From assembly GCA_024742755.1 (NCBI GenBank), contig JANSXW010000012.1, forward strand, positions 1 to 64,000: 64,000 bases of DNA, in the 5' to 3' direction. The position numbers and the translations under genes are program-made. Source of the stretch: a bacterium (GTDB lineage Bacteria; Bacteroidota; Bacteroidia; Chitinophagales; Saprospiraceae). Each line of letters starts with the position of its first letter. Position 1 is the stretch's first letter. Of the stretch, positions 1-64,000 are shown piece after piece. The notes under the pieces are model-generated. The model was not told the DNA's origin and did no database searches. It was given only the letters and a program-made list of their open reading frames with translations.

Positions 1-843
1 CAGCCCTTCCTTAAGGAGGTTGGTGATGGTGTTGTAGGATAGGGTAGTGGGGCGTTTCTCCCGCTCGTCCAAAGCCGGCACATTGAGGTGGGCTACCATC
101 ATGCTGCCGATGCCCTGTTTGGCCAGTTGCCGGAAGGGGAACAGCTCGATGCTGTCGAGCCGGTCATAGTCGTGCCGGATCACCGGCAGGTCGTAGTGAG
201 AATCCACATCCGTGTCGCCATGCCCCGGGAAGTGCTTGGCGCAGGCCATAACGCCGTTGTCCTGCATGCCCTGAGCATACCGCCAGCTTTTGGCTGCTAC
301 ATTCATCCGGTCTTCACCGAAGGAACGGTTGTTGATGACCGGGTTTGCAGCATTATTGTTGACATCGGCCACTGGGGCGAAGTTAACGTGGATGCCGGCC
401 AGCTTCATCTGCCGGGCGATCTCGGTCCCCATTTCATAAACCAGGCTGTTGTCCTGTATGGCACCCAGGGTAAGCTGCCGCGGGAAGCTGATGGTGCTGG
501 ATTTCATGCGCATGCCCAGCCCCCATTCGCCGTCAATGGCCATCATTAGCGGGACTGGTTCGGCAAGTTTTTGGTACTGATTGATGAGCTCAACCTGCCG
601 CTCCGGTGTGCCCTGGAAAAAGCACAGTCCACCGACTTTATACTTTTTGATTTGGGCTTCCACGGATTGGACGTGTTCCGGGCCAAGGTCAGAATGGGCA
701 CGGATCATAAAGAGCTGCCCGAGGCGCTCGGTCTCGGTCATGGTATTGTACATGGAATCGGCCCATGCGGTTGCCGGATCAGTTTGCGCTTGTAGCCCGT
801 ACCCCATCAGGAGCAGGCAGCATAAAATCAGTGGTCGGATCAT
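1..843 (-). CDS. Glycoside hydrolase family 3 (beta-N-acetylhexosaminidase-like), 3' end outside window
   Basis: Reverse strand opens at ATG 843 with a signal peptide (MIRPLILCCLLLMGYGLQAQ) and carries the GH3 motif KHFPGHGDTDVDSHYDLPVI. Runs off the left edge, so absent from the ORF track. Confidence 0.9.
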   Translation of the reverse strand, partial: MIRPLILCCLLLMGYGLQAQTDPATAWADSMYNTMTETERLGQLFMIRAHSDLGPEHVQSVEAQIKKYKVGGLCFFQGTPERQVELINQYQKLAEPVPLMMAIDGEWGLGMRMKSSTISFPRQLTLGAIQDNSLVYEMGTEIARQMKLAGIHVNFAPVADVNNNAANPVINNRSFGEDRMNVAAKSWRYAQGMQDNGVMACAKHFPGHGDTDVDSHYDLPVIRHDYDRLDSIELFPFRQLAKQGIGSMMVAHLNVPALDEREKRPTTLSYNTITNLLKEGL

Positions 844-858
844 TTCAGGTCGCTTGTT

Positions 859-2865
859 TTAATTGTTTGACTGCATTTTTTCAAGGAAACCAGGGTCGAG
901 TTCCAGTGCTTTATTGCGGTACTGCTGCCCCCTTTGCTGATCGCCTGCATTGTAATAGGCGGTGCCCAGGTCAAACCAGGCACTGGGGTTTTGGGGCGCA
1001 ACTTCGGTTGCTTTGGTAAAGTATTCAATGGCTTTGGGGGTGTTGCCGCGTATGCCGTGGGCCACGCCCAGCAGGCGGATGACTTCGTATTCGTCCGGCA
1101 TCCGTTCGTAGGCTTTGTTCAGATAGGTGATGGCTTTGTCCACCTGCCCGAGCTGCTCACCGTAGTATTTGCCGGCATCCTTGTAGGTGATGCCCAGATT
1201 GCGGTTGGCATCCCGGTAGTTGGGGTCAATCGACAAGGCATTTTGGTAGGCGGCAATGGATTGATCGTAAGCCTGCAGGTAATTGTAGGCATTGCCCATG
1301 AGGAGGTAGGCGTTTTTGTAATTGGGGTGGATGCGTACCGCTTCTTCCAGGTGCCCGATGGCTTCGCGCAGCATGGCTTCCTTTCGGGTGGCGTTCTCCG
1401 GTTCGACAGATTGGGTGACGAGCTCGCCGCCTACGGCGTTGCGGAGTTTGGCGCTGTTGGGGGAGTATTGGATATCGGTTGTGAAAAGGGTGTAGTTGTC
1501 AGCCCAGACCGGGTTGCGGAGCAGCGTTCTTACCCCAAACAGCAGCGTAATGCCCGCTACCACGCCAAGCACCGGTTTGAATCGGCGGAAGGCTGGGATT
1601 TTGCCGGCAGGCGCTCCCTTTACCGCCCAGCGGTAACCCAGCAGTGCCAGCGCGAGGCTGAACCCTACGGAGGGCATGAACAGCAGGCGCTCCGCCATGT
1701 GTGTACCTACCGGGAAAAAGAGGTTAGAGACGATCGCCAGCGTAATCAGGTAAAACAGGATGGCAAAGCTCATGGGGTCGCGTTTGGGGAGCCGCCACAG
1801 GGCGTAAGCACCCAGCGCCAGGTAGAGCAGCAGGCTGAGAACGGCCTCCCAGTCCCCAAAGGTCATCACGCCAATCGCCCGGGGGTAGTAGTCGTGCGTG
1901 AGGGTAACAGGCACAAACAGCAACTGCAGGTATTTCCCCAGAGAGTACATCACCGTCGCAAAGCGCTCCTGCGCTGTAAAGGCCACATAGCTATTGCCCT
2001 GCACTTTGACGAAGGGATTGTTCATCATCTCCATGGGCGGGTCGCTCAGCCCAAAGCCCAGCACCGAGAAGCGGATGGCCAGAAAGGCACCGGCAGCAAT
2101 GGCAAAAGGCAGAGCTTGCTTGACAATATCGCCCGTCTTTGCGGAAGTGAAAAAGTAGTACGCCAGTGGCGCTACAAATAAAAACATGATGGCATTTTCC
2201 TTCGCCATCAGCGCCAGGAAGAAGACCAGCCCGGCGAATATATTGTAAAGTGGTTTCTTATCGTGAAAGGCACGAAGGGAGAGGTAAAGCGCCCCAAGGC
2301 TGCCCAGCAGGGTGAGGATTTCATCCCGGCCTTTGACATTCGCTACCACCTCGGTATGAATGGGGTGGGCGGCAAATAACAGGCTTGCAGAAAGGGCAAT
2401 GAAATAAGCCTTCACCTGCCCCTGTTGCGGGCGGAAAAGCTGCAGTAGCACCAGGTACAATAGTACCGTAGTGGCACCGTAGTAGAGCCCGTTGAACAGA
2501 TGCCCCACGAAGGGGTTCTCCCCAAAAAACTGCACTTCAATGGCAAATAGGAGGAGCGACAGGGGCCGGTAACGCCCGCCTGCCACAAGCGCTGCCTTGC
2601 CTTCTTCCTTAAAGAAGCCAAAAAAGGTATCCTTGCTCAGAATGCCGGGAATGCCGCTGATGCCTTCTTTTACAAACATATTATCGTAAATCACGATGGC
2701 ATCATCCAGCGCATAACCATGCCCCAGCGTATTGGCATACAGCAAAAAGCTCAGGGCAAACAAGCCCCAGAGGTGGAGTTTTGAATTGGTAAACCAGGCC
2801 GGGTACCCTTTGGGGGCAGTGGCAGGCTGGCTTTTGGTTTGGCGCTCAGGCGTCCTTTTTCCCAT
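859..2865 (-). CDS. Multi-TM protein with C-terminal TPRs, TMTC/DUF1736-like GT-C family
   Basis: Many TM segments, GHGYALDDAIVIYDN near the N-terminus (GT-C-like acidic loop), HPIHTEVVANVKGRDE, then several TPR units. Confidence 0.8.
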   Translation of the reverse strand: MGKRTPERQTKSQPATAPKGYPAWFTNSKLHLWGLFALSFLLYANTLGHGYALDDAIVIYDNMFVKEGISGIPGILSKDTFFGFFKEEGKAALVAGGRYRPLSLLLFAIEVQFFGENPFVGHLFNGLYYGATTVLLYLVLLQLFRPQQGQVKAYFIALSASLLFAAHPIHTEVVANVKGRDEILTLLGSLGALYLSLRAFHDKKPLYNIFAGLVFFLALMAKENAIMFLFVAPLAYYFFTSAKTGDIVKQALPFAIAAGAFLAIRFSVLGFGLSDPPMEMMNNPFVKVQGNSYVAFTAQERFATVMYSLGKYLQLLFVPVTLTHDYYPRAIGVMTFGDWEAVLSLLLYLALGAYALWRLPKRDPMSFAILFYLITLAIVSNLFFPVGTHMAERLLFMPSVGFSLALALLGYRWAVKGAPAGKIPAFRRFKPVLGVVAGITLLFGVRTLLRNPVWADNYTLFTTDIQYSPNSAKLRNAVGGELVTQSVEPENATRKEAMLREAIGHLEEAVRIHPNYKNAYLLMGNAYNYLQAYDQSIAAYQNALSIDPNYRDANRNLGITYKDAGKYYGEQLGQVDKAITYLNKAYERMPDEYEVIRLLGVAHGIRGNTPKAIEYFTKATEVAPQNPSAWFDLGTAYYNAGDQQRGQQYRNKALELDPGFLEKMQSNN

Positions 2866-3071
2866 GGTCAGTGGTATCTGCAGTTTGTTGTCCGAGGTAA
2901 AATAGAGTTTTTTTGTTAGGTGAGGAATTATCCGGAGGAAGAATCAGTTCAATCACACAGTATTAGGAAGCTACAAAAGGGTCGGGCTTTTCATTGCAGG
3001 TATCGTATTTGGGGTAAGCATCATTTTCGGAACCGGATAAATTTCCGCTTCAGCTTAAAAATGGAGGTCAA

Positions 3072-3275
3072 ATGAAGGTTGAAATTGATGATCGTCTACT
3101 GTCTATGCTAAAGGCTGCTTGTCCATCTGAAACGATAGAATCACTGGCAGAGCAGGCGCTTCAACACTATTTGCTGCATCTACAGAGACGGAATATGTTG
3201 AGTTTAGAAGGCCGGGTAGAGTGGGAAGGGGATCTGGACGAAATGCGAAGCATCAGTGAAGACGATATCGAATAG
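3072..3275 (+). CDS. VapB-like type II antitoxin (orphan)
   Basis: 67 aa; C-terminal LEGRVEWEGDLDEMR resembles the conserved tail of VapB/DUF2191 antitoxins. Confidence 0.6.
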   Translation: MKVEIDDRLLSMLKAACPSETIESLAEQALQHYLLHLQRRNMLSLEGRVEWEGDLDEMRSISEDDIE

Positions 3276-3306
3276 GTGCTTATCTTTACCAAAAAGGAAC
3301 CACTTT

Positions 3307-4167
3307 ATGAAAGACATCCAAGCCCTCCTCCAACTACTTGACCTGGAACCGATCGAAGAGCATATTTTCCGCGGGCAGAGTGCCAGCATCGGCAGCAAGC
3401 GGGTATTTGGCGGGCAGGTACTGGCGCAGGCTTTGCAGTCGGCTATCCGTACGGTGCCGGAAGACCGGTTTGTGCATTCTCTCCACGCGTACTTTATCCT
3501 GCCGGGCGATGTAGCCCAGCCAATCATTTTTGAAGTGGACCGCATCCGCGACGGGGGCAGCTTTACCACCCGCCGTATCAAAGCCATTCAAAAAGGGCGG
3601 GCTATTTTTAACATGTCGGCCTCTTTCCAAAAGCAGCAGGAAGGATTCGATCACCAAATCAGCATGCCCAATGTACAGCCGCCTGACGCGCTCATGAACT
3701 GGGACGATCTTCTGGAGCAGATGGGCGACCGGCTGCCGGAGGGGATTCGAAAATTCCTGGAAATCGCTCATCCCATCGAATTCCGACCCGTGGAGCGGGT
3801 GCACCCCATGCTCAGTGGCAAGCAGCAGCCCATCCGACATGTATGGATGAAGTCGAAGGGGGCGATGCCCGATCAGGTTACGGCACATCAGGCGGTCCTG
3901 GCTTATGCTTCTGATTATAATTTGCTGACTACCGCTTTGTTGCCCCACGGCGATCAGGTATCAAAAACCAAAATCCAAATGGCCAGCCTTGACCACGCCA
4001 TGTGGTTCCACCGCCCCTTCCGCGCGGATGAATGGCTGCTCTACGCTATCGACAGCCCGAGCGGGTCTAATGCCAGAGGCTTCACGCGGGGCAGTATTTT
4101 CAATCAGGAGGGGGTATTGGTAGCCTCAACCGTTCAGGAGGGGCTGATTCGTCCGGTGGAGGCGTGA
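3307..4167 (+). CDS. tesB: Acyl-CoA thioesterase II
   Basis: LEPIEEHIFRGQSASIGSKRVFGGQVLAQAL, VHSLHAYFILPGD, HAMWFHRPFRADEWLLY; likely start is the internal ATG at 3307. Confidence 0.9.
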   Translation: MKDIQALLQLLDLEPIEEHIFRGQSASIGSKRVFGGQVLAQALQSAIRTVPEDRFVHSLHAYFILPGDVAQPIIFEVDRIRDGGSFTTRRIKAIQKGRAIFNMSASFQKQQEGFDHQISMPNVQPPDALMNWDDLLEQMGDRLPEGIRKFLEIAHPIEFRPVERVHPMLSGKQQPIRHVWMKSKGAMPDQVTAHQAVLAYASDYNLLTTALLPHGDQVSKTKIQMASLDHAMWFHRPFRADEWLLYAIDSPSGSNARGFTRGSIFNQEGVLVASTVQEGLIRPVEA

Positions 4168-4227
4168 TTTTTTAAGTCTAAAGTTGTATATTGTATTGCA
4201 ACACATGCTATAGTAAATGAAAGCTTC

Positions 4228-4824
4228 ATGCTCATCGTAGAAGGCTACAAAATCCATATCAATAAAAATCCGGAGGAGTTTACTGATGATGAACTCTATG
4301 ACTTCTGTGTGCTCAATAGGGAATTGAATGTTGAGCGGGATAAAGACCAAAATATTATAATTATGGCACCGGTAGGCGGGCATTCCGGTTTCTTTGAAAA
4401 GGACCTCATCTTCGAAGTAGAATCCTGGGTGAGGCGTACACAGAAAGGCTTTTCCTTTAGTTCCTCCACGGGTTTTCTTTTGCCAAATGGTGCGATGCGG
4501 TCACCTGATGCCTGTTGGGTAAGCGAAGAACGCTGGTCGGTGCTTTCAGATCAACAGAAACAAAAATTCCCGCCCGTTGTCCCTGATTTTATTGTTGAAA
4601 TCCGCTCATCGACGGATTCGTTGAGTACCATTCAGGAGAAGATGGAGGAGTGGATCAGCAATGGAGTACGGCTAGCATGGCTGTTGGATCCTAAAAATGA
4701 ACAGGCCTGGATTTACCGGGAGGATGGACGGGTTGAGCAGGTAATCGGTTTCAACCAGTCTTTATCTGGTGAAGGCGTAATGCCTGGGTTTACCCTGGAC
4801 TTATCCGGGTTGAAGCAGCCGTAA
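4228..4824 (+). CDS. Uma2 family (DUF820) PD-(D/E)XK-like protein
   Basis: RSPDACWVSEERW, PDFIVEIRSSTDSLSTIQEKMEEWISNGVRLAWLLDP, typical Uma2 pattern. Confidence 0.85.
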   Translation: MLIVEGYKIHINKNPEEFTDDELYDFCVLNRELNVERDKDQNIIIMAPVGGHSGFFEKDLIFEVESWVRRTQKGFSFSSSTGFLLPNGAMRSPDACWVSEERWSVLSDQQKQKFPPVVPDFIVEIRSSTDSLSTIQEKMEEWISNGVRLAWLLDPKNEQAWIYREDGRVEQVIGFNQSLSGEGVMPGFTLDLSGLKQP

Positions 4825-4843
4825 CCTGATTAGCCACAGACCA

Positions 4844-5344
4844 TTAAATCCCCTTCGTCTCATCTCCTACCTGAAAGAAAAGCATGCCCGGTTCCTGTCC
4901 GGGCAGGACAAGGCTGGCCAGGTTCTTCTGGTCCCGGTAGGTATCGAAGAGTACGCGGTAGGTAAGCTGAAGGGATTCTACTTTGGTCAGGTTTTCCACT
5001 TCCATATAGCACCAAACGGCCGAAAGGTCATCGGAAATTTCCTTGCCCCAGTATTTGAACGCCCGCGGCTCACCGTTGACAACCAGCCTGAAGTGTTCGC
5101 GCAGGTAGGCTTCGAGGTGCTGCTCAGCTTCAACGGCTTCTCTTGGGGTACATAGAAAAAGTTTGTCGTGCCCCCGCTGCTCCAGCGCGAGCTCCAGGTC
5201 ATCCAGGAAAATGTGCATGCTCATCTGCAGCGACTGTGCCTCTGCGTCGTACTCCATCAGGCATTTGCTGACATGGAAGTCGTGTGCTTCCAATGCCGGC
5301 GCATTCGAAAACAGCAAGAGTAAGTATAAAAAAGCCGTATTCAT
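4844..5344 (-). CDS. Conserved hypothetical exported protein (DUF6702-like)
   Basis: Signal peptide followed by HDFHVSKCLMEYDAEAQSLQMSMHIFLDDLELAL. Confidence 0.6.
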   Translation of the reverse strand: MNTAFLYLLLLFSNAPALEAHDFHVSKCLMEYDAEAQSLQMSMHIFLDDLELALEQRGHDKLFLCTPREAVEAEQHLEAYLREHFRLVVNGEPRAFKYWGKEISDDLSAVWCYMEVENLTKVESLQLTYRVLFDTYRDQKNLASLVLPGQEPGMLFFQVGDETKGI

Positions 5345-5430
5345 GGATTCGCGTAGTTTTTGAGGTGGTCAACCTAATCCGAAACGAATAACCACCCTTT
5401 GCAATTACGCTTACCAACGGGAAAAGTTGA

Positions 5431-6621
5431 TCAGGCGCCGCGCACGGCCCTTTCCCAGTTCACACTTTGCTGCCCTTTCAGGTACCGGCGCAGGCCGAGA
5501 AATACCGAAAGGTTCATGATGAAAAAGTAGTAGGGCACAAAGAGGACCTTCACTTTGAGCTTCCGGTTTTCCAGGAACCAGCCCAGCAACGCCGCTGTGT
5601 AAAAGAGGACTTGTCCCCAAAAGAGCAGGCTGTACATGCCAAAACCGAACAACCCCTCCTGCAGTGCCAGCGCCAGGTTGACCGGAATCAACAGCAGCAG
5701 CAACAGGGGCGTAAGCGTCCACCGGAGGACCCGGTGAGAAATGTACTGGAAGGACAACCTTCCGTATTTGAAAATATTCAGCAGCGGCCACAAGCGGATG
5801 ACCGACTGAATACCGCCCGCTGAGATCCGGACCTTGCGCTTGAGCTCTTCCTTAACGTTGGCAGAAGCCGTCTCAATAGCGTAGGCATTGGGGTTGTACT
5901 GAATGGTGTAGCCCTGCATGGCCACCCGCAGGGAAATAATAAAGTCATCCAGTAGGGTGTCTTTTTCCACTTCCTGCCAGAGTTCGGTACGAATGGCAAA
6001 GAGCTCTCCGGCCGCGCCGACAACGGAGTACAGCTCGGCATCCCACTTTTTGAGCGTAGATTCGTACTTCCAGTAAATGCCCTCGCCGGCTCCGGCGGCA
6101 GCATCTGCATCCTTGGAGCGAATCCGCTTTTCGCCCGAGACACACCCTACCCGGGGATTGCGGAACAGGCGGACAATTTCCTGAATGGAGTCCTCGCCGA
6201 GGTCCGTATTCGCATCCGAAAAAATGACAATGGGGGTTTTGACAAACTGCATGCCCCGGTTCATGGCCGCAATTTTGCCGTTGCGGGCCGGGTTGTGGTG
6301 GACTTCGACCCCTTGGTATTGCTGAAGGAGGTCGGGCGTGCCATCGTCAGAACCATCCGTGACCCACATGTGGCGTACCTTTTCCTGTGGATAATTGAGG
6401 GATTTGGAGTTCCGGACTTTTGCATCCACATAGTCCTTTTCGTTATAAGCGGCTACGAAAAGGGTCACCTCCGGCTCATAATCAACATTGCCTTCGTAGG
6501 GTTTGTGCAGCCCCAGCAACCGCCTCACCTTTACAAGGAGGTACAGCAGAATACCATAGCCTACGTAGGTATAAAATACAATGAAGAGGAATAACCAGAA
6601 TAGAATCTCGAGAAGTGTCAT
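5431..6621 (-). CDS. Glycosyltransferase family 2, membrane-anchored
   Basis: TLFVAAYNEKDYVDAKVRNSKSLNYP, DANTD, C-terminal TM segments. Confidence 0.9.
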   Translation of the reverse strand: MTLLEILFWLFLFIVFYTYVGYGILLYLLVKVRRLLGLHKPYEGNVDYEPEVTLFVAAYNEKDYVDAKVRNSKSLNYPQEKVRHMWVTDGSDDGTPDLLQQYQGVEVHHNPARNGKIAAMNRGMQFVKTPIVIFSDANTDLGEDSIQEIVRLFRNPRVGCVSGEKRIRSKDADAAAGAGEGIYWKYESTLKKWDAELYSVVGAAGELFAIRTELWQEVEKDTLLDDFIISLRVAMQGYTIQYNPNAYAIETASANVKEELKRKVRISAGGIQSVIRLWPLLNIFKYGRLSFQYISHRVLRWTLTPLLLLLLIPVNLALALQEGLFGFGMYSLLFWGQVLFYTAALLGWFLENRKLKVKVLFVPYYFFIMNLSVFLGLRRYLKGQQSVNWERAVRGA

Positions 6622-6941
6622 GGCATATTCGTTGGATTAGACAGCCGGCCCCGGTGACATGCCGGAATCAAGCGGCTGAAAACGCCCTTAAAAATAAGCA
6701 AATTTGTAATGTATTTGCCCAAATAGATTAATACTTTATCACAATTGATTATCAATCCGCAATTGATTATCTTTGAAACAATCAAAGAGATTCCCCTAAA
6801 CAGTTTTTTTTCCGAAGCCCTGTTGCTTTCCGGTGCCCTGATCATACTTTGCCTGCAAACAATGCCTGGTTAAGTTGATCTATGAGGAATGTGGAATGAG
6901 CAGGCGTAATTAATTGCATACTTTTAAACAAATAATGCACA

Positions 6942-8261
6942 TTGAAACCCTTAGCACTTTTCTGGTGGCTGTTGTCACTGTGGCTCCTTACGGGCTGTGA
7001 CTTACAGGTGGTAGGCCCTGCCAAATCAGCGCCGCCGCCAGATAAGAAAGTTTACCTTTCTAAGGCCGACCGCACCTTCACGCTTTACAAGGACAACCAG
7101 CCTTTTCGCATACACGGCGCATCAGGTGACCCTCGCTATATCCGGCAACTGGCAGAAGCAGGGGGGAACTGCCTACGCGTGTACGACACCTTAGGGCTGG
7201 CAGAGGTGCTTGATACCGCGCTACATTACGGCATAGCCATTATTGCCGATCTGCCTTTGCCTAAAAGCCGGCACCTCTCGTTTTACAGGGATCAGCAGCA
7301 GGTGAAAGCTCAGTTTAATGCCTACCAGGACTTTGTACGCCGGCATAAAGATCATCCGGCGCTCCTGATGTGGATGCTGGGCAACGAGCTTGACTTTCCC
7401 TACAAGCCCAACTACACCCCCTTTTACCGCGCCTACAATGATCTGCTCGCCATGATACATCGGGTGGATGGGCAGCACCCGGTCGCTACAGCCCTCACGA
7501 ACTTTCAGCGGCGCACGATTGCCAATATCCGGCTCAAAATACCCGACCTGGACCTCTTGGGGATCAATACCTTCGGATTGCTCAAAGACCTGGAGCAGGA
7601 TATGGCGGATTTTGCCTGGATGTGGGACGGGCCCTACTTTGTCAGTGAATGGAGCATCAATGGCTACTGGGAAGTGCCCATGACCGCATGGGGGGCTCCT
7701 GTTGAAGATGCCGGCTGGAAAAAAGGGGAGGAGTTAATACAGCGCTTTTACCAGGAAATGCCCTTTAACGATCCCCGTTTTTTGGGGAGCTGCCTGTTCT
7801 ACTGGGGGCATAAGCAGGAGCGGACTGAGACCTGGTTCAATACCTTTACCCGCGACGGGGCCCCAACAGCCCTTTATGAAGCTTACGAACAACTGAATGA
7901 TTGCTCCCTTTCTTACCCCACTGCTCCCGAACTGAATTATATGCTCCTCGACAGCGCCGGCAGCTCAGATCATATTATGCTCCATCCGGGGCAGCTCTAC
8001 ACGGCTCGTTTGGTTTTTGACCACCCGCCCGATGCTGCACTGCAAACCCGGTGGAGGCTGCTCAGTGAAGACTGGTATTCACTGGAGCTTGATACCATAG
8101 TTCCTGTGCTTCAATACGGCCATTTGCTGGACACCATCGGCACGCAAATGGTCCGGTTCCGGGCACCTGCACGCGAAGGGCCGTACCGGCTTTATGCAAC
8201 GCTGCATTACCCGGGCAGTATTGCAACCGCAGCCAACACCCCATTCTACGTTATTGAGTAA
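6942..8261 (+). CDS. Exported lipoprotein glycoside hydrolase, clan A TIM barrel (GH2/GH5-like)
   Basis: Lipobox-like LLTGC; GNELDFP acid/base and YFVSEWSINGYW nucleophile motifs; TTG start inferred. Confidence 0.75.
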   Translation: MKPLALFWWLLSLWLLTGCDLQVVGPAKSAPPPDKKVYLSKADRTFTLYKDNQPFRIHGASGDPRYIRQLAEAGGNCLRVYDTLGLAEVLDTALHYGIAIIADLPLPKSRHLSFYRDQQQVKAQFNAYQDFVRRHKDHPALLMWMLGNELDFPYKPNYTPFYRAYNDLLAMIHRVDGQHPVATALTNFQRRTIANIRLKIPDLDLLGINTFGLLKDLEQDMADFAWMWDGPYFVSEWSINGYWEVPMTAWGAPVEDAGWKKGEELIQRFYQEMPFNDPRFLGSCLFYWGHKQERTETWFNTFTRDGAPTALYEAYEQLNDCSLSYPTAPELNYMLLDSAGSSDHIMLHPGQLYTARLVFDHPPDAALQTRWRLLSEDWYSLELDTIVPVLQYGHLLDTIGTQMVRFRAPAREGPYRLYATLHYPGSIATAANTPFYVIE

Positions 8262-8272
8262 TACTTAGCCCT

Positions 8273-10390
8273 ATGGTCACCCCACCTACAAAACTACAGA
8301 CCTTAATCATGCGGAGCCTGATCCTGACTGGGGTGGCAAGCATGATTTTTCTCTGGTATGAATTGCTCCGCCCGGTGCACATTGGACATCCACCGCTCTA
8401 TTGGCTGCTGCTTTTTGCGCTTGCCCTGCTGTGTGGAAAGGTCCTTCACGAGTGGACTTACTACTTCAGCATCAGCGTACCGGACACGCCTGAGCACCCG
8501 CCTGCGTTCACGGTCGATGTACTGACCACCTTTGTCGCAGGGGAGCCCTATGAAATGATCGAGGAAACACTGGCTGCGATCAAAAACATCCGCTATCCTC
8601 ATGAGACCTACCTGTGTGATGAAGCAGACGACCCCCGCCTTAAGGCGTACTGTGAGCAGTTGGGCATCCACCATGTGACACGCGAGCACAAGGTCAATGC
8701 CAAAGCAGGCAATATCAATAATGCGCTGCAGCAGGCCACCGGAGAAATATGCCTGGTGCTCGACCCCGACCATGTGCCTCAGCCAGATTTTCTGGACCAT
8801 ATTGTCCCTCACTTTGCCGATGAGCAGATCGGTTTTGTGCAGACCGTGCAGGCTTACGAGAATATTCATGAGACCCTGATTTCCAAAGGAGCAGCGCAGC
8901 AGACCTTTCAGTTCTACGGGCCGATGATGATGACCATGAATTCCTATGGTACCGTACAGGCGATTGGGGCCAACTGCACTTTTCGCCGAAAGGCACTGGA
9001 CTCCATAGGCGGGCATGCTGCCGGCCTGGCAGAGGATATGCATACGGCAATGCAACTGCATGCCAGGGGGTGGAAATCCGTTTATGTGCCACGAGTGCTT
9101 GCCCGGGGATTGGTGCCGTCCACCCTTTCTGCCTATTACAAACAACAGCTAAAGTGGTCGCGGGGGGTCTTTGAATTGTTGTTTACTACTTATCCGCGGA
9201 TATTCAGGAAGCTGACCTGGCCACAGCGGTTTTACTACGGAGTGCTGCCTGGATATTATTTCCTGAGTACGGCTTATTTCCTCAATTTGCTTATTCCGGT
9301 CATTGCGCTTTTCTCAGGTCATATGCCCATGCGTATGGACTTGGTGGAGTTCGTGCTGATTGGGCTGCCCCTGTTTGTTTCCGGCCTGGCGATCCGGCAG
9401 TATGCCCAAAACTGGGTGATGGAAGAGCGGGAGCGGGGGCTGCACACCGTTGGGGGCTTACTGTTGATCGGGACCTGGTGGATTCACCTCATGGGGCTGA
9501 TTTTTGCTATCCTGCGCCGGAAGGTGCCCTATGACCCTACTCCAAAAGACAATCAGGAAGCCAACAACTGGCCCCTGAATATCCCCAATCTTATCGCCAT
9601 TGGGGTATCCCTGGCAGCGGTGGTCTACGGGCTGAATACGCATCCCAATATCTACTACGCTATGATGAGCAGCCTGGCTCTGCTCAATATCAGCATTCTA
9701 AGCTTTACAGTTCTGGCAAGCCGGCAGGCCAGCTGGCGCCGGGTCATTGACAGCCGCCGGTCGCTCCGTTTGCTGGATCATCGCATCCGGCAGGTTCGGC
9801 GGGCGGTATGGCTTTTCAACCACCGGATATTCGCCCTGATCCGGAAGACTGCTTTCCCGTTGGTGGCCCTCATTTCTATTGGTGCGGTGTGGCTTTTGCA
9901 GGACTGGCCGACGTATCGTTTTCAGCTCATCAAGGACAAAGCGGTACAGCAATGGGTTCGGGAGGAATACCAGCATAATCCTGTACTTCAGCCGAGATCA
10001 GAATTGGATACGCGTCCGGCAGATGCTGCACAACTGAGCATCCTGAGAACGGCTCAGGTGCTTTATCCTGGTGATATTGCCGTGTTTTCAGCTGTTGAGC
10101 CCAAAGGAGATCGCTGGGCCCTGGCAGACACAACGCACTACGACCGTCTCGATTGGTTCCTTTTGAGATTGGGAGGAACACCATCAGAGTACCGGTTTGC
10201 CAAAATGGGGTCTGGTCTCTGGGCAGGGATCGAAGTGCCGGAGCAGATGGATAACTTCAGGGTGCTGTTGAAAGCCACACGCAAAGGGGAACGCCCGGTT
10301 ATTGTAGCCAAGCCGCTGAGGACGCCATTCCCAAAAGAGCAGGAACAAAGCCTGCTTACACCCGCTCCCACTGCCCTGTCTCCTGATTAA
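8273..10390 (+). CDS. Cellulose-synthase-like GT2 with extra C-terminal domain
   Basis: KAGNINNALQQATGEICLVLDPDHVPQPDF, LAEDMHTAMQLHARGW, QQLKWSRG; several TMs; no recognisable PilZ domain. Confidence 0.88.
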   Translation: MVTPPTKLQTLIMRSLILTGVASMIFLWYELLRPVHIGHPPLYWLLLFALALLCGKVLHEWTYYFSISVPDTPEHPPAFTVDVLTTFVAGEPYEMIEETLAAIKNIRYPHETYLCDEADDPRLKAYCEQLGIHHVTREHKVNAKAGNINNALQQATGEICLVLDPDHVPQPDFLDHIVPHFADEQIGFVQTVQAYENIHETLISKGAAQQTFQFYGPMMMTMNSYGTVQAIGANCTFRRKALDSIGGHAAGLAEDMHTAMQLHARGWKSVYVPRVLARGLVPSTLSAYYKQQLKWSRGVFELLFTTYPRIFRKLTWPQRFYYGVLPGYYFLSTAYFLNLLIPVIALFSGHMPMRMDLVEFVLIGLPLFVSGLAIRQYAQNWVMEERERGLHTVGGLLLIGTWWIHLMGLIFAILRRKVPYDPTPKDNQEANNWPLNIPNLIAIGVSLAAVVYGLNTHPNIYYAMMSSLALLNISILSFTVLASRQASWRRVIDSRRSLRLLDHRIRQVRRAVWLFNHRIFALIRKTAFPLVALISIGAVWLLQDWPTYRFQLIKDKAVQQWVREEYQHNPVLQPRSELDTRPADAAQLSILRTAQVLYPGDIAVFSAVEPKGDRWALADTTHYDRLDWFLLRLGGTPSEYRFAKMGSGLWAGIEVPEQMDNFRVLLKATRKGERPVIVAKPLRTPFPKEQEQSLLTPAPTALSPD

Positions 10391-10970
10391 AGCGTTTGAT
10401 GACCCGGGCCGGGTTGCCCACCGCTACGGAGAAGGGGGGGATGTCTTTGGTAACCACACTGCCCGCACCTACCTGTACGCGCTTGCCGATGCGCACACCA
10501 GCCACTACCACGGAGTTGGCGCCAATGTGGGCCTCCTCCTCAATGATCACCGGTTTGATGTCCAAAGGTTGCACGCTGGAGTTTTTGGAACCATCCTGGT
10601 AGCCATGGTTGAAGCCCGAGATGAAGACATGCTGACCCAATCCTGAGCCATTGCCCATCGTAACCGGGCCGATGACCACGCTTCCGATCCCAATACGCAC
10701 CCGATTGCCCATGAGGACATCGCCGGAGCCGTTGTTGACGGTCGTGAAATCCTCAATGGTGGTAAGGTCGCCAATCTCGAAGCGGTTCCAGGGGAATACG
10801 TCTATGCGGGAACGCCGGCGTATGGTAGAGCCTTTGCCGCGTTTGTGGAAAAAGCGGTTCAGAATGTTGCGCACCCACCACCGCGGACGGGGGTTGCGGT
10901 TGGGCGTGATGAGCCAAAGGGCAAACGCTTTGGTTTTGGGGTTGGATTTGATTTTGGAAATGAAACTCAT
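10356..10970 (-). CDS. Left-handed beta-helix (hexapeptide) acyltransferase
   Basis: Hexapeptide repeats (VRIGIGSVVIGPVTMGNGSGLGQHVFISG...IEEEAHIGANSVVVAGVRIGKRVQVGAGSVVTKDIPP). Confidence 0.92.
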   Translation of the reverse strand: MSFISKIKSNPKTKAFALWLITPNRNPRPRWWVRNILNRFFHKRGKGSTIRRRSRIDVFPWNRFEIGDLTTIEDFTTVNNGSGDVLMGNRVRIGIGSVVIGPVTMGNGSGLGQHVFISGFNHGYQDGSKNSSVQPLDIKPVIIEEEAHIGANSVVVAGVRIGKRVQVGAGSVVTKDIPPFSVAVGNPARVIKRFNQETGQWERV

Positions 10971-11142
10971 GGCCGTTTTGTTTGCTGAAGGGGTTACAGA
11001 TCATTCGGGTAGACGGAGCAGGGCGAGGTCGTTTTTCCTGAATTTTGCAACAGAGACAACCGAGTTGCTATCATTGCCCAAACCGTGGGGCAAATACCTG
11101 TCCTCCTGATGTCTTGAGCCCGAATGTGCATATTGTATTGGT

Positions 11143-12348
11143 CTAAGTTGTGGTCGCGGCTGCCTTTTCCCGGCATAGCTCGGTCAGCAATTGATCAAAC
11201 TCCGTTGCTTTGGCTGGCCAGCTGTTTTTTTGGGCAAAGGCAGTCCGCTCTTTAATTTGCTCAGTGCTGTCGTAGGCAATGGCTTCCCGAAGCGCAGCCG
11301 TAAAGGCTTCAGGGGAATCCGTTTGCGAAGCATAGCCTTTAAACTCCGGCAGGCCTGCAAAGGCGGTCATGACCACCGGCACGCCCACCGCCAGGTATTC
11401 ATTGATCTTTAGTGGGTAAATGCTGCGGTTGATGTCATTGACCAGATAGGGAATAATGCCGACCTCGCAATTGGACATCAGTGCCGGGACCTCATCGGGG
11501 CGTACAGGCGGGCGGAAGGCCGTGTTGGGGTAAGGCTCCAAACGGTCGCGGACGGCCTCATTGCGCAGGCTGCCCACAAATTCAAATTCGAAATCCGGCA
11601 GTGCTTTGACGGCATGCTCTACGGTGTCAATATCGAACCGGTGGTCCATACTGCCAAGGTAGCCGACTTTCGGGCGGTTGCCGTAGTCTCGCAGCGCCTG
11701 CCTGGCGAAGGGCTGGAAGAGGGCATAGTCTACGCCGTTTTTGACGGTGTAGGTAGCCGGGTTGCGGGGCTGTTTCTCCTGCCGTATAAAATCAGAACTG
11801 GCGATAATGGCATCCACCGCTTCAGAAAAACGCCGGTCTCTGGCAAAAATGCGTTGCCCGTGCCGGCGGGTGCCAATGCCATCGTAGCAGTAGTAAACGT
11901 TGAGCTGCTCGTCCAGCTTTCCAATCATGGGCAGGCCATAGAAAGGGTTGTAGGCCGTGACCACGATGGCGTTTTCAAACCCCAGCTGCCGCATCGCCCG
12001 CCGGACGGTCTGCCGGTAGCGGCGGGCATTGCGCTGGAAAAGAACTTCAAAGATGGCATCGACAGGGATGAAATCCACCGGCAAGACCGGAGGCACCACC
12101 AGGTGGTGGACCCTCGTGCCATAAGCGGTTTCGATCGCTTGTATCCGCGGCTCCAGGCCCAGCATACGCTTTACAGGCGCCTGCTGCCGCCCCAGCCAGG
12201 TCATGACCACGTCCTTCACTGTAAAGGGGTACTCCACAAAGAGGACCTCCCGTTCCCTTGCGAGCAGCGACATGAGCTGTACCGTAGATTTGGTATAGGC
12301 TCCGTGCCAGGTGGTGTTCGATATGCAAACAATGGGTGCCTTCTTCAT
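11143..12348 (-). CDS. Glycosyltransferase (GT4/GT1-like)
   Basis: KVGYLGSMDHRFDIDTVEHAVKALPDFEFEFVG, YPLKINEYLAVGVPVVMTAFAGLPEF. Confidence 0.88.
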   Translation of the reverse strand: MKKAPIVCISNTTWHGAYTKSTVQLMSLLAREREVLFVEYPFTVKDVVMTWLGRQQAPVKRMLGLEPRIQAIETAYGTRVHHLVVPPVLPVDFIPVDAIFEVLFQRNARRYRQTVRRAMRQLGFENAIVVTAYNPFYGLPMIGKLDEQLNVYYCYDGIGTRRHGQRIFARDRRFSEAVDAIIASSDFIRQEKQPRNPATYTVKNGVDYALFQPFARQALRDYGNRPKVGYLGSMDHRFDIDTVEHAVKALPDFEFEFVGSLRNEAVRDRLEPYPNTAFRPPVRPDEVPALMSNCEVGIIPYLVNDINRSIYPLKINEYLAVGVPVVMTAFAGLPEFKGYASQTDSPEAFTAALREAIAYDSTEQIKERTAFAQKNSWPAKATEFDQLLTELCREKAAATTT

Positions 12349-13499
12349 GCCACGGTGGTTTTTTGATGGATACCCTGGTACAATTCCAGCACTTGTTCGG
12401 CCATAGCGCGCCAGGAAAACTGTGCGGCCCGCTTTGGGCCCCGTTCGCTAAGCGATTGATAAAGGGCTTCGTCACTCAGCAACTGTTCTATCGCTGCGGT
12501 GATTTCAGCGGGTTGGAAAGGGTCAACCAATAAGGCGTCCCCCCCTGCTACCTCCGGCATCGATGAAGTGTTGGAGGTGATGACCGGCACGCCACAAGCC
12601 ATGCCTTCCAGAATTGGTATGCCGAAACTCTCCCGAAGAGACGGGTACAGGAATAGCTCCGCCTGACTAATGATCGCTGGGAGTTCCGGATTTGGGACAT
12701 AACCCGTCAGGTGGATATACGCCCGGAGCCCGGGGTGCCCGATATCCCGCAGGATCTGCTGTAGTTTAGCTTCTTCGTAATCGAGCATGACCAGGTAGTA
12801 GGGCGCCTCCTGCCGGGCGTTAAAGTCGGCAAATGCCCTGAGCACGCCGGGGGTGTTCTTTTTCGGGGCGGTATTGCCCAGGAAAAAGAGGAAACGCTCC
12901 GGCAGACGGTACTTTTCCCGCGCATTCAGGAGCTGGTCAGGATCGGTAACTTTCCGGAAATGCGGGCTCACGCCGTTGTATACTGCGGTCAGCTTACCGG
13001 GTTGGAGCCCGAAAAACGCATTGATCCGGTCTTTTTCAAAGTTGGAGACGGTAATGACGCATTGGCTGCGCCGCAGGACCGGGGGCACCACAAAACGGCG
13101 GTACACATTGCCCAGCCGCTGATACCAGGTGCTGCCTGTTTCGAAGAGGCTGAGCTTTTCCATGTAGATGATATCGTGAAGGGTGATCATCAGGGGCACC
13201 CGGGAGCGGAGCGGGGCTGTGTTGCTGGTGCAGTGCAGCAGGTCGCAGCCAGCCTTTCTGGCAGCCCGGGGCAGCGCCCATTGTTCCCAAACCGGATACC
13301 CCCCGGGGGCAGATAGTTCCACGATCTTAAAATTGGGGGCTTCAGGGATACAAGTATTGTCTTCATCCGGTTTGACGAAGATGATGTATTCGTTTGCCTG
13401 GTCGATCTCCTGAAGGTTTTTGATAAGTTCCAGAGCCACCATGTCCATCCCATGTTTTTTGGGGCGGAACAGCCGTTGGCCTTCTATACCGATTCTCAT
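12345..13499 (-). CDS. Glycosyltransferase family 4
   Basis: FLFFLGNTAPKKNTPGVLRAFADF, ELFLYPSLRESFGIPILEGMACGVPVITSNTSSMPEVAGGDALLVDP. Confidence 0.95.
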   Translation of the reverse strand: MRIGIEGQRLFRPKKHGMDMVALELIKNLQEIDQANEYIIFVKPDEDNTCIPEAPNFKIVELSAPGGYPVWEQWALPRAARKAGCDLLHCTSNTAPLRSRVPLMITLHDIIYMEKLSLFETGSTWYQRLGNVYRRFVVPPVLRRSQCVITVSNFEKDRINAFFGLQPGKLTAVYNGVSPHFRKVTDPDQLLNAREKYRLPERFLFFLGNTAPKKNTPGVLRAFADFNARQEAPYYLVMLDYEEAKLQQILRDIGHPGLRAYIHLTGYVPNPELPAIISQAELFLYPSLRESFGIPILEGMACGVPVITSNTSSMPEVAGGDALLVDPFQPAEITAAIEQLLSDEALYQSLSERGPKRAAQFSWRAMAEQVLELYQGIHQKTTVA

Positions 13500-14716
13500 G
13501 CCTTTGGAGTTTTGTCTTCAATGGTGCCATGCTGAGTGTGGATGAACTTTTTGTTGGCGCCCCTGAGTTTGAAGAGCGACAGGAACATCAGCGCGAAGGC
13601 ACGCGGAAGGGTGAACAATGCCTTGAGGGTGTCAAGGTTGTAGAATTTGCGGGGGACTGCCAGGGCCATGCCCACATAGGTCAGCAGCAGCGGCCACTGC
13701 CATTCCCGAAAGGATAATGCCAGCCAGGGAGCCTCCGGAAACAACCAGCTAAGGAGCAGGTAACCGCCTCCCAGTATGGTCACCATGCCCAGGAGGAGTA
13801 CCCGGGGCGGAGAAATCATCTGGTACACCTTATCGGCAAAATCTATATTGCCCCGCAGGAGGCCGCCGAGGCCCGCCCCCGCATAACGCCGGAAGTAGAT
13901 GAGCTGAGCCGAGAGCCACCGCCGCCGCTGATTGGCAAATACCTCTGACTTTTGCACTTTCTCATCCAGCACGATGGCATCCGGCAGGTACTCTATGGTC
14001 TGCCGGTCGCGCAGCAGTTTGAGCTCCAGTTCTTTGTCGAAGCCTCCCACGGCCTTTACATTCGCCATGGTTTCCTTGAAAAAGGCATAGTCGAACGCCA
14101 TGCCGGAGCCAATGAGTGCAGAGGACAATCCCAGCACCCGGTGCCCTTTGCGGAAAATCTGGTTGTTGACCTCCTCGCTTACCGCATCCAAAATAGCGAA
14201 AGGGGTATTGAGGTTTTTGGCCGCCCGGTGCCCCTGTACAATCCAGTAGCCCCGGTCAAAGGCGTCGTTGACTTTGGTCAGGAAGCTGCGCTCCATGAGG
14301 TTGTCGGCATCCAGCACCAGCGCAATGTCATAGCCATCGCCGATGGTCGCCATAGCACGGTTGAGGGCTTTGGACTTGGTGCTTTTCTCGAAAGAGACTT
14401 CCACCAACCGTATGGGGAGCTCGCGGAGGGCGGCAAGCGTCTGTGGCTGAAAGGAATCGGCAATGACGACCACGTCGTACTGCCCGGTGGGGTAGTCCTG
14501 TTCCAATGCATCTTTCGCTACTTCCACAATGACGGCATCTTCTTTGTAACCCGGGATGAGCACGGCTATTTTTCGGGGGGTGGACGTCGCAGCCGGCTTA
14601 GGGCGATAGGGCAGGAGGCTGGCCAGCGCAAACAGGAAAACATAGGCGGCCGCAAACCCAAAGTAAATCAGGAGTGCCCATTCCAGGGCCGATGTAAGGT
14701 AAAATAAGTAGTCCAT
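13496..14716 (-). CDS. Glycosyltransferase family 2
   Basis: IAVLIPGYKEDAVIVEVAKDALEQDYP, ALVLDADNLMERSFL, QRRRWLSAQ. Confidence 0.93.
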   Translation of the reverse strand: MDYLFYLTSALEWALLIYFGFAAAYVFLFALASLLPYRPKPAATSTPRKIAVLIPGYKEDAVIVEVAKDALEQDYPTGQYDVVVIADSFQPQTLAALRELPIRLVEVSFEKSTKSKALNRAMATIGDGYDIALVLDADNLMERSFLTKVNDAFDRGYWIVQGHRAAKNLNTPFAILDAVSEEVNNQIFRKGHRVLGLSSALIGSGMAFDYAFFKETMANVKAVGGFDKELELKLLRDRQTIEYLPDAIVLDEKVQKSEVFANQRRRWLSAQLIYFRRYAGAGLGGLLRGNIDFADKVYQMISPPRVLLLGMVTILGGGYLLLSWLFPEAPWLALSFREWQWPLLLTYVGMALAVPRKFYNLDTLKALFTLPRAFALMFLSLFKLRGANKKFIHTQHGTIEDKTPKA

Positions 14717-14728
14717 GGTTCGTTGTGT

Positions 14729-15628
14729 TTAAGTTCGGGCTGTTGCCGGGTGATGAAGATTCCAGGTGATGCCCCGCCAATAGGCCGACAAGTGCTCCCA
14801 CTGCCGTTGCAGCAAAAAAGTAAGGGTGTTTTTCGGAATAGAGATCAGGCAGAGGTACAGTACGCTAAAGAGCAAATGCAGGCGGCTGAAGTTGCGCCGG
14901 GCATAGAGCACCCGGTTGCGGGTCAGGTAGTAGGTCTTGAGCGGGCTGTTCTTGCCGGTGGAAATTGATTCCTTGTGCAAAATGTAGGAAGCCGGTTGGT
15001 AATACGCCTCGTACCCTGCCCGGCGGATCATCGCTGCCCAATCGTGCTCCTCGTAGTACAGGAAGTAGCCCTCAGGCATCTTGCCAATTTCATCGACAAT
15101 CCGCCGGGGCACCATCATGGCTGCGCCGTGAATAGACTCCGTTGGCCCGGCGGTATCGTAATCCGGCCCATCGGGTTGCCGGTAGCCAATACTGTTGTTG
15201 CGGATGGTCCACGGGTTCATCGGTGTGTAGCCCGCATACTGAATCAGGCTGGGGTCCCAGTGAAATTTAATCTTAGGGCTGATGATGCCGATATTCGGGT
15301 GCTGCTGCAGGGTCGTTACGAGCGGCTCCAGAATGCCGGGCGGGACTTCGGTGTCGTTATTGATAAAGAACAGGAACTCCCCCTTTGCCGCATCAATGCC
15401 CAGGTTGTTGCCACCGGCGAAGCCCAGATTTTCAGGGCTCTTGATGAGACGTACCTCCGGGAAGGCTTTTTTAATGCAGTCAGGGTTGTCATTGGGCGAT
15501 GCGTTGTCCACCACGATGACCTCCACTGAAGGGTAGGTGAGGGCACGCAGGGACTCCAGCAACTCGAGCGTGACGCCGGACTCGTTGTAGTTGATCGTGA
15601 TAATGGAAACTAGTGGTTGTGCATACAT
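14729..15628 (-). CDS. Glycosyltransferase family 2 (rhamnosyltransferase-like)
   Basis: VSIITINYNESGVTLELLESLRALTYPSVEVIVVDNASPND, FLFFINNDTEVPPG. Confidence 0.94.
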   Translation of the reverse strand: MYAQPLVSIITINYNESGVTLELLESLRALTYPSVEVIVVDNASPNDNPDCIKKAFPEVRLIKSPENLGFAGGNNLGIDAAKGEFLFFINNDTEVPPGILEPLVTTLQQHPNIGIISPKIKFHWDPSLIQYAGYTPMNPWTIRNNSIGYRQPDGPDYDTAGPTESIHGAAMMVPRRIVDEIGKMPEGYFLYYEEHDWAAMIRRAGYEAYYQPASYILHKESISTGKNSPLKTYYLTRNRVLYARRNFSRLHLLFSVLYLCLISIPKNTLTFLLQRQWEHLSAYWRGITWNLHHPATART

Positions 15629-15642
15629 GTCTCGTTGGGGTT

Positions 15643-17118
15643 TTAAGGATCTGCTGTTTGTGTTGCATTTTCGGCCTGGGCTTCTTCATCCATTCTGGTG
15701 GAAAGGAACATGAAGGCCATGCTGGCGTAAATCATGGGCCCGGTGGGGAATTGCCCCAGCACGCCATTGCCATAGGAAGCGACCATGACGCCAAACATGC
15801 CGCAAGCCATCGCCGTGGTGGTCCCGCGTATCCAGTCGTCCCTGATTTTGAACATCGCCAGGTAACAGGCCTTGCCCAGGATATAAAACAGCACGCCGAG
15901 GTGCAAAAACAGGCCTACTATGCCCAGCTCCGCCCAAATCATCACATACCAGCTGTCGGTAGGGGTATTGGCCAGGAAGGTATTAGGGCTAAACCGGCGG
16001 CCCCAGTTGCCCGAGGAGCCGATGCCCCCTCCTATGGGCCGGGAAGCCAGATAGCTTTTGAGCTTCCGTTGGTTTTCCAGCCGTACCTGAAGGGATTTGT
16101 CCTCCGGGTCGAAGGCCGTGCGCATACGCCTGATCTGATCCACATTATTGCCAATCGTCGTGTACTTGAAGAAGCCAATGAAGGCAATCCCCAAAATCGC
16201 GCCGATGACCATCACATAAATGTTCTTTTTGAGGACAAAGTAGAGGGCGCCTCCCATAATCGGTACCGCAATCGCGCCGCGCGTACCGGAAATGAACATG
16301 CCGTAAATGCCGCCGAGCGCCACTACGATGTAGAAGACCCGGAGCCAGAAATTCCGGTTTTGGGCCAGCGCGAGTATGCCGAATACCACCCCTGCGTGTG
16401 CCTGAGCGCCTCCAAACTGGCCCGCATCAGAATAAAAGGAGAAGACCCTTAGCTTGCCAAACAGGATGTGGGTCTCGGCCGCGCCTTTGTCCAGCCAGGC
16501 CTGCTCAAAGGGGTCGGGGCCTAAAATCAGTTGTTGGGCACCTTTCAAAGTCCCCAAAAAAGACATAATCCCCCAAATGATGAAGAAGCCATGCATGTGC
16601 TTCTGCTTATCAAAGATGATCAGGATGAGCGGGATGATCAGCAGCATGTAAAGCCCCAGCCCGCGCATGGCGTAAAACCAGGCGGCCCGGCTGGCTGCTT
16701 CCGGATTGACAATTTGGAATAACAAATACCCATACCAGATGAAGGCGACCAGGGTGATGTCGCTTTTAGCTTTTTCCCAGGGCACGTCCTTATGAAAGGT
16801 TTTGAAGAACAGCGAGCCGTACATGAGGAAAAGCACCCCGTCAATCGTCAGCCCCCACTGAGCGGGCACATACCGGCTGGCTCCCAGAATGACAAATGCC
16901 TGGAAGAAAAGGGTGTAAAACCCAATTTGGGGGTAAAGCATGACCGCAAGGACAAACGAGATGACAATCGGCAGAGCAATGCCCAGAATCCCAATCGATA
17001 ACCCTTTAGTGGCGAGCCCATAGGCCATGACCAGTTGTACCCCCAACATGATCAGCACCGGGACAGGCTTTTGCAGCCACCCGGCGCCACTCGCTTTTTT
17101 GTAGACCTCGCTGCTCAT
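15643..17118 (-). CDS. O-antigen ligase/polymerase-like (Wzy-type) membrane protein
   Basis: Polytopic; ISGTRGAIAVPIMGG and GGGIGSSGNWGRRFSPNTFLANTPTDSWYVMIWAELGIVGLFLHL. Confidence 0.85.
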   Translation of the reverse strand: MSSEVYKKASGAGWLQKPVPVLIMLGVQLVMAYGLATKGLSIGILGIALPIVISFVLAVMLYPQIGFYTLFFQAFVILGASRYVPAQWGLTIDGVLFLMYGSLFFKTFHKDVPWEKAKSDITLVAFIWYGYLLFQIVNPEAASRAAWFYAMRGLGLYMLLIIPLILIIFDKQKHMHGFFIIWGIMSFLGTLKGAQQLILGPDPFEQAWLDKGAAETHILFGKLRVFSFYSDAGQFGGAQAHAGVVFGILALAQNRNFWLRVFYIVVALGGIYGMFISGTRGAIAVPIMGGALYFVLKKNIYVMVIGAILGIAFIGFFKYTTIGNNVDQIRRMRTAFDPEDKSLQVRLENQRKLKSYLASRPIGGGIGSSGNWGRRFSPNTFLANTPTDSWYVMIWAELGIVGLFLHLGVLFYILGKACYLAMFKIRDDWIRGTTTAMACGMFGVMVASYGNGVLGQFPTGPMIYASMAFMFLSTRMDEEAQAENATQTADP

Positions 17119-18467
17119 ACGGCCAAAAAGCTTTTGAGGTTCTTAAAAAAGGCGAGCCCTTCGGTCCAGATGTGCCTGGATTGTACCTGCAGCTCCCTCT
17201 TCAACTCCCGCATGCCGATGGCAATACCAATGATGGTGAACACGATGGTCCCGACCGCTACCACCTCCAGGGACTGGAAGACAAAAACGCCAATGAGGTC
17301 AATCATGACGTTGGCGACCGTCATGACCACCACCTTGTGCAGGTTTACTCTGGGGCGGTTGATGCTATCCAGGGCAACGCCAGAGAAGCGGTCAATGGGC
17401 AACAGTAGTGTATAAAGCGTAAAAATCCGGAAAATCAAAGTGACCTGTGGGAGGCTGTCCGCGTAATTGCTGCCGCCCAGGAAGAGCACCAATGGCTCAG
17501 CCAGCAAAAAGCAGAGGATCGCTACCGGTATAAAGAGCAAGGTTACTGCACCGGTATAGCCGTAGAAGGTTTTGCGCACCCCTTCCATATCCTCCTCGTG
17601 ATACCGTTTGGCCATTCGCGGGTAAGCGGTCATGGTGAAGCTGCGCAGGGGGATGCCAAGCAGGTCGGTCAGTTTGAGCGGAATGGCGTAGAGGGCTACC
17701 GCGGTAGAACCCATTATCGGGCTCAAGCCAATGATAAAGGTGTCTGCACTTTTGAGGAGGCTGGAGCCTACGAGTGTCCCCATAGAGTATTTGCCAAAGT
17801 CGATGAGTTCTTTTTGGATCGGTCGCGTGGCTTTGCCCAGGTAAGCCATCCCATCCCATTTGGCGAAAGCCGTCCACAGGCTGGCCAGCAGGTTGCATGC
17901 GAGATGGGCATAGAGGATTTCCATCAAACCCCACTTGAAATACAAACCATTGGCAGCCAGGAAAATGACAAAACTGCCCGTTGCCGCCAGGCGTACGTAC
18001 ATCATGCGGCGGAACTGCTGCTCGGCCTGGAAAAGGGACGTGGCGTTGTTCCAGTTCATGTTGAGCAGCGCCAGTATAGGGTACCACTGCAAAAACAGCA
18101 GGTAGCCCTGACTGATGTTCGTGCCCGACCAATACGCCCAAAGGGCGAGCGGCCAGCAAACGACCGCTACGGCACCCAGCAGCCAGAGGTTAATCCGGAA
18201 GCTCGTGCCCATGATTGCCCATTGCTGCTCTGCCGACGCTCCAGACAACAGCCGAACAGCTGAAGTCTTGGTCAGCCCAAACCGCAGCAGGTCGATAAAG
18301 GAAGCCAGGGCTACATAAAGCACCCAGTCTCCAAACGCAGCTTTGTCCAACTGACGGGCCAGCAGCATAAAGCTCGCCAGGCCAGCTGCCGCTACGGAGA
18401 CATTGCTGAGCAGAGAAGACATATTCTTCTCAAAAAGCACTTTTTTTATGATGGAAACGAGCCTCAT
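17115..18467 (-). CDS. Polysaccharide flippase (Wzx/MATE-like)
   Basis: About 12 TM segments; LLARQLDKAAFGDWVLYVALASFIDLLRFGL; ATGA overlap with neighbours. Confidence 0.88.
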   Translation of the reverse strand: MRLVSIIKKVLFEKNMSSLLSNVSVAAAGLASFMLLARQLDKAAFGDWVLYVALASFIDLLRFGLTKTSAVRLLSGASAEQQWAIMGTSFRINLWLLGAVAVVCWPLALWAYWSGTNISQGYLLFLQWYPILALLNMNWNNATSLFQAEQQFRRMMYVRLAATGSFVIFLAANGLYFKWGLMEILYAHLACNLLASLWTAFAKWDGMAYLGKATRPIQKELIDFGKYSMGTLVGSSLLKSADTFIIGLSPIMGSTAVALYAIPLKLTDLLGIPLRSFTMTAYPRMAKRYHEEDMEGVRKTFYGYTGAVTLLFIPVAILCFLLAEPLVLFLGGSNYADSLPQVTLIFRIFTLYTLLLPIDRFSGVALDSINRPRVNLHKVVVMTVANVMIDLIGVFVFQSLEVVAVGTIVFTIIGIAIGMRELKRELQVQSRHIWTEGLAFFKNLKSFLAV

Positions 18468-20695
18468 AATTTTCGTTTTGAGAAGAACCTAAGCCGAAGT
18501 ACATTTTTAATAAACCGCCGTACCCAGGTCCGCCGGCGAGGCAGGTCGCCCAGAACAGACTCCATTTCCAGGAGTTCCACACCATTGAGAATGACACTGG
18601 GCTCCGGCTGCGGCGCAATTTCCCGGAATACCTTCATGGCATTCCTGTCGGCTTCGCTCCAGGGGCGGTTGGCGCGGACCACCAGATAGATATGGTCTGC
18701 CTCATGAAAGAGCTTCACCGGGAAGGCCTTTGAGATGATCGGCGGGGCTTCCACAAAAATGAAGTCATAGGTGCTCAGCTGTTCGGGGCTGAGGCCCGGA
18801 TTGAGCTCGGAAAGCCGTTCTTTAGCGTACAGCTTACTGTCAGAAGGGAACACCCGATGGTCGTAGGCGCCTTCCTCCATGGGGCCGTCTTCGTTTTCAG
18901 GGGTGAGGAAGAGGGTGCGGTAGCCCATGCCGGCCAGTTTGTTGAGCAAGCGGTGCCCAATGAATGTCTTGCCGTCATTTTTCTGGGTGGAGATGAAAAA
19001 GTTGACGGAAGGGGCTTCGGGATTGGCCTCCTTTTCCCGGTCAGCGAAAGCCACATTGAGCAGGATCGCATCTGTAGCCCGGTCTTTCAGGTAGTCCACA
19101 TCAATGCGGCGGCTGCGGCGCACCAGTTTGGGGTATATAGCGGTGACCGGCAGCCCGATTTTCTTTTCTGCCCGGCGGGCATCCTTGATATTGGTATCCA
19201 GAAACTCCAAAAGCAGGATCGTGAAAGCCGTAAGCGCAAAGCCCATGACTCCCGCGGCCGCGATCAGGATTTTACGTTTACTGGCTTTGGGGATGAGCGG
19301 ATAGTAGGGCGGCTCTGCAATGGTATAGTTGGACTTCATCTCGATGCTCTGCTGCTTGAGCTTGGCCAGCCCCAGGCTGTGCAGGATGCTGAGGTATTCG
19401 CGTTCGGCTACGTCGATTTTGCGCTCCAGCCGCTTCATTTCGGCCCCGAGCGGGGAAAAGGTGGCGTAGAGTTCTTCAAATTCCTCCCGTTTTTCTTCAA
19501 ACACCTTGATCTGGGCTTCCTTGCGCTCGACCTCCATGACGGTGTTGAGCCAGTTGTCGAGGATAGAAGTTGAAGGCAGCCCGTTTTTGTCAATATCGGC
19601 ACGGTAGAGGGTGTCGATGACCGCGCCCAGCTTCCGTTCCAGGGAATCGGCTCTCAATTGAAGCTGATAAATCCTTTGGGCATTGGCTTCCCGTTTCAGG
19701 GAGTCTTCAGGCGGCGTGATTTCCAGCATGGCAATCTGGAAGTTTGTTTCGGCAATTTCGTCCCGGGTTGCCAGGACCGCCTGACTGGTCAACCGTTGCT
19801 TTTGGCGCAGCTCCATACGGCCTTCCAGGTTTTTGAGAATGGCCTTGGCGCCGTGGTAGTTGGTCAGGACGTTTTGGTACTCCAGTTCCGTATGTTCCCG
19901 CTGGGAAGCGATGTGCTTCGTCTGTTCGTAATAGTTGATGATGTTGTGGGTCTTGTTGAACGCCTGCATATTGCCTTCAGCTATGCGCAGTTCCTCCGCT
20001 GCGTGCTGGAGCTGGGCCTGAAAGTACTTGACGACCTCATCAGAGTTATTGACTTTGATCTCTGTATTGAAGACAGTAAAGACCTCCACCAGGATGCGCA
20101 GGGTATTCTGGCAAATGCCGGGGTCTTCGGTTTCGTACCCCAGTTCAATAAAATCGCTGTTGGAGAGCCGCTTGACCCATATTTTAGCACCGATTTTTTC
20201 ATAGCTGTAATCGGGGTGCCGGAGGTTGATCAGTTCGTGCAGGAAGTTTTCCGTACCTTGGTTCATGTAATCCCGGAACCGTTGCAGATTTCCGGCATAG
20301 TCACCGGGCTTAGCCAGTGCTTTTACATCCTCCGGCACAATCCTCAGCAGCGCATAGTATTTCTCCCGCCCGATAATCATGGGGTCAGGCTCCGTGAGGG
20401 TCATATGCTGCGCGAATAGCCGGAGCCCTACCTCGGACAGGGTGCGTTTGGACTCCACAATATTGATGAGGTTGTCGAAAGCGGTATTGGCAGCCCGGTA
20501 ATCGAAGCGCTGATTATCCAGTTCGATCGAAGCGCCAGAGGCAATACCTGTGTAAATTTTGACCGTGGAATAATAGGATTTAGCCTCATCCTGAGTTAAG
20601 TAAAAGACGAGGCCCGCCAGCAGCACCGGTACAATGATCAGCAGGTGCAGGTGCCTTAAAAAAAGCCGTACGAAATATAGCAGGTTAAATTTCAA
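18464..20695 (-). CDS. Wzz-type chain-length determinant fused to degenerate BY-kinase-like domain
   Basis: Two TMs flanking a coiled coil; C-terminal P-loop-like STQKNDGKTFIGHRLLNKLAGMGYRTLFL ... YDFIFVEAPPI. Confidence 0.85.
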   Translation of the reverse strand: MKFNLLYFVRLFLRHLHLLIIVPVLLAGLVFYLTQDEAKSYYSTVKIYTGIASGASIELDNQRFDYRAANTAFDNLINIVESKRTLSEVGLRLFAQHMTLTEPDPMIIGREKYYALLRIVPEDVKALAKPGDYAGNLQRFRDYMNQGTENFLHELINLRHPDYSYEKIGAKIWVKRLSNSDFIELGYETEDPGICQNTLRILVEVFTVFNTEIKVNNSDEVVKYFQAQLQHAAEELRIAEGNMQAFNKTHNIINYYEQTKHIASQREHTELEYQNVLTNYHGAKAILKNLEGRMELRQKQRLTSQAVLATRDEIAETNFQIAMLEITPPEDSLKREANAQRIYQLQLRADSLERKLGAVIDTLYRADIDKNGLPSTSILDNWLNTVMEVERKEAQIKVFEEKREEFEELYATFSPLGAEMKRLERKIDVAEREYLSILHSLGLAKLKQQSIEMKSNYTIAEPPYYPLIPKASKRKILIAAAGVMGFALTAFTILLLEFLDTNIKDARRAEKKIGLPVTAIYPKLVRRSRRIDVDYLKDRATDAILLNVAFADREKEANPEAPSVNFFISTQKNDGKTFIGHRLLNKLAGMGYRTLFLTPENEDGPMEEGAYDHRVFPSDSKLYAKERLSELNPGLSPEQLSTYDFIFVEAPPIISKAFPVKLFHEADHIYLVVRANRPWSEADRNAMKVFREIAPQPEPSVILNGVELLEMESVLGDLPRRRTWVRRFIKNVLRLRFFSKRKL

Positions 20696-20699
20696 GGCT

Positions 20700-21440
20700 T
20701 TACAGGTTTAATTTTACGCCTGTGGTTTCTTCCAGCAGTAAATAAGTGGTTACAAATTCAATTTTTCGGGTTTCCAGTGCTTCCAGCGCATTGATCAGCA
20801 TATCCTGTACGCGGGTATAGTCTCCCACGGTGATCAGCCCATCGGTAAACTCCCGCTCGGTGCGTTTCGCTTGTAAGCTGATGGTTTGCAGCCGGTTGTT
20901 GGAGATCAGCATGAGCCGGTGGGCCTGTACGACGGCCTGGTACTGCGCGATAACAAGTTTGCGCAGCTCGATAGTCTGAAACTGCCGCCGGTAGCGGACC
21001 TGCTCCTGTTCTATCTTGGTGGCCTGAATCGCGTTGCTCCGGTTGATGGGGGTGAACAGGGGCATTTTGAAAAAAGCGCCAACGGTGTACCGGTTTTGAG
21101 AGGAGGTGGTCGTGGCCACCCCTACCGGTGCATCCGGGTTGACGGTGAGGGCATCGAACTGCCCGTAGCTCCAGCCCAGGTTGACCCCAAGGTGCCGCAT
21201 CCAGTCGCGCCGCTGCGACTGCTCTTCCAGTTTGGCCAGGACCAGGTTGGCATCCTGCTCCTTAAGCAGGGGGGAATACTGCTCTGCGGCCTGCAGTAGC
21301 GTGTCAAGGGGAGGGAGCCGCTCAGTGATGTCGTTACTGGCCAGGCTTCGCTCAATAAAGGCTTGCTGACTTTGGGCAAGCAAGGCCGCCGGCCATGTTA
21401 AACAGGCAATAAAAAAGAGTATTGCAGGGAGTCGGATCAT
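20700..21440 (-). CDS. Short TolC-like outer membrane protein (about half length)
   Basis: Signal peptide; LDTLLQAAEQYSPLLKEQDANLVLAKLEEQSQRRDWM and GLITVGDYTRVQDMLINALEALETRKIEFVTTYLLLEETTG; start taken at the ATG overlapping the upstream gene. Confidence 0.7.
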   Translation of the reverse strand: MIRLPAILFFIACLTWPAALLAQSQQAFIERSLASNDITERLPPLDTLLQAAEQYSPLLKEQDANLVLAKLEEQSQRRDWMRHLGVNLGWSYGQFDALTVNPDAPVGVATTTSSQNRYTVGAFFKMPLFTPINRSNAIQATKIEQEQVRYRRQFQTIELRKLVIAQYQAVVQAHRLMLISNNRLQTISLQAKRTEREFTDGLITVGDYTRVQDMLINALEALETRKIEFVTTYLLLEETTGVKLNL

Positions 21441-22624
21441 ACATTTTCTTTTTGAAACACAGCAGGTACCGTACGGAGGATAATCCACATGTCCTTCCAA
21501 AACGCATACTTGCTGTTGGCAATTTCCACGTATTTGTTGTCCAGTTCCTTTCGTTCTTCCGGGGACATTTTTGAAGTACGGCCCCTGGCTTCCACCTGCC
21601 AGAGCCCCGTAATGCCTGCCGGGCCGTTAAAGCGTTTGATCCAGTCGTCTGTGGTCAGGAGCTCGGCTTCGTAAAGGGGCAGGGGGCGGTTGCCAACGAT
21701 GGACATATCGCCTTTCAGTACATTGATCAGTTGCGGGAGCTCGTCAATGCTCAGCTTGCGGATGATGTGCCCCACTTTGGTAATCCTGGGGTCATTATCA
21801 AACTTAACAAAGGCGCGGGCCTGCTCCTGTTTTTTACTCCGCAGATGGGCTTGCTCATCCACGCTTATATCATCTCCGTAAAGGGTAGCGCCTCCTGTGG
21901 CTGCAAGCTGTTGCTCCTGTGGCTCAGCGATCACTCCTTCCTCCTCCTCCTCTTCGCTGTTGTATTGGTTGAGGTGCTGGAATTCCTTCAGGCGTTTGTC
22001 TGCATCGGGGTACATGGACCGCAGCTTCAGGAAGTTGAAAATTTTGTAGCCGGTGCCTACCCGCTTGGAGATGTAATACACCTTCCCTTTGGACTCCAGC
22101 CGGATGGCCAGGATGGTAATCAAAAGCAGGGGAGAAAGGACGATCAGCGCAGTCAGGGCTACAAAAATATCGAAGGACCGTTTGAGGAAGCCAATTTTGT
22201 ACTCTTCCAGTTGGGAACTGGCGGCCGGCTGCCCTGAAGTTGCTGAGCCCATGACCTGCTTAAGTTGGGCAAGCCGCCGTAGCCGGCCGAGCAACTGTTC
22301 GGGGTTAACGGGTTTGGGATAGAAGTCATCAACTTTAGCATCCATGGCTTCTTTGATGAGCTCCCCGGACCGCTCCGGGGCAACCACAATGTAAGGGGTT
22401 TTGCGTTGCGGGTCGAAGTTCTGGACAAAGTACTTGTAATACCCCGGCCCGGTACGCCCGGGCAGTTGGTACTCGGCTATAATGCCGTCAAGGGGCGGGC
22501 GGCTTTGCAGCCATGCACTGGCCCGGAGCGGGTTGGGTTCCTGATGAATTTCAAGCCCGGCTTCCTGCCGGAGCATCGACTCAGTAAGTTGAAGGTCATC
22601 GCCTATGTAAAGGAGGTGCATCAT
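21437..22624 (-). CDS. Receiver-like domain fused to initiating polyprenyl-phosphate sugar transferase
   Basis: N-terminal receiver-like fold; KRSFDIFVALTALIVLSPLLLITILAIRLESKGKVYYISKRVG, IRKLSIDELPQLINVLKGDMSIVGNRPLPLYE, PAGITGLWQV. Confidence 0.93.
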   Translation of the reverse strand: MMHLLYIGDDLQLTESMLRQEAGLEIHQEPNPLRASAWLQSRPPLDGIIAEYQLPGRTGPGYYKYFVQNFDPQRKTPYIVVAPERSGELIKEAMDAKVDDFYPKPVNPEQLLGRLRRLAQLKQVMGSATSGQPAASSQLEEYKIGFLKRSFDIFVALTALIVLSPLLLITILAIRLESKGKVYYISKRVGTGYKIFNFLKLRSMYPDADKRLKEFQHLNQYNSEEEEEEGVIAEPQEQQLAATGGATLYGDDISVDEQAHLRSKKQEQARAFVKFDNDPRITKVGHIIRKLSIDELPQLINVLKGDMSIVGNRPLPLYEAELLTTDDWIKRFNGPAGITGLWQVEARGRTSKMSPEERKELDNKYVEIANSKYAFWKDMWIILRTVPAVFQKENV

Positions 22625-22671
22625 TTTTCATTTGGGTTACTAAAGTGTCAGGTATCATCCGGGCTTTGTTG

Positions 22672-23034
22672 CTATTTGAGTGCCTTCTCGATTCGGATCA
22701 GCAACTCTTCCGGGTTGAAGGGCTTCATCATATAATCATCTGCGCCCAGTTTGAGGCACTTGATGCGGTCTTCCGAGCTGTCCAGGCTGCTGAGGATGAT
22801 AATAGGAATATCGGAGAAAAAGCCGCTTTCCCGTACGGCTTTGATCAGCTCAAAGCCTGACATTTGGGGCATTTCAAGGTCGGAGATGATAAGGTCAGGC
22901 AGGTTGCCATCCTGCAGGTAGGCCATGGCTTCCACGCCATTGGACCTGGACTCCACGTCATAGCTTTGCTTAAGTAATTGTACGATGAGGTCGCTGATTG
23001 ATGATTTATCATCCACCACAAGGATTTTTTTCAT
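22672..23034 (-). CDS. Stand-alone response regulator receiver domain
   Basis: KKILVVDDKSS, DLIISDLEMPQMSG, IIILSSLD, GADDYMMKPFNPEEL; catalytic residues intact. Confidence 0.94.
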   Translation of the reverse strand: MKKILVVDDKSSISDLIVQLLKQSYDVESRSNGVEAMAYLQDGNLPDLIISDLEMPQMSGFELIKAVRESGFFSDIPIIILSSLDSSEDRIKCLKLGADDYMMKPFNPEELLIRIEKALK

Positions 23035-23204
23035 GGTATTCCGAAAGTTGGTAGTTGGTTAAATGAATAAAAGGTTCTCTTTTATGCCTTGTCCTTGCAA
23101 GGAAAGGCTCAACAAACGGTCTGGGAGAAAAAAATTAGTGGATTGTTTATCGTAATAAGCCTGTGAAAACTGAAAATAACATCTCGCACCAGATAAAACG
23201 GGCT

Positions 23205-23314
23205 GCTACAGGGCGTTGCCGGAAGCGCGAGTGACCGCACCGAAAGGCAGGTGCCTGGGCTGTAGCGAATTAGGTGGAGGCTAATGGATTGTAAGTTTAT
23301 TTAGGCTTACCTCC
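23205..23314 (-). promoter_or_regulatory. Candidate structured leader RNA upstream of the EPS operon
   Basis: GCTACAG (23205-23211)/CTGTAGC (23260-23266) enclosing GCACC/GGTGC; GGAGG (23276-23280)/CCTCC (23310-23314) enclosing TAAG/CTTA; about 170-280 nt upstream of the minus-strand start at 23034. Confidence 0.35.
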
Positions 23315-23708
23315 GGGCAAGTGTTGTTTTTGTGTTTTGAATGCTCTGAAAAAACGAGAATTCCAAGATTTAAAGATAGCGATAAATCCTAATAAACCCC
23401 TTTTCAGGTGTCACAAATTTAGGAAAATTCAAAAAAAAGGCAGGTAAAGTCTGATTAAGCGGATCAAAGTATCACAAAATAAAGTATATTTACTGATATT
23501 AATGTGTTCTGTGCTCAGCAATCAGTGCAATTCTCACTGCCTGTGCCGGTCAGGTAAAAGTCAGATGGATTCATTCTGCTTTTGCCCTTGCAGGAACAAT
23601 TCCCGGGCGGCTTTTCCCAAACCGGCCCCGCTTTGTAACAGACCAACCTGCCGGCTCTTCCCAAAAACTTATTGGCAAACGGACCCAAACCCGATACCCG
23701 AATTGGTG

Positions 23709-23945
23709 TATACGCAACACGAAGTGGTCACCGACGATAAATGTCGGGTTGACGATCCAGACATTCATCGTCTGGGATCTTGGATTTGCGACATCGGCCC
23801 ATGACGAAGCATAGCTTGTCAGGGCAGGCGCAAGCCACTTACCAGCGTAAATGCTGACCTGTCTGCCGAAGTATCGATACGAAGGCAGGCATTAAGTGGG
23901 TTTGCTGCTCCGATCTTTATCGGAGACCACTTAATCGTCAGTATA
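23709..23945 (+). repeat. Dispersed TIR-bearing hairpin element, copy A
   Basis: 23785-23945 is the reverse complement of 50020-50180 with three mismatches by eye; homology extends to 23709 apart from a 57-nt extra block. Ends carry related inverted motifs AAGTGGTCaCCGA.../AAGTGGTCtCCGA... Confidence 0.8.
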
Positions 23946-23964
23946 ATTTGGGGCAAAATGAATA

Positions 23965-24169
23965 AATCTCACTTCGGTAAGAAGCGAAACCTGCCTCAAA
24001 CAGGTCTGAAGTGAAGGAGAAAGTGTAGCGAAGCAAGCCTGGCCGGGGAAGCGTGCGCCAGAGTGTTTGAAAGGCAACCGCCTCACTAAGCTCCTGAAGA
24101 AACGGTTTTTGGTGAACAATTTCACCTTCGCCGGGCAGCCCAATAGAGCTTGGGTTTGCCCGGTTTTTA
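23965..24169 (+). ncRNA. Candidate ncRNA ending in an intrinsic terminator
   Basis: Nested CACTTC(ACCTG/CAGGT)GAAGTG, then CTGGC/GCCAG, AGGC/GCCT and GGTGAA/TTCACC stems, then a terminator; no supported ORF upstream on + strand. Confidence 0.4.
24131..24169 (+). terminator. Strong intrinsic terminator
   Basis: CCGGGCA g CCCAA tagagc TTGGG tt TGCCCGG TTTTT. Confidence 0.75.
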
Positions 24170-24688
24170 TCTAAGTTTTTGATATTCAATAAAAAACAAT
24201 GTGAATAGATCTTCGATGAATGCACAACAGACTGCACATTTAGGCTGTCAAAAGTGGCAGGGTTTTAAATATTTGCCTATTTTTGTGACAACTAAACCGG
24301 TAAGTCCTGTGCCGGTTCCGTAACCTACAATCGGATAGAATACCCCCCTGCACAAAGCAGGATATTCTCATTCAAACAAAACTTTAGCTGTGAGCTCCGG
24401 TTCACACCTAACCCCCTTTACAAATCTCAATTAAGTTTCCAGTGGGTGGTTATCGCAGTGCGATGAGCAATTATTTTTTTATGTACTCCTTTGCTCAAAT
24501 TTGCGTCTCAAAAAAAATTGGCGCAGATTTTGATGTAAAGACTTGTACAAGCACTGTGACTATGCACATGGATGTAGCCAAATGCACCTTCACGGCGCTG
24601 AGTAACTGCTTTCGCGACATCTAAGCCCGGACAAGGTGGTTGAATGCTTCAGCCAGCTTCATTATCAGAGTATTCAAATTTTAATCAC

Positions 24689-27600
24689 ATGAGACATAGC
24701 TACACCAACTTCAATGTAGTGAATCGATTAACCAACGTTACGAACTCCAAGGTCCTGCTGTTGCTACTGAGTTCCTTCCTTTCTTTTTCCGCTCTGGCCC
24801 AAAACCAGTGTGACCTTTCAATCGACGAAGTTGAAGTAGACTGCTCGTTTCAGGACGGGGGCAGTACTTTTGACGTGACGGTGCTTTTCTCCTGGGAGGG
24901 CGTCAGTGCCAGCGAATTGGAAATTACCGTAGCTGGCCAGGCTCAAACGTATGCCATTAACGCAAGCAGTGGCAGCGGTGAGCTTACCGGGTTCACACTG
25001 TCTGCCCCCGGTGCCGGTTACCCGGTACTGCTGAAGGCAGGCACTGATTGTCAGGTGCTTGATGAAGCAGAGGCGATTGCCTGTACGCCGCCCTGTACCG
25101 GCGAACCGGATGAAATCGGTGGCCTGGTGTGGGAAGATCTGGACTACAACGGCGCTTTCGGTGCCGAGCCGGGCCTGCCTAACGTCAAAGTAGAAGCCTA
25201 CGATTGTAATGGTGAACTGGCAGGCACTGCCTTTTCCAATGCGGACGGGGTTTGGGCGATTCCTAATCTGAATACAGAGGAGGATTACCGCATTGAGTTC
25301 ACTGCTCAGAACCTTCAGGGAGTCGGTTTCTCAATGACCGGAGAAGATAATGTCTCGGATGTGCGCTTTGCCCAACCCGGGGACTGCACCATTTTGGCAG
25401 GTTTTACCCCGCAGGTTATCGAAGAGGATTGTGAAAATCCGGAAAATTACGGCAATACATGCATCGAAAACTTTAATATTCTGGACTGGGCAGACTATGC
25501 CGATGGGGCAAATCCTTTCCCGCTGCCGCCTTACTCCAAAATCATAGGCGGAGATGAAATATCCTGTGCAGTCGCTTCGGCAGATGGCACCCCCTACACG
25601 CATCGGGTTATTCATGAAATGCTGGGTGGGGAGGAAGTCTTTTACTCCCTGGAAATGGATGCTGACAGCCATGATGGCAATGACCCCAGAGATGTAGGCG
25701 TTGTCTTTTCCTTCGACCGCCCCGTACAGCGCCTGGTGTTTCAGGTGTTGGATATTGATATCACTGGTAATGCCATTGACCGGGTCGCGATTCAGGGGTC
25801 CCTGTCTGGCGTCCCCGTTGCTATGGATATGGACGACACCTTCGTAGGTGTTCATGTCAATCAGCTTGGCGATGGCATTTTCGAGGGTACAACCACCGTG
25901 AATGATGCCTCGACCTCAGGCAACGTTACCGTACACTTCACTGATCCTGTTGATCAGGTGGCGATTAACTTCTCTGCGATGGGGGCTGCTGTGGATAACC
26001 CGGGGCGGCAAATGATCGGACTGGGCAAAATACAGTGGTGCGAAGACCCTGTGCCCATTGAGCCGCAGTGTGCCCGTATTATGGACTGGCATCAGTTCGG
26101 GGATAACAACGCCAACCCGATGCCTTACACGATCGGAGGGTCTATACTGGATGTTGTCAGCGAAGACCCTGCAGGTGTGGCGACCCCGGCCGGATTTATG
26201 GTGGACAGTGACCTGTCCCCGTTGGGAGGCACCCGCGGGTTCTGGGCACTGGGGATGGATGCCGAAGCTGCCGGACAGTATGTACAGAGCAGTTTTACAT
26301 TCGGTATTCCGGTAGATGATTTGAGCTTTTCTGTACTGGGCATTGACCAATTGGAAGGAGCTTATCAGGATAAGGTAAGTGTTCATGGCTTCCTGCATGG
26401 CGCAGAGGTGCCACTTTCTCTAAACGATATCACGCCATATTCCGGCATGTACAATAATCAGGTCGCCCTGTTGAACGCCAACGAATATGAGTCACAGGGC
26501 ATGATGCTGAGCGCATCGGACCCTAGTGGCAACCTATGGGTACATTTTGCAGAGAAAGTAGACTCTGTGGTCGTTCGCCTGGAAACAGGGGTACAAAGCC
26601 CACAGAACCCTGCCCCTCAGATGGTAGGCGTGAGCGACTTTATGTTCTGCATTTGCCGACCGGCACCCATTCAGCTTGGCGATTATGTCTGGGCTGATAA
26701 GAATGCCAATGGCGTGCAGGATGCCTGCGAAGTGCCCGTCAAAGCTATGCCAATCAGCCTGTATGATGGCAGTGGCACCCTGCTGGCCACCACCACTTCC
26801 GGTGCGGATGGGCATTATCATTTCACAAAGCATGGTACACAGGGCGAAAACTGGTTGCTGGAAACGCAGGTCCTGCCTCAAACCCAGTACTACATCGTAT
26901 TCGGAAGTGATGCCAACAATCCGGAGAACCAGTTTGTCGTAGCCAGCGGGAAAACCTACGCAGCAACAGGCAAGCTGGGCGGTTCTTCCTTGCATGATTC
27001 CAATCCAGACCCGGAAGCTTTATCTGACAATATGCCAGGAAACATACCCGATGGGCTGCCCTATATCGCGTACTCCACAGGCGAAGCCGGCATCATGAAT
27101 GCTTCACTGGACGCAGGCTTCCAGGAAGTGCTCTTTGACTTGTCTTTGAAGAAAGAACTGGATACCGTGCTGACGCCCCCTCCATTCACGCCGGGGCAGT
27201 TGGTAAAATATAACATTACGGTTTACAACGAAGGCATGCTTAGCACGACCTTCCTCAGGGTCGTTGACTATGCGCCCGCCGGGCTGAATATGGAGGATGG
27301 AGGACAATATCATGTGTCTGGAAACCTTTTTGAGCTGCCACAACTTGCACCCGGAGACTCACTGACCATGAGCGTCACTTATCGCATTGATAATGCCTTT
27401 ACCGGAACAACCATTGTCAACGCTGCCGAGATTGCTCAGGTCAACAACGCCATGAATTATACCGATGCAGACTCTACACCTGACTTTATCAACGGCAATG
27501 ACAACAACGAGGATGACTACAGTACCGCAGAAATCACCGTAAATCCGGCATTGATTTTTGACCTCAGTCTGAACAAAAGAGTAGTGGGTAACGGTCCTTT

Positions 27601-30600
27601 CGAGCCCGGCCAGGATGTAACTTTTGAAATCACAGTAAAGAATGAGGGTATTCTTCTGGCAGAAAATGTGGTCGTGCAGGACTACGTTCCCAATGGGCTT
27701 ATCCTGAATGATACCGACTGGGAAATGGATAACGGCCTGGCCGTCCTGAAAGACGAAATAGAGGAAATAGAGCCCGGACAATCGGCAACAGTGCAGGTCA
27801 CGTTTACCATTGCCCCGTTCTTCACCGGCAATTCTATCGTGAATTCAGCAGAAGTACTGAGTTTTTACAACTTTCCCTGGACCGATGATCAGGATTCCAC
27901 TCCGGATAATAACAACCCGGAAGAGGATGATCAGGACGAAGTGCTGCTTGTCGTGCAGCCCTCGTTTGACCTTGCGCTCCATAAGAATGTAATCAGCTAT
28001 GGCCCCTACGAGCCCGGTGATCTGGTAACTTTTGAATTTGAGGTGGCCAATCAGGGCTCCATTATGGCGACGAGCGTCCAAATCAACGAGCAGGTCCCCA
28101 ATGGCCTGACACTGGAAGATTCGGATTGGGAAATGGTGACGCCGACACGTGCCAATCTGGTTGCCCCCATCCCGCTTGTAATGCCGGGCGCTACAGAAAC
28201 CGTAGAGGTGACCTTCCGGATTAATAACAACTTCAGCGGCGTAAGCATCATCAACTACGGTGAAATTGCCTCCTATGACGACATGAACGTCTATCCTGAT
28301 GGCGATTCCACACCCGCAAATGGCAGTACGCAGGAAGACGATGATGATACGGCGGTCGTTCCTGTGGAACAGCCCATGCCGGTATTCGACCTTTCTCTGA
28401 CCAAGCAAATCAATGAGGAAGTAAACCCGGGGCCATTCCTGCCGGGACAGACCGTAGCCTTTGATATTACGGTTACGAATGAGGGCAACCTGACCGCTTC
28501 TGGCGTTCAGATTATCGATTATGTGCCCAACTTCCTGACCGTGACCAGCAATACCTGGGCCCCAATGATGAACTCAGCTATGCTGGCACAGCCTATCCCA
28601 ACGATTGCACCGGGGCAATCCGTGACCCGAACGATCACCTTTATGATAGATGCGGAAGCACCGGAAGGCGCCATTATCAATAATGCTGAAATCGCTGCTG
28701 CCTCTAATGTCATGGGCATGGGAGATACAGATTCCACTCCATTCAATGGAATAGGCAACGGCGAAGACGACACTGACAGTGCTGCATTGGAAGTTGGCGG
28801 AGAAGCGGAAAACTTCGACCTCGAACTTGACAAATCTGTCAACGCCTCCTTAACGCCCGGCCCTTATGAGCCTGGCGATCAGGTGACGTTCACCATTACC
28901 CTGGACAATACCGGTTCTCTGGAAGCAACAGGCGTACAGATTAGAGATACCTATCCATCGAGCCTGGTGCCAAACGATGCCAACTGGACGTTCAACAACG
29001 GCATTGCTACGCTGAACAATCCGATTTCGAGCATTCCGGTAGACGGCAGCGTTAGCGTGAATATCACCTTTACTATCGGTGACTACTTCACAGGGACCTC
29101 CATCAATAATATCGCAGAGATACAAAGTGCGTCCAATGCTTCACAGTTACCGGATGATGACTCCACACCTAATAACGGCATCAGTGCAGAAGACGATCAG
29201 GATAACGCCCTGATTACAGTAGTTCAGAACTACGATCTGGCGCTGACTAAAACAGTAGTGACCGCAGGGCCTTATGAAGCCGGACAGTATGTAACCTATA
29301 ACCTTAATGTAATCAACCAGGGGAATATCACGGGTACGGATATCCAGCTGTATGACTACTATCCGTTCAACCACATGACGCTGGCGGATAATGACTGGGA
29401 GCCAGTACAGGGCAATATCCTGCGCCTGAAAACGCCCATCGCCAGCCTGGCACCGGGCGCTTCGGTCTCCGTACCTATTACTTTCCAGATTGATGCCCAC
29501 GTAGACTGCGGCGAGGTGCTCACCAACTGTGCGGAAATTGCCGGTGACAGTACCCCGCAGCCTGATGTGGACTCTCACCCTGCGGATGGCAGCCACGATC
29601 AGGATGACGATGACGCAGTGGATATCACCGTCAGCTGTTTGCAAAACTTTGACCTGGCTCTGGAGAAAACAGTCCTGGGCAGCAGCAACCTGTCGCCGGG
29701 ATCGCCGGTAACATTCCGTATCGAAATTACGAACGAAGGCGACCTGACCGCTCAGAATATCGAAGTCGTGGACTACGTTCCTCAGGGGCTGGTGGTCATC
29801 GACCCGGACTGGACCAACAACGGCGGCGTTGCGGCCCTCAATAATAACATTTCCAGCCTTGCCCCCGGTGCTTCGGTAACGGTGGACATTGATATGGCGA
29901 TTATTGCTTCATTTACGGGTGCGACGATCACCAACTATGCGGAGATTGCCGGTGCCACCAATAATGCCGGTGCACAGGACGCTGACTCCACCCCCGGCAA
30001 CGGTGCCAATGCGCCCAACGAAGACGATTACGATGGCGCGGTCATCAGCCTGCAGCAACAGACCTTTGACCTGGCGCTCAGCAAATCCCTGAACAGTAGT
30101 GCAACCCCTGGCCCGTTTGAGCCGGGTGACGCCGTTACCTTCAATATCTCTGTGACCAATCAGGGCAGCATTACCGCTCAGAACATTCAGTTGCGGGAGT
30201 ACATCCCAGCCGGGCTTACCCTTATTGACCCGGACTGGACCGCAGTGGGCTCAGTGGCAGAGCTGAATGTGCCTGTTGCCAGCATTGCGCCGGGCGCGAC
30301 CACCACACTAAGCGTGGATTTCCAAATCAATAACTCCTTTGCAGGTACTTCGCTGACCAACTTTGCGGAAGTGGGCAGTGCCTTCAATACCCTGGGCATT
30401 GATGATCAGGATTCCACACCGGGTAATGGCAGCATGGGAAGCAATGAGGACGATTACGATGGCGCGACCATCTCCGTCCTGCAGCAGAACTTCGACCTGG
30501 CCCTTTCCAAGTCGGTAAATACCAGCCTGACCCCTGGCCCGTTCATGCCCGGCAGCCCGGTTACCTTCACGATTACCGTGACCAATCAGGGCAGCATGAC

Positions 30601-33600
30601 CGCGCAGACCATTCAATTGCGTGACTACATGCCGCTGGGGCTGGTCCTGGCAGATAACAACTGGACACAGAACGGTTCCACGGCTATTTTCAACAACGCC
30701 ATTACCAACCTTGCTCCGGGGCAGTCTGCTTCTGTAGACATCTCCTTTACGGTGTCTACTGCCTTCACCGGTTCCATCATTAATAATAATGCAGAAATCG
30801 GTGCCTTCACCAACGACCTTGGCATCGGTGACGCCGACTCCACACCTGCCAACGGCGCGGCCGGCTCAGGTGAGGATGATTACGACAATGCCATCATAAC
30901 GGTCATCAGCAGCGTTCAGGAGTTTGACCTGGCATTAACGAAAGACCTCAATTCCAGCCTTACACCCGGGCCATTCCTGCCGGGCAGTACGGTAACCTTT
31001 AGCATAACGGTGACGAACGAAGGGGATATTAACGCCCAGAACGTACAGATCCGGGATTACATTCCACTTGGTCTTGTGCTGGCTGACAGCGACTGGTCAC
31101 AGATTGGTTCCTATGCACAACTCGATGTGCCTATCGCCAGCCTGCCTGCCGGTGCTTCAGCTACCAGAGACATTACCTTTACCGTTTCCGGAAGCTTCAA
31201 TGGAACTGGCATTACCAACTTCGCTGAGATAGGCTCGGCGACCAATACCCAAGGCTTCACGGATGTTGACTCCACACCGGGCAACGGCAGCTCGGGCAAT
31301 AACGAGGACGACTTCGACGGGGCTTACATTAATGTCTCTCAGGAAGATGACCCCGTATTTGACCTGTCGCTGGAAAAGGCAATTGATGTGAATGCCACGC
31401 CTGGCCCTTATCAGCCTGGCAACCTCGTGAGGTTCATTATCACGGTGACAAATGAGGGCGACATTACGGCTCAGAATATTGTCATTAAAGACTACGTGCC
31501 TGCCGGTCTGATTTCGGCAGATATGGATTGGTCTCAGCAAGGGGGCACCGTGGTGCTGAATACACCCATCGCGTCCCTGGCACCTGGCAACTCTGCTTCG
31601 GTAACCGTGGATTTCGTGGTCAACCAGAACTTCCAGGGGGCGAGCATTGTGAATTACGCCGAGATTCACTCAGCGACCAACGCTCAGGGCATTCAGGATA
31701 TTGATTCCACGCCAAATAACGGATTAGTAGGTTCAGCCGAAGATGATATCGACAGCGCTACCCTGACCGTCACACAGCAAAACTTCGACCTGGCACTGAT
31801 CAAGACCCTGGCTACTGTCGGGCCATTTGAGCCGGGCGACAACGTGACCTTCAACATCAACATCAGCAATCAGGGCAGTATTGCGGCTCAGTTTGTAGAG
31901 GTTCAGGACTTCATTCCAAACGGGTTGACGCTGATTGACCCGGACTGGTCCGAAGACAACGGCATTGCGACGCTGAACACGCCTATATTCACCCTTTCTT
32001 CGGGGCAGTCCACTATGGTCTCCATCGACTTTGTGATTGATCCGGAGTTCGACGGGACAAGTATCGAGAACTTCGCAGAAATCCTGAGCGCAGTCAACCC
32101 AATTGGCCTGGGCGACGGAGACTCCACACCGAATAACGGTGCTGCCGGCGCTAATGAAGATGACTACGATGGCGCTTCACTGGTGGTAGATCAGACCCCG
32201 GAAGCTGCCTTCGACCTGGCGCTGACCAAAGTCGTCAGTTCGGTAGGGCCGTTCGGACTGGGCGATGCCGTTACTTACAGCATCACCATCACCAATCAGG
32301 GAGACTTCCCGGCTTACAACGTCGAAATCACCGATTACATCCCAACCGGATTGAATCTGACGGACGCGGACTGGGTACAAAACGGTAATCAGGCCACCTA
32401 CACCATACCCGGCCCAATCGCCGCACTCGGCGGTACAGAAACGGTTACCATCGACTTTGAGATAGCGGATGACTATATGGGAGCCGCTATTACCAACTAC
32501 GCTGAGATCAGCGCTGCGGATGATGATAATGATCCCACGAATACACCGCCAACGGATGCGGATTCCTTCTACGACAACAACCCGTCAAACGATGCGGGTG
32601 GTGCACCTAATACCGCTGCTGATGATGCCATCAATGGAAACGGGACCGGTGCGCCGGGCAGCGGTATTGCCGCAACCGATGAGGATGACCACGACCCTGC
32701 AATGATTACGCTGAACAACTGCAATGACCTGTCAGCAGGTATCGGTACGATGCAGCAGTTGTGCCTGTCCTGTACGCCGGATGAGATCAACTACGACCTG
32801 TTTGGAGCACTGTCGGGCACACCAAGCCCGGGCGGTTTCTGGCAGGATGTGGATGGCGCCGGTGTCAACCTGCTCGATCCAACGAACGTCGACTTTGCCG
32901 GAGTGCCCGAAGGCAGCTATGACTTTGTCTATACCGTAGGAGGGATGGGCATGTGCCCGGCAACATCTGCTACGGTGACCATTGAGCTCACAGATATTAC
33001 TTCTTATGGCTGCAATGATCAGGTCAACGTAACCTTTGGCACCAGCTGCGAAATATTGGTCACACCAGATATGGTCCTGGAGGGTACGCCGGATTGCATG
33101 GGCTCCCTGCAGGTGAACCTGATCAATGAGAACGGGGTGTCCATTGGCAATACCATTACCGGAGATGAGGTGGGCCAGTTGCTGATAGCAGAAGTGATTG
33201 ATCCCTACTGTGGCCTGTTGTGCTGGGGTAATATTTGGGTGACGGACGTGACCGCACCAACGATTGTCTGCCCCACGCAGGAAGTAGACCTGGTTTGCAA
33301 CGATTTTGACTTCGTGATGGATGCTGAATCCAGCCTGGCCGACCTTGGGCAGCCGATTGTCCTGGACAACTGTGTAGATTACAACACCATTACCTTCACC
33401 GATGAGATGGTAATGGGGCTTCCAAGTTGCGAAGGGCAGCGCATCAACCGGACCTTTACGGTGACTGACCCGGCAGGCAACTCCACGACCTGTGTGCAGG
33501 AAATCAATTTCCGTAACCTGTCCTTCAGCGATATCATGCAGCCAGACCCGGCACCGGTGGTCTCCTGTGATCAGCCATTTGCGGCCGACCCCGTCACGGG

Positions 33601-36600
33601 TAACCCAACCGCAGATGTCACGGGCTCCCCAATGATTGATGGCTATTACAATGACTATCTCTTTGACGGAGCGCTCTGCGACCTGGGGGCCACCTTTGAG
33701 GATGGCCCGCCAATTCAGGTGTGCGACGGTACGATCAAATTCGTGCGGGAGTGGACGATTATAGACTGGTGCCCCGATGGTGGCGACAACGTTACGACCT
33801 TCACGCAGCTGATTAAAATTGGTGACGAGGAAGGGCCAACGGTTACTGCGCCTAACGTAGACAGCGATGGCGATGGCGAGCTTGACCCATTGGTGTACTC
33901 TACAGGCACCTTTGACTGCACCGCCGCAATTGTTGTGCCGGAGCCTGACGTGGTGGACAACTGCTCCAGCTTCGAGATTGATACAGACATCCTCGTAGAG
34001 GAGATTGTGCCCAATTACAATCAGTACGGTCAGTTGATCGGTTATGACACGGTACAAACGGTATTTGCCTCTATCGGGCCGGATGACAACCGTTTCATCT
34101 CAGGCATTCCTATCGGCTGCCACACCTTCCGGTACAAAGTGACAGACGATTGTAACAACTTCACCATCATTGATGCACCATTCTGCATCGAAGACAATAT
34201 TGCACCTTCAGCGGTCTGCGATGATGACCTGAACATCTCGCTGGGCGGGAATGGCGCAGCCCGGGTATTCGCTACGGATATCGATGAGGGCAGCAGTGAC
34301 AACTGCGAGATCGCCACGCTTGAGGTGCGCCGCTTGTACGAGCTCGACCCTGATGATTGCAGTGATGTAACGGACTATTATTCCGATTGGGGCAATTATG
34401 TCGACTTCTCCTGCTGCGATGCCGGAAGCATGGTCACCATCGAGCTCCGTGTGACGGACATCTACGGTAACCAGAATATTTGCTGGCTGGAAGTGATGAT
34501 TGAGGATAAGATCAATCCATTCTGCGTGGCGCCTGCCAATACCACCATCAGCTGTGCGGACATCCCGGCCGGTTTTGAGCCGGAAAGCCCTCAGGCGCTG
34601 GAGGCACTGTTTGGCGTCGCTACGGCAATGGATGATTGCGGCGTCGCTACAGTGAGCGAGTTTACACCGGAATCTACCCTTGATGCCTGTGGCTTTGGTA
34701 CCATTACACGTACGTTCACCGCATTTGATAATGCCGGGAATCAGTCTACCAATACCTGTCAGCAGGTCATCACCGTAACAGAAGAATACAACTATACGAT
34801 TAAGTTCCCGAAAGACGAGATATCCAACTGTGGGGTACCCTCACCGGACACGATCCTGGTCAACGGGCAGGGCTGCGATATGCTCTCGGTAAGCGTCTTT
34901 GATGAATACTTCTACCCGAATGCAGGTGGCAATGATGCTTCGTGCTACAAAATCTTCCGCCGCTACCGGGTACAGAATATGTGCGAGTGGGACGGCATTT
35001 CCGGACCGTTTGTGGTTGGCCGCAATGAAGACTGCGATGCCACGCCGGGAGATGAAGATGTATGGGTGGTCCGCACCCCCGGTACAACATACATTGACCG
35101 CGACAACAATCCAAACAACAGCAACCCTGCCTTTGGCGTGAAAGGGACCTCCTGTGATGGACAGACCAACCCTGCAGGCTACTGGCGTACGGTTGCTTCC
35201 GTTGGCTACTGGCAATACACTCAGATTATTGAGGTGAAGGATGAGGAAGCGCCGGAGATCAGCTTTGCCGGCCCTCAGGAATTCTGCAGTATCAATCAGG
35301 CAACCTGTAACGCAACGGTGCAGTTCCCATTCACGATTGTAGAAAACTGTGATCCGGACAACCTTGATATTACGGTGCAGCTGGATGCAGGTGCCAATGG
35401 CACGATTGACTTCAACGTGACCAATCAGCTCACCGGCTCCTATCCAAACTATGTGATTGGCGGGGAGTATCCGATTGGTACGCACGAATTCCGTGTAACG
35501 GTCTCAGACGGCTGTGGCGGCAATACAGACTTTGCGGTACTGCCTTTTGAAGTGATCGACTGTGCACCACCAACGCTGACCTGTCTGAATGGCATCACCT
35601 TCAGCCTGCAGGAACTGCCGCCAAACACTGATATTGACGGCGACGGCGAGATCGATGCCTATGGCGCAGGGATTTGGGCGAACGACTTCCACATTGCTGA
35701 ATCGGATTGCAGCGATGATACCATCGCCTTCTCCGTGAACCTGGTAGGGGAGACGCCCAACTTCAACCAAACCTCGATCTACTTCACCTGTGATGATGTC
35801 GGTAACGTGCCTATTGAAGTCTACTTCTACGACAGTGCATTCAATCCGAATGCCGTACAACCGGATGGCAGCGTGGGCGGCCCGAACTGGGACTTCTGCG
35901 AAACCTATGTGCTGATCACGGATCCGGAAGGCTTCTGTACGACCACACAAGCCGATCCGATGATGGCAGGCCTCATTTCCAGAGAGAACGACGATGCGGT
36001 AGAAGCCGTGGAAGTTTCGCTGAGCGGACAGATGAGTACCTCTATGATGACTAACGCTACCGGTACTTACGAATTCGTTGACCTTCCAATGGGATACGAC
36101 TACACGATTACGCCACTCAGGAATGATGAGCACCGCAACGGTGTGTCGACCTTCGATTTGATCATCATTCAGCAACACTTGCTGGGCATAGCGGCGCTAA
36201 ACAGCCCGTACAAGATGATCGCAGCGGATGTCAACAAGACCAATTCTATTACGACCCTGGATATGATTCAGATTCAGAAGCTGATACTGGGTGAAATTCA
36301 GGAGTTTGCCGGCAATACGAGCTGGAGGTTTGTAGACCGGGATTTTGTATTCCCGGTACCGACGAACCCCTGGTTCTCCCTGTTCCCCGAAAGCATCTCC
36401 GTAAACAACCTGGACGATGATGTGATGTCCAATGACTTCGTAGCCATCAAAATTGGAGATGTAAACAATAGCGCGACTACGACCCTGTTCACCGGCATCG
36501 ATGAGCGGAGTTTCCGTGGAGCATTCCAACTGGAAACCGGGGAGCAGCAGCTCAGGCAGGGCACACAAATCCGGGTGCCGGTGCGCGCGCCTAAGGATGA

Positions 36601-37204
36601 GCCCGTGTACGGCTATCAGTTCTCCATGAACTTTGATGCCGATATGCTGGAACTGGCAGAGGTAGAGTACGGACTGGCTCAGGAAAACAGCCTTGGCTTG
36701 TACGATGCAGACCGCGGCCTGATTACCGTCAGCTGGTACGACGAGGAGTTGATGGCAGATGGTGGTACAACCGGCGGCCCGGTATTGTTTACCCTGGTCT
36801 TTGATGTGACAGGCAGGGCGAACACCACGCTCAGCGAAGTGCTTGAGGTCAATTCCAGTGTGACGCTGGCGGAGGCCTACAGCCGGGACGGAAGACTGCT
36901 GGACGTAAGCCTGAACTTTGCACAAGGCACAAGCTCCAAGGCTCCGTTCCAGCTCTACCAAAACCGTCCTAACCCATTCCGGCAGGGGACCATCATTGGG
37001 TTTGACCTGCCCGAAGCTGGGGAAGCCGCCCTGCATATATTCGATCTGAATGGCCGCTTGCTGAAGACCTACGAAGGGGACTACGCAGCCGGCTACAACG
37101 AGATTCGATTAGAGCGGGATGAACTGCCTGCTGCCGGAGTGTTCTACTACCGTTTGCAGGTGAATGGACAGGTAGCAACCAGAAAGATGATTATTCAGGA
37201 TTAA
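24689..37204 (+). CDS. Giant T9SS-secreted surface protein: SdrD-B-like domains, 13 DUF11 repeats, HYR-like region, dockerin-like and cohesin-like domains, T9SS type A sorting domain
   Basis: Signal peptide MRHSYTNF...VLLLLLSSFLSFSALAQ from ATG 24689; repeated FDLALxKxx..GPFxPGxxVTF units; C-terminal FQLYQNRPNPFRQGTIIGFDLPEAGEAALHIFDLNGRLL. Confidence 0.93.
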   Translation: MRHSYTNFNVVNRLTNVTNSKVLLLLLSSFLSFSALAQNQCDLSIDEVEVDCSFQDGGSTFDVTVLFSWEGVSASELEITVAGQAQTYAINASSGSGELTGFTLSAPGAGYPVLLKAGTDCQVLDEAEAIACTPPCTGEPDEIGGLVWEDLDYNGAFGAEPGLPNVKVEAYDCNGELAGTAFSNADGVWAIPNLNTEEDYRIEFTAQNLQGVGFSMTGEDNVSDVRFAQPGDCTILAGFTPQVIEEDCENPENYGNTCIENFNILDWADYADGANPFPLPPYSKIIGGDEISCAVASADGTPYTHRVIHEMLGGEEVFYSLEMDADSHDGNDPRDVGVVFSFDRPVQRLVFQVLDIDITGNAIDRVAIQGSLSGVPVAMDMDDTFVGVHVNQLGDGIFEGTTTVNDASTSGNVTVHFTDPVDQVAINFSAMGAAVDNPGRQMIGLGKIQWCEDPVPIEPQCARIMDWHQFGDNNANPMPYTIGGSILDVVSEDPAGVATPAGFMVDSDLSPLGGTRGFWALGMDAEAAGQYVQSSFTFGIPVDDLSFSVLGIDQLEGAYQDKVSVHGFLHGAEVPLSLNDITPYSGMYNNQVALLNANEYESQGMMLSASDPSGNLWVHFAEKVDSVVVRLETGVQSPQNPAPQMVGVSDFMFCICRPAPIQLGDYVWADKNANGVQDACEVPVKAMPISLYDGSGTLLATTTSGADGHYHFTKHGTQGENWLLETQVLPQTQYYIVFGSDANNPENQFVVASGKTYAATGKLGGSSLHDSNPDPEALSDNMPGNIPDGLPYIAYSTGEAGIMNASLDAGFQEVLFDLSLKKELDTVLTPPPFTPGQLVKYNITVYNEGMLSTTFLRVVDYAPAGLNMEDGGQYHVSGNLFELPQLAPGDSLTMSVTYRIDNAFTGTTIVNAAEIAQVNNAMNYTDADSTPDFINGNDNNEDDYSTAEITVNPALIFDLSLNKRVVGNGPFEPGQDVTFEITVKNEGILLAENVVVQDYVPNGLILNDTDWEMDNGLAVLKDEIEEIEPGQSATVQVTFTIAPFFTGNSIVNSAEVLSFYNFPWTDDQDSTPDNNNPEEDDQDEVLLVVQPSFDLALHKNVISYGPYEPGDLVTFEFEVANQGSIMATSVQINEQVPNGLTLEDSDWEMVTPTRANLVAPIPLVMPGATETVEVTFRINNNFSGVSIINYGEIASYDDMNVYPDGDSTPANGSTQEDDDDTAVVPVEQPMPVFDLSLTKQINEEVNPGPFLPGQTVAFDITVTNEGNLTASGVQIIDYVPNFLTVTSNTWAPMMNSAMLAQPIPTIAPGQSVTRTITFMIDAEAPEGAIINNAEIAAASNVMGMGDTDSTPFNGIGNGEDDTDSAALEVGGEAENFDLELDKSVNASLTPGPYEPGDQVTFTITLDNTGSLEATGVQIRDTYPSSLVPNDANWTFNNGIATLNNPISSIPVDGSVSVNITFTIGDYFTGTSINNIAEIQSASNASQLPDDDSTPNNGISAEDDQDNALITVVQNYDLALTKTVVTAGPYEAGQYVTYNLNVINQGNITGTDIQLYDYYPFNHMTLADNDWEPVQGNILRLKTPIASLAPGASVSVPITFQIDAHVDCGEVLTNCAEIAGDSTPQPDVDSHPADGSHDQDDDDAVDITVSCLQNFDLALEKTVLGSSNLSPGSPVTFRIEITNEGDLTAQNIEVVDYVPQGLVVIDPDWTNNGGVAALNNNISSLAPGASVTVDIDMAIIASFTGATITNYAEIAGATNNAGAQDADSTPGNGANAPNEDDYDGAVISLQQQTFDLALSKSLNSSATPGPFEPGDAVTFNISVTNQGSITAQNIQLREYIPAGLTLIDPDWTAVGSVAELNVPVASIAPGATTTLSVDFQINNSFAGTSLTNFAEVGSAFNTLGIDDQDSTPGNGSMGSNEDDYDGATISVLQQNFDLALSKSVNTSLTPGPFMPGSPVTFTITVTNQGSMTAQTIQLRDYMPLGLVLADNNWTQNGSTAIFNNAITNLAPGQSASVDISFTVSTAFTGSIINNNAEIGAFTNDLGIGDADSTPANGAAGSGEDDYDNAIITVISSVQEFDLALTKDLNSSLTPGPFLPGSTVTFSITVTNEGDINAQNVQIRDYIPLGLVLADSDWSQIGSYAQLDVPIASLPAGASATRDITFTVSGSFNGTGITNFAEIGSATNTQGFTDVDSTPGNGSSGNNEDDFDGAYINVSQEDDPVFDLSLEKAIDVNATPGPYQPGNLVRFIITVTNEGDITAQNIVIKDYVPAGLISADMDWSQQGGTVVLNTPIASLAPGNSASVTVDFVVNQNFQGASIVNYAEIHSATNAQGIQDIDSTPNNGLVGSAEDDIDSATLTVTQQNFDLALIKTLATVGPFEPGDNVTFNINISNQGSIAAQFVEVQDFIPNGLTLIDPDWSEDNGIATLNTPIFTLSSGQSTMVSIDFVIDPEFDGTSIENFAEILSAVNPIGLGDGDSTPNNGAAGANEDDYDGASLVVDQTPEAAFDLALTKVVSSVGPFGLGDAVTYSITITNQGDFPAYNVEITDYIPTGLNLTDADWVQNGNQATYTIPGPIAALGGTETVTIDFEIADDYMGAAITNYAEISAADDDNDPTNTPPTDADSFYDNNPSNDAGGAPNTAADDAINGNGTGAPGSGIAATDEDDHDPAMITLNNCNDLSAGIGTMQQLCLSCTPDEINYDLFGALSGTPSPGGFWQDVDGAGVNLLDPTNVDFAGVPEGSYDFVYTVGGMGMCPATSATVTIELTDITSYGCNDQVNVTFGTSCEILVTPDMVLEGTPDCMGSLQVNLINENGVSIGNTITGDEVGQLLIAEVIDPYCGLLCWGNIWVTDVTAPTIVCPTQEVDLVCNDFDFVMDAESSLADLGQPIVLDNCVDYNTITFTDEMVMGLPSCEGQRINRTFTVTDPAGNSTTCVQEINFRNLSFSDIMQPDPAPVVSCDQPFAADPVTGNPTADVTGSPMIDGYYNDYLFDGALCDLGATFEDGPPIQVCDGTIKFVREWTIIDWCPDGGDNVTTFTQLIKIGDEEGPTVTAPNVDSDGDGELDPLVYSTGTFDCTAAIVVPEPDVVDNCSSFEIDTDILVEEIVPNYNQYGQLIGYDTVQTVFASIGPDDNRFISGIPIGCHTFRYKVTDDCNNFTIIDAPFCIEDNIAPSAVCDDDLNISLGGNGAARVFATDIDEGSSDNCEIATLEVRRLYELDPDDCSDVTDYYSDWGNYVDFSCCDAGSMVTIELRVTDIYGNQNICWLEVMIEDKINPFCVAPANTTISCADIPAGFEPESPQALEALFGVATAMDDCGVATVSEFTPESTLDACGFGTITRTFTAFDNAGNQSTNTCQQVITVTEEYNYTIKFPKDEISNCGVPSPDTILVNGQGCDMLSVSVFDEYFYPNAGGNDASCYKIFRRYRVQNMCEWDGISGPFVVGRNEDCDATPGDEDVWVVRTPGTTYIDRDNNPNNSNPAFGVKGTSCDGQTNPAGYWRTVASVGYWQYTQIIEVKDEEAPEISFAGPQEFCSINQATCNATVQFPFTIVENCDPDNLDITVQLDAGANGTIDFNVTNQLTGSYPNYVIGGEYPIGTHEFRVTVSDGCGGNTDFAVLPFEVIDCAPPTLTCLNGITFSLQELPPNTDIDGDGEIDAYGAGIWANDFHIAESDCSDDTIAFSVNLVGETPNFNQTSIYFTCDDVGNVPIEVYFYDSAFNPNAVQPDGSVGGPNWDFCETYVLITDPEGFCTTTQADPMMAGLISRENDDAVEAVEVSLSGQMSTSMMTNATGTYEFVDLPMGYDYTITPLRNDEHRNGVSTFDLIIIQQHLLGIAALNSPYKMIAADVNKTNSITTLDMIQIQKLILGEIQEFAGNTSWRFVDRDFVFPVPTNPWFSLFPESISVNNLDDDVMSNDFVAIKIGDVNNSATTTLFTGIDERSFRGAFQLETGEQQLRQGTQIRVPVRAPKDEPVYGYQFSMNFDADMLELAEVEYGLAQENSLGLYDADRGLITVSWYDEELMADGGTTGGPVLFTLVFDVTGRANTTLSEVLEVNSSVTLAEAYSRDGRLLDVSLNFAQGTSSKAPFQLYQNRPNPFRQGTIIGFDLPEAGEAALHIFDLNGRLLKTYEGDYAAGYNEIRLERDELPAAGVFYYRLQVNGQVATRKMIIQD
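27134..32715 (+). repeat. 13 tandem DUF11-type repeats of about 410-435 bp
   Basis: Units begin near 27134, 27556, 27964, 28385, 28813, 29231, 29648, 30064, 30490, 30923, 31359, 31783 and 32209 with F/Y-D-L-x-L-x-K. Confidence 0.9.
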
Positions 37205-37215
37205 TCAAAGCTAAT

Positions 37216-37258
37216 GGCCTGCCAGGGCGCTCCAACAGCGTACTGGCAGGCCTCTTTT
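37216..37258 (+). terminator. Intrinsic terminator of the giant surface protein gene
   Basis: GGCCTGCCAG ... CTGGCAGGCC followed by TCTTTT. Confidence 0.75.
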
Positions 37259-37663
37259 AATTCAGTCCTGGGTTACAGTATTTCAGATAAAAGAACGATC
37301 TGTTGAATAATTAAGATGATTTTAGCATTTTTGTCATATCAGGAATAAGACGAATTATCCCTGTTTCCCCATAGAAAGCGTGCAAAACCAGGTGATTAAT
37401 CCCTTTGTCACATCTGCCTAAACAGCAATAGACGGCCTCAAACACATTTAGGTGGTTAAACAATACCTTTCTTCCCCCCATAATATGGTATTGTTTGTAC
37501 CCAGACAGTAAGCACACACTTGGACAAATTCAGACACTAAAAGAATGGTGACCACAGGCAGCCTCTTAGCTGTTGGAGTGGTCTAAAGAGTAGTAAGCAC
37601 GCAAAACCGCTTGCTGAAAATGGAAAGGAATTTGTCATATATGTTATAAATTACTAAACCAGT

Positions 37664-37699
37664 ATTGCAGGGGATTGTAAGACGTATATCTTTACAATC
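37664..37699 (+). promoter_or_regulatory. Bacteroidota-type promoter overlapped by an 8-bp inverted repeat
   Basis: ATTG (37664-37667), 19 nt, TATCTTTA (37687-37694); dyad GATTGTAA (37673-37680)/TTACAATC (37692-37699). Confidence 0.5.
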
Positions 37700-37727
37700 G
37701 AACTGATGATTCGCATCTCGTGAAACT

Positions 37728-40700
37728 ATGAAGACGTCCGGCACCACGGTTTTTAGCGTGTTTTGTTATGCATTGGGGCTCGTTATGCTCCTCTGCACAA
37801 CGGCTTGGTCAGTCCCGACTCACGGAGCGCCGGCGGAATCAGCCACCCTGGTTGAAGCATCCTGGTCAGCATCTATGCTGTCTAATTGTGAATCAGATAC
37901 GATCGCCCCGGCCATCGTTTACCCGGCTGCCGGATTGCAGGCTACCACAGAAGGCTGTGACGCCGGGCAACCTGCGGTTTTCTTCTTTTCCATTACCGTA
38001 GCGGACGATTGTGACCCTAATCCTGCCTACGAGGTAGAACTTTCATCCGGAGACGCCGGCAGCCTTTCCCTCAGCAATCCTTACGAAAACCACTTTTTGC
38101 TTACGGCTCTGCCAGGCAGCTACGAAATTACCGTTACAGCTTCTGATGCCACCGGTAATGCCCGGGCGGAAACCTTTGCTGTAGAAGTAGGGCAGGAGCC
38201 GGAGCCTGGCACAAACTACGGCTGCAATGACACCATTATCGTTACGCTCGACGAGGCTTGTCAGCGGTTAATCACGCCGGATATGATTCTGGAAGGGGAT
38301 ATTGGCTGTCTCCCGGCAGCGTACTTCGATATTCAAGTGGAGGATGAAGTGCCGGGCAACGGGCCGGTAGTAGACGGAACAGGCACTTATCCGGTAGCGC
38401 TCAACCCTCAGCAGGTAGACGCTGTTTCAGGGTTTACGCTGTCTGCTGACCACAGCTTTTGGCAATTATCCAATCGGGGGAGTGCAGCCACCGGCTTTTC
38501 GGCAGATACGCTTTTTCAGTCTGTAAGTGCTTCCGGTGGTTGGTCGGCAGCGGTCCTGCCAATTGATTTTGGAGGGCTGCTTCATTTTGACTGGGCAACG
38601 TCCATTGAATGGGCAGACTCCGCTACTTTCAGTATTCAGTTACGAAATGCCGATGGCACGATCGCAGGTGAAAGCCTTTACAGCAATTCTGATGCGGGCA
38701 GCTTTGAAAGCCCGGTCACTCAGGGGCAGGTTCTGGTTCTGAATTTGGTTTCCTCGGGTGTGGCAGCGCCTATCCCTGCCTTCAGCGCCTCTGTCACCAA
38801 TTGGAGTGTAACTTTAGATGACCTTGACCTGAGTGCTGCTTTTCCCTGTTGGGGAATGGTCGTGGCCCGGGATCAGATGCCCCCCTCTATAATTTGCCCT
38901 CCCGATACCGATGCGGCAACGATTTTGCAGCCGGCCCAGCAACTAAATGGTGCCATTACCGCTCAAAGCCCAACCATTAACGTGAATGTCCATTCGTGCC
39001 TTTCCGGGGATTTGCCGGTGAGCGGGGACCGTTTCTACGATGTGATCGCCTTTGAAGTGGACCAACCGGGCGTCTTTACGTTTTTTCTCAACACCGGTTT
39101 CTCTGATGGTGGCGGGCACATGGCCCTCTTTCAGGGAGGTTTCAGTCCGCTGAGCCCTTGCAGCAGCATCCTGGCGCAGCACGATTTCCCGGCCTCTCCA
39201 AACCCTTTCAACGGAAGCAACGACCCGTATGTAAGACTGTCGCTTCCGCTGGAAGCCAATCAGCTGTACTACCTTTTTACAACTACAGATACACCCGGTG
39301 CTACCGGAGCGTACACCTACACGATTTTGCCGGACGGCAATGGCCTGATCAGTGGCGCAACCGAGGTGGTGCTGCCCTTTACGCAAACGCTGTTTTGCGA
39401 AGACCTGTTCTTTATTCAGCAAACCGATAGCCTGCAATGGACAGGCGTACCTGAAGTCTCGGACAATTGCGGGCCGGTCAACCTGACCTTTGAGGATGGC
39501 CTGGAGCAGTCAGGCGACTGTGGGGCGTTGACTATCCTGCGGACCTTCACCGTTGTGGATGGCGCCGGGAATTCCAATTCATGTACACAGGAAATTGACT
39601 TGCGCCGCCCCGGTGTGGACGATATATCACTACCTCCTCAGACGTTCCCTATTGATTGCAATCTGAATTATCCGGTAAATGGTATGGGCAATCCCTCCCC
39701 CAGCCTTACCGGATATCCTTTTTTGCTGACGGTGCAGGGCGCCCGTGATCTGGACCAGGTGTACTGCAACCTCGGTGCAACTTACAGTGATAGCCCGCCT
39801 ATCCCGGTCTGTGAAGCCTCTTTCCAGTTTTTGAGAACCTGGGATATCATTGACTGGTGCGACCCGGCCGGCTCCTTTACTTTCGGGCAAATCATTAAGG
39901 TCGGGGACTTCACCGCACCTTTGTTGAATTGCCCGGCTCAGGACACTGATGGGGATGGCGAGGAGGACGCACTGGTATTCCCGACCCAGCCTTTTGAATG
40001 CACAGGGGCCTTTGCGGTGCCCCTGCCGGAAGTAACCGATAACTGCTCCGCCTGGGAGGTGTTCACGCAGGTCGTAACCTTCCGCGACAGCATTGTGCAT
40101 AATGCTTCCGGCTTGCCTGTAGACACATTGGAGGTTGAGGAGGTGCTGGCTACCATTCCCAATGATGCGCCCAACCGTTTCGTCTCCGGAATCCCCACCG
40201 GTTGCCATGCTTTCCGCTACGTAGTGACGGATGCCTGCGATAATCAAATCGAACAGTACTGCACCTTCTGTGTGGAAGACCGCACCGAGCCGGTTGCAGA
40301 TTGCAATGAACAGCTCAATGTTTCCCTGACTCATGACGGGTTCGTCCGCCTCCTGTCGTCAAGCGTTGACGAGGGCAGCTGGGACAACTGCGCCATTGAG
40401 CAAATGGAGGTCCGCCGGCTGATCACCAACGGGCCAGGCTGTACACCTGCGGATTCCACCTATTCTGATTGGGCACCGTATGTGGATTTCACCTGTTGCG
40501 ATATTGATTCCCTGGTGCTCATAGAACTGTTGGTGGCCGATACAGCCGGCAATGAAAACACCTGCTGGGCGGAAGTGCTGGTTGAGGACAAAATCCGGCC
40601 CAATTGCAGCCCCCCCAGCGACCGGGTCCTATCTTGCGACAGCCTGCCCAACGGGTTCGAACCAGATAGCCTCGGAGGGCTTCAGTCGCTGTTTGGCCAG

Positions 40701-43226
40701 CCTTCTGTAACAGATAACTGCTCGGCGACATGGGAAGAGCTGGAGTCCGAATCTTTGATTGACGAGTGTGGGGTAGGGACGATCGTCCGGCGCTTCAGAG
40801 CTGTAGATGCAGCAGGGAATGTGTCCAATACCGCCTGTGAACAGCTCATTACCATTGAGCCCGACCACAACTATGAAATAAAATTCCCCCGGGATGGCAT
40901 GTCTAACTGCGGCATTCCCAACCCGGATACCATTGAAGTCTTTGAGATGGCCTGCGACCTGCTGGCTGTGAGTGTGACGGATACGGTTTTTGCGGCCTCC
41001 GGAGATGAATGCTACAAGCTTTTCCGCACGTACAAGGTGATCAACTGGTGCGAGTACGATGGCGAAAGCCCGCCTGTCCTGATCCGCCGTGACGAAGACT
41101 GCGATGAAATACCAGGGGATGAAGATGTTTGGGTGCTTCGCCGTTCGGAGCATGCCTTTGTAGACCGGGACAACAACCACAGCAACAGCATACCGGCTGC
41201 CGGTACAAAGGGCACGGTGTGCAATGGGCAATCCAACCCTGAAGGTTTTTGGCGGACGGTCGTATCGAATGGATACTGGCAATACCAGCAACATGTAAAG
41301 GTCTTTGACGATGAAGCGCCGGAAATACTCTTCATTCCACCATTGGATGTCTGCAGCATCAACAACGAAACCTGCCGGGCTTCCGCAGAGTACCTCTTTA
41401 GCGTACTTGACAACTGCACGCCATCGGACCTGACTATTGAGGTTTATTACGATGAATATTCTGATGGCACCGTCGATTCTGTCTTTACCGATATTTTTGG
41501 GACTTATCCCAAGTGGAAGCTTGGCGGAGACTGGCCGATAGGATCGCATGAATTTGAAATCCGGGTAGAGGATGGGTGTGGCAATGAGGCGGCTGCTACT
41601 ATGCCATTCCGAATTGTAGACTGCCTGGCACCGGTGCCTACCTGTATTAATGGCTTATCGACCCCGCTCATGCCCGTCCCTCCGCAAACGGATGTGGATG
41701 GCGATGGAGATTTCGACCGCGGTGCTGCAACCATATTTGCTACGGACCTGATTGTCTCGCCCTATACAGACTGTAGCGGCCCGGTTACGTACAGTGTCAA
41801 CAGGGTAGGAGAGCAGCCCGCCCGCGACAAAACCTCTGTCATCCTGACCTGCGAAGACCTCGGCGTGGCCCTGCTTGAAGTATATGCCTGGGACAGTGCG
41901 GAGAACCCCTTCCAGGTACAGCCTGACGGAAGTACCGGCGGTCCCAATTATGATTATTGTGAGACTTACGTGTTGGTCACCAACAACCTGGCCGACTGCA
42001 ACGCACCGCTGCCCACCATTGCCGGTGCTATAGAGCGGGAGGATGCATCTCCGGTATCGGGTGTATCAACTGACCTTAGCGGTTTTATCAGCCAGTCTGT
42101 GCTTACCGATAGCACGGGGGGCTACGCACTCGAAGGGTTGGAACCAGCGTTTGATTATACCGTCACACCGTACCTCGATGGAGACGACCAGAATGGGCTG
42201 ACTACCTACGATGTTGTTTTAATCAGCCGGCACATTCTGGGTATTGATCATCTGGATTCTCCCTACCAGCTGATTGCGGCCGATGTGAATAACTCAGGCT
42301 CCGTCAGTACGCTCGATATGATCCTGCTGCGCCAGGTTATCCTGAGCATCCTGTTGGAAATACCGAATGGGCCCAGTTGGCGCTTCGTTCCGAAAAGCCA
42401 TCATTTTGAAGACCCAACGAACCCCTGGGCAGAACCGATACCTTACTCGGTAACCTATAACGACCTGGTCACTTCCCGCCTTGATGAAGACTACGTTGCT
42501 ATCAAAATAGGGGATATTGATTTGAGTGCTGTTGCCAGTGCTGGCCCGGTAACAGAAACAAGAAATAGCCACAGTGGCCCGGCAGCCCTGCTTCGCCTTG
42601 AAGATGTGGCCCTGCCGGCAGGGGCTTCGGTGGAAGTGCCCCTGAACAGCGACTGGTCCGGCTTAGCTGGTTTTCAGGCACTGTTAACTTTTGATCAGGA
42701 GGCGGTAGTGCTGGAAAGCGTGGCGCCGGGTACGCTGAGGGAACCATTCTTCCATCATGCATCCGGCCGTTTAGCCATGAGCTGGAATGGCGATACGCCA
42801 CCGGAAGACGGCAAACCTTTGCTCTATTTGACCCTGAGGGCCAAGCGTTCGGTACGGTTGTCAGAAGCCGTATTCCTGGATGCTCAGGGCATGCAGCCCG
42901 AGTGTTATACCCCATCCCTGGCCAAAGGCCCTGTTTTGCTGCAGTACATGGATACCGCATCAGCGGTCTACGGGCTGGACGTTTTCCCGAACCCTTTCGT
43001 ACAGCAAGCCACGGTCCGTTACTACGCCTCTGCAACAGACCCTGCCCATTTGTCTATCCTTGATCAGCAAGGGCGGCTGATATGGGAAGGATGGCAGGTG
43101 CCGTCCGCTGCCGGTTGGCAGGAGTGGTTGCTGAATGAGCAGCTGTTGCCCTCCAGTGGGCTGTATTTCCTCCGCCTGAGCAGCAGCGGGCAAGTGTGGT
43201 CCCATCGTCTTTTAAAGCTGGATTAG
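37728..43226 (+). CDS. Large T9SS surface protein, C-terminal paralogue of the preceding giant protein
   Basis: Shares NYGCND..V......C..LITPDMILEG, GCxxFRYxVTDxC, NCGxPxPDTI, dockerin-like, cohesin-like and sorting domains with 24689-37204. Confidence 0.92.
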   Translation: MKTSGTTVFSVFCYALGLVMLLCTTAWSVPTHGAPAESATLVEASWSASMLSNCESDTIAPAIVYPAAGLQATTEGCDAGQPAVFFFSITVADDCDPNPAYEVELSSGDAGSLSLSNPYENHFLLTALPGSYEITVTASDATGNARAETFAVEVGQEPEPGTNYGCNDTIIVTLDEACQRLITPDMILEGDIGCLPAAYFDIQVEDEVPGNGPVVDGTGTYPVALNPQQVDAVSGFTLSADHSFWQLSNRGSAATGFSADTLFQSVSASGGWSAAVLPIDFGGLLHFDWATSIEWADSATFSIQLRNADGTIAGESLYSNSDAGSFESPVTQGQVLVLNLVSSGVAAPIPAFSASVTNWSVTLDDLDLSAAFPCWGMVVARDQMPPSIICPPDTDAATILQPAQQLNGAITAQSPTINVNVHSCLSGDLPVSGDRFYDVIAFEVDQPGVFTFFLNTGFSDGGGHMALFQGGFSPLSPCSSILAQHDFPASPNPFNGSNDPYVRLSLPLEANQLYYLFTTTDTPGATGAYTYTILPDGNGLISGATEVVLPFTQTLFCEDLFFIQQTDSLQWTGVPEVSDNCGPVNLTFEDGLEQSGDCGALTILRTFTVVDGAGNSNSCTQEIDLRRPGVDDISLPPQTFPIDCNLNYPVNGMGNPSPSLTGYPFLLTVQGARDLDQVYCNLGATYSDSPPIPVCEASFQFLRTWDIIDWCDPAGSFTFGQIIKVGDFTAPLLNCPAQDTDGDGEEDALVFPTQPFECTGAFAVPLPEVTDNCSAWEVFTQVVTFRDSIVHNASGLPVDTLEVEEVLATIPNDAPNRFVSGIPTGCHAFRYVVTDACDNQIEQYCTFCVEDRTEPVADCNEQLNVSLTHDGFVRLLSSSVDEGSWDNCAIEQMEVRRLITNGPGCTPADSTYSDWAPYVDFTCCDIDSLVLIELLVADTAGNENTCWAEVLVEDKIRPNCSPPSDRVLSCDSLPNGFEPDSLGGLQSLFGQPSVTDNCSATWEELESESLIDECGVGTIVRRFRAVDAAGNVSNTACEQLITIEPDHNYEIKFPRDGMSNCGIPNPDTIEVFEMACDLLAVSVTDTVFAASGDECYKLFRTYKVINWCEYDGESPPVLIRRDEDCDEIPGDEDVWVLRRSEHAFVDRDNNHSNSIPAAGTKGTVCNGQSNPEGFWRTVVSNGYWQYQQHVKVFDDEAPEILFIPPLDVCSINNETCRASAEYLFSVLDNCTPSDLTIEVYYDEYSDGTVDSVFTDIFGTYPKWKLGGDWPIGSHEFEIRVEDGCGNEAAATMPFRIVDCLAPVPTCINGLSTPLMPVPPQTDVDGDGDFDRGAATIFATDLIVSPYTDCSGPVTYSVNRVGEQPARDKTSVILTCEDLGVALLEVYAWDSAENPFQVQPDGSTGGPNYDYCETYVLVTNNLADCNAPLPTIAGAIEREDASPVSGVSTDLSGFISQSVLTDSTGGYALEGLEPAFDYTVTPYLDGDDQNGLTTYDVVLISRHILGIDHLDSPYQLIAADVNNSGSVSTLDMILLRQVILSILLEIPNGPSWRFVPKSHHFEDPTNPWAEPIPYSVTYNDLVTSRLDEDYVAIKIGDIDLSAVASAGPVTETRNSHSGPAALLRLEDVALPAGASVEVPLNSDWSGLAGFQALLTFDQEAVVLESVAPGTLREPFFHHASGRLAMSWNGDTPPEDGKPLLYLTLRAKRSVRLSEAVFLDAQGMQPECYTPSLAKGPVLLQYMDTASAVYGLDVFPNPFVQQATVRYYASATDPAHLSILDQQGRLIWEGWQVPSAAGWQEWLLNEQLLPSSGLYFLRLSSSGQVWSHRLLKLD

Positions 43227-43253
43227 AGCTTTGCTATCGCAAGGAATAGTCAG

Positions 43254-43292
43254 ACCGCCCCGTGTGCCAGGAAAGCACGCGGGGCGGTTTTG
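43254..43292 (+). terminator. Intrinsic terminator
   Basis: ACCGCCCCGTGTGC / GCACGCGGGGCGGT (14 bp, one wobble) then TTTTG. Confidence 0.8.
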
Positions 43293-43403
43293 CTTGCAGG
43301 GCTGCTGTATGTGCGCTAATGCTAGCGTTTGTCCCATTTTCCACTATTTGTAATTTGTCTAAAAAAAAGTTTCCAGATTGCAACCAACTCTGGGTAGGAG
43401 TGT

Positions 43404-43411
43404 TATATTTG
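43404..43411 (+). promoter_or_regulatory. Candidate -7 element (TATATTTG) for the sigma factor gene
   Basis: Matches TAnnTTTG about 60 nt before the ATG; no well-spaced -33 box found. Confidence 0.35.
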
Positions 43412-43472
43412 CATCTGTAATAGTTTTACTATTGTGTAATGGAGTTAAACTTGTTTAAAAAATCGTAGCCCT

Positions 43473-44006
43473 ATGTCACAGATCGAGTTTACCGAGTCAT
43501 TCTGCCAGTTTCGCCCCATGCTTTCCTCTTTCGCCTTCCACCTCACCAAGAATGAGGAAGAAGCTCAGGACCTTTTACAGGATACGGCCTACAAAGCCTT
43601 TAAGTACCGCAGCATGTACAAGCCACACACCAACCTTCGGGCCTGGCTGATGACCATCATGCGGAATACCTTTATCAATAATTACCGCCAAAAGAAGCGC
43701 CGTCAAACCCTGAACGACAAAACCCCCAACAACTACTTTCTGAACAGCGGGGGGCGCACCGTACTTAATGGCGGGGAGTCCACCGTGACGATGAACGAGC
43801 TCTCCCGTCTTGTGGATGGGTTGGAGGACTGGCTAAAAGTGCCCTTCCTGATGCACTATCAGGGGTTCAAATACGAAGAAATCGCTCAGGAGCTCGACAT
43901 TCCCCTTGGTACGGTCAAAAGCCGGATCTTCTTCGCACGCAAGAAACTGCAGGAAGGGCTGAAAGGGATGTATCACTCTCAAAACCTGAACGAACTATTG
44001 AACTAA
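43473..44006 (+). CDS. ECF RNA polymerase sigma factor
   Basis: AQDLLQDTAYKAFKYRSMYKPHTNLRAWLMTIMRNTFINNYRQKKR; KYEEIAQELDIPLGTVKSRIFFARKKL. Confidence 0.95.
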   Translation: MSQIEFTESFCQFRPMLSSFAFHLTKNEEEAQDLLQDTAYKAFKYRSMYKPHTNLRAWLMTIMRNTFINNYRQKKRRQTLNDKTPNNYFLNSGGRTVLNGGESTVTMNELSRLVDGLEDWLKVPFLMHYQGFKYEEIAQELDIPLGTVKSRIFFARKKLQEGLKGMYHSQNLNELLN

Positions 44007-44059
44007 AATGGCTGCAGCCAGGTCATTACTACCAAAACCTTCATCAACCGGGAATCCAA

Positions 44060-44848
44060 ATGGCTCTGTTATCTATCGAGTTAAAAATCAACGAGAAGCT
44101 TTACAAAAACGACCCTCAGCGTACAGACCTTGGGCGTAAAATCCTGCAGTATAGCGTCATCATGATTGATGAGCTTGGGCTGGAGCGTTTCAATTTTAAA
44201 AAGCTGGCTCAACGGATAGGGTCTACAGAGGCGTCCATCTATCGCTACTTTGAGAATAAATACCTCTTGCTCATCTATCTCGTCAACTGGTACTGGGAGT
44301 GGATGCGCTTTAGGATTGATCTCAAAACGATGGAAATTGATGACCCTATCAGGAGGCTGCGGGCGGTTGTTAGTTGTATAGTGGATACGGCGAAGCGGAA
44401 TACAACGGTAGCGTTCATTGATGAGGACATCCTTCACCGTATCGTAGTGGCTGAAGGGACCAAAGCTTACCACAACAAGGCGGTGGATGCGCAGAATCAG
44501 GATGGTTTCTTTTCTTCCTATAAGGAACTCTCAAAGAAAGTAGCAAGTGTAATTCTGGAAAACAATCCTGATTTTCCCTACCCAAGGGCTATGGCTTCCA
44601 ATATTCTGGAAATGACCAATAACCACATTTACTTTGCTGAACACCTGCCCAGCCTTACCGAGGTCAAAGCCAACGGTGATATTCTCGCACAGGTGGAGGA
44701 GTTGATGTTGTACTATATCTGGAAACTTATCTTCCCGCCAACCGTTCAGCATAATAAGGCTTATCAACAAGCCAGTCATAAGGTGCTACAACCTGAGCGC
44801 TGGAGCATGGATGTCACAACGAATGGGTTGCAATATTCTGAAAAATAG
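44060..44848 (+). CDS. TetR/AcrR family transcriptional regulator
   Basis: GLERFNFKKLAQRIGSTEASIYRYFENKYLLLIYLVNWYW HTH. Confidence 0.88.
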   Translation: MALLSIELKINEKLYKNDPQRTDLGRKILQYSVIMIDELGLERFNFKKLAQRIGSTEASIYRYFENKYLLLIYLVNWYWEWMRFRIDLKTMEIDDPIRRLRAVVSCIVDTAKRNTTVAFIDEDILHRIVVAEGTKAYHNKAVDAQNQDGFFSSYKELSKKVASVILENNPDFPYPRAMASNILEMTNNHIYFAEHLPSLTEVKANGDILAQVEELMLYYIWKLIFPPTVQHNKAYQQASHKVLQPERWSMDVTTNGLQYSEK

Positions 44849-45155
44849 CGCATCATTCAGGGTGTCTGGCCTCTGCGAGAAACGATAGGGCGTTCACCTC
44901 AGTTGGTTTTGCTCCCTTATTGCTTTAAACTAAGTATCCCTAACCACACTTTTGAATATCAGGAGCAGTACGCCCTGCAAGGCTTTTACTCCTGGCAAGC
45001 CGTATCTCTCAGGAGGTTGCCCTCTGTGATAAGCGGGAAGGCTTCTTTTCGCCGGAAGTGTGGCTTTTTGGGGCTGAAATAATTGGTTTGTAATATTCAC
45101 GAGAAGCTGTTGTGCCCGAATTGCCGGTAGCAGCTGAACGCAAAATACTCTTGGA

Positions 45156-46949
45156 ATGGCAGATTATGGTTCTTCGAAACCTTTGCAGCGGTTTTTCCGT
45201 TTGCTGGAACTCGACAAGAAAGACATTTACTATATATATGTCTACGCGATCTTTGCCGGGCTGATTACGCTTAGCCTGCCGCTTGGGGTACAGGCCATCA
45301 TTGGACTGATCGCCGGGGGCGCGCTGTCCGCATCTCTGGTGATTCTCGTGGCAGTGGTCACCCTGGCAACCGCACTCTCCGGTATTCTCAAAGTGATGCA
45401 GCTGACGGTCACGGAGACCATTCAGCGGAGAATCTTTGCCCGTTCGGCTTTTGATTTTGCCTATCGTATACCGCGCATCAAGCTGGATGAGGTGGTGCGG
45501 TTTTATCCGCCGGAACTGGTCAACCGCTTTTTTGATACGCTCTCCGTACAAAAAGGGGTGCCCAAAATCCTGATGGACTTTTCCACCGCCGTCCTCCAAA
45601 TCCTTTTCGGGCTGATCCTGATTTCTTTTTACCATCCTTTCTTTGTTTTCTTTGGGCTTGCGCTGATCGTCATTCTGCTGGCCATCATGCGGGTGACCGG
45701 CCCCGGGGGGCTCAAGACCAGCCTCAAAGAATCCAAATACAAATACGAAGTAGCTTACTGGCTGGAAGAAATCGCCCGCGCCATGAATACCTTTAAGCTG
45801 GCAGGCGGCAATTCCTTCTCACTGAACAAAACCGATGGCCTGGTTTGCGATTACCTGGACGCCCGGAAAAAGCACTTTAAAATTCTGGTCTTCCAATACG
45901 GGAACATCGTTGCCTTTAAAACCATCATCACTGCCGGGCTCTTGTTTTTAGGAGCCTATCTGGTGATTGACAATCAGATCAACATTGGTCAGTTCGTTGC
46001 AGCGGAGATTGTGGTGATCCTGGTCATGAACTCTGTGGAGAAGCTCATTCTGAGTATGGAGACGATCTATGATGTACTCACGGGGCTGGAAAAACTGGGC
46101 GCTGTTACGGACCTGCCCATCGAAGAGGAAGAAGGCCGGCTTTTCGAGCAAATTGACACCGGTAAGGGCATAGCGCTCAACCTGGAGAAGCTGACTTTTA
46201 AATTCCGGGATTCCGACAAGAATACACTGGATAACCTGAACTTAAAGATCAAAGCCAACGAACGCATCTGCATTGCAGGCTACAACGGTTCGGGCAAGTC
46301 CACCCTGCTTCAGATTATGGCGGGCTTGTATACTGATTTTAAAGGCAGTATTTCCTACAATGGTTTTCCGGTGCGGAACATCAACATACATAGCCTGCGG
46401 CAACAAATAGGCGACTATTCGGCTCAGGAAGACATTTTCCGGGGTACCATTTTGGAAAACATCACCTTTAGTTGCCCGGATGTGCCTTTGAAGCGGGTAG
46501 TGGAGGTCGCGAATCAGATCGGATTGAGTACGTACATTGACAAACTCCCCAAAGGTTATGAGACCATGCTTTTGCCTGAGGGCAGTAACGTCACGCAAAG
46601 CATACGTACCCGCATCATTCTGGCGCGCTGTATCATCACAAGCCCGCGCATGCTGGCTGTGGAAGGCTTCTTCTACGGCATTGAGCAGGGCGACCGCGAG
46701 ATGATTTCGGACTACCTCACATCGAAAGACCACGACTGGACCATGGTCACCGTAACGGATGACCCGGTTCTGGCTTCCCGGTGCGACCGGGTAATCGTCA
46801 TGAAAGAAGGGCAGATCGTACAGTCTGGTACATTTGAAGAGATTGAGGCGGGCCCTCACTTCTACAATATTTTTACACGAACAGACGCAGCACGGGTTCA
46901 CGGCAATGGAGTTGGGAAGTCGCGCAAATCTGCTGAATCAAACGCTTAA
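45156..46949 (+). CDS. T1SS-like ABC transporter (TM plus NBD, no C39 peptidase) with degenerate ATPase motifs
   Basis: Walker A GYNGSGKST and Q-loop SAQEDIFRGTI present; LSGGQ, Walker B and H-loop positions read VTQSI, MLAVEG and TVTDDP. Confidence 0.9.
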   Translation: MADYGSSKPLQRFFRLLELDKKDIYYIYVYAIFAGLITLSLPLGVQAIIGLIAGGALSASLVILVAVVTLATALSGILKVMQLTVTETIQRRIFARSAFDFAYRIPRIKLDEVVRFYPPELVNRFFDTLSVQKGVPKILMDFSTAVLQILFGLILISFYHPFFVFFGLALIVILLAIMRVTGPGGLKTSLKESKYKYEVAYWLEEIARAMNTFKLAGGNSFSLNKTDGLVCDYLDARKKHFKILVFQYGNIVAFKTIITAGLLFLGAYLVIDNQINIGQFVAAEIVVILVMNSVEKLILSMETIYDVLTGLEKLGAVTDLPIEEEEGRLFEQIDTGKGIALNLEKLTFKFRDSDKNTLDNLNLKIKANERICIAGYNGSGKSTLLQIMAGLYTDFKGSISYNGFPVRNINIHSLRQQIGDYSAQEDIFRGTILENITFSCPDVPLKRVVEVANQIGLSTYIDKLPKGYETMLLPEGSNVTQSIRTRIILARCIITSPRMLAVEGFFYGIEQGDREMISDYLTSKDHDWTMVTVTDDPVLASRCDRVIVMKEGQIVQSGTFEEIEAGPHFYNIFTRTDAARVHGNGVGKSRKSAESNA

Positions 46950-46954
46950 CCGAC

Positions 46955-48340
46955 ATGTTGAATATATCTGACAATACCGTTAATCAGGAAGTAGAGTTCA
47001 GCCGGTTCAATTCCTTTAAGCGGACTGTACTATCCAATGCCAACCGGATGTTTACCCGCTGGCTGTTGTTCACGCTTTTCCTGGTGATTGTGTTCTTATT
47101 CCTGCCCTGGACGCAAAACGTGCAGTCCAAGGGCAAGGTCACTACGCTTCAGCCCGGGCAACGGCCGCAGACCATACAGTCGACCATCGCAGGGCGTATT
47201 GAGAAATGGTATGTCCGGGAGGGAGACCTGGTCAGGCAGGGTGACACGATTGTGTTTCTTTCAGAAATTAAGGCTGAATACTTCGACCCCGATCTTGTGC
47301 CACGCACCAACCAACAGGTGAAGGCAAAAGAAGGGGCAATCAATTCCTACGGAGATAAGGTGGTGGCGCTGGAACAGCAGATCGAAGCCATGAAGTCAGA
47401 GCTGGAATTCAAACAGCGGCAGCTTAGGAATAAAATCCTCCAAACAGAGGCCAAGCTTAATTCTGCAGAAGCCGATTACGCACAGGCTATTGTGCAGGAT
47501 TCGATTGCCAACCGGCAGTATTCCCGTTCGCAGGAGCTGTTTGACAAAGGTATCGACAGCCGGACTAAGCTGGAAGACAAGCAGTCGAAAGTGCAGGAGA
47601 CCGCTGCCAAGCTTATTTCCGCTCAGAACAAAGTGCAGGAGGCTCAAAATGAGCTGGAGAATGCCAGGTTGGCACTCAATACGGTGCAGTACGAGTACAA
47701 TCAGAAAATCGCAAAGGCAGAGTCTGATAAATTCAGTACGCTGTCTGCTCTTTTTGACGCAGAAGGCAGTGTCAACAAACTGCGCATTGAAGCTTCCAAC
47801 TATTCCGCTCGTAACCAGTTTTACTATATTTTAGCTCCACAGGATTGCTACATCACTAAAGCCATCACTCCTGGTATCGGTGAAACGGTGAAGGAAGGAG
47901 GAGATATTGTAACCATCATGCCGGCCGATTACGAGCTGGCTGTGGAGCTCTTCGTAAAGCCTATGGACTTGCCGCTGATCGAACTTGGGCAGGAAGTCCG
48001 CTTCATCTTTGACGGCTGGCCAGCGTTCATCTTTTCCGGCTGGCCCGGGCAGTCCTTCGGCACCTACTCCGGCAGTGTGGTGGCTATCGATAATATGATC
48101 AGCAAAAACGGCGAGTACCGCATTCTCGTCGGCGCTGCCCCTGGCGGCAAGCCCTGGCCGGAAGCCCTCCGGGTAGGCTCAGGCGCTCAGGGTATTGCGC
48201 TGCTCAACAACGTGCCGCTCTGGTACGAAATATGGCGGCGCCTGAATGGATTCCCGCCAGATTACTACGATGCGGAAGATGGGGATATGGGAGACGGCGA
48301 GGACGTCAAAATGAAAGCTCCGGCTAAATCAATAAAATAA
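46955..48340 (+). CDS. HlyD family periplasmic adaptor (membrane fusion protein)
   Basis: N-terminal TM, STIAGRIEKWYVREGDLVRQGDTIVFL biotinyl-lipoyl motif, long coiled coil, TPGIGETVKEGGDIVTIMP. Confidence 0.92.
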   Translation: MLNISDNTVNQEVEFSRFNSFKRTVLSNANRMFTRWLLFTLFLVIVFLFLPWTQNVQSKGKVTTLQPGQRPQTIQSTIAGRIEKWYVREGDLVRQGDTIVFLSEIKAEYFDPDLVPRTNQQVKAKEGAINSYGDKVVALEQQIEAMKSELEFKQRQLRNKILQTEAKLNSAEADYAQAIVQDSIANRQYSRSQELFDKGIDSRTKLEDKQSKVQETAAKLISAQNKVQEAQNELENARLALNTVQYEYNQKIAKAESDKFSTLSALFDAEGSVNKLRIEASNYSARNQFYYILAPQDCYITKAITPGIGETVKEGGDIVTIMPADYELAVELFVKPMDLPLIELGQEVRFIFDGWPAFIFSGWPGQSFGTYSGSVVAIDNMISKNGEYRILVGAAPGGKPWPEALRVGSGAQGIALLNNVPLWYEIWRRLNGFPPDYYDAEDGDMGDGEDVKMKAPAKSIK

Positions 48341-48341
48341 A

Positions 48342-49790
48342 ATGAGATTGAGATTCATCCCGACGCTTTTCATACTGGTACTATTGAGTCCGGTGGCGGT
48401 AGCGCAACCGGCCGATACGGCACAAGTGCTGACCGCTGATCAGTATCTGTCCTGGGTGGCGAGTTACCATCCGGTGGCCCGGCAGGGGCGGTTGCTGAAT
48501 GTACAGGCGGAAGCTCTGGAACGGCTGGCCCGGGGCGGGTTCGACCCCAAACTTTACGGCGACTGGGACCAGAAAAACTTCAAGGAAAGCGAATACTTCG
48601 CATTTGGGGAGGCTGGCGTGAAAATCCCTACCTGGTACGGCATTGAGCTGAAAGGGGCCTATGCCGTCGCAGATGTGGATGCCCTCTACCAAAACGCCGA
48701 GCGCACCGTGCCGGATGTGGGGCAGGCGATATTAGGCATTAAGGTACCCCTCGGCCGTAACCTCATCATTGATGAGCGCCGGGCTGCCCTGGAGCAAGCT
48801 AAAATCATGGCGGATGCCAACCGGGCAGAGCAGCAGGGGATGGTCAACGATTTATTGCTGGAAGCCGCGAAGGCTTACTGGGAGTGGAGCGTGGCTTTCA
48901 ATCAACTGATTGTTTTCGACCGGGCACTGGTGATTACAGTCGAAAGATTCGAAGGGATAAGAGAGAGCTTCTTCGCAGGCGACCTGCCGGCAATCGATAC
49001 CTTGGAAACGATGATTCAGTTACAGGTCCGGGAGTTTGATTACAACAATGCCTTGATTGAATACCGGAACGCGACCCTCAAACTTTCCAACTTCCTCTGG
49101 ACAGAAGCCGGAGAGCCGCTGGAAGTAACCGACGAGCTGCGTCCGCTTTTGCTGGAAGAACTGGAGCCGGACCCTGTTCCCAACACCCGGCAGCAGTTGT
49201 GGGAGGATGCGCAGCGGATACATCCTGACCTGTTGAAATACCGTTTCAAACTACAGCAGTATGATGTGGACCGCCGCCTGGCGCTTGAGCAACTGAAGCC
49301 CCGGCTCGACCTGGAGTACAACTTCCTCGGTGAGGGCACCAACTTCCTGCCCGGCAGCACAACAGACAATGGCATCTCCCAGCTGGTCGCGCAAAACTAC
49401 AAATGGGGCGTACGGTTTGATTTCCCGGTTTTCCTGCGCAAAGAGCGGGGTAAATTACAACTCACGCGCATCAAAATACAGGATGCGGAGTACACCCTGC
49501 AGCGCAAACAGCTGGAGGTGGAGAACAAGATCAACAACTACTACAATGAACAGGACAACTTCATTGCTCAGATTGCGCTTTACGAAGGTGCTGTTCAAAA
49601 CTACAACACCCTCCTCGAGGCCGAATACATCAAGTTTGACCTGGGAGAAAGCTCCATTTTCCTCGTGAATTCCCGTGAGCAGAAGCTTATCGAAGCGCAG
49701 TTGAAGCTTATTGAGCTGCGCGGTAAGTTCTTCAAGACCCGTCAGAAGCTCGAATGGGCAGCAGGCCGTTTAGGGCTACTGGCCAATTAA
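48342..49790 (+). CDS. TolC family outer membrane channel
   Basis: Signal peptide; full-length TolC pattern (IPTWYGIELKGAYAVADVDALYQNAERTVPDVGQAILGIKVPLGRNL..., LGESSIFLVNSREQKLIEAQLKLIELRGKF). Confidence 0.92.
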   Translation: MRLRFIPTLFILVLLSPVAVAQPADTAQVLTADQYLSWVASYHPVARQGRLLNVQAEALERLARGGFDPKLYGDWDQKNFKESEYFAFGEAGVKIPTWYGIELKGAYAVADVDALYQNAERTVPDVGQAILGIKVPLGRNLIIDERRAALEQAKIMADANRAEQQGMVNDLLLEAAKAYWEWSVAFNQLIVFDRALVITVERFEGIRESFFAGDLPAIDTLETMIQLQVREFDYNNALIEYRNATLKLSNFLWTEAGEPLEVTDELRPLLLEELEPDPVPNTRQQLWEDAQRIHPDLLKYRFKLQQYDVDRRLALEQLKPRLDLEYNFLGEGTNFLPGSTTDNGISQLVAQNYKWGVRFDFPVFLRKERGKLQLTRIKIQDAEYTLQRKQLEVENKINNYYNEQDNFIAQIALYEGAVQNYNTLLEAEYIKFDLGESSIFLVNSREQKLIEAQLKLIELRGKFFKTRQKLEWAAGRLGLLAN

Positions 49791-49798
49791 ATGCCTGG

Positions 49799-49838
49799 TT
49801 TCCGGGGTACGTCCGCGCCTTTCTGACGTGCCCCGGAA
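49799..49838 (+). other. Strong hairpin directly after the TolC stop, without U-tract
   Basis: TTTCCGGGGTACGTC / GACGTGCCCCGGAAA, 15 bp with one wobble. Confidence 0.55.
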
Positions 49839-49841
49839 AAC

Positions 49842-49982
49842 AACAAATTGCACTTTTTGAATAGCTTGGCAGCATTTGCTGTTTGCCTTTCCTGGATAAG
49901 CTGGAGCAGAGCAGAAAGCTCTGCCCCAGCAGCCATAGCGCTTAAATGCAGAGGGGTACCTTTCTGTTTTGTGCAATTTGTT
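49842..49982. repeat. Small palindromic element with 12-bp terminal inverted repeats
   Basis: AACAAATTGCAC (49842-49853) and GTGCAATTTGTT (49971-49982); internal GCAGAGC agaaa GCTCTGC hairpin. Confidence 0.5.
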
Positions 49983-50019
49983 ATCCACACCGGAAAACTT
50001 TCCGCTCTTTTTTTTATTG

Positions 50020-50199
50020 TATACTGACGATTAAGTGGTCTCCGATAAAGATCGGAGCAGCAAACCTACTTAATGCCTGCCTTCGTATCGATACTTCGGC
50101 AGACAGGTCAGCATTTACGCTGGGAAGTGGCTTGCGCCTGCCCTGACAAGCTATGCTTCGTCATGGGCCGATGTTGCAAACCACTTCATATTGCGTATA
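50020..50199 (-). repeat. Dispersed TIR-bearing hairpin element, copy B (inverted relative to copy A)
   Basis: 50020-50180 is the reverse complement of 23785-23945 with three differences; homology continues to about 50199 across a 57-nt deletion. Confidence 0.8.
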
Positions 50200-50281
50200 A
50201 ATTCGTTGGAATGATCGTTTGGCTGTGGCAATGCCCTGACTATGCTATGCATTGACTGTTTGTTGAGCTAAAGAGCTTGCT

Positions 50282-50314
50282 AAAAAAAAAGCGCCACAGC
50301 AAATGCCGCAGCGC
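50282..50314 (-). terminator. Intrinsic terminator for the minus-strand 2776-aa gene
   Basis: Minus strand GCGCTGCGGC atTT GCTGTGGCGC then nine T. Confidence 0.7.
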
Positions 50315-50352
50315 CTTAAAATTCCCCATAAAATAGTTTTGTCAGCAGTGGG

Positions 50353-53300
50353 TTACCGCTGCTCGCAAATTACTTTTAGCACTTCTCTGTACCCGTTTTC
50401 CAGAACGATATCCAGAAAGTAAAGGCCTGAGAGAAGCTGATTGCTTTCCCACTCGGTTTGTACGTGCCCTGCCTTTAGTTTCATCCGGCTAACTTCCTGG
50501 CCCAGCCCATTGCGTAGTATGGCTACACCAGCTGTTTCCAATGGCTGGTCAAAGGCGATTGTAAACATGCCATGGTTGGGGTTCGGGAAAACAGTTGCCC
50601 GCATGGTTTCCCGTTCCTGCAGGAAGGAATGTTGGATATCATCGGGCATCACCAGGGCCTCATTATTTAGGTTGGACCGGTATCTCACTCTGCTAAAGGT
50701 GGCACTGGCCTGCCCATTCGGATCGGTCGTAAAAACAGCCATCCCCATCTCAACACATTCATTCATGGGCAGGTAAACCTGATGCACCAGTATCCATCCT
50801 CCTGTGTTGCTATTTTTGAAAAAGCCCCGGATAAGGTCTCCATCTCTGCGAAGCCGCAGATGGATTGGAAATGCCTGGTAAAAATTGCCACTGTTCCGCA
50901 TACCATTAGTGGTATACCGGGTCTCCCATCGCAGCAGATTGGTAAGGTTGGAATACATGGCTACCATTTTTGCGCCAGGTGCATCACTCTCTCTGATCAT
51001 GATACCTGCGTAGCCACCTTCGACCGCATCTATTCGCACCTGAATACCACCATCATTGCACAGTTCCTGGCCAATGAAAGCTACATTGTCCTCGTTGAGA
51101 GGGATTAGGTTGTAAGCTTCCGTCTGTATGTTAAAGACACCGGTTGGGGGCGTGCAAGGGTCGTAGGCATAATCAGATCCTTCTCCATGATCTCCAATGT
51201 CAGCATTCTGCCATGGAGCAGGGAGCTTGCCGGACGACACTACCGTTACTTGAGCGGTGCAATTATCGCTGTTTCCACTTAGATCCGATACACTCACCGG
51301 AATGGGGAACGTAAACCCTTCCTCGTCGCAGGTGAAGACAGCATCGGTGAAATCTACTTCAGCAATCAAACAATTGTCAGTGCTCATGCCGGCATCGAAG
51401 ACATCTTCAAGCTGCAAATGATATACTCCTTCCGGACCGAGGTCGACTTCCGTATTCAGGCAGTGTGCATCGGGCGGCAAGTTATCGGTTACGGTGATAT
51501 CGAACTGGCAGGTGGCCTCGCCGCACGCATTGGTAGCCGTAACGGCAACGGTGGTCTGGCCCACCTCGAAGGTCTGGCCTGTACCTGTTCCATCACCGCT
51601 GCCTATGGTCGCTCCTGTGAACGCATAGGTGTAATCTGGTACCGGTACACCATCAGCGATGACGTCATAGCTGACGACTGCACTACAGGAAGCGGCATCC
51701 ACGTTGACCTGCAAATAGTCAGGGCAGGCCGTAAACTCAGAGGTAGGTTGGCAGGAGCAATCTTCCGGCGCTGTCATCAGCACCTCGCTGGTGTAGGTGC
51801 AGCTGGAAGAAAATGCTGCAGAGAGCACTACTTCTTGCCCGTTGGCAGGCAGCTGCACATTCATAAACGTGTATGACGTGGTACAGGTAAGGTCTTCAGA
51901 AGTGGATTCCAAAACCGTATTCCCCTGTTGGAGCGTCAGCGTTGCTCCCGAAGGCGCATAGGCGAAAGTCACCGTCACATCGGCTGTGAAGTAGTCATCT
52001 GTACTGCTGATGGTGCCGTTGTCATCACAAGCACTGGTATTGGACAGTGCAATATTCGTTAACTCGCAGTCTGGCCCACTGCCGCCACTGAGGTTTCCAC
52101 AACCTCCGCTCAGGGCAATCGCTCCCGGGGATAATGCGCACTCGAAGGGGTCTGTCCAGCCATTATTGCAGGGCAGGTTGTCAATGGAACCGTTCGGATT
52201 GGTGGACCAAAGGGTGACTTCTTCTGAAAAATCAGAGGACAAAATAGCCCATTCGCCTTCTACATAACCGATGAAAAAATCGTTCTGGGACTGCCAGACG
52301 GGCGCCCCCCCCTCATAGCCAACAAAGGTGTAAGTTCCGTTTGGCCCAAAGCAGCCGAAACCGGACACGGTGATGTCAGCAGGGGTAAAAGTGCCGCCAC
52401 ATTCGGGCGCTGTGCCCAGCGAGCTATCATTGTAGTCGCAGCCATCAGAAAAAGTAGCCGTCAGGTCAATGTCGCTGCCGTCAGCGGCCAGGGTCACGCC
52501 GGTAAAGGTGTATGCGTTCGCAGTGAGGTCGGCCACATTGACTGCAGGGGCCGATCCGGCAAGGGTAGGCCCGGTTAGTGTAAGCGTACCGCTGCCAGGC
52601 AGGTAGCCGTAGGTCACCGTCACATCGGCAGTGAAGGTATCGTCGGTGGTGCAGGTGGTATTGCCACAGTCTGCCTCACTGATATTGTCAATGGAGATGC
52701 CAATCTGGCCATAGCTGAGGACTACTTTATCGGTCAGATACTCAATGGAGAAGCCTTCCGGCAAATTCAGTGTCGAGAAAGTCCCCGTATTCGATGCATG
52801 GAGGATGATGTCGAAAGCATCCGCACATGCAGGCTCAAAGCCGTCCACAAGCGTCACGTTGAGCGTGCCTCCAAGGGTAGAGCTGGTCGGCAAATCGAGC
52901 ATATCGTGTTCCATGTAAGGCGTTGTGCCGCCTATTTCAATATCAATGTTGCCAATGTTGTTGAGCTTATGGATGGTCAGCGTACCGGGGCTTGCACCGG
53001 GCTGAATGCTCCCGGAGGCATTGTTGTCAAATATGCGCCCGGCGCTGTTGTCCAGGGTGCCGTTGCCTTTCAGGATGCCGTTGTTGGAAAATTGACTGGA
53101 ATTTTGGTTGCTCGCTGCCATGGTGCCATCCAGAATGAACGTGCCCGTGGCCGTATTGTCAAACACGAATCCGGAACCAGTAATGTCGATGAGAGCCCCT
53201 GCGGGAACCAACAAGCTGTCGTTGTTTTCGAGCAGGGAAAAAGCAGAACAAATCAGCGTGCCGTTTTGGTAAACCAGGTTATTGTTCCTGAAAAACGCCG

Positions 53301-56300
53301 CATCTTTTTGCTCAATGGTGCCGTTGTTGGTCAACGTCCCATTGTTTTCCATGCCAACGTTGCCAAATTCGAGTTTCAGGGTGCCATCCACGTCATTGAG
53401 GAACATCCCGCTTTGGGTCATCCCCTTTCTCATGGTCATCGTGCCCATGTTGTTGAAGGTACCGCCTGCCTCATTGGTAAGGTTAGGATTGCTATTGAAA
53501 ACAGTAGTTCCATTGTTGGTCACTGTGCCCGAATTGGTGAAGAAAGCGTTTGTGGACTGGTTGAATTCAATAGTCCCTGCCGCTACGTTAAAGATGCCGC
53601 TGTTGTTGACCCCCATGAACCAACTGACGGTGTTGCCCGGCCAGTTGTGGGTAAACTCACCTTCATTGGTGAAAACCCCGGTATTCAGGGAAACTCCGGC
53701 CTGGTTGTCAATCACTCCGGTGGAGAGGTTCGTGATGTTGGCAAACGATGTCAGCCTTTTCAGGTTGGTGATAGTGCCAGCGTTGAACAAGTTGGCATCA
53801 GGGCCACTCATAGAAAGGCCGTTTGCTCCTCCATCTATGGTGAAGCCGCCGTTGTTGTAGAGCGGGATAAAATAGGTCGCCGTGCCGTTGCCCGTGAGGG
53901 TAACCATCCCGTTGTTTTCAAAGCCACCCGTGTTAGCAGTGGATTTGCTGAAAGTGACGCTTTGCTGGATGTCGAGCGAACCGCCCATTTCAATCAATAC
54001 CGAATCCCCAATGCTGGTAATGCTCATGCCGGGATGGATTACCGCATCGCCCAAATAGGTAAAATGGCGGTTGTTGCCGCTTGTTGCGGGCTGGTTGTTG
54101 TCCTGCCAGTTGGTAGGCACATCCCAGTTGCCGGTACCTGTAAACACGTAGCGGCTGCAGGGGAGGGGCGTGGCAATCATCTCGCTGGCAGAGCCGCTGT
54201 TGTCCGAGAAGGATGCTGTCACTTCTGCTTCCTGCCCTGTGGCCAAAAGTTTTACACTATTAAAGGTGTACGAGTCGCCGCTCAAAGCGGAAACATCCAC
54301 CGAAGCCGTGCCCACCAGGGCGCTGCTGCTCAAATCCAGTGTGCCCGAAGCCGGGATACTGGAAAATTTAACCGTGACACTGCCAGAGGCAAAATCATCT
54401 TCATTGACGTAGGTCATGTCACCATTGCAGGTAGTAAAGCCGCCAAAGGTGATACATTCGATTTCCCCGACTGCGGTGGTCGCTTTTTCATAGGCTCCCA
54501 TGTCCACGGTGCCGTTTTCGATGCGGGTGTTGCCTGCCAGGTCGGTAGCTGACACGTCAGTGTTGTCCCCAGCATTGATGGCAGGAGAGCAGGATGTGAG
54601 GGTGTAGTCATTGCTCGCCGCATCGGTGAAGAGCGGGTCAAGGTAGATGTTGTTGCCATCATCGGTAGCGTCTGTGGGAAAGCCGTCCTGCAAAAGCGAG
54701 TAGGCGATATTGATAGTACCCCCATTGTTGTAGACCTGCTGCTGCCCAATGGTGCCATCGCCCTGCTGGACATTGCCCCAAAAAATGCAGTTGCTCAAAG
54801 TGAGTTCATCATCGCAGGTGACCCCGCCGCCGGGCCGTAGCGTTGCGATATTTTCGGCAAAAGTGCTGTTGATGATCGACAGGTCTGCAGCATCCGAAAA
54901 GATGGCGCCACCTGCACCATAATCTATGTCGTCACTGGTTGCCTTATTTTTAGCAAAAAGACAGTCAGAAATCCGAGCACCATCGTCATATATAATGATG
55001 GCCCCACCATATATTGCCTCGTTATCGAGGAAAGAGGAGCGGATTATTTGGGTGCCTTCTCCACGCCTGGCGCGGATTGCTCCACCCTCATCCCCACTGG
55101 TGTTGCCAGTGAACTGGCAATCCATGATGGTGGTAAAGTTGATGTCATTTTCGCTCGTATAATACAGGTAGATGGCCCCGCCGTCGTTCGTAGTGGAATT
55201 ATCGATGAACTGGCAGTTGCTGATGGTGTCATTGCCGTAGGAGTATTCTGAGTAGATGGCACCAGCATAGTAACTGCTGTTACCGTTGAAAGAGCTGTTC
55301 GTGATGCTGGTGTAGTTGATTTCGTTGTAGCCCGAATATACCAGGTAGATGGCTCCACCATATTCGGTTGCCCCATTGCTGTTGAACTGGCAACTGTCTA
55401 TCACATCATTGCCATAAGAGTATTCCGAATAGATGGCGCCGCCATATTCCGCTCCGTTTTCGGTAAAACTGCACCTTTTAAAACCGGTATAGTTATCTTC
55501 GTTATATCCTGAATAAATGAGGTAAACTGCCCCGCCGTACCCCGTGCAGGTATCTTTGGTGAACTGGCAGTCCTCAAAAATGTAGTTGCCTTCTGGTTCT
55601 TCAATATAAACAGCCCCGCCGTCGTCTGCATTGTTGTCTTCGAACGTACAGTTCTCAATAATGGTAGCGGTTCCGTTCTCTTGGCCATAGAAGTAGATAG
55701 CACCTCCCTCTCCACTGGTATTCCCGGTAAAAGTGCAGTTGCTGATGGTATCGTTGGCTTCCGAATAAGCATAGATGGCGCCGGCATATCTGGTGGCTTC
55801 ATTGTTCGTGAACTGGCAATTGTCAATGTTGGTGTAGCCGCCGTTTTCGCCTGAATATTCTAAGTAGATACCGGCTGCAGAGAAGTTGCTGAAGTTATCG
55901 GTGAACTCGCAGTTGGTGATGTTACAAACGCCACCTGTCTCTTCGATGTAAATGCCCGCAGCATAATAGTAGCCAAAGTTTTCCACAAAATTCACATCGT
56001 TGATGGTGAAAGCAGTAACGGCCCTTAGGTAGAGCGCCCCTTGCCGTTTAAAAATATTTTCACCTTCCAAGGTGTGGCGGTCATTGTTTTCTGCGCTGTA
56101 GGCATGTTGGATGGTCAGGCCATCCAGCAGAATACCATTATCGTTGACCGATATAAAGATGTGGTAGGCATTGCCGTCATCCCAACTATCGTTGTTGTCC
56201 ACGTCGCCGGAGAGGATGGTCTCGTTGCCTGGTGTCCGTTCGGAAAGCATCGTTTCCGTACCGGCAAAGCCACCGTAAATCTTGATGTTGTCCTTGAGCA

Positions 56301-58683
56301 TGAAAGCGTAATCACGGGGGGAAGTGCAAGTGGTACAGCCTGTTGGATATGCGGCAGGTTTATAAGTGCCCGCTGCCATCCAGATTTCGGTCACGCCACA
56401 GGGATTGTCAATGGCCGCCTGCAGGTCGCTGGTCGCATTGGCCCAGGAAGAGCCGTTGCCTGTGCCGGTAGGGGTCACGTAGATGCGGTTGGTGATGCCC
56501 GCGCAAGGGTCAAACACCTCCATCGTGATTTCGTTGCTCGTCGCCATCGACGGGTCGGCGCACGGATCGCTGCTCGTCATTTCACAGGTCACCACATCGC
56601 CATCTGCCAGGGTGGTGCTGGTGTAGGTGTCCTGGTCGGTACCGACGGGGTTGCCGTTCACCTTCCATTGGTAGCTCGGCGTGGTGCCGCCGTTGGTGGG
56701 CGTGGCGGTGAAGGTTACGCTGGTGCCCGGGGCGATGTTGTTGCCGGGGTCGGCGGCGATGGAGACGGCAGCTGAGTTATCGTTCAGGTACAGTTGGGTG
56801 AACGGGTTGCCCATTGCATTTTCCCCAGTCAACATCAAGTCCATGTCCATGTCGCCGTCCACGTCTGCAAAGGCGCCGCCGCCCCTGGCAATCCCTTCCA
56901 AGGAACTGCCTGTGGCCTCGGCAAAGATGCCGCTGCCATCGTTGATGTAGAGCTTGGTAATATTTTCAAAGTTCACGTCCTGCCCTGAAATCAACACATC
57001 TAAGTCGGAGTCCCCGTCTAGGTCAGCAAAGGCAACATCGCCATTGATAACCCCCTCAAAGGTGGTGGCTGGAACCTCGGTGAAAGTGCCGTTTCCGTCG
57101 TTGGTGTACAGTTTGGCAATCCTTGTATTGCTGTTGTCCCGGCCCGTTATCAGCACGTCAGGGTAGGTGTCGCCGTTCACATCGGCAAAGGCGATGGAAC
57201 TGTTGGCAACCCCTGGGAACGGAGTACCAGAGACCTCGGTGAAAGTACCGTTACCGCTGTTGGTGTACAGCTTGGTAATCCTATTATTGTTTCCATCCCG
57301 TCCGGTAACCAGGACATCTTGGTCCAAGTCGCCGTCCACATCGGCAAAGGCAATGGAGCTGTTGGCGACGCCAGTGAATGGGGTGCCCGTGACCTCGGTG
57401 AAGGTGCCGCCGTTGTTGGTGTACAGCTTGGCAATCGGGGTAAAGCTGGCATTGCTTCCTGTGATCAGGATATCCATGTCCAAGTCGCCGTCCACATCCG
57501 CAAAGGCAATAGAGCCGCTTTCAACGCCAGTGAACGGGGTGCCCGTGACCTCGGTGAAGGTGCCGCCGTTGTTGGTGTACAGCTTGGCAATCGGGGTAAA
57601 GCTGGTATTGCTTCCTGTAATCAGGACATCCAAATCCATGTCGCCGTCCACGTCTGCAAAAGCGGTAGAACCACGGGAAGCCCCATCGAAGGATGTGCCC
57701 ATGGCTTCGGTGAAAATACCGTTGCCGTCATTGGTGTACAACTTGGTCAAAGGGCCAGTCATTAAACTTCTGGCTTCGCCTGGCCTGAGCCCACCAAAGG
57801 AACTGTTGTCCCCGGTAATCAGCACATCCATATCCATGTCGCCATCCACGTCTGCAAAGGTGACGGTACTTTCCGTGACCTGCTCGAAGGGGTTTGCCGA
57901 GGCTTCTATGAAGGCAGGCGGGCAGGCGGGCGCTAAACAGCCACTCACCAGGCTAAATGTAGAAGAGCAAAAACCTTGTAGGTCCCAACCTTCACACGGA
58001 GGCAAAGGGGTATCCGCTGTGTTTATATACAAGGGAGACCCAAAATCATCTACGACCCATTGAGCACCGTCCCAGAAGATGCTGAAAAAGTTTTCTGATG
58101 AGTGGACATACTTTGGCTTGCCGTTCTCGACTCCAGTAAACGCATATATCCCATCCAACAAGCAGCCGTTGGTAGTGGTCACGATTACTTCGTACGTAGG
58201 CACCGTTTCTACAGTCATCATTATGACATTGCTGTTCGTAGTCGCCGGGGCGGCGTACGGATCGCTACTGGTCATTTCACAAGTGACCACATCGCCATCA
58301 GCCAGCGCATAGTCTGTGCAGGCGTGGTCAGTTGTTGGGGTAGCGTTATCGCCAGCCAGGGTGGAAAAGGCAAAAGAGGGATGGGGCGTCATCGCATCAA
58401 TGGGCGTACCTGATTCCAGGGAAAACCGCGCAGTGGCATTGACGCTACCCATCAGTAACAATACTAACAGCATGCCCGAAACAAGACCGGGCGGAATTTG
58501 TGCAAATTTGTCTGGGGGAAGGAGGTGTTCTAACTGCTTCCAAAGTGTATCCCGGAGCATTCCCCGTTTCGCAGGCTGCTGATCCTTAACGTATGTACTG
58601 TCCGTCGGCTTTGTGTAGCTGCCGTAAACAGGAGGGAGTACTTTTTCCTTTTTTCCCGATAGAGGAAGTAAACTTTTGTTCAT
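50353..58683 (-). CDS. Giant surface protein: FG-GAP/VCBS-type repeats, polymorphic right-handed beta-helix repeats, HYR domain, LamG-like region, T9SS sorting domain
   Basis: ADVDGDLDMDILITGSN repeats; YGGAIYxxYSxxN repeats; C-terminal ATVFPNPNHGMFTIAFDQPLETAGVAILRNGLGQEV...SGLYFLDIVLENG. Confidence 0.92.
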   Translation of the reverse strand: MNKSLLPLSGKKEKVLPPVYGSYTKPTDSTYVKDQQPAKRGMLRDTLWKQLEHLLPPDKFAQIPPGLVSGMLLVLLLMGSVNATARFSLESGTPIDAMTPHPSFAFSTLAGDNATPTTDHACTDYALADGDVVTCEMTSSDPYAAPATTNSNVIMMTVETVPTYEVIVTTTNGCLLDGIYAFTGVENGKPKYVHSSENFFSIFWDGAQWVVDDFGSPLYINTADTPLPPCEGWDLQGFCSSTFSLVSGCLAPACPPAFIEASANPFEQVTESTVTFADVDGDMDMDVLITGDNSSFGGLRPGEARSLMTGPLTKLYTNDGNGIFTEAMGTSFDGASRGSTAFADVDGDMDLDVLITGSNTSFTPIAKLYTNNGGTFTEVTGTPFTGVESGSIAFADVDGDLDMDILITGSNASFTPIAKLYTNNGGTFTEVTGTPFTGVANSSIAFADVDGDLDQDVLVTGRDGNNNRITKLYTNSGNGTFTEVSGTPFPGVANSSIAFADVNGDTYPDVLITGRDNSNTRIAKLYTNDGNGTFTEVPATTFEGVINGDVAFADLDGDSDLDVLISGQDVNFENITKLYINDGSGIFAEATGSSLEGIARGGGAFADVDGDMDMDLMLTGENAMGNPFTQLYLNDNSAAVSIAADPGNNIAPGTSVTFTATPTNGGTTPSYQWKVNGNPVGTDQDTYTSTTLADGDVVTCEMTSSDPCADPSMATSNEITMEVFDPCAGITNRIYVTPTGTGNGSSWANATSDLQAAIDNPCGVTEIWMAAGTYKPAAYPTGCTTCTSPRDYAFMLKDNIKIYGGFAGTETMLSERTPGNETILSGDVDNNDSWDDGNAYHIFISVNDNGILLDGLTIQHAYSAENNDRHTLEGENIFKRQGALYLRAVTAFTINDVNFVENFGYYYAAGIYIEETGGVCNITNCEFTDNFSNFSAAGIYLEYSGENGGYTNIDNCQFTNNEATRYAGAIYAYSEANDTISNCTFTGNTSGEGGAIYFYGQENGTATIIENCTFEDNNADDGGAVYIEEPEGNYIFEDCQFTKDTCTGYGGAVYLIYSGYNEDNYTGFKRCSFTENGAEYGGAIYSEYSYGNDVIDSCQFNSNGATEYGGAIYLVYSGYNEINYTSITNSSFNGNSSYYAGAIYSEYSYGNDTISNCQFIDNSTTNDGGAIYLYYTSENDINFTTIMDCQFTGNTSGDEGGAIRARRGEGTQIIRSSFLDNEAIYGGAIIIYDDGARISDCLFAKNKATSDDIDYGAGGAIFSDAADLSIINSTFAENIATLRPGGGVTCDDELTLSNCIFWGNVQQGDGTIGQQQVYNNGGTINIAYSLLQDGFPTDATDDGNNIYLDPLFTDAASNDYTLTSCSPAINAGDNTDVSATDLAGNTRIENGTVDMGAYEKATTAVGEIECITFGGFTTCNGDMTYVNEDDFASGSVTVKFSSIPASGTLDLSSSALVGTASVDVSALSGDSYTFNSVKLLATGQEAEVTASFSDNSGSASEMIATPLPCSRYVFTGTGNWDVPTNWQDNNQPATSGNNRHFTYLGDAVIHPGMSITSIGDSVLIEMGGSLDIQQSVTFSKSTANTGGFENNGMVTLTGNGTATYFIPLYNNGGFTIDGGANGLSMSGPDANLFNAGTITNLKRLTSFANITNLSTGVIDNQAGVSLNTGVFTNEGEFTHNWPGNTVSWFMGVNNSGIFNVAAGTIEFNQSTNAFFTNSGTVTNNGTTVFNSNPNLTNEAGGTFNNMGTMTMRKGMTQSGMFLNDVDGTLKLEFGNVGMENNGTLTNNGTIEQKDAAFFRNNNLVYQNGTLICSAFSLLENNDSLLVPAGALIDITGSGFVFDNTATGTFILDGTMAASNQNSSQFSNNGILKGNGTLDNSAGRIFDNNASGSIQPGASPGTLTIHKLNNIGNIDIEIGGTTPYMEHDMLDLPTSSTLGGTLNVTLVDGFEPACADAFDIILHASNTGTFSTLNLPEGFSIEYLTDKVVLSYGQIGISIDNISEADCGNTTCTTDDTFTADVTVTYGYLPGSGTLTLTGPTLAGSAPAVNVADLTANAYTFTGVTLAADGSDIDLTATFSDGCDYNDSSLGTAPECGGTFTPADITVSGFGCFGPNGTYTFVGYEGGAPVWQSQNDFFIGYVEGEWAILSSDFSEEVTLWSTNPNGSIDNLPCNNGWTDPFECALSPGAIALSGGCGNLSGGSGPDCELTNIALSNTSACDDNGTISSTDDYFTADVTVTFAYAPSGATLTLQQGNTVLESTSEDLTCTTSYTFMNVQLPANGQEVVLSAAFSSSCTYTSEVLMTAPEDCSCQPTSEFTACPDYLQVNVDAASCSAVVSYDVIADGVPVPDYTYAFTGATIGSGDGTGTGQTFEVGQTTVAVTATNACGEATCQFDITVTDNLPPDAHCLNTEVDLGPEGVYHLQLEDVFDAGMSTDNCLIAEVDFTDAVFTCDEEGFTFPIPVSVSDLSGNSDNCTAQVTVVSSGKLPAPWQNADIGDHGEGSDYAYDPCTPPTGVFNIQTEAYNLIPLNEDNVAFIGQELCNDGGIQVRIDAVEGGYAGIMIRESDAPGAKMVAMYSNLTNLLRWETRYTTNGMRNSGNFYQAFPIHLRLRRDGDLIRGFFKNSNTGGWILVHQVYLPMNECVEMGMAVFTTDPNGQASATFSRVRYRSNLNNEALVMPDDIQHSFLQERETMRATVFPNPNHGMFTIAFDQPLETAGVAILRNGLGQEVSRMKLKAGHVQTEWESNQLLSGLYFLDIVLENGYREVLKVICEQR
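54900..56050 (-). repeat. Polymorphic-membrane-protein-like GGAI/Y beta-helix repeats
   Basis: At least 8 repeats of NCxFxxNxAxxYGGAIYxxYS. Confidence 0.8.
57130..57900 (-). repeat. FG-GAP-like tandem repeats, near-identical at DNA level in the centre
   Basis: Units at about 57328 and 57484 (156-bp period) share long identical blocks, e.g. gaccTCGGTGAAGGTGCCGCCGTTGTTGGTGTACAGCTTGGCAATCGGGGTAAAGCTGG. Confidence 0.8.
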
Positions 58684-59041
58684 TAGGTCTAGTGTTTGAC
58701 AAATCGTTGAATTTGAAAATCATCCTGCCCGGCGGTGCATGGCCTATAGCCGGCAACGCTAAGCATGATGCTCACTTAATAATCGGTCTGAAGGAATTGA
58801 GAAAAGATATTGTGGTATGCAGGTAAGTCTGTGCCTCTTTGTGTGTCTTTATCCCAAAAATCTGAATGCAAATCAAGCACTGAATTCTCTGAATTTTATC
58901 TTTCTTAACCGGACAACTAACCGGACAAATGCCCTGAACACGTGGAATCGCAGCTTTTGGAGTGGGTGAAGCGCGGATGTCGTCCTATTTTTACGACCGG
59001 TGCAGGATTTACGATAAGCCGATGACGAAACACTGTGAGCA

Positions 59042-60988
59042 ATGAAGACGATGAGCCAAGCCAAAGTAGGGAACAGGGCATGCCAGCTGTTATTCTGTTG
59101 GGGGCCCAAACAAGCGCTAACCACTATGATGGTATGGAGTTGTGGGCTGGCCGCCTTATTGATGTCCGGCTGCGGCAATCCGGGAGGCGCTGGTGCCGGG
59201 ACTGATTTGGATTTTTTTGAACGGCAGAATGCAGCTCATGACGGAGGCTATATTGCCACTTACCCGCTTTCAGACCCCGATGCCTGCATCGCCCGGCTCA
59301 AAGAAGAAGTACCGCCCGAACTCCAGCCCTGGGGCTGCCTTTCCATATGGTACCATATGTCCCGGGACAGCCCGGCAGTTAATTTCCGGCTGCTGGATCT
59401 GTATGAGCAAAACTACCCCCACGATACTGTTTTTGCTTTTTGCCAGATGATGCGGGCGGAGTTTTATGTAGACCTCGCCAAGTTCGACTCTGCCAAAATC
59501 TGCCTGGAGGATGCCTATCAGCGCTATATGGCTTTGGGCCGCCCGCTGGATGCAAGTGACGCCCAATACCTGCTGGCCCGGAGCTATCTGTACCAAAACC
59601 GGTTTCCGGAAGCACTGGAGACCTACTTCGGGTTACTGAGCTACCTGAATGAGCAGTCCCCTGTCTTTTCTGACCGCCATGCCAACCTGTACCATGACAT
59701 CAGTGTGGCCTATGAGCGCAGCAATAATCGCGAACAGTATAAGGAGTGGCTGGAAAAATGCTGGCAGACGGATACCGGTAGCCTGTCGGCACCCTGGCTG
59801 TTCCGGGCCCGCGTAGCAAGGCAGTTTAGCGTATACTTTCTTAAGCACGATCCGGATTCCAGCATTTACTGGGCCAGAAAAATGCAAGAGATTTACCGGG
59901 AAGCCAACCCTGGGAAACCGGTGCCCGTGAGCATGCAGTACAAACTGGGCCGGGCTTACTTTGAAAGCGGGCGATGCCGCGAAGCCCTCCCCCTGTTTTT
60001 GCAAGCCTATCGTGCCAACCCTTACAGCGGCAACCGCATGGTGTACTATCAGGTCCCTATGGCACTGGGAGAGTGCTATCTCTGCCTGGGGCAGCTGGAC
60101 TCCGCAGAGTGGTACGTGCGGGAGTCTCTGGCTTCTCCGGATACAGGTAACCTTTCTGTGGCACATGGGATGCTGCAGGAAATCTACGAACAAAAGGGGC
60201 TGTACCAGGAGGCGTTGAGCGAAGCCCTGAAAAGCCGGCAGTTGTTCGAAGCCAAATTTACAGCAGATAAAGCCGAGGCGATCGCCCACCTGGACGCGCG
60301 CTTCAAAACGGCTCAAAAGGAGCATCGGATTACCGAACTGGAGCAGGAGCGGCAGGCCTTAAATTTAAAGATGCTCATTGGGGGGCTGGCTTTGTCGCTG
60401 GCCCTGGTTGTCCTGGCTTCCCTATACTTCCGCCAACGCAACCGGCACCTTATTCTCCAACAACAAAACCAGCTGCTGGCAAAGGACAAAGCCCTCGTGC
60501 TGGCCCGGGAACAGCTGCACGTGCAAGCCCTGGAACTTTCAAAAACAGCCTTGCAGGCTACTCAGAAAGAATTGGATGAAAAAGCCAGGCTGCTGGAGCT
60601 GAAAAGCCAGTTGATACAAGAGCTTCATATGGAGCTTAGCCAGGTCAGTGCATCTGCCAGGAAACCTTCCGACCCCGGCAGCGGACCTTCTGCCTTAAAG
60701 AATATGAAAATCCTCACGGAAGAGGACTGGTCGGTTTTCAAAAAACGTTATGATGAACACTTCCCCGGATTCATGGATTATCTGAAAATCAAATTTCCCG
60801 ACCTCACTTCTGGCGAAACCCGCCTCATCTTGCTGCTCAAACTTGACTTTAGCAACAAGGAAATTGCCGGTACCCTTGGCATATCCCCGCAAAGCGTCTG
60901 GCGCAACCGCCACCGGCTAAGCAAGAAACTGGGGTTGGAAACCACCGGAGAGCTCAACGATTTTATCGGGGAACAAATGAAAAGATAG
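59042..60988 (+). CDS. TPR-containing membrane-bound regulator with LuxR-like HTH
   Basis: TPR-rich N-terminus, TM near LKMLIGGLALSLALVVLASLYF, coiled coil, C-terminal LTSGETRLILLLKLDFSNKEIAGTLGISPQSVWRNRHRLSKKLGL. Confidence 0.85.
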   Translation: MKTMSQAKVGNRACQLLFCWGPKQALTTMMVWSCGLAALLMSGCGNPGGAGAGTDLDFFERQNAAHDGGYIATYPLSDPDACIARLKEEVPPELQPWGCLSIWYHMSRDSPAVNFRLLDLYEQNYPHDTVFAFCQMMRAEFYVDLAKFDSAKICLEDAYQRYMALGRPLDASDAQYLLARSYLYQNRFPEALETYFGLLSYLNEQSPVFSDRHANLYHDISVAYERSNNREQYKEWLEKCWQTDTGSLSAPWLFRARVARQFSVYFLKHDPDSSIYWARKMQEIYREANPGKPVPVSMQYKLGRAYFESGRCREALPLFLQAYRANPYSGNRMVYYQVPMALGECYLCLGQLDSAEWYVRESLASPDTGNLSVAHGMLQEIYEQKGLYQEALSEALKSRQLFEAKFTADKAEAIAHLDARFKTAQKEHRITELEQERQALNLKMLIGGLALSLALVVLASLYFRQRNRHLILQQQNQLLAKDKALVLAREQLHVQALELSKTALQATQKELDEKARLLELKSQLIQELHMELSQVSASARKPSDPGSGPSALKNMKILTEEDWSVFKKRYDEHFPGFMDYLKIKFPDLTSGETRLILLLKLDFSNKEIAGTLGISPQSVWRNRHRLSKKLGLETTGELNDFIGEQMKR

Positions 60989-61208
60989 CGCGGTCAGGTT
61001 TCCCCTGCTTTTTCAGGATTAACAGCAAGTACTGACAGAAGAGGTGCCAATCAGCGTTTTGTACAATGCCCGGGCCTCAGCTTTCTCTGACTTGTCTTCC
61101 TGCTAATTTATCCAACCGGTTCGGGCATTTTCAAAAGAAAAGCATTACTTTGGCAATAAGCAAAGGAAGGATTTCCTTTTGTACTAACGAATAACCAATT
61201 TCAACACT

Positions 61209-62117
61209 ATGCGTTTTTTGGCCTTTCTGGTTTTTCTGGGCTTTCTGGCCTTCGCCCTGCTGGCACGCTGGTACTTCATTTGTGAGCTCCGGCAGCAGTG
61301 TGGCCCCGGCGAGTTGGTGGATGCCCGCCTGCAGACCCTTCAGCTCACGGAAAGCGATAGCGTTTTGCTAAGGGGGTATGACCAATTTGCCTTTGATTCG
61401 GCAGCCCTGCAGCCCCGTTTAAATGGCAACAATCAGCTTTTTTTGGATACCCTGGCGGCTATCCTTAAAGTGCGTACCGACCGGAATGTGACCCTTACGG
61501 CTCTTTATCGCGAAAGCGAAAGTGCTGTGGCTCCCGGCTTCTTCGAAAACCTGGGCCTGGCACGCGCCGACCAAATCCGGAAGCTGATGATGCGCCGGGG
61601 CATTGACCAAAACCGCTTCACCCTCGACTATGGAATAAGCGAAGACCGCCAGCTGCGTGAACCGGTGCTGTTTGACCTTTATGACCCCTCGGCGGTGGAA
61701 GGAGGCTTTGAGAAAGTGCTGTTTACCTTTAAGAACATGACTTTCTCAGACGCCAACTTCGAGTACAATTCAGCCGTTTTCAAGCCGGGGCAGTCCCTGC
61801 AGCTGTATGCGGATTCGGTGAAGACCTACCTTGACCTCAACCCGGAGGCCAGCATGGCCATCATTGGGCATACTGACAGTATCGGCTCAGATGCCTACAA
61901 TCTGGATTTAGGGATGCGCCGGGCCGAAAATGCCCGTTTTTACTTTCAGGACTCCCTGGGCGTGACGGCCAGTATCCGGATCGATTCCGAAGGGGAGAGC
62001 CGCCCTGTCGCCCCCAATTCGCTGCCCAGCGGTGGCGATAATCCGGAAGGCCGCCAAAAGAACCGGCGGGTCAACTTCGTCTTAAGCACTGCGGCGGACT
62101 CCACCGCTGTACAGTAA
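61209..62117 (+). CDS. OmpA-family protein
   Basis: ASMAIIGHTDSIGSDAYNLDLGMRRAENARFYFQDSLGV...NPEGRQKNRRVNFVL. Confidence 0.9.
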   Translation: MRFLAFLVFLGFLAFALLARWYFICELRQQCGPGELVDARLQTLQLTESDSVLLRGYDQFAFDSAALQPRLNGNNQLFLDTLAAILKVRTDRNVTLTALYRESESAVAPGFFENLGLARADQIRKLMMRRGIDQNRFTLDYGISEDRQLREPVLFDLYDPSAVEGGFEKVLFTFKNMTFSDANFEYNSAVFKPGQSLQLYADSVKTYLDLNPEASMAIIGHTDSIGSDAYNLDLGMRRAENARFYFQDSLGVTASIRIDSEGESRPVAPNSLPSGGDNPEGRQKNRRVNFVLSTAADSTAVQ

Positions 62118-62168
62118 GGCAACCCATTAATAACCTTGGGCATCCGCCCGTATCAATACCAATGAACC

Positions 62169-63407
62169 ATGGACCTGAGCAATTTATTTAGTCAGTTTAC
62201 CGCCCGCGAAAGCATCTTTATCCTCATCGTCATGTTGACCGCCTTTTTATTCGGGCTGCTGGTAGGCTACCTGTTGCGGAACCGCCGGGTGCGCGAGTTG
62301 CGGCGCGAGCTGAACGCTAAAAAAAAAGAACTAGCTGATGCGCGGGCAGAAATAGAAACGCTGCGGGAGCAATTGTCCCTGAAGGATGCAGACCTTAAAA
62401 AGCTGGGCTTCTCCCTGCAGGAAGCAGAAGCCGGGCAACAACGTTTGGAAGAAGAGAAGGAACAGCTCAATAAAGAGGTGTTTATGCTCAGGCGGCAGTT
62501 GGAGGAAGGCGGGCACAGCGGGGACGCTTACCAGCAAATCATTGATGACCTCAATGATGAGGCAGCAGCGCTGCGTTCCAGAAATCAGGAGTTGGCCAAT
62601 GCCCTCGAAGCGGCTTCGGGCAACGGTGGGCAAATGCCTTCCGCCGCGGTGATAAGCCCGGAGCGGTTGGATGCCCTTGAGCGCAAAATGGATAACCTCT
62701 CCCATGATAATGCCGAACTCCGTTCCGAAATAAAAACCTTAGTAGGTGGAGCCGTCTCCCGTGGAATCACTACTCCGGAAGCAACTGCCCACCCCGAAGT
62801 CCATCCTATGCCGGGACTGCCTGATGCTACGGTGGTGGAGGAAGAGCCGGAGCTGCGGTTTACCTCCCCCAAGCCTTTCATGGATAAAATCCGGGAGCAG
62901 GCTGCAGAGCGCGATGACCTGACCCGGATTGAAGGGATTGGCAGTTTCCTGGAAAAGCAACTCAATGATATCGGCGTCTTTACCTACGAGGAAATAAGCA
63001 GTTGGGATTCTGAGCGCACCAAACAGGTGACTGAATCGATTGGCTACTTTGAAGGCCGGATTGAACGAGACAAATGGGTGGAACAAGCCGCTCAGCTCGC
63101 CCTTCAAAAACAGGAAAACCCGGAGGACTTCAGGACTAAGGTGGCCCCGTTTTCTGAGGACCCCACCGACCTGACCATCTTTGAAGGCATAGGGCCTATG
63201 GTGGCTGATGCCCTCAAGACCGCCGGAATTGGCAGCTGGGGCGAGCTCGCTGCTTCGGATACAGACCGCCTGCGAGAGATACTGGAAGCCTCCGGGCCCA
63301 ATTACAACATGCATGACCCTGCCACCTGGCCGGCGCAGGCCCGCCTTGCTGTAGAAGGGGAGTGGGCGCTGTTGCAGGAGTATCAGGAAGAGATGCGGGA
63401 AGGGTAA
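62169..63407 (+). CDS. Membrane-anchored coiled-coil protein with two helix-hairpin-helix-like modules
   Basis: N-terminal TM (FILIVMLTAFLFGLLVGYLL), coiled coil, then LTRIEGIGSFLEKQLNDIGVFTYEEISSWD and LTIFEGIGPMVADALKTAGIGSWGELAASD. Confidence 0.75.
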   Translation: MDLSNLFSQFTARESIFILIVMLTAFLFGLLVGYLLRNRRVRELRRELNAKKKELADARAEIETLREQLSLKDADLKKLGFSLQEAEAGQQRLEEEKEQLNKEVFMLRRQLEEGGHSGDAYQQIIDDLNDEAAALRSRNQELANALEAASGNGGQMPSAAVISPERLDALERKMDNLSHDNAELRSEIKTLVGGAVSRGITTPEATAHPEVHPMPGLPDATVVEEEPELRFTSPKPFMDKIREQAAERDDLTRIEGIGSFLEKQLNDIGVFTYEEISSWDSERTKQVTESIGYFEGRIERDKWVEQAAQLALQKQENPEDFRTKVAPFSEDPTDLTIFEGIGPMVADALKTAGIGSWGELAASDTDRLREILEASGPNYNMHDPATWPAQARLAVEGEWALLQEYQEEMREG

Positions 63408-63471
63408 GCGGATCGAACATGCCATTTAAGCCACTGTTTTACAGATGAATAAAAAATCAATACTGTAAAAT

Positions 63472-64000
63472 ATGCGAGTTCTTAGTCTGCTGATCTTTTC
63501 TGTTTGTTTGACACTTTCTGCTTTCGGGCAGGAGCCAGATACTTCCTACGGGGATTATGACGTACGCCCGTACCCGGCCACCAACGTACCCGTTAGCCCG
63601 GAAGCGGCTTCCTTTATTGCCCTTTTTGAGGAAAGCAATGTCGGTAACCTGCGGGTCTATTCGCACTACGATGATGAACTGCCCTACGAATACCCATTCG
63701 AAGGTGACGAGATACCGGAATCGTACTACGAGATGTTTGCCGGCACGCACCGGGATTTGCTGGAGGATGACGCAGCTTCCGCTTACAGTATTTACAGCAT
63801 CAAAGGCAACAGAGCGGAGCACTACCTCATCCGGACACCCTCCGATAAAGGGCCCAATACCATTGTTTTATTTGACCTGAACGGGGAAGTGATGGAGCCG
63901 GTGCAGGTTTTAGCCTACGCCTACTGCAAGGGAGACTTCTGCTATCAGCAGGACAGCTTTATCACAGACCTGGATGGTGATACCGACCTCGACATCCTGA
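63472..64000 (+). CDS. Exported hypothetical protein, 3' end outside window
   Basis: ATG 63472 with signal peptide MRVLSLLIFSVCLTLSAFGQ, open to the window edge, ending in LDGDTDLDIL. Confidence 0.7.
   Translation, partial: MRVLSLLIFSVCLTLSAFGQEPDTSYGDYDVRPYPATNVPVSPEAASFIALFEESNVGNLRVYSHYDDELPYEYPFEGDEIPESYYEMFAGTHRDLLEDDAASAYSIYSIKGNRAEHYLIRTPSDKGPNTIVLFDLNGEVMEPVQVLAYAYCKGDFCYQQDSFITDLDGDTDLDIL

Follow-up and report, generated by a model that had tools for sequence, protein, structure and literature searches.

ATP hydrolysis is the defining trait of ABC exporters. The type I secretion exporters HlyB and LapB/LssB combine an ABC protein with an HlyD-type adaptor and a TolC-type channel, an arrangement shared by the Bacteroidota locus described here. 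In TAP, TM287/288, TmrAB, and CFTR, one degenerate site has, as in our locus, lost the catalytic Glu and the signature while keeping Walker A. These proteins pair with an active half, whereas here there is one such gene per operon, all sites appear dead, and one clade is devoid of nucleotide-binding domain (NBD). SbmA, a presumed descendant of a full-length ABC transporter, has an NBD-less, proton-driven ABC-type fold with a glutamate ladder (PMC13316013). MsbA truncated of its NBD in the laboratory still performs proton-coupled transport, and the membrane domain of LmrA alone behaves in the same way (PMC4979069). These constructs are artificial and less efficient than the wild type, whereas the NBD loss reported here is natural and long maintained. 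What is new is an NBD-less clade inside an ABC-HlyD-TolC family. The proposal of the SbmA route to NBD-less transporters had no surviving intermediates to draw on within a single type of operon; here, intermediates and end state share one conserved operon across many Bacteroidota, so that the change of energy source of a primary transporter becomes directly testable by comparing relatives. A literature search, with most subscription journals outside its reach, found no published account of this family.

The window, that is, the whole stretch of 64,000 nucleotides analyzed (contig JANSXW010000012.1 of assembly GCA_024742755.1, positions 1 to 64,000), comes from a Phaeodactylibacter-like genome. 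Its ABC protein is found 99% identical, and with the same motifs, in the independent genome of Phaeodactylibacter xiamenensis KD52 (locus L021). The ABC gene is separated by 5 bases from the HlyD gene, itself separated by 1 base from the TolC gene. The relevant features are the following:

44060..44848, + strand: TetR-family regulator, upstream of the ABC gene, also upstream in many homologous loci
45156..46949, + strand: ABC-exporter-like protein of 597 aa, with a type IV transmembrane domain followed by a pseudo-NBD (open reading frame; PF00664, ABC_membrane, and PF00005, ABC_tran)
45177..46127, + strand: transmembrane domain, residues about 8-324, the strongly conserved portion
45768..45812, + strand: coupling-helix-2 segment, residues 205-219
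46164..46874, + strand: pseudo-nucleotide-binding domain, residues about 337-573
46278..46304, + strand: Walker A GYNGSGKST, residues 375-383, retained
46422..46424, + strand: Ala423, in the register of the Q-loop Gln (alignment)
46590..46604, + strand: VTQSI replacing the LSGGQ signature, residues 479-483 (alignment)
46662..46667, + strand: Glu503-Gly504 replacing the Walker B Asp and the catalytic Glu, respectively (alignment)
46758..46760, + strand: Asp535 replacing the H-loop His (alignment)
46955..48340, + strand: HlyD-type periplasmic adaptor (Pfam HlyD_3; NCBIfam TIGR01843 below cut-off)
48342..49790, + strand: TolC-type outer-membrane channel (Pfam OEP; TIGR01844 below cut-off)

An initial annotation, made from this DNA alone, had described a type I secretion-like exporter whose ATPase appeared catalytically dead. 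Our alignments agree with its reading of a retained Walker A, of a lost signature, and of substitutions at the Walker B Asp, the catalytic Glu, and the H-loop His. Conversely, the Q-loop had been called intact, but when the protein is aligned with 47 active exporters from its class, Ala423 occupies the Gln column and Gln424 lies one residue off register. The dedicated HlyD and TolC partners are indeed encoded directly downstream, and Pfam detects no C39 peptidase domain (PF03412) in the window protein or in the members of the family with an extended N-terminus. The AlphaFold model of the window protein adopts a type IV exporter fold (mean pLDDT 78.8), and the pseudo-NBD is predicted to be well folded, with a pLDDT of about 88-92 over most of the domain. 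The best Foldseek matches are the peptidase-containing C39 exporter PCAT1, with about 22% identity, and HlyB. The likeness to HlyB and LapB/LssB also extends to NCBIfam, where TIGR03375 is the best model. However, unlike these exporters, the window protein scores far below the type I secretion cut-offs (195 vs. 693 bits for TIGR03375 and 172 vs. 726 for TIGR01846), its catalytic motifs are absent, and no substrate for secretion is apparent.

A single scan of species genomes yielded 59 related loci; a 60th match, L080, was left out as unrelated (27%). The signature is degenerate in all of the approximately 50 loci with a complete NBD. The profile detects members of the family or of its sister group in 77 of 297 sampled Bacteroidota genomes, and the membrane domain is detected in 211 of 390 sampled genomes of the window's class. 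ABC-HlyD-TolC operons are counted as ATP-driven type I secretion, an assignment that would be wrong for a family detected in roughly half of the genomes sampled from this class. HlyD and TolC genes follow the ABC gene in nearly all loci with sufficient flanking sequence. Clustering of the neighbors of 79 loci recovered the ABC gene in 77, TolC in 76, HlyD in 75, and TetR in 27, and revealed neither a conserved second exporter half near the ABC gene nor a conserved cargo-delivery gene. Four loci (L038, L039, L033, and L061) carry about 0.7-2.8 kb of extra sequence between the ABC and HlyD genes, and in one genome (G049) the dead-NBD exporter operon is present twice (L089 and L130). In the window, an ECF sigma factor gene (43473-44006) precedes the TetR gene; it is kept in 12 of the 79 loci, most of them closely related to the window. 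Two large genes surround the operon: upstream, one for an 1832-aa protein with weak matches to HYR and PKD domains (37728-43226, + strand) and, on the other side, one for a protein of 2776 aa that combines FG-GAP and Chlam_PMP repeats with a C-terminal sorting domain for type IX secretion (50353-58683, − strand).

Some members are longer or shorter than the window protein. The N-terminus is extended by about 130-240 aa in L089, L091, L111, L126, L130, L059, L073, L143, L141, L139, L149, L145, and L144, as well as in the sister sequences L116-L125. These sequences belong to the sister group or to basal members of the family, and the extension has been lost in the window's branch. A C39-like nature of this extension is not supported, as it has no Pfam match and no convincing structural match in the PDB. 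Some matches contain in-frame stops, with open frames of about 550-580 aa, which suggests a shorter C-terminus with the match reading through.

We surveyed the catalytic motifs in 86 nonredundant full-length members. A Lys or Arg is kept in Walker A in 83 (97%), which indicates that nucleotide matters across most of the family, and an aromatic A-loop residue is found in 68. The other motifs have largely disappeared: the Walker B Asp is present in 11/86, the catalytic Glu in 15/86, both together in 4/86, the H-loop His and the Q-loop Gln in three members each, and the SGG of the signature in none. A single protein, L053, combines Asp-Glu with His. Three members (L127, L148, and L144) have lost Walker A itself while retaining the NBD. 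Essentially every homolog with the same neighbors shows the same motif losses, which is more than chance would give, and the ATPase is predicted to be catalytically dead. The case that would contradict it, homologs in the same context with an intact signature, Asp-Glu, and His, was sought and not encountered in the family. The closest approach is its sister group in the phylum, which has the same neighbors in most loci. There, Asp-Glu is present in 10/10 sequences, His in 8/10, and the second glycine of the signature in 9/10, but the Q-loop Gln is missing from all ten and LSGGQ is never intact. The order of the motif losses can tentatively be read from the tree.

The two domains evolve differently. 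Over 5026 pairs of family members, the mean identity is 54.5% for the membrane domain versus 34.1% for the NBD, and the NBD is not the more conserved domain in any pair. The corresponding values are 46.0% and 39.9% in the sister group. Controls from the same class show the reverse: 45.5% and 55.4% for C39 exporters, in which, unlike in the window family, the NBD is conserved and the Asp-Glu and His motifs are kept, and 46.3% and 67.4% for canonical exporters. Between close relatives, omega ranges from 0.01 to 0.09 for the membrane domain and from about 0.025 to 0.125 for the NBD in comparisons that allowed dS to be estimated; as dS was often saturated, these values are rough. Both domains are under purifying selection; the pseudo-NBD is maintained yet relaxed. 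The family-wide motif pattern and the low dN/dS in both domains agree with the earlier view that this is no frameshift and indicate a maintained state. Together with the independent 99% identical genome, they also rule out a sequencing error or a pseudogene.

In nine genomes belonging to five genera and three families, the orthologs are only about 332-339 aa long and end at the boundary between the membrane domain and the NBD. HlyD and TolC genes lie downstream in all nine. In membrane-domain trees, these proteins form one clade (support 100/99) nested inside the dead-NBD family, and their nearest relative, L126, has a dead NBD (support 100/98). Another candidate, G478, was discarded because its reading frame runs to the contig end. 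Searching the nine whole genomes with the window NBD revealed no detached NBD, only distant ABC ATPases with 20-31% identity, most of them inside other full-length exporters. In this clade, the coupling-helix-2 segment has diverged while loop lengths are kept. Its identity is 48% within NBD-bearing members versus 17% between NBD-bearing and NBD-less members, the lowest of all regions, and Phe213, present in 86/86 NBD-bearing members, is found in 1/9 NBD-less proteins. This divergence and the loss of Phe213 are evidence against the docking of an NBD in trans at the usual site. Two cytoplasmic loop regions (residues 118-137 and 189-204) stay conserved without NBD and may still bind something.

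We propose that these operons encode a tripartite exporter that works without ATP hydrolysis, is probably ion-driven, and arose in steps from a type I secretion-like ABC exporter, a reading to which we give a probability of about 0.6. As judged from the sequences, the initial finding is sound and larger than first described: it would correspond to a tripartite transporter lineage uncoupled from ATP hydrolysis, with both intermediates and an end state. The first losses, as seen in the sister group, would have been those of the Q-loop Gln and of the full signature, in an ancestor akin to type I secretion ABC exporters. The signature glycine, the Walker B Asp, the catalytic Glu, and the H-loop His would have followed in the window's family, Walker A being kept. 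Later, in separate branches, Walker A would have disappeared (L127/L148 and L144), and the whole NBD in one clade. From the missing catalytic residues we infer that these proteins do not hydrolyze ATP, and the pumps of this family probably run on something other than ATP. The working part would consist of the transmembrane dimer, the adaptor, and the outer-membrane channel. The substrate would move by alternating access, with an ion gradient as the most likely driving force, as for SbmA. Where it persists, the pseudo-NBD probably binds nucleotide without hydrolysis and tunes or stabilizes the dimer.

Among the possible energy sources, ion-driven export appears the most likely by analogy with SbmA and the NBD-truncated exporters and in view of two glutamates, Glu87 and Glu284, located in or near membrane helices and conserved both in the family and in the NBD-less clade. 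These positions are non-acidic in C39 exporters and acidic in the sister group, which still has Asp-Glu and mostly His; the presence of Glu284 there weakens its use as a marker of the switch from ATP. SbmA/BacA-like peptide transporters (SLiPTs), as described (PMC13316013), share with our proteins the ABC-exporter membrane fold and conserved glutamates. SLiPTs are proton-driven and lack an NBD; this lack is shared by the NBD-less clade, but not by the window protein with its pseudo-NBD. SLiPTs are importers that carry an additional TM0 domain and no longer have the coupling helices, and HlyD or TolC partners do not appear in the PMC13316013 account. The family described here differs by its HlyD/TolC partners, by the retention of much of the cytoplasmic loop region, and by its dead-NBD intermediates. 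A broader proposal, to which we give somewhat less than even odds, is that these transporters constitute a natural, phylum-wide secondary-active class of HlyD/TolC tripartite systems, in which a switch from ATP to an ion gradient in type I secretion ABC exporters would be visible at every stage: motifs still partly intact, NBD dead, and NBD absent.

The pseudo-NBDs might instead bind ATP, dimerize, and gate the membrane domain without hydrolysis, the substrate following its own gradient. A D-loop mutant of TAP behaves as such a nucleotide-gated facilitator (PMC7756269), and the conservation of Walker A and of the aromatic A-loop residue, like the well-folded prediction and the purifying selection on the NBD, is what this explanation would expect. 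We nevertheless regard it as unlikely: a homodimer would have no signature on either side to clamp ATP across its interface, Walker A is gone from L127, L148, and L144, and the NBD-less clade would have to work without any nucleotide site. The nucleotide-gated scaffold suggested in the initial annotation could apply to the NBD-bearing members, which keep Walker A, but cannot account for the core function of NBD-less members.

The annotation had also suggested a partner of a second NBD. Pairing with an active half-transporter, or with an NBD borrowed from elsewhere, would let the complex hydrolyze ATP at one site. Asymmetry with a single degenerate site is frequent among ABC exporters (PMC7756269), split genes are found for YddA-type exporters (PMC13316013), and the window's genome does encode other full-length exporters. 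These are, however, only about 21-25% identical to the window protein, and the loci conserve no second exporter half. A degenerate half of a heterodimer should have its motifs held steady by the remaining site, whereas here they vary freely. The existence of the NBD-less clade, with a diverged docking segment and no detached copy, further disfavors this pairing, which we consider improbable. More doubtful still is that the membrane domain is no transporter and simply anchors the HlyD-TolC conduit in the inner membrane for cargo delivered by an unlinked protein: conservation does peak in cytoplasmic loop regions that NBD-less members also retain, but it is high in transmembrane helices 1, 3, and 6 too, where some residues inside the membrane are invariant, which is more than an anchor should need, and no conserved gene for cargo delivery was found in the neighborhood.

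In two loci of the NBD-less clade, a gene for a small predicted membrane protein of 112-120 aa lies directly upstream of the NBD-less gene (L114, 9256-9591, − strand; L115, 7505-7864, + strand). The two proteins are apparently related to each other and end with a TPPPN motif.
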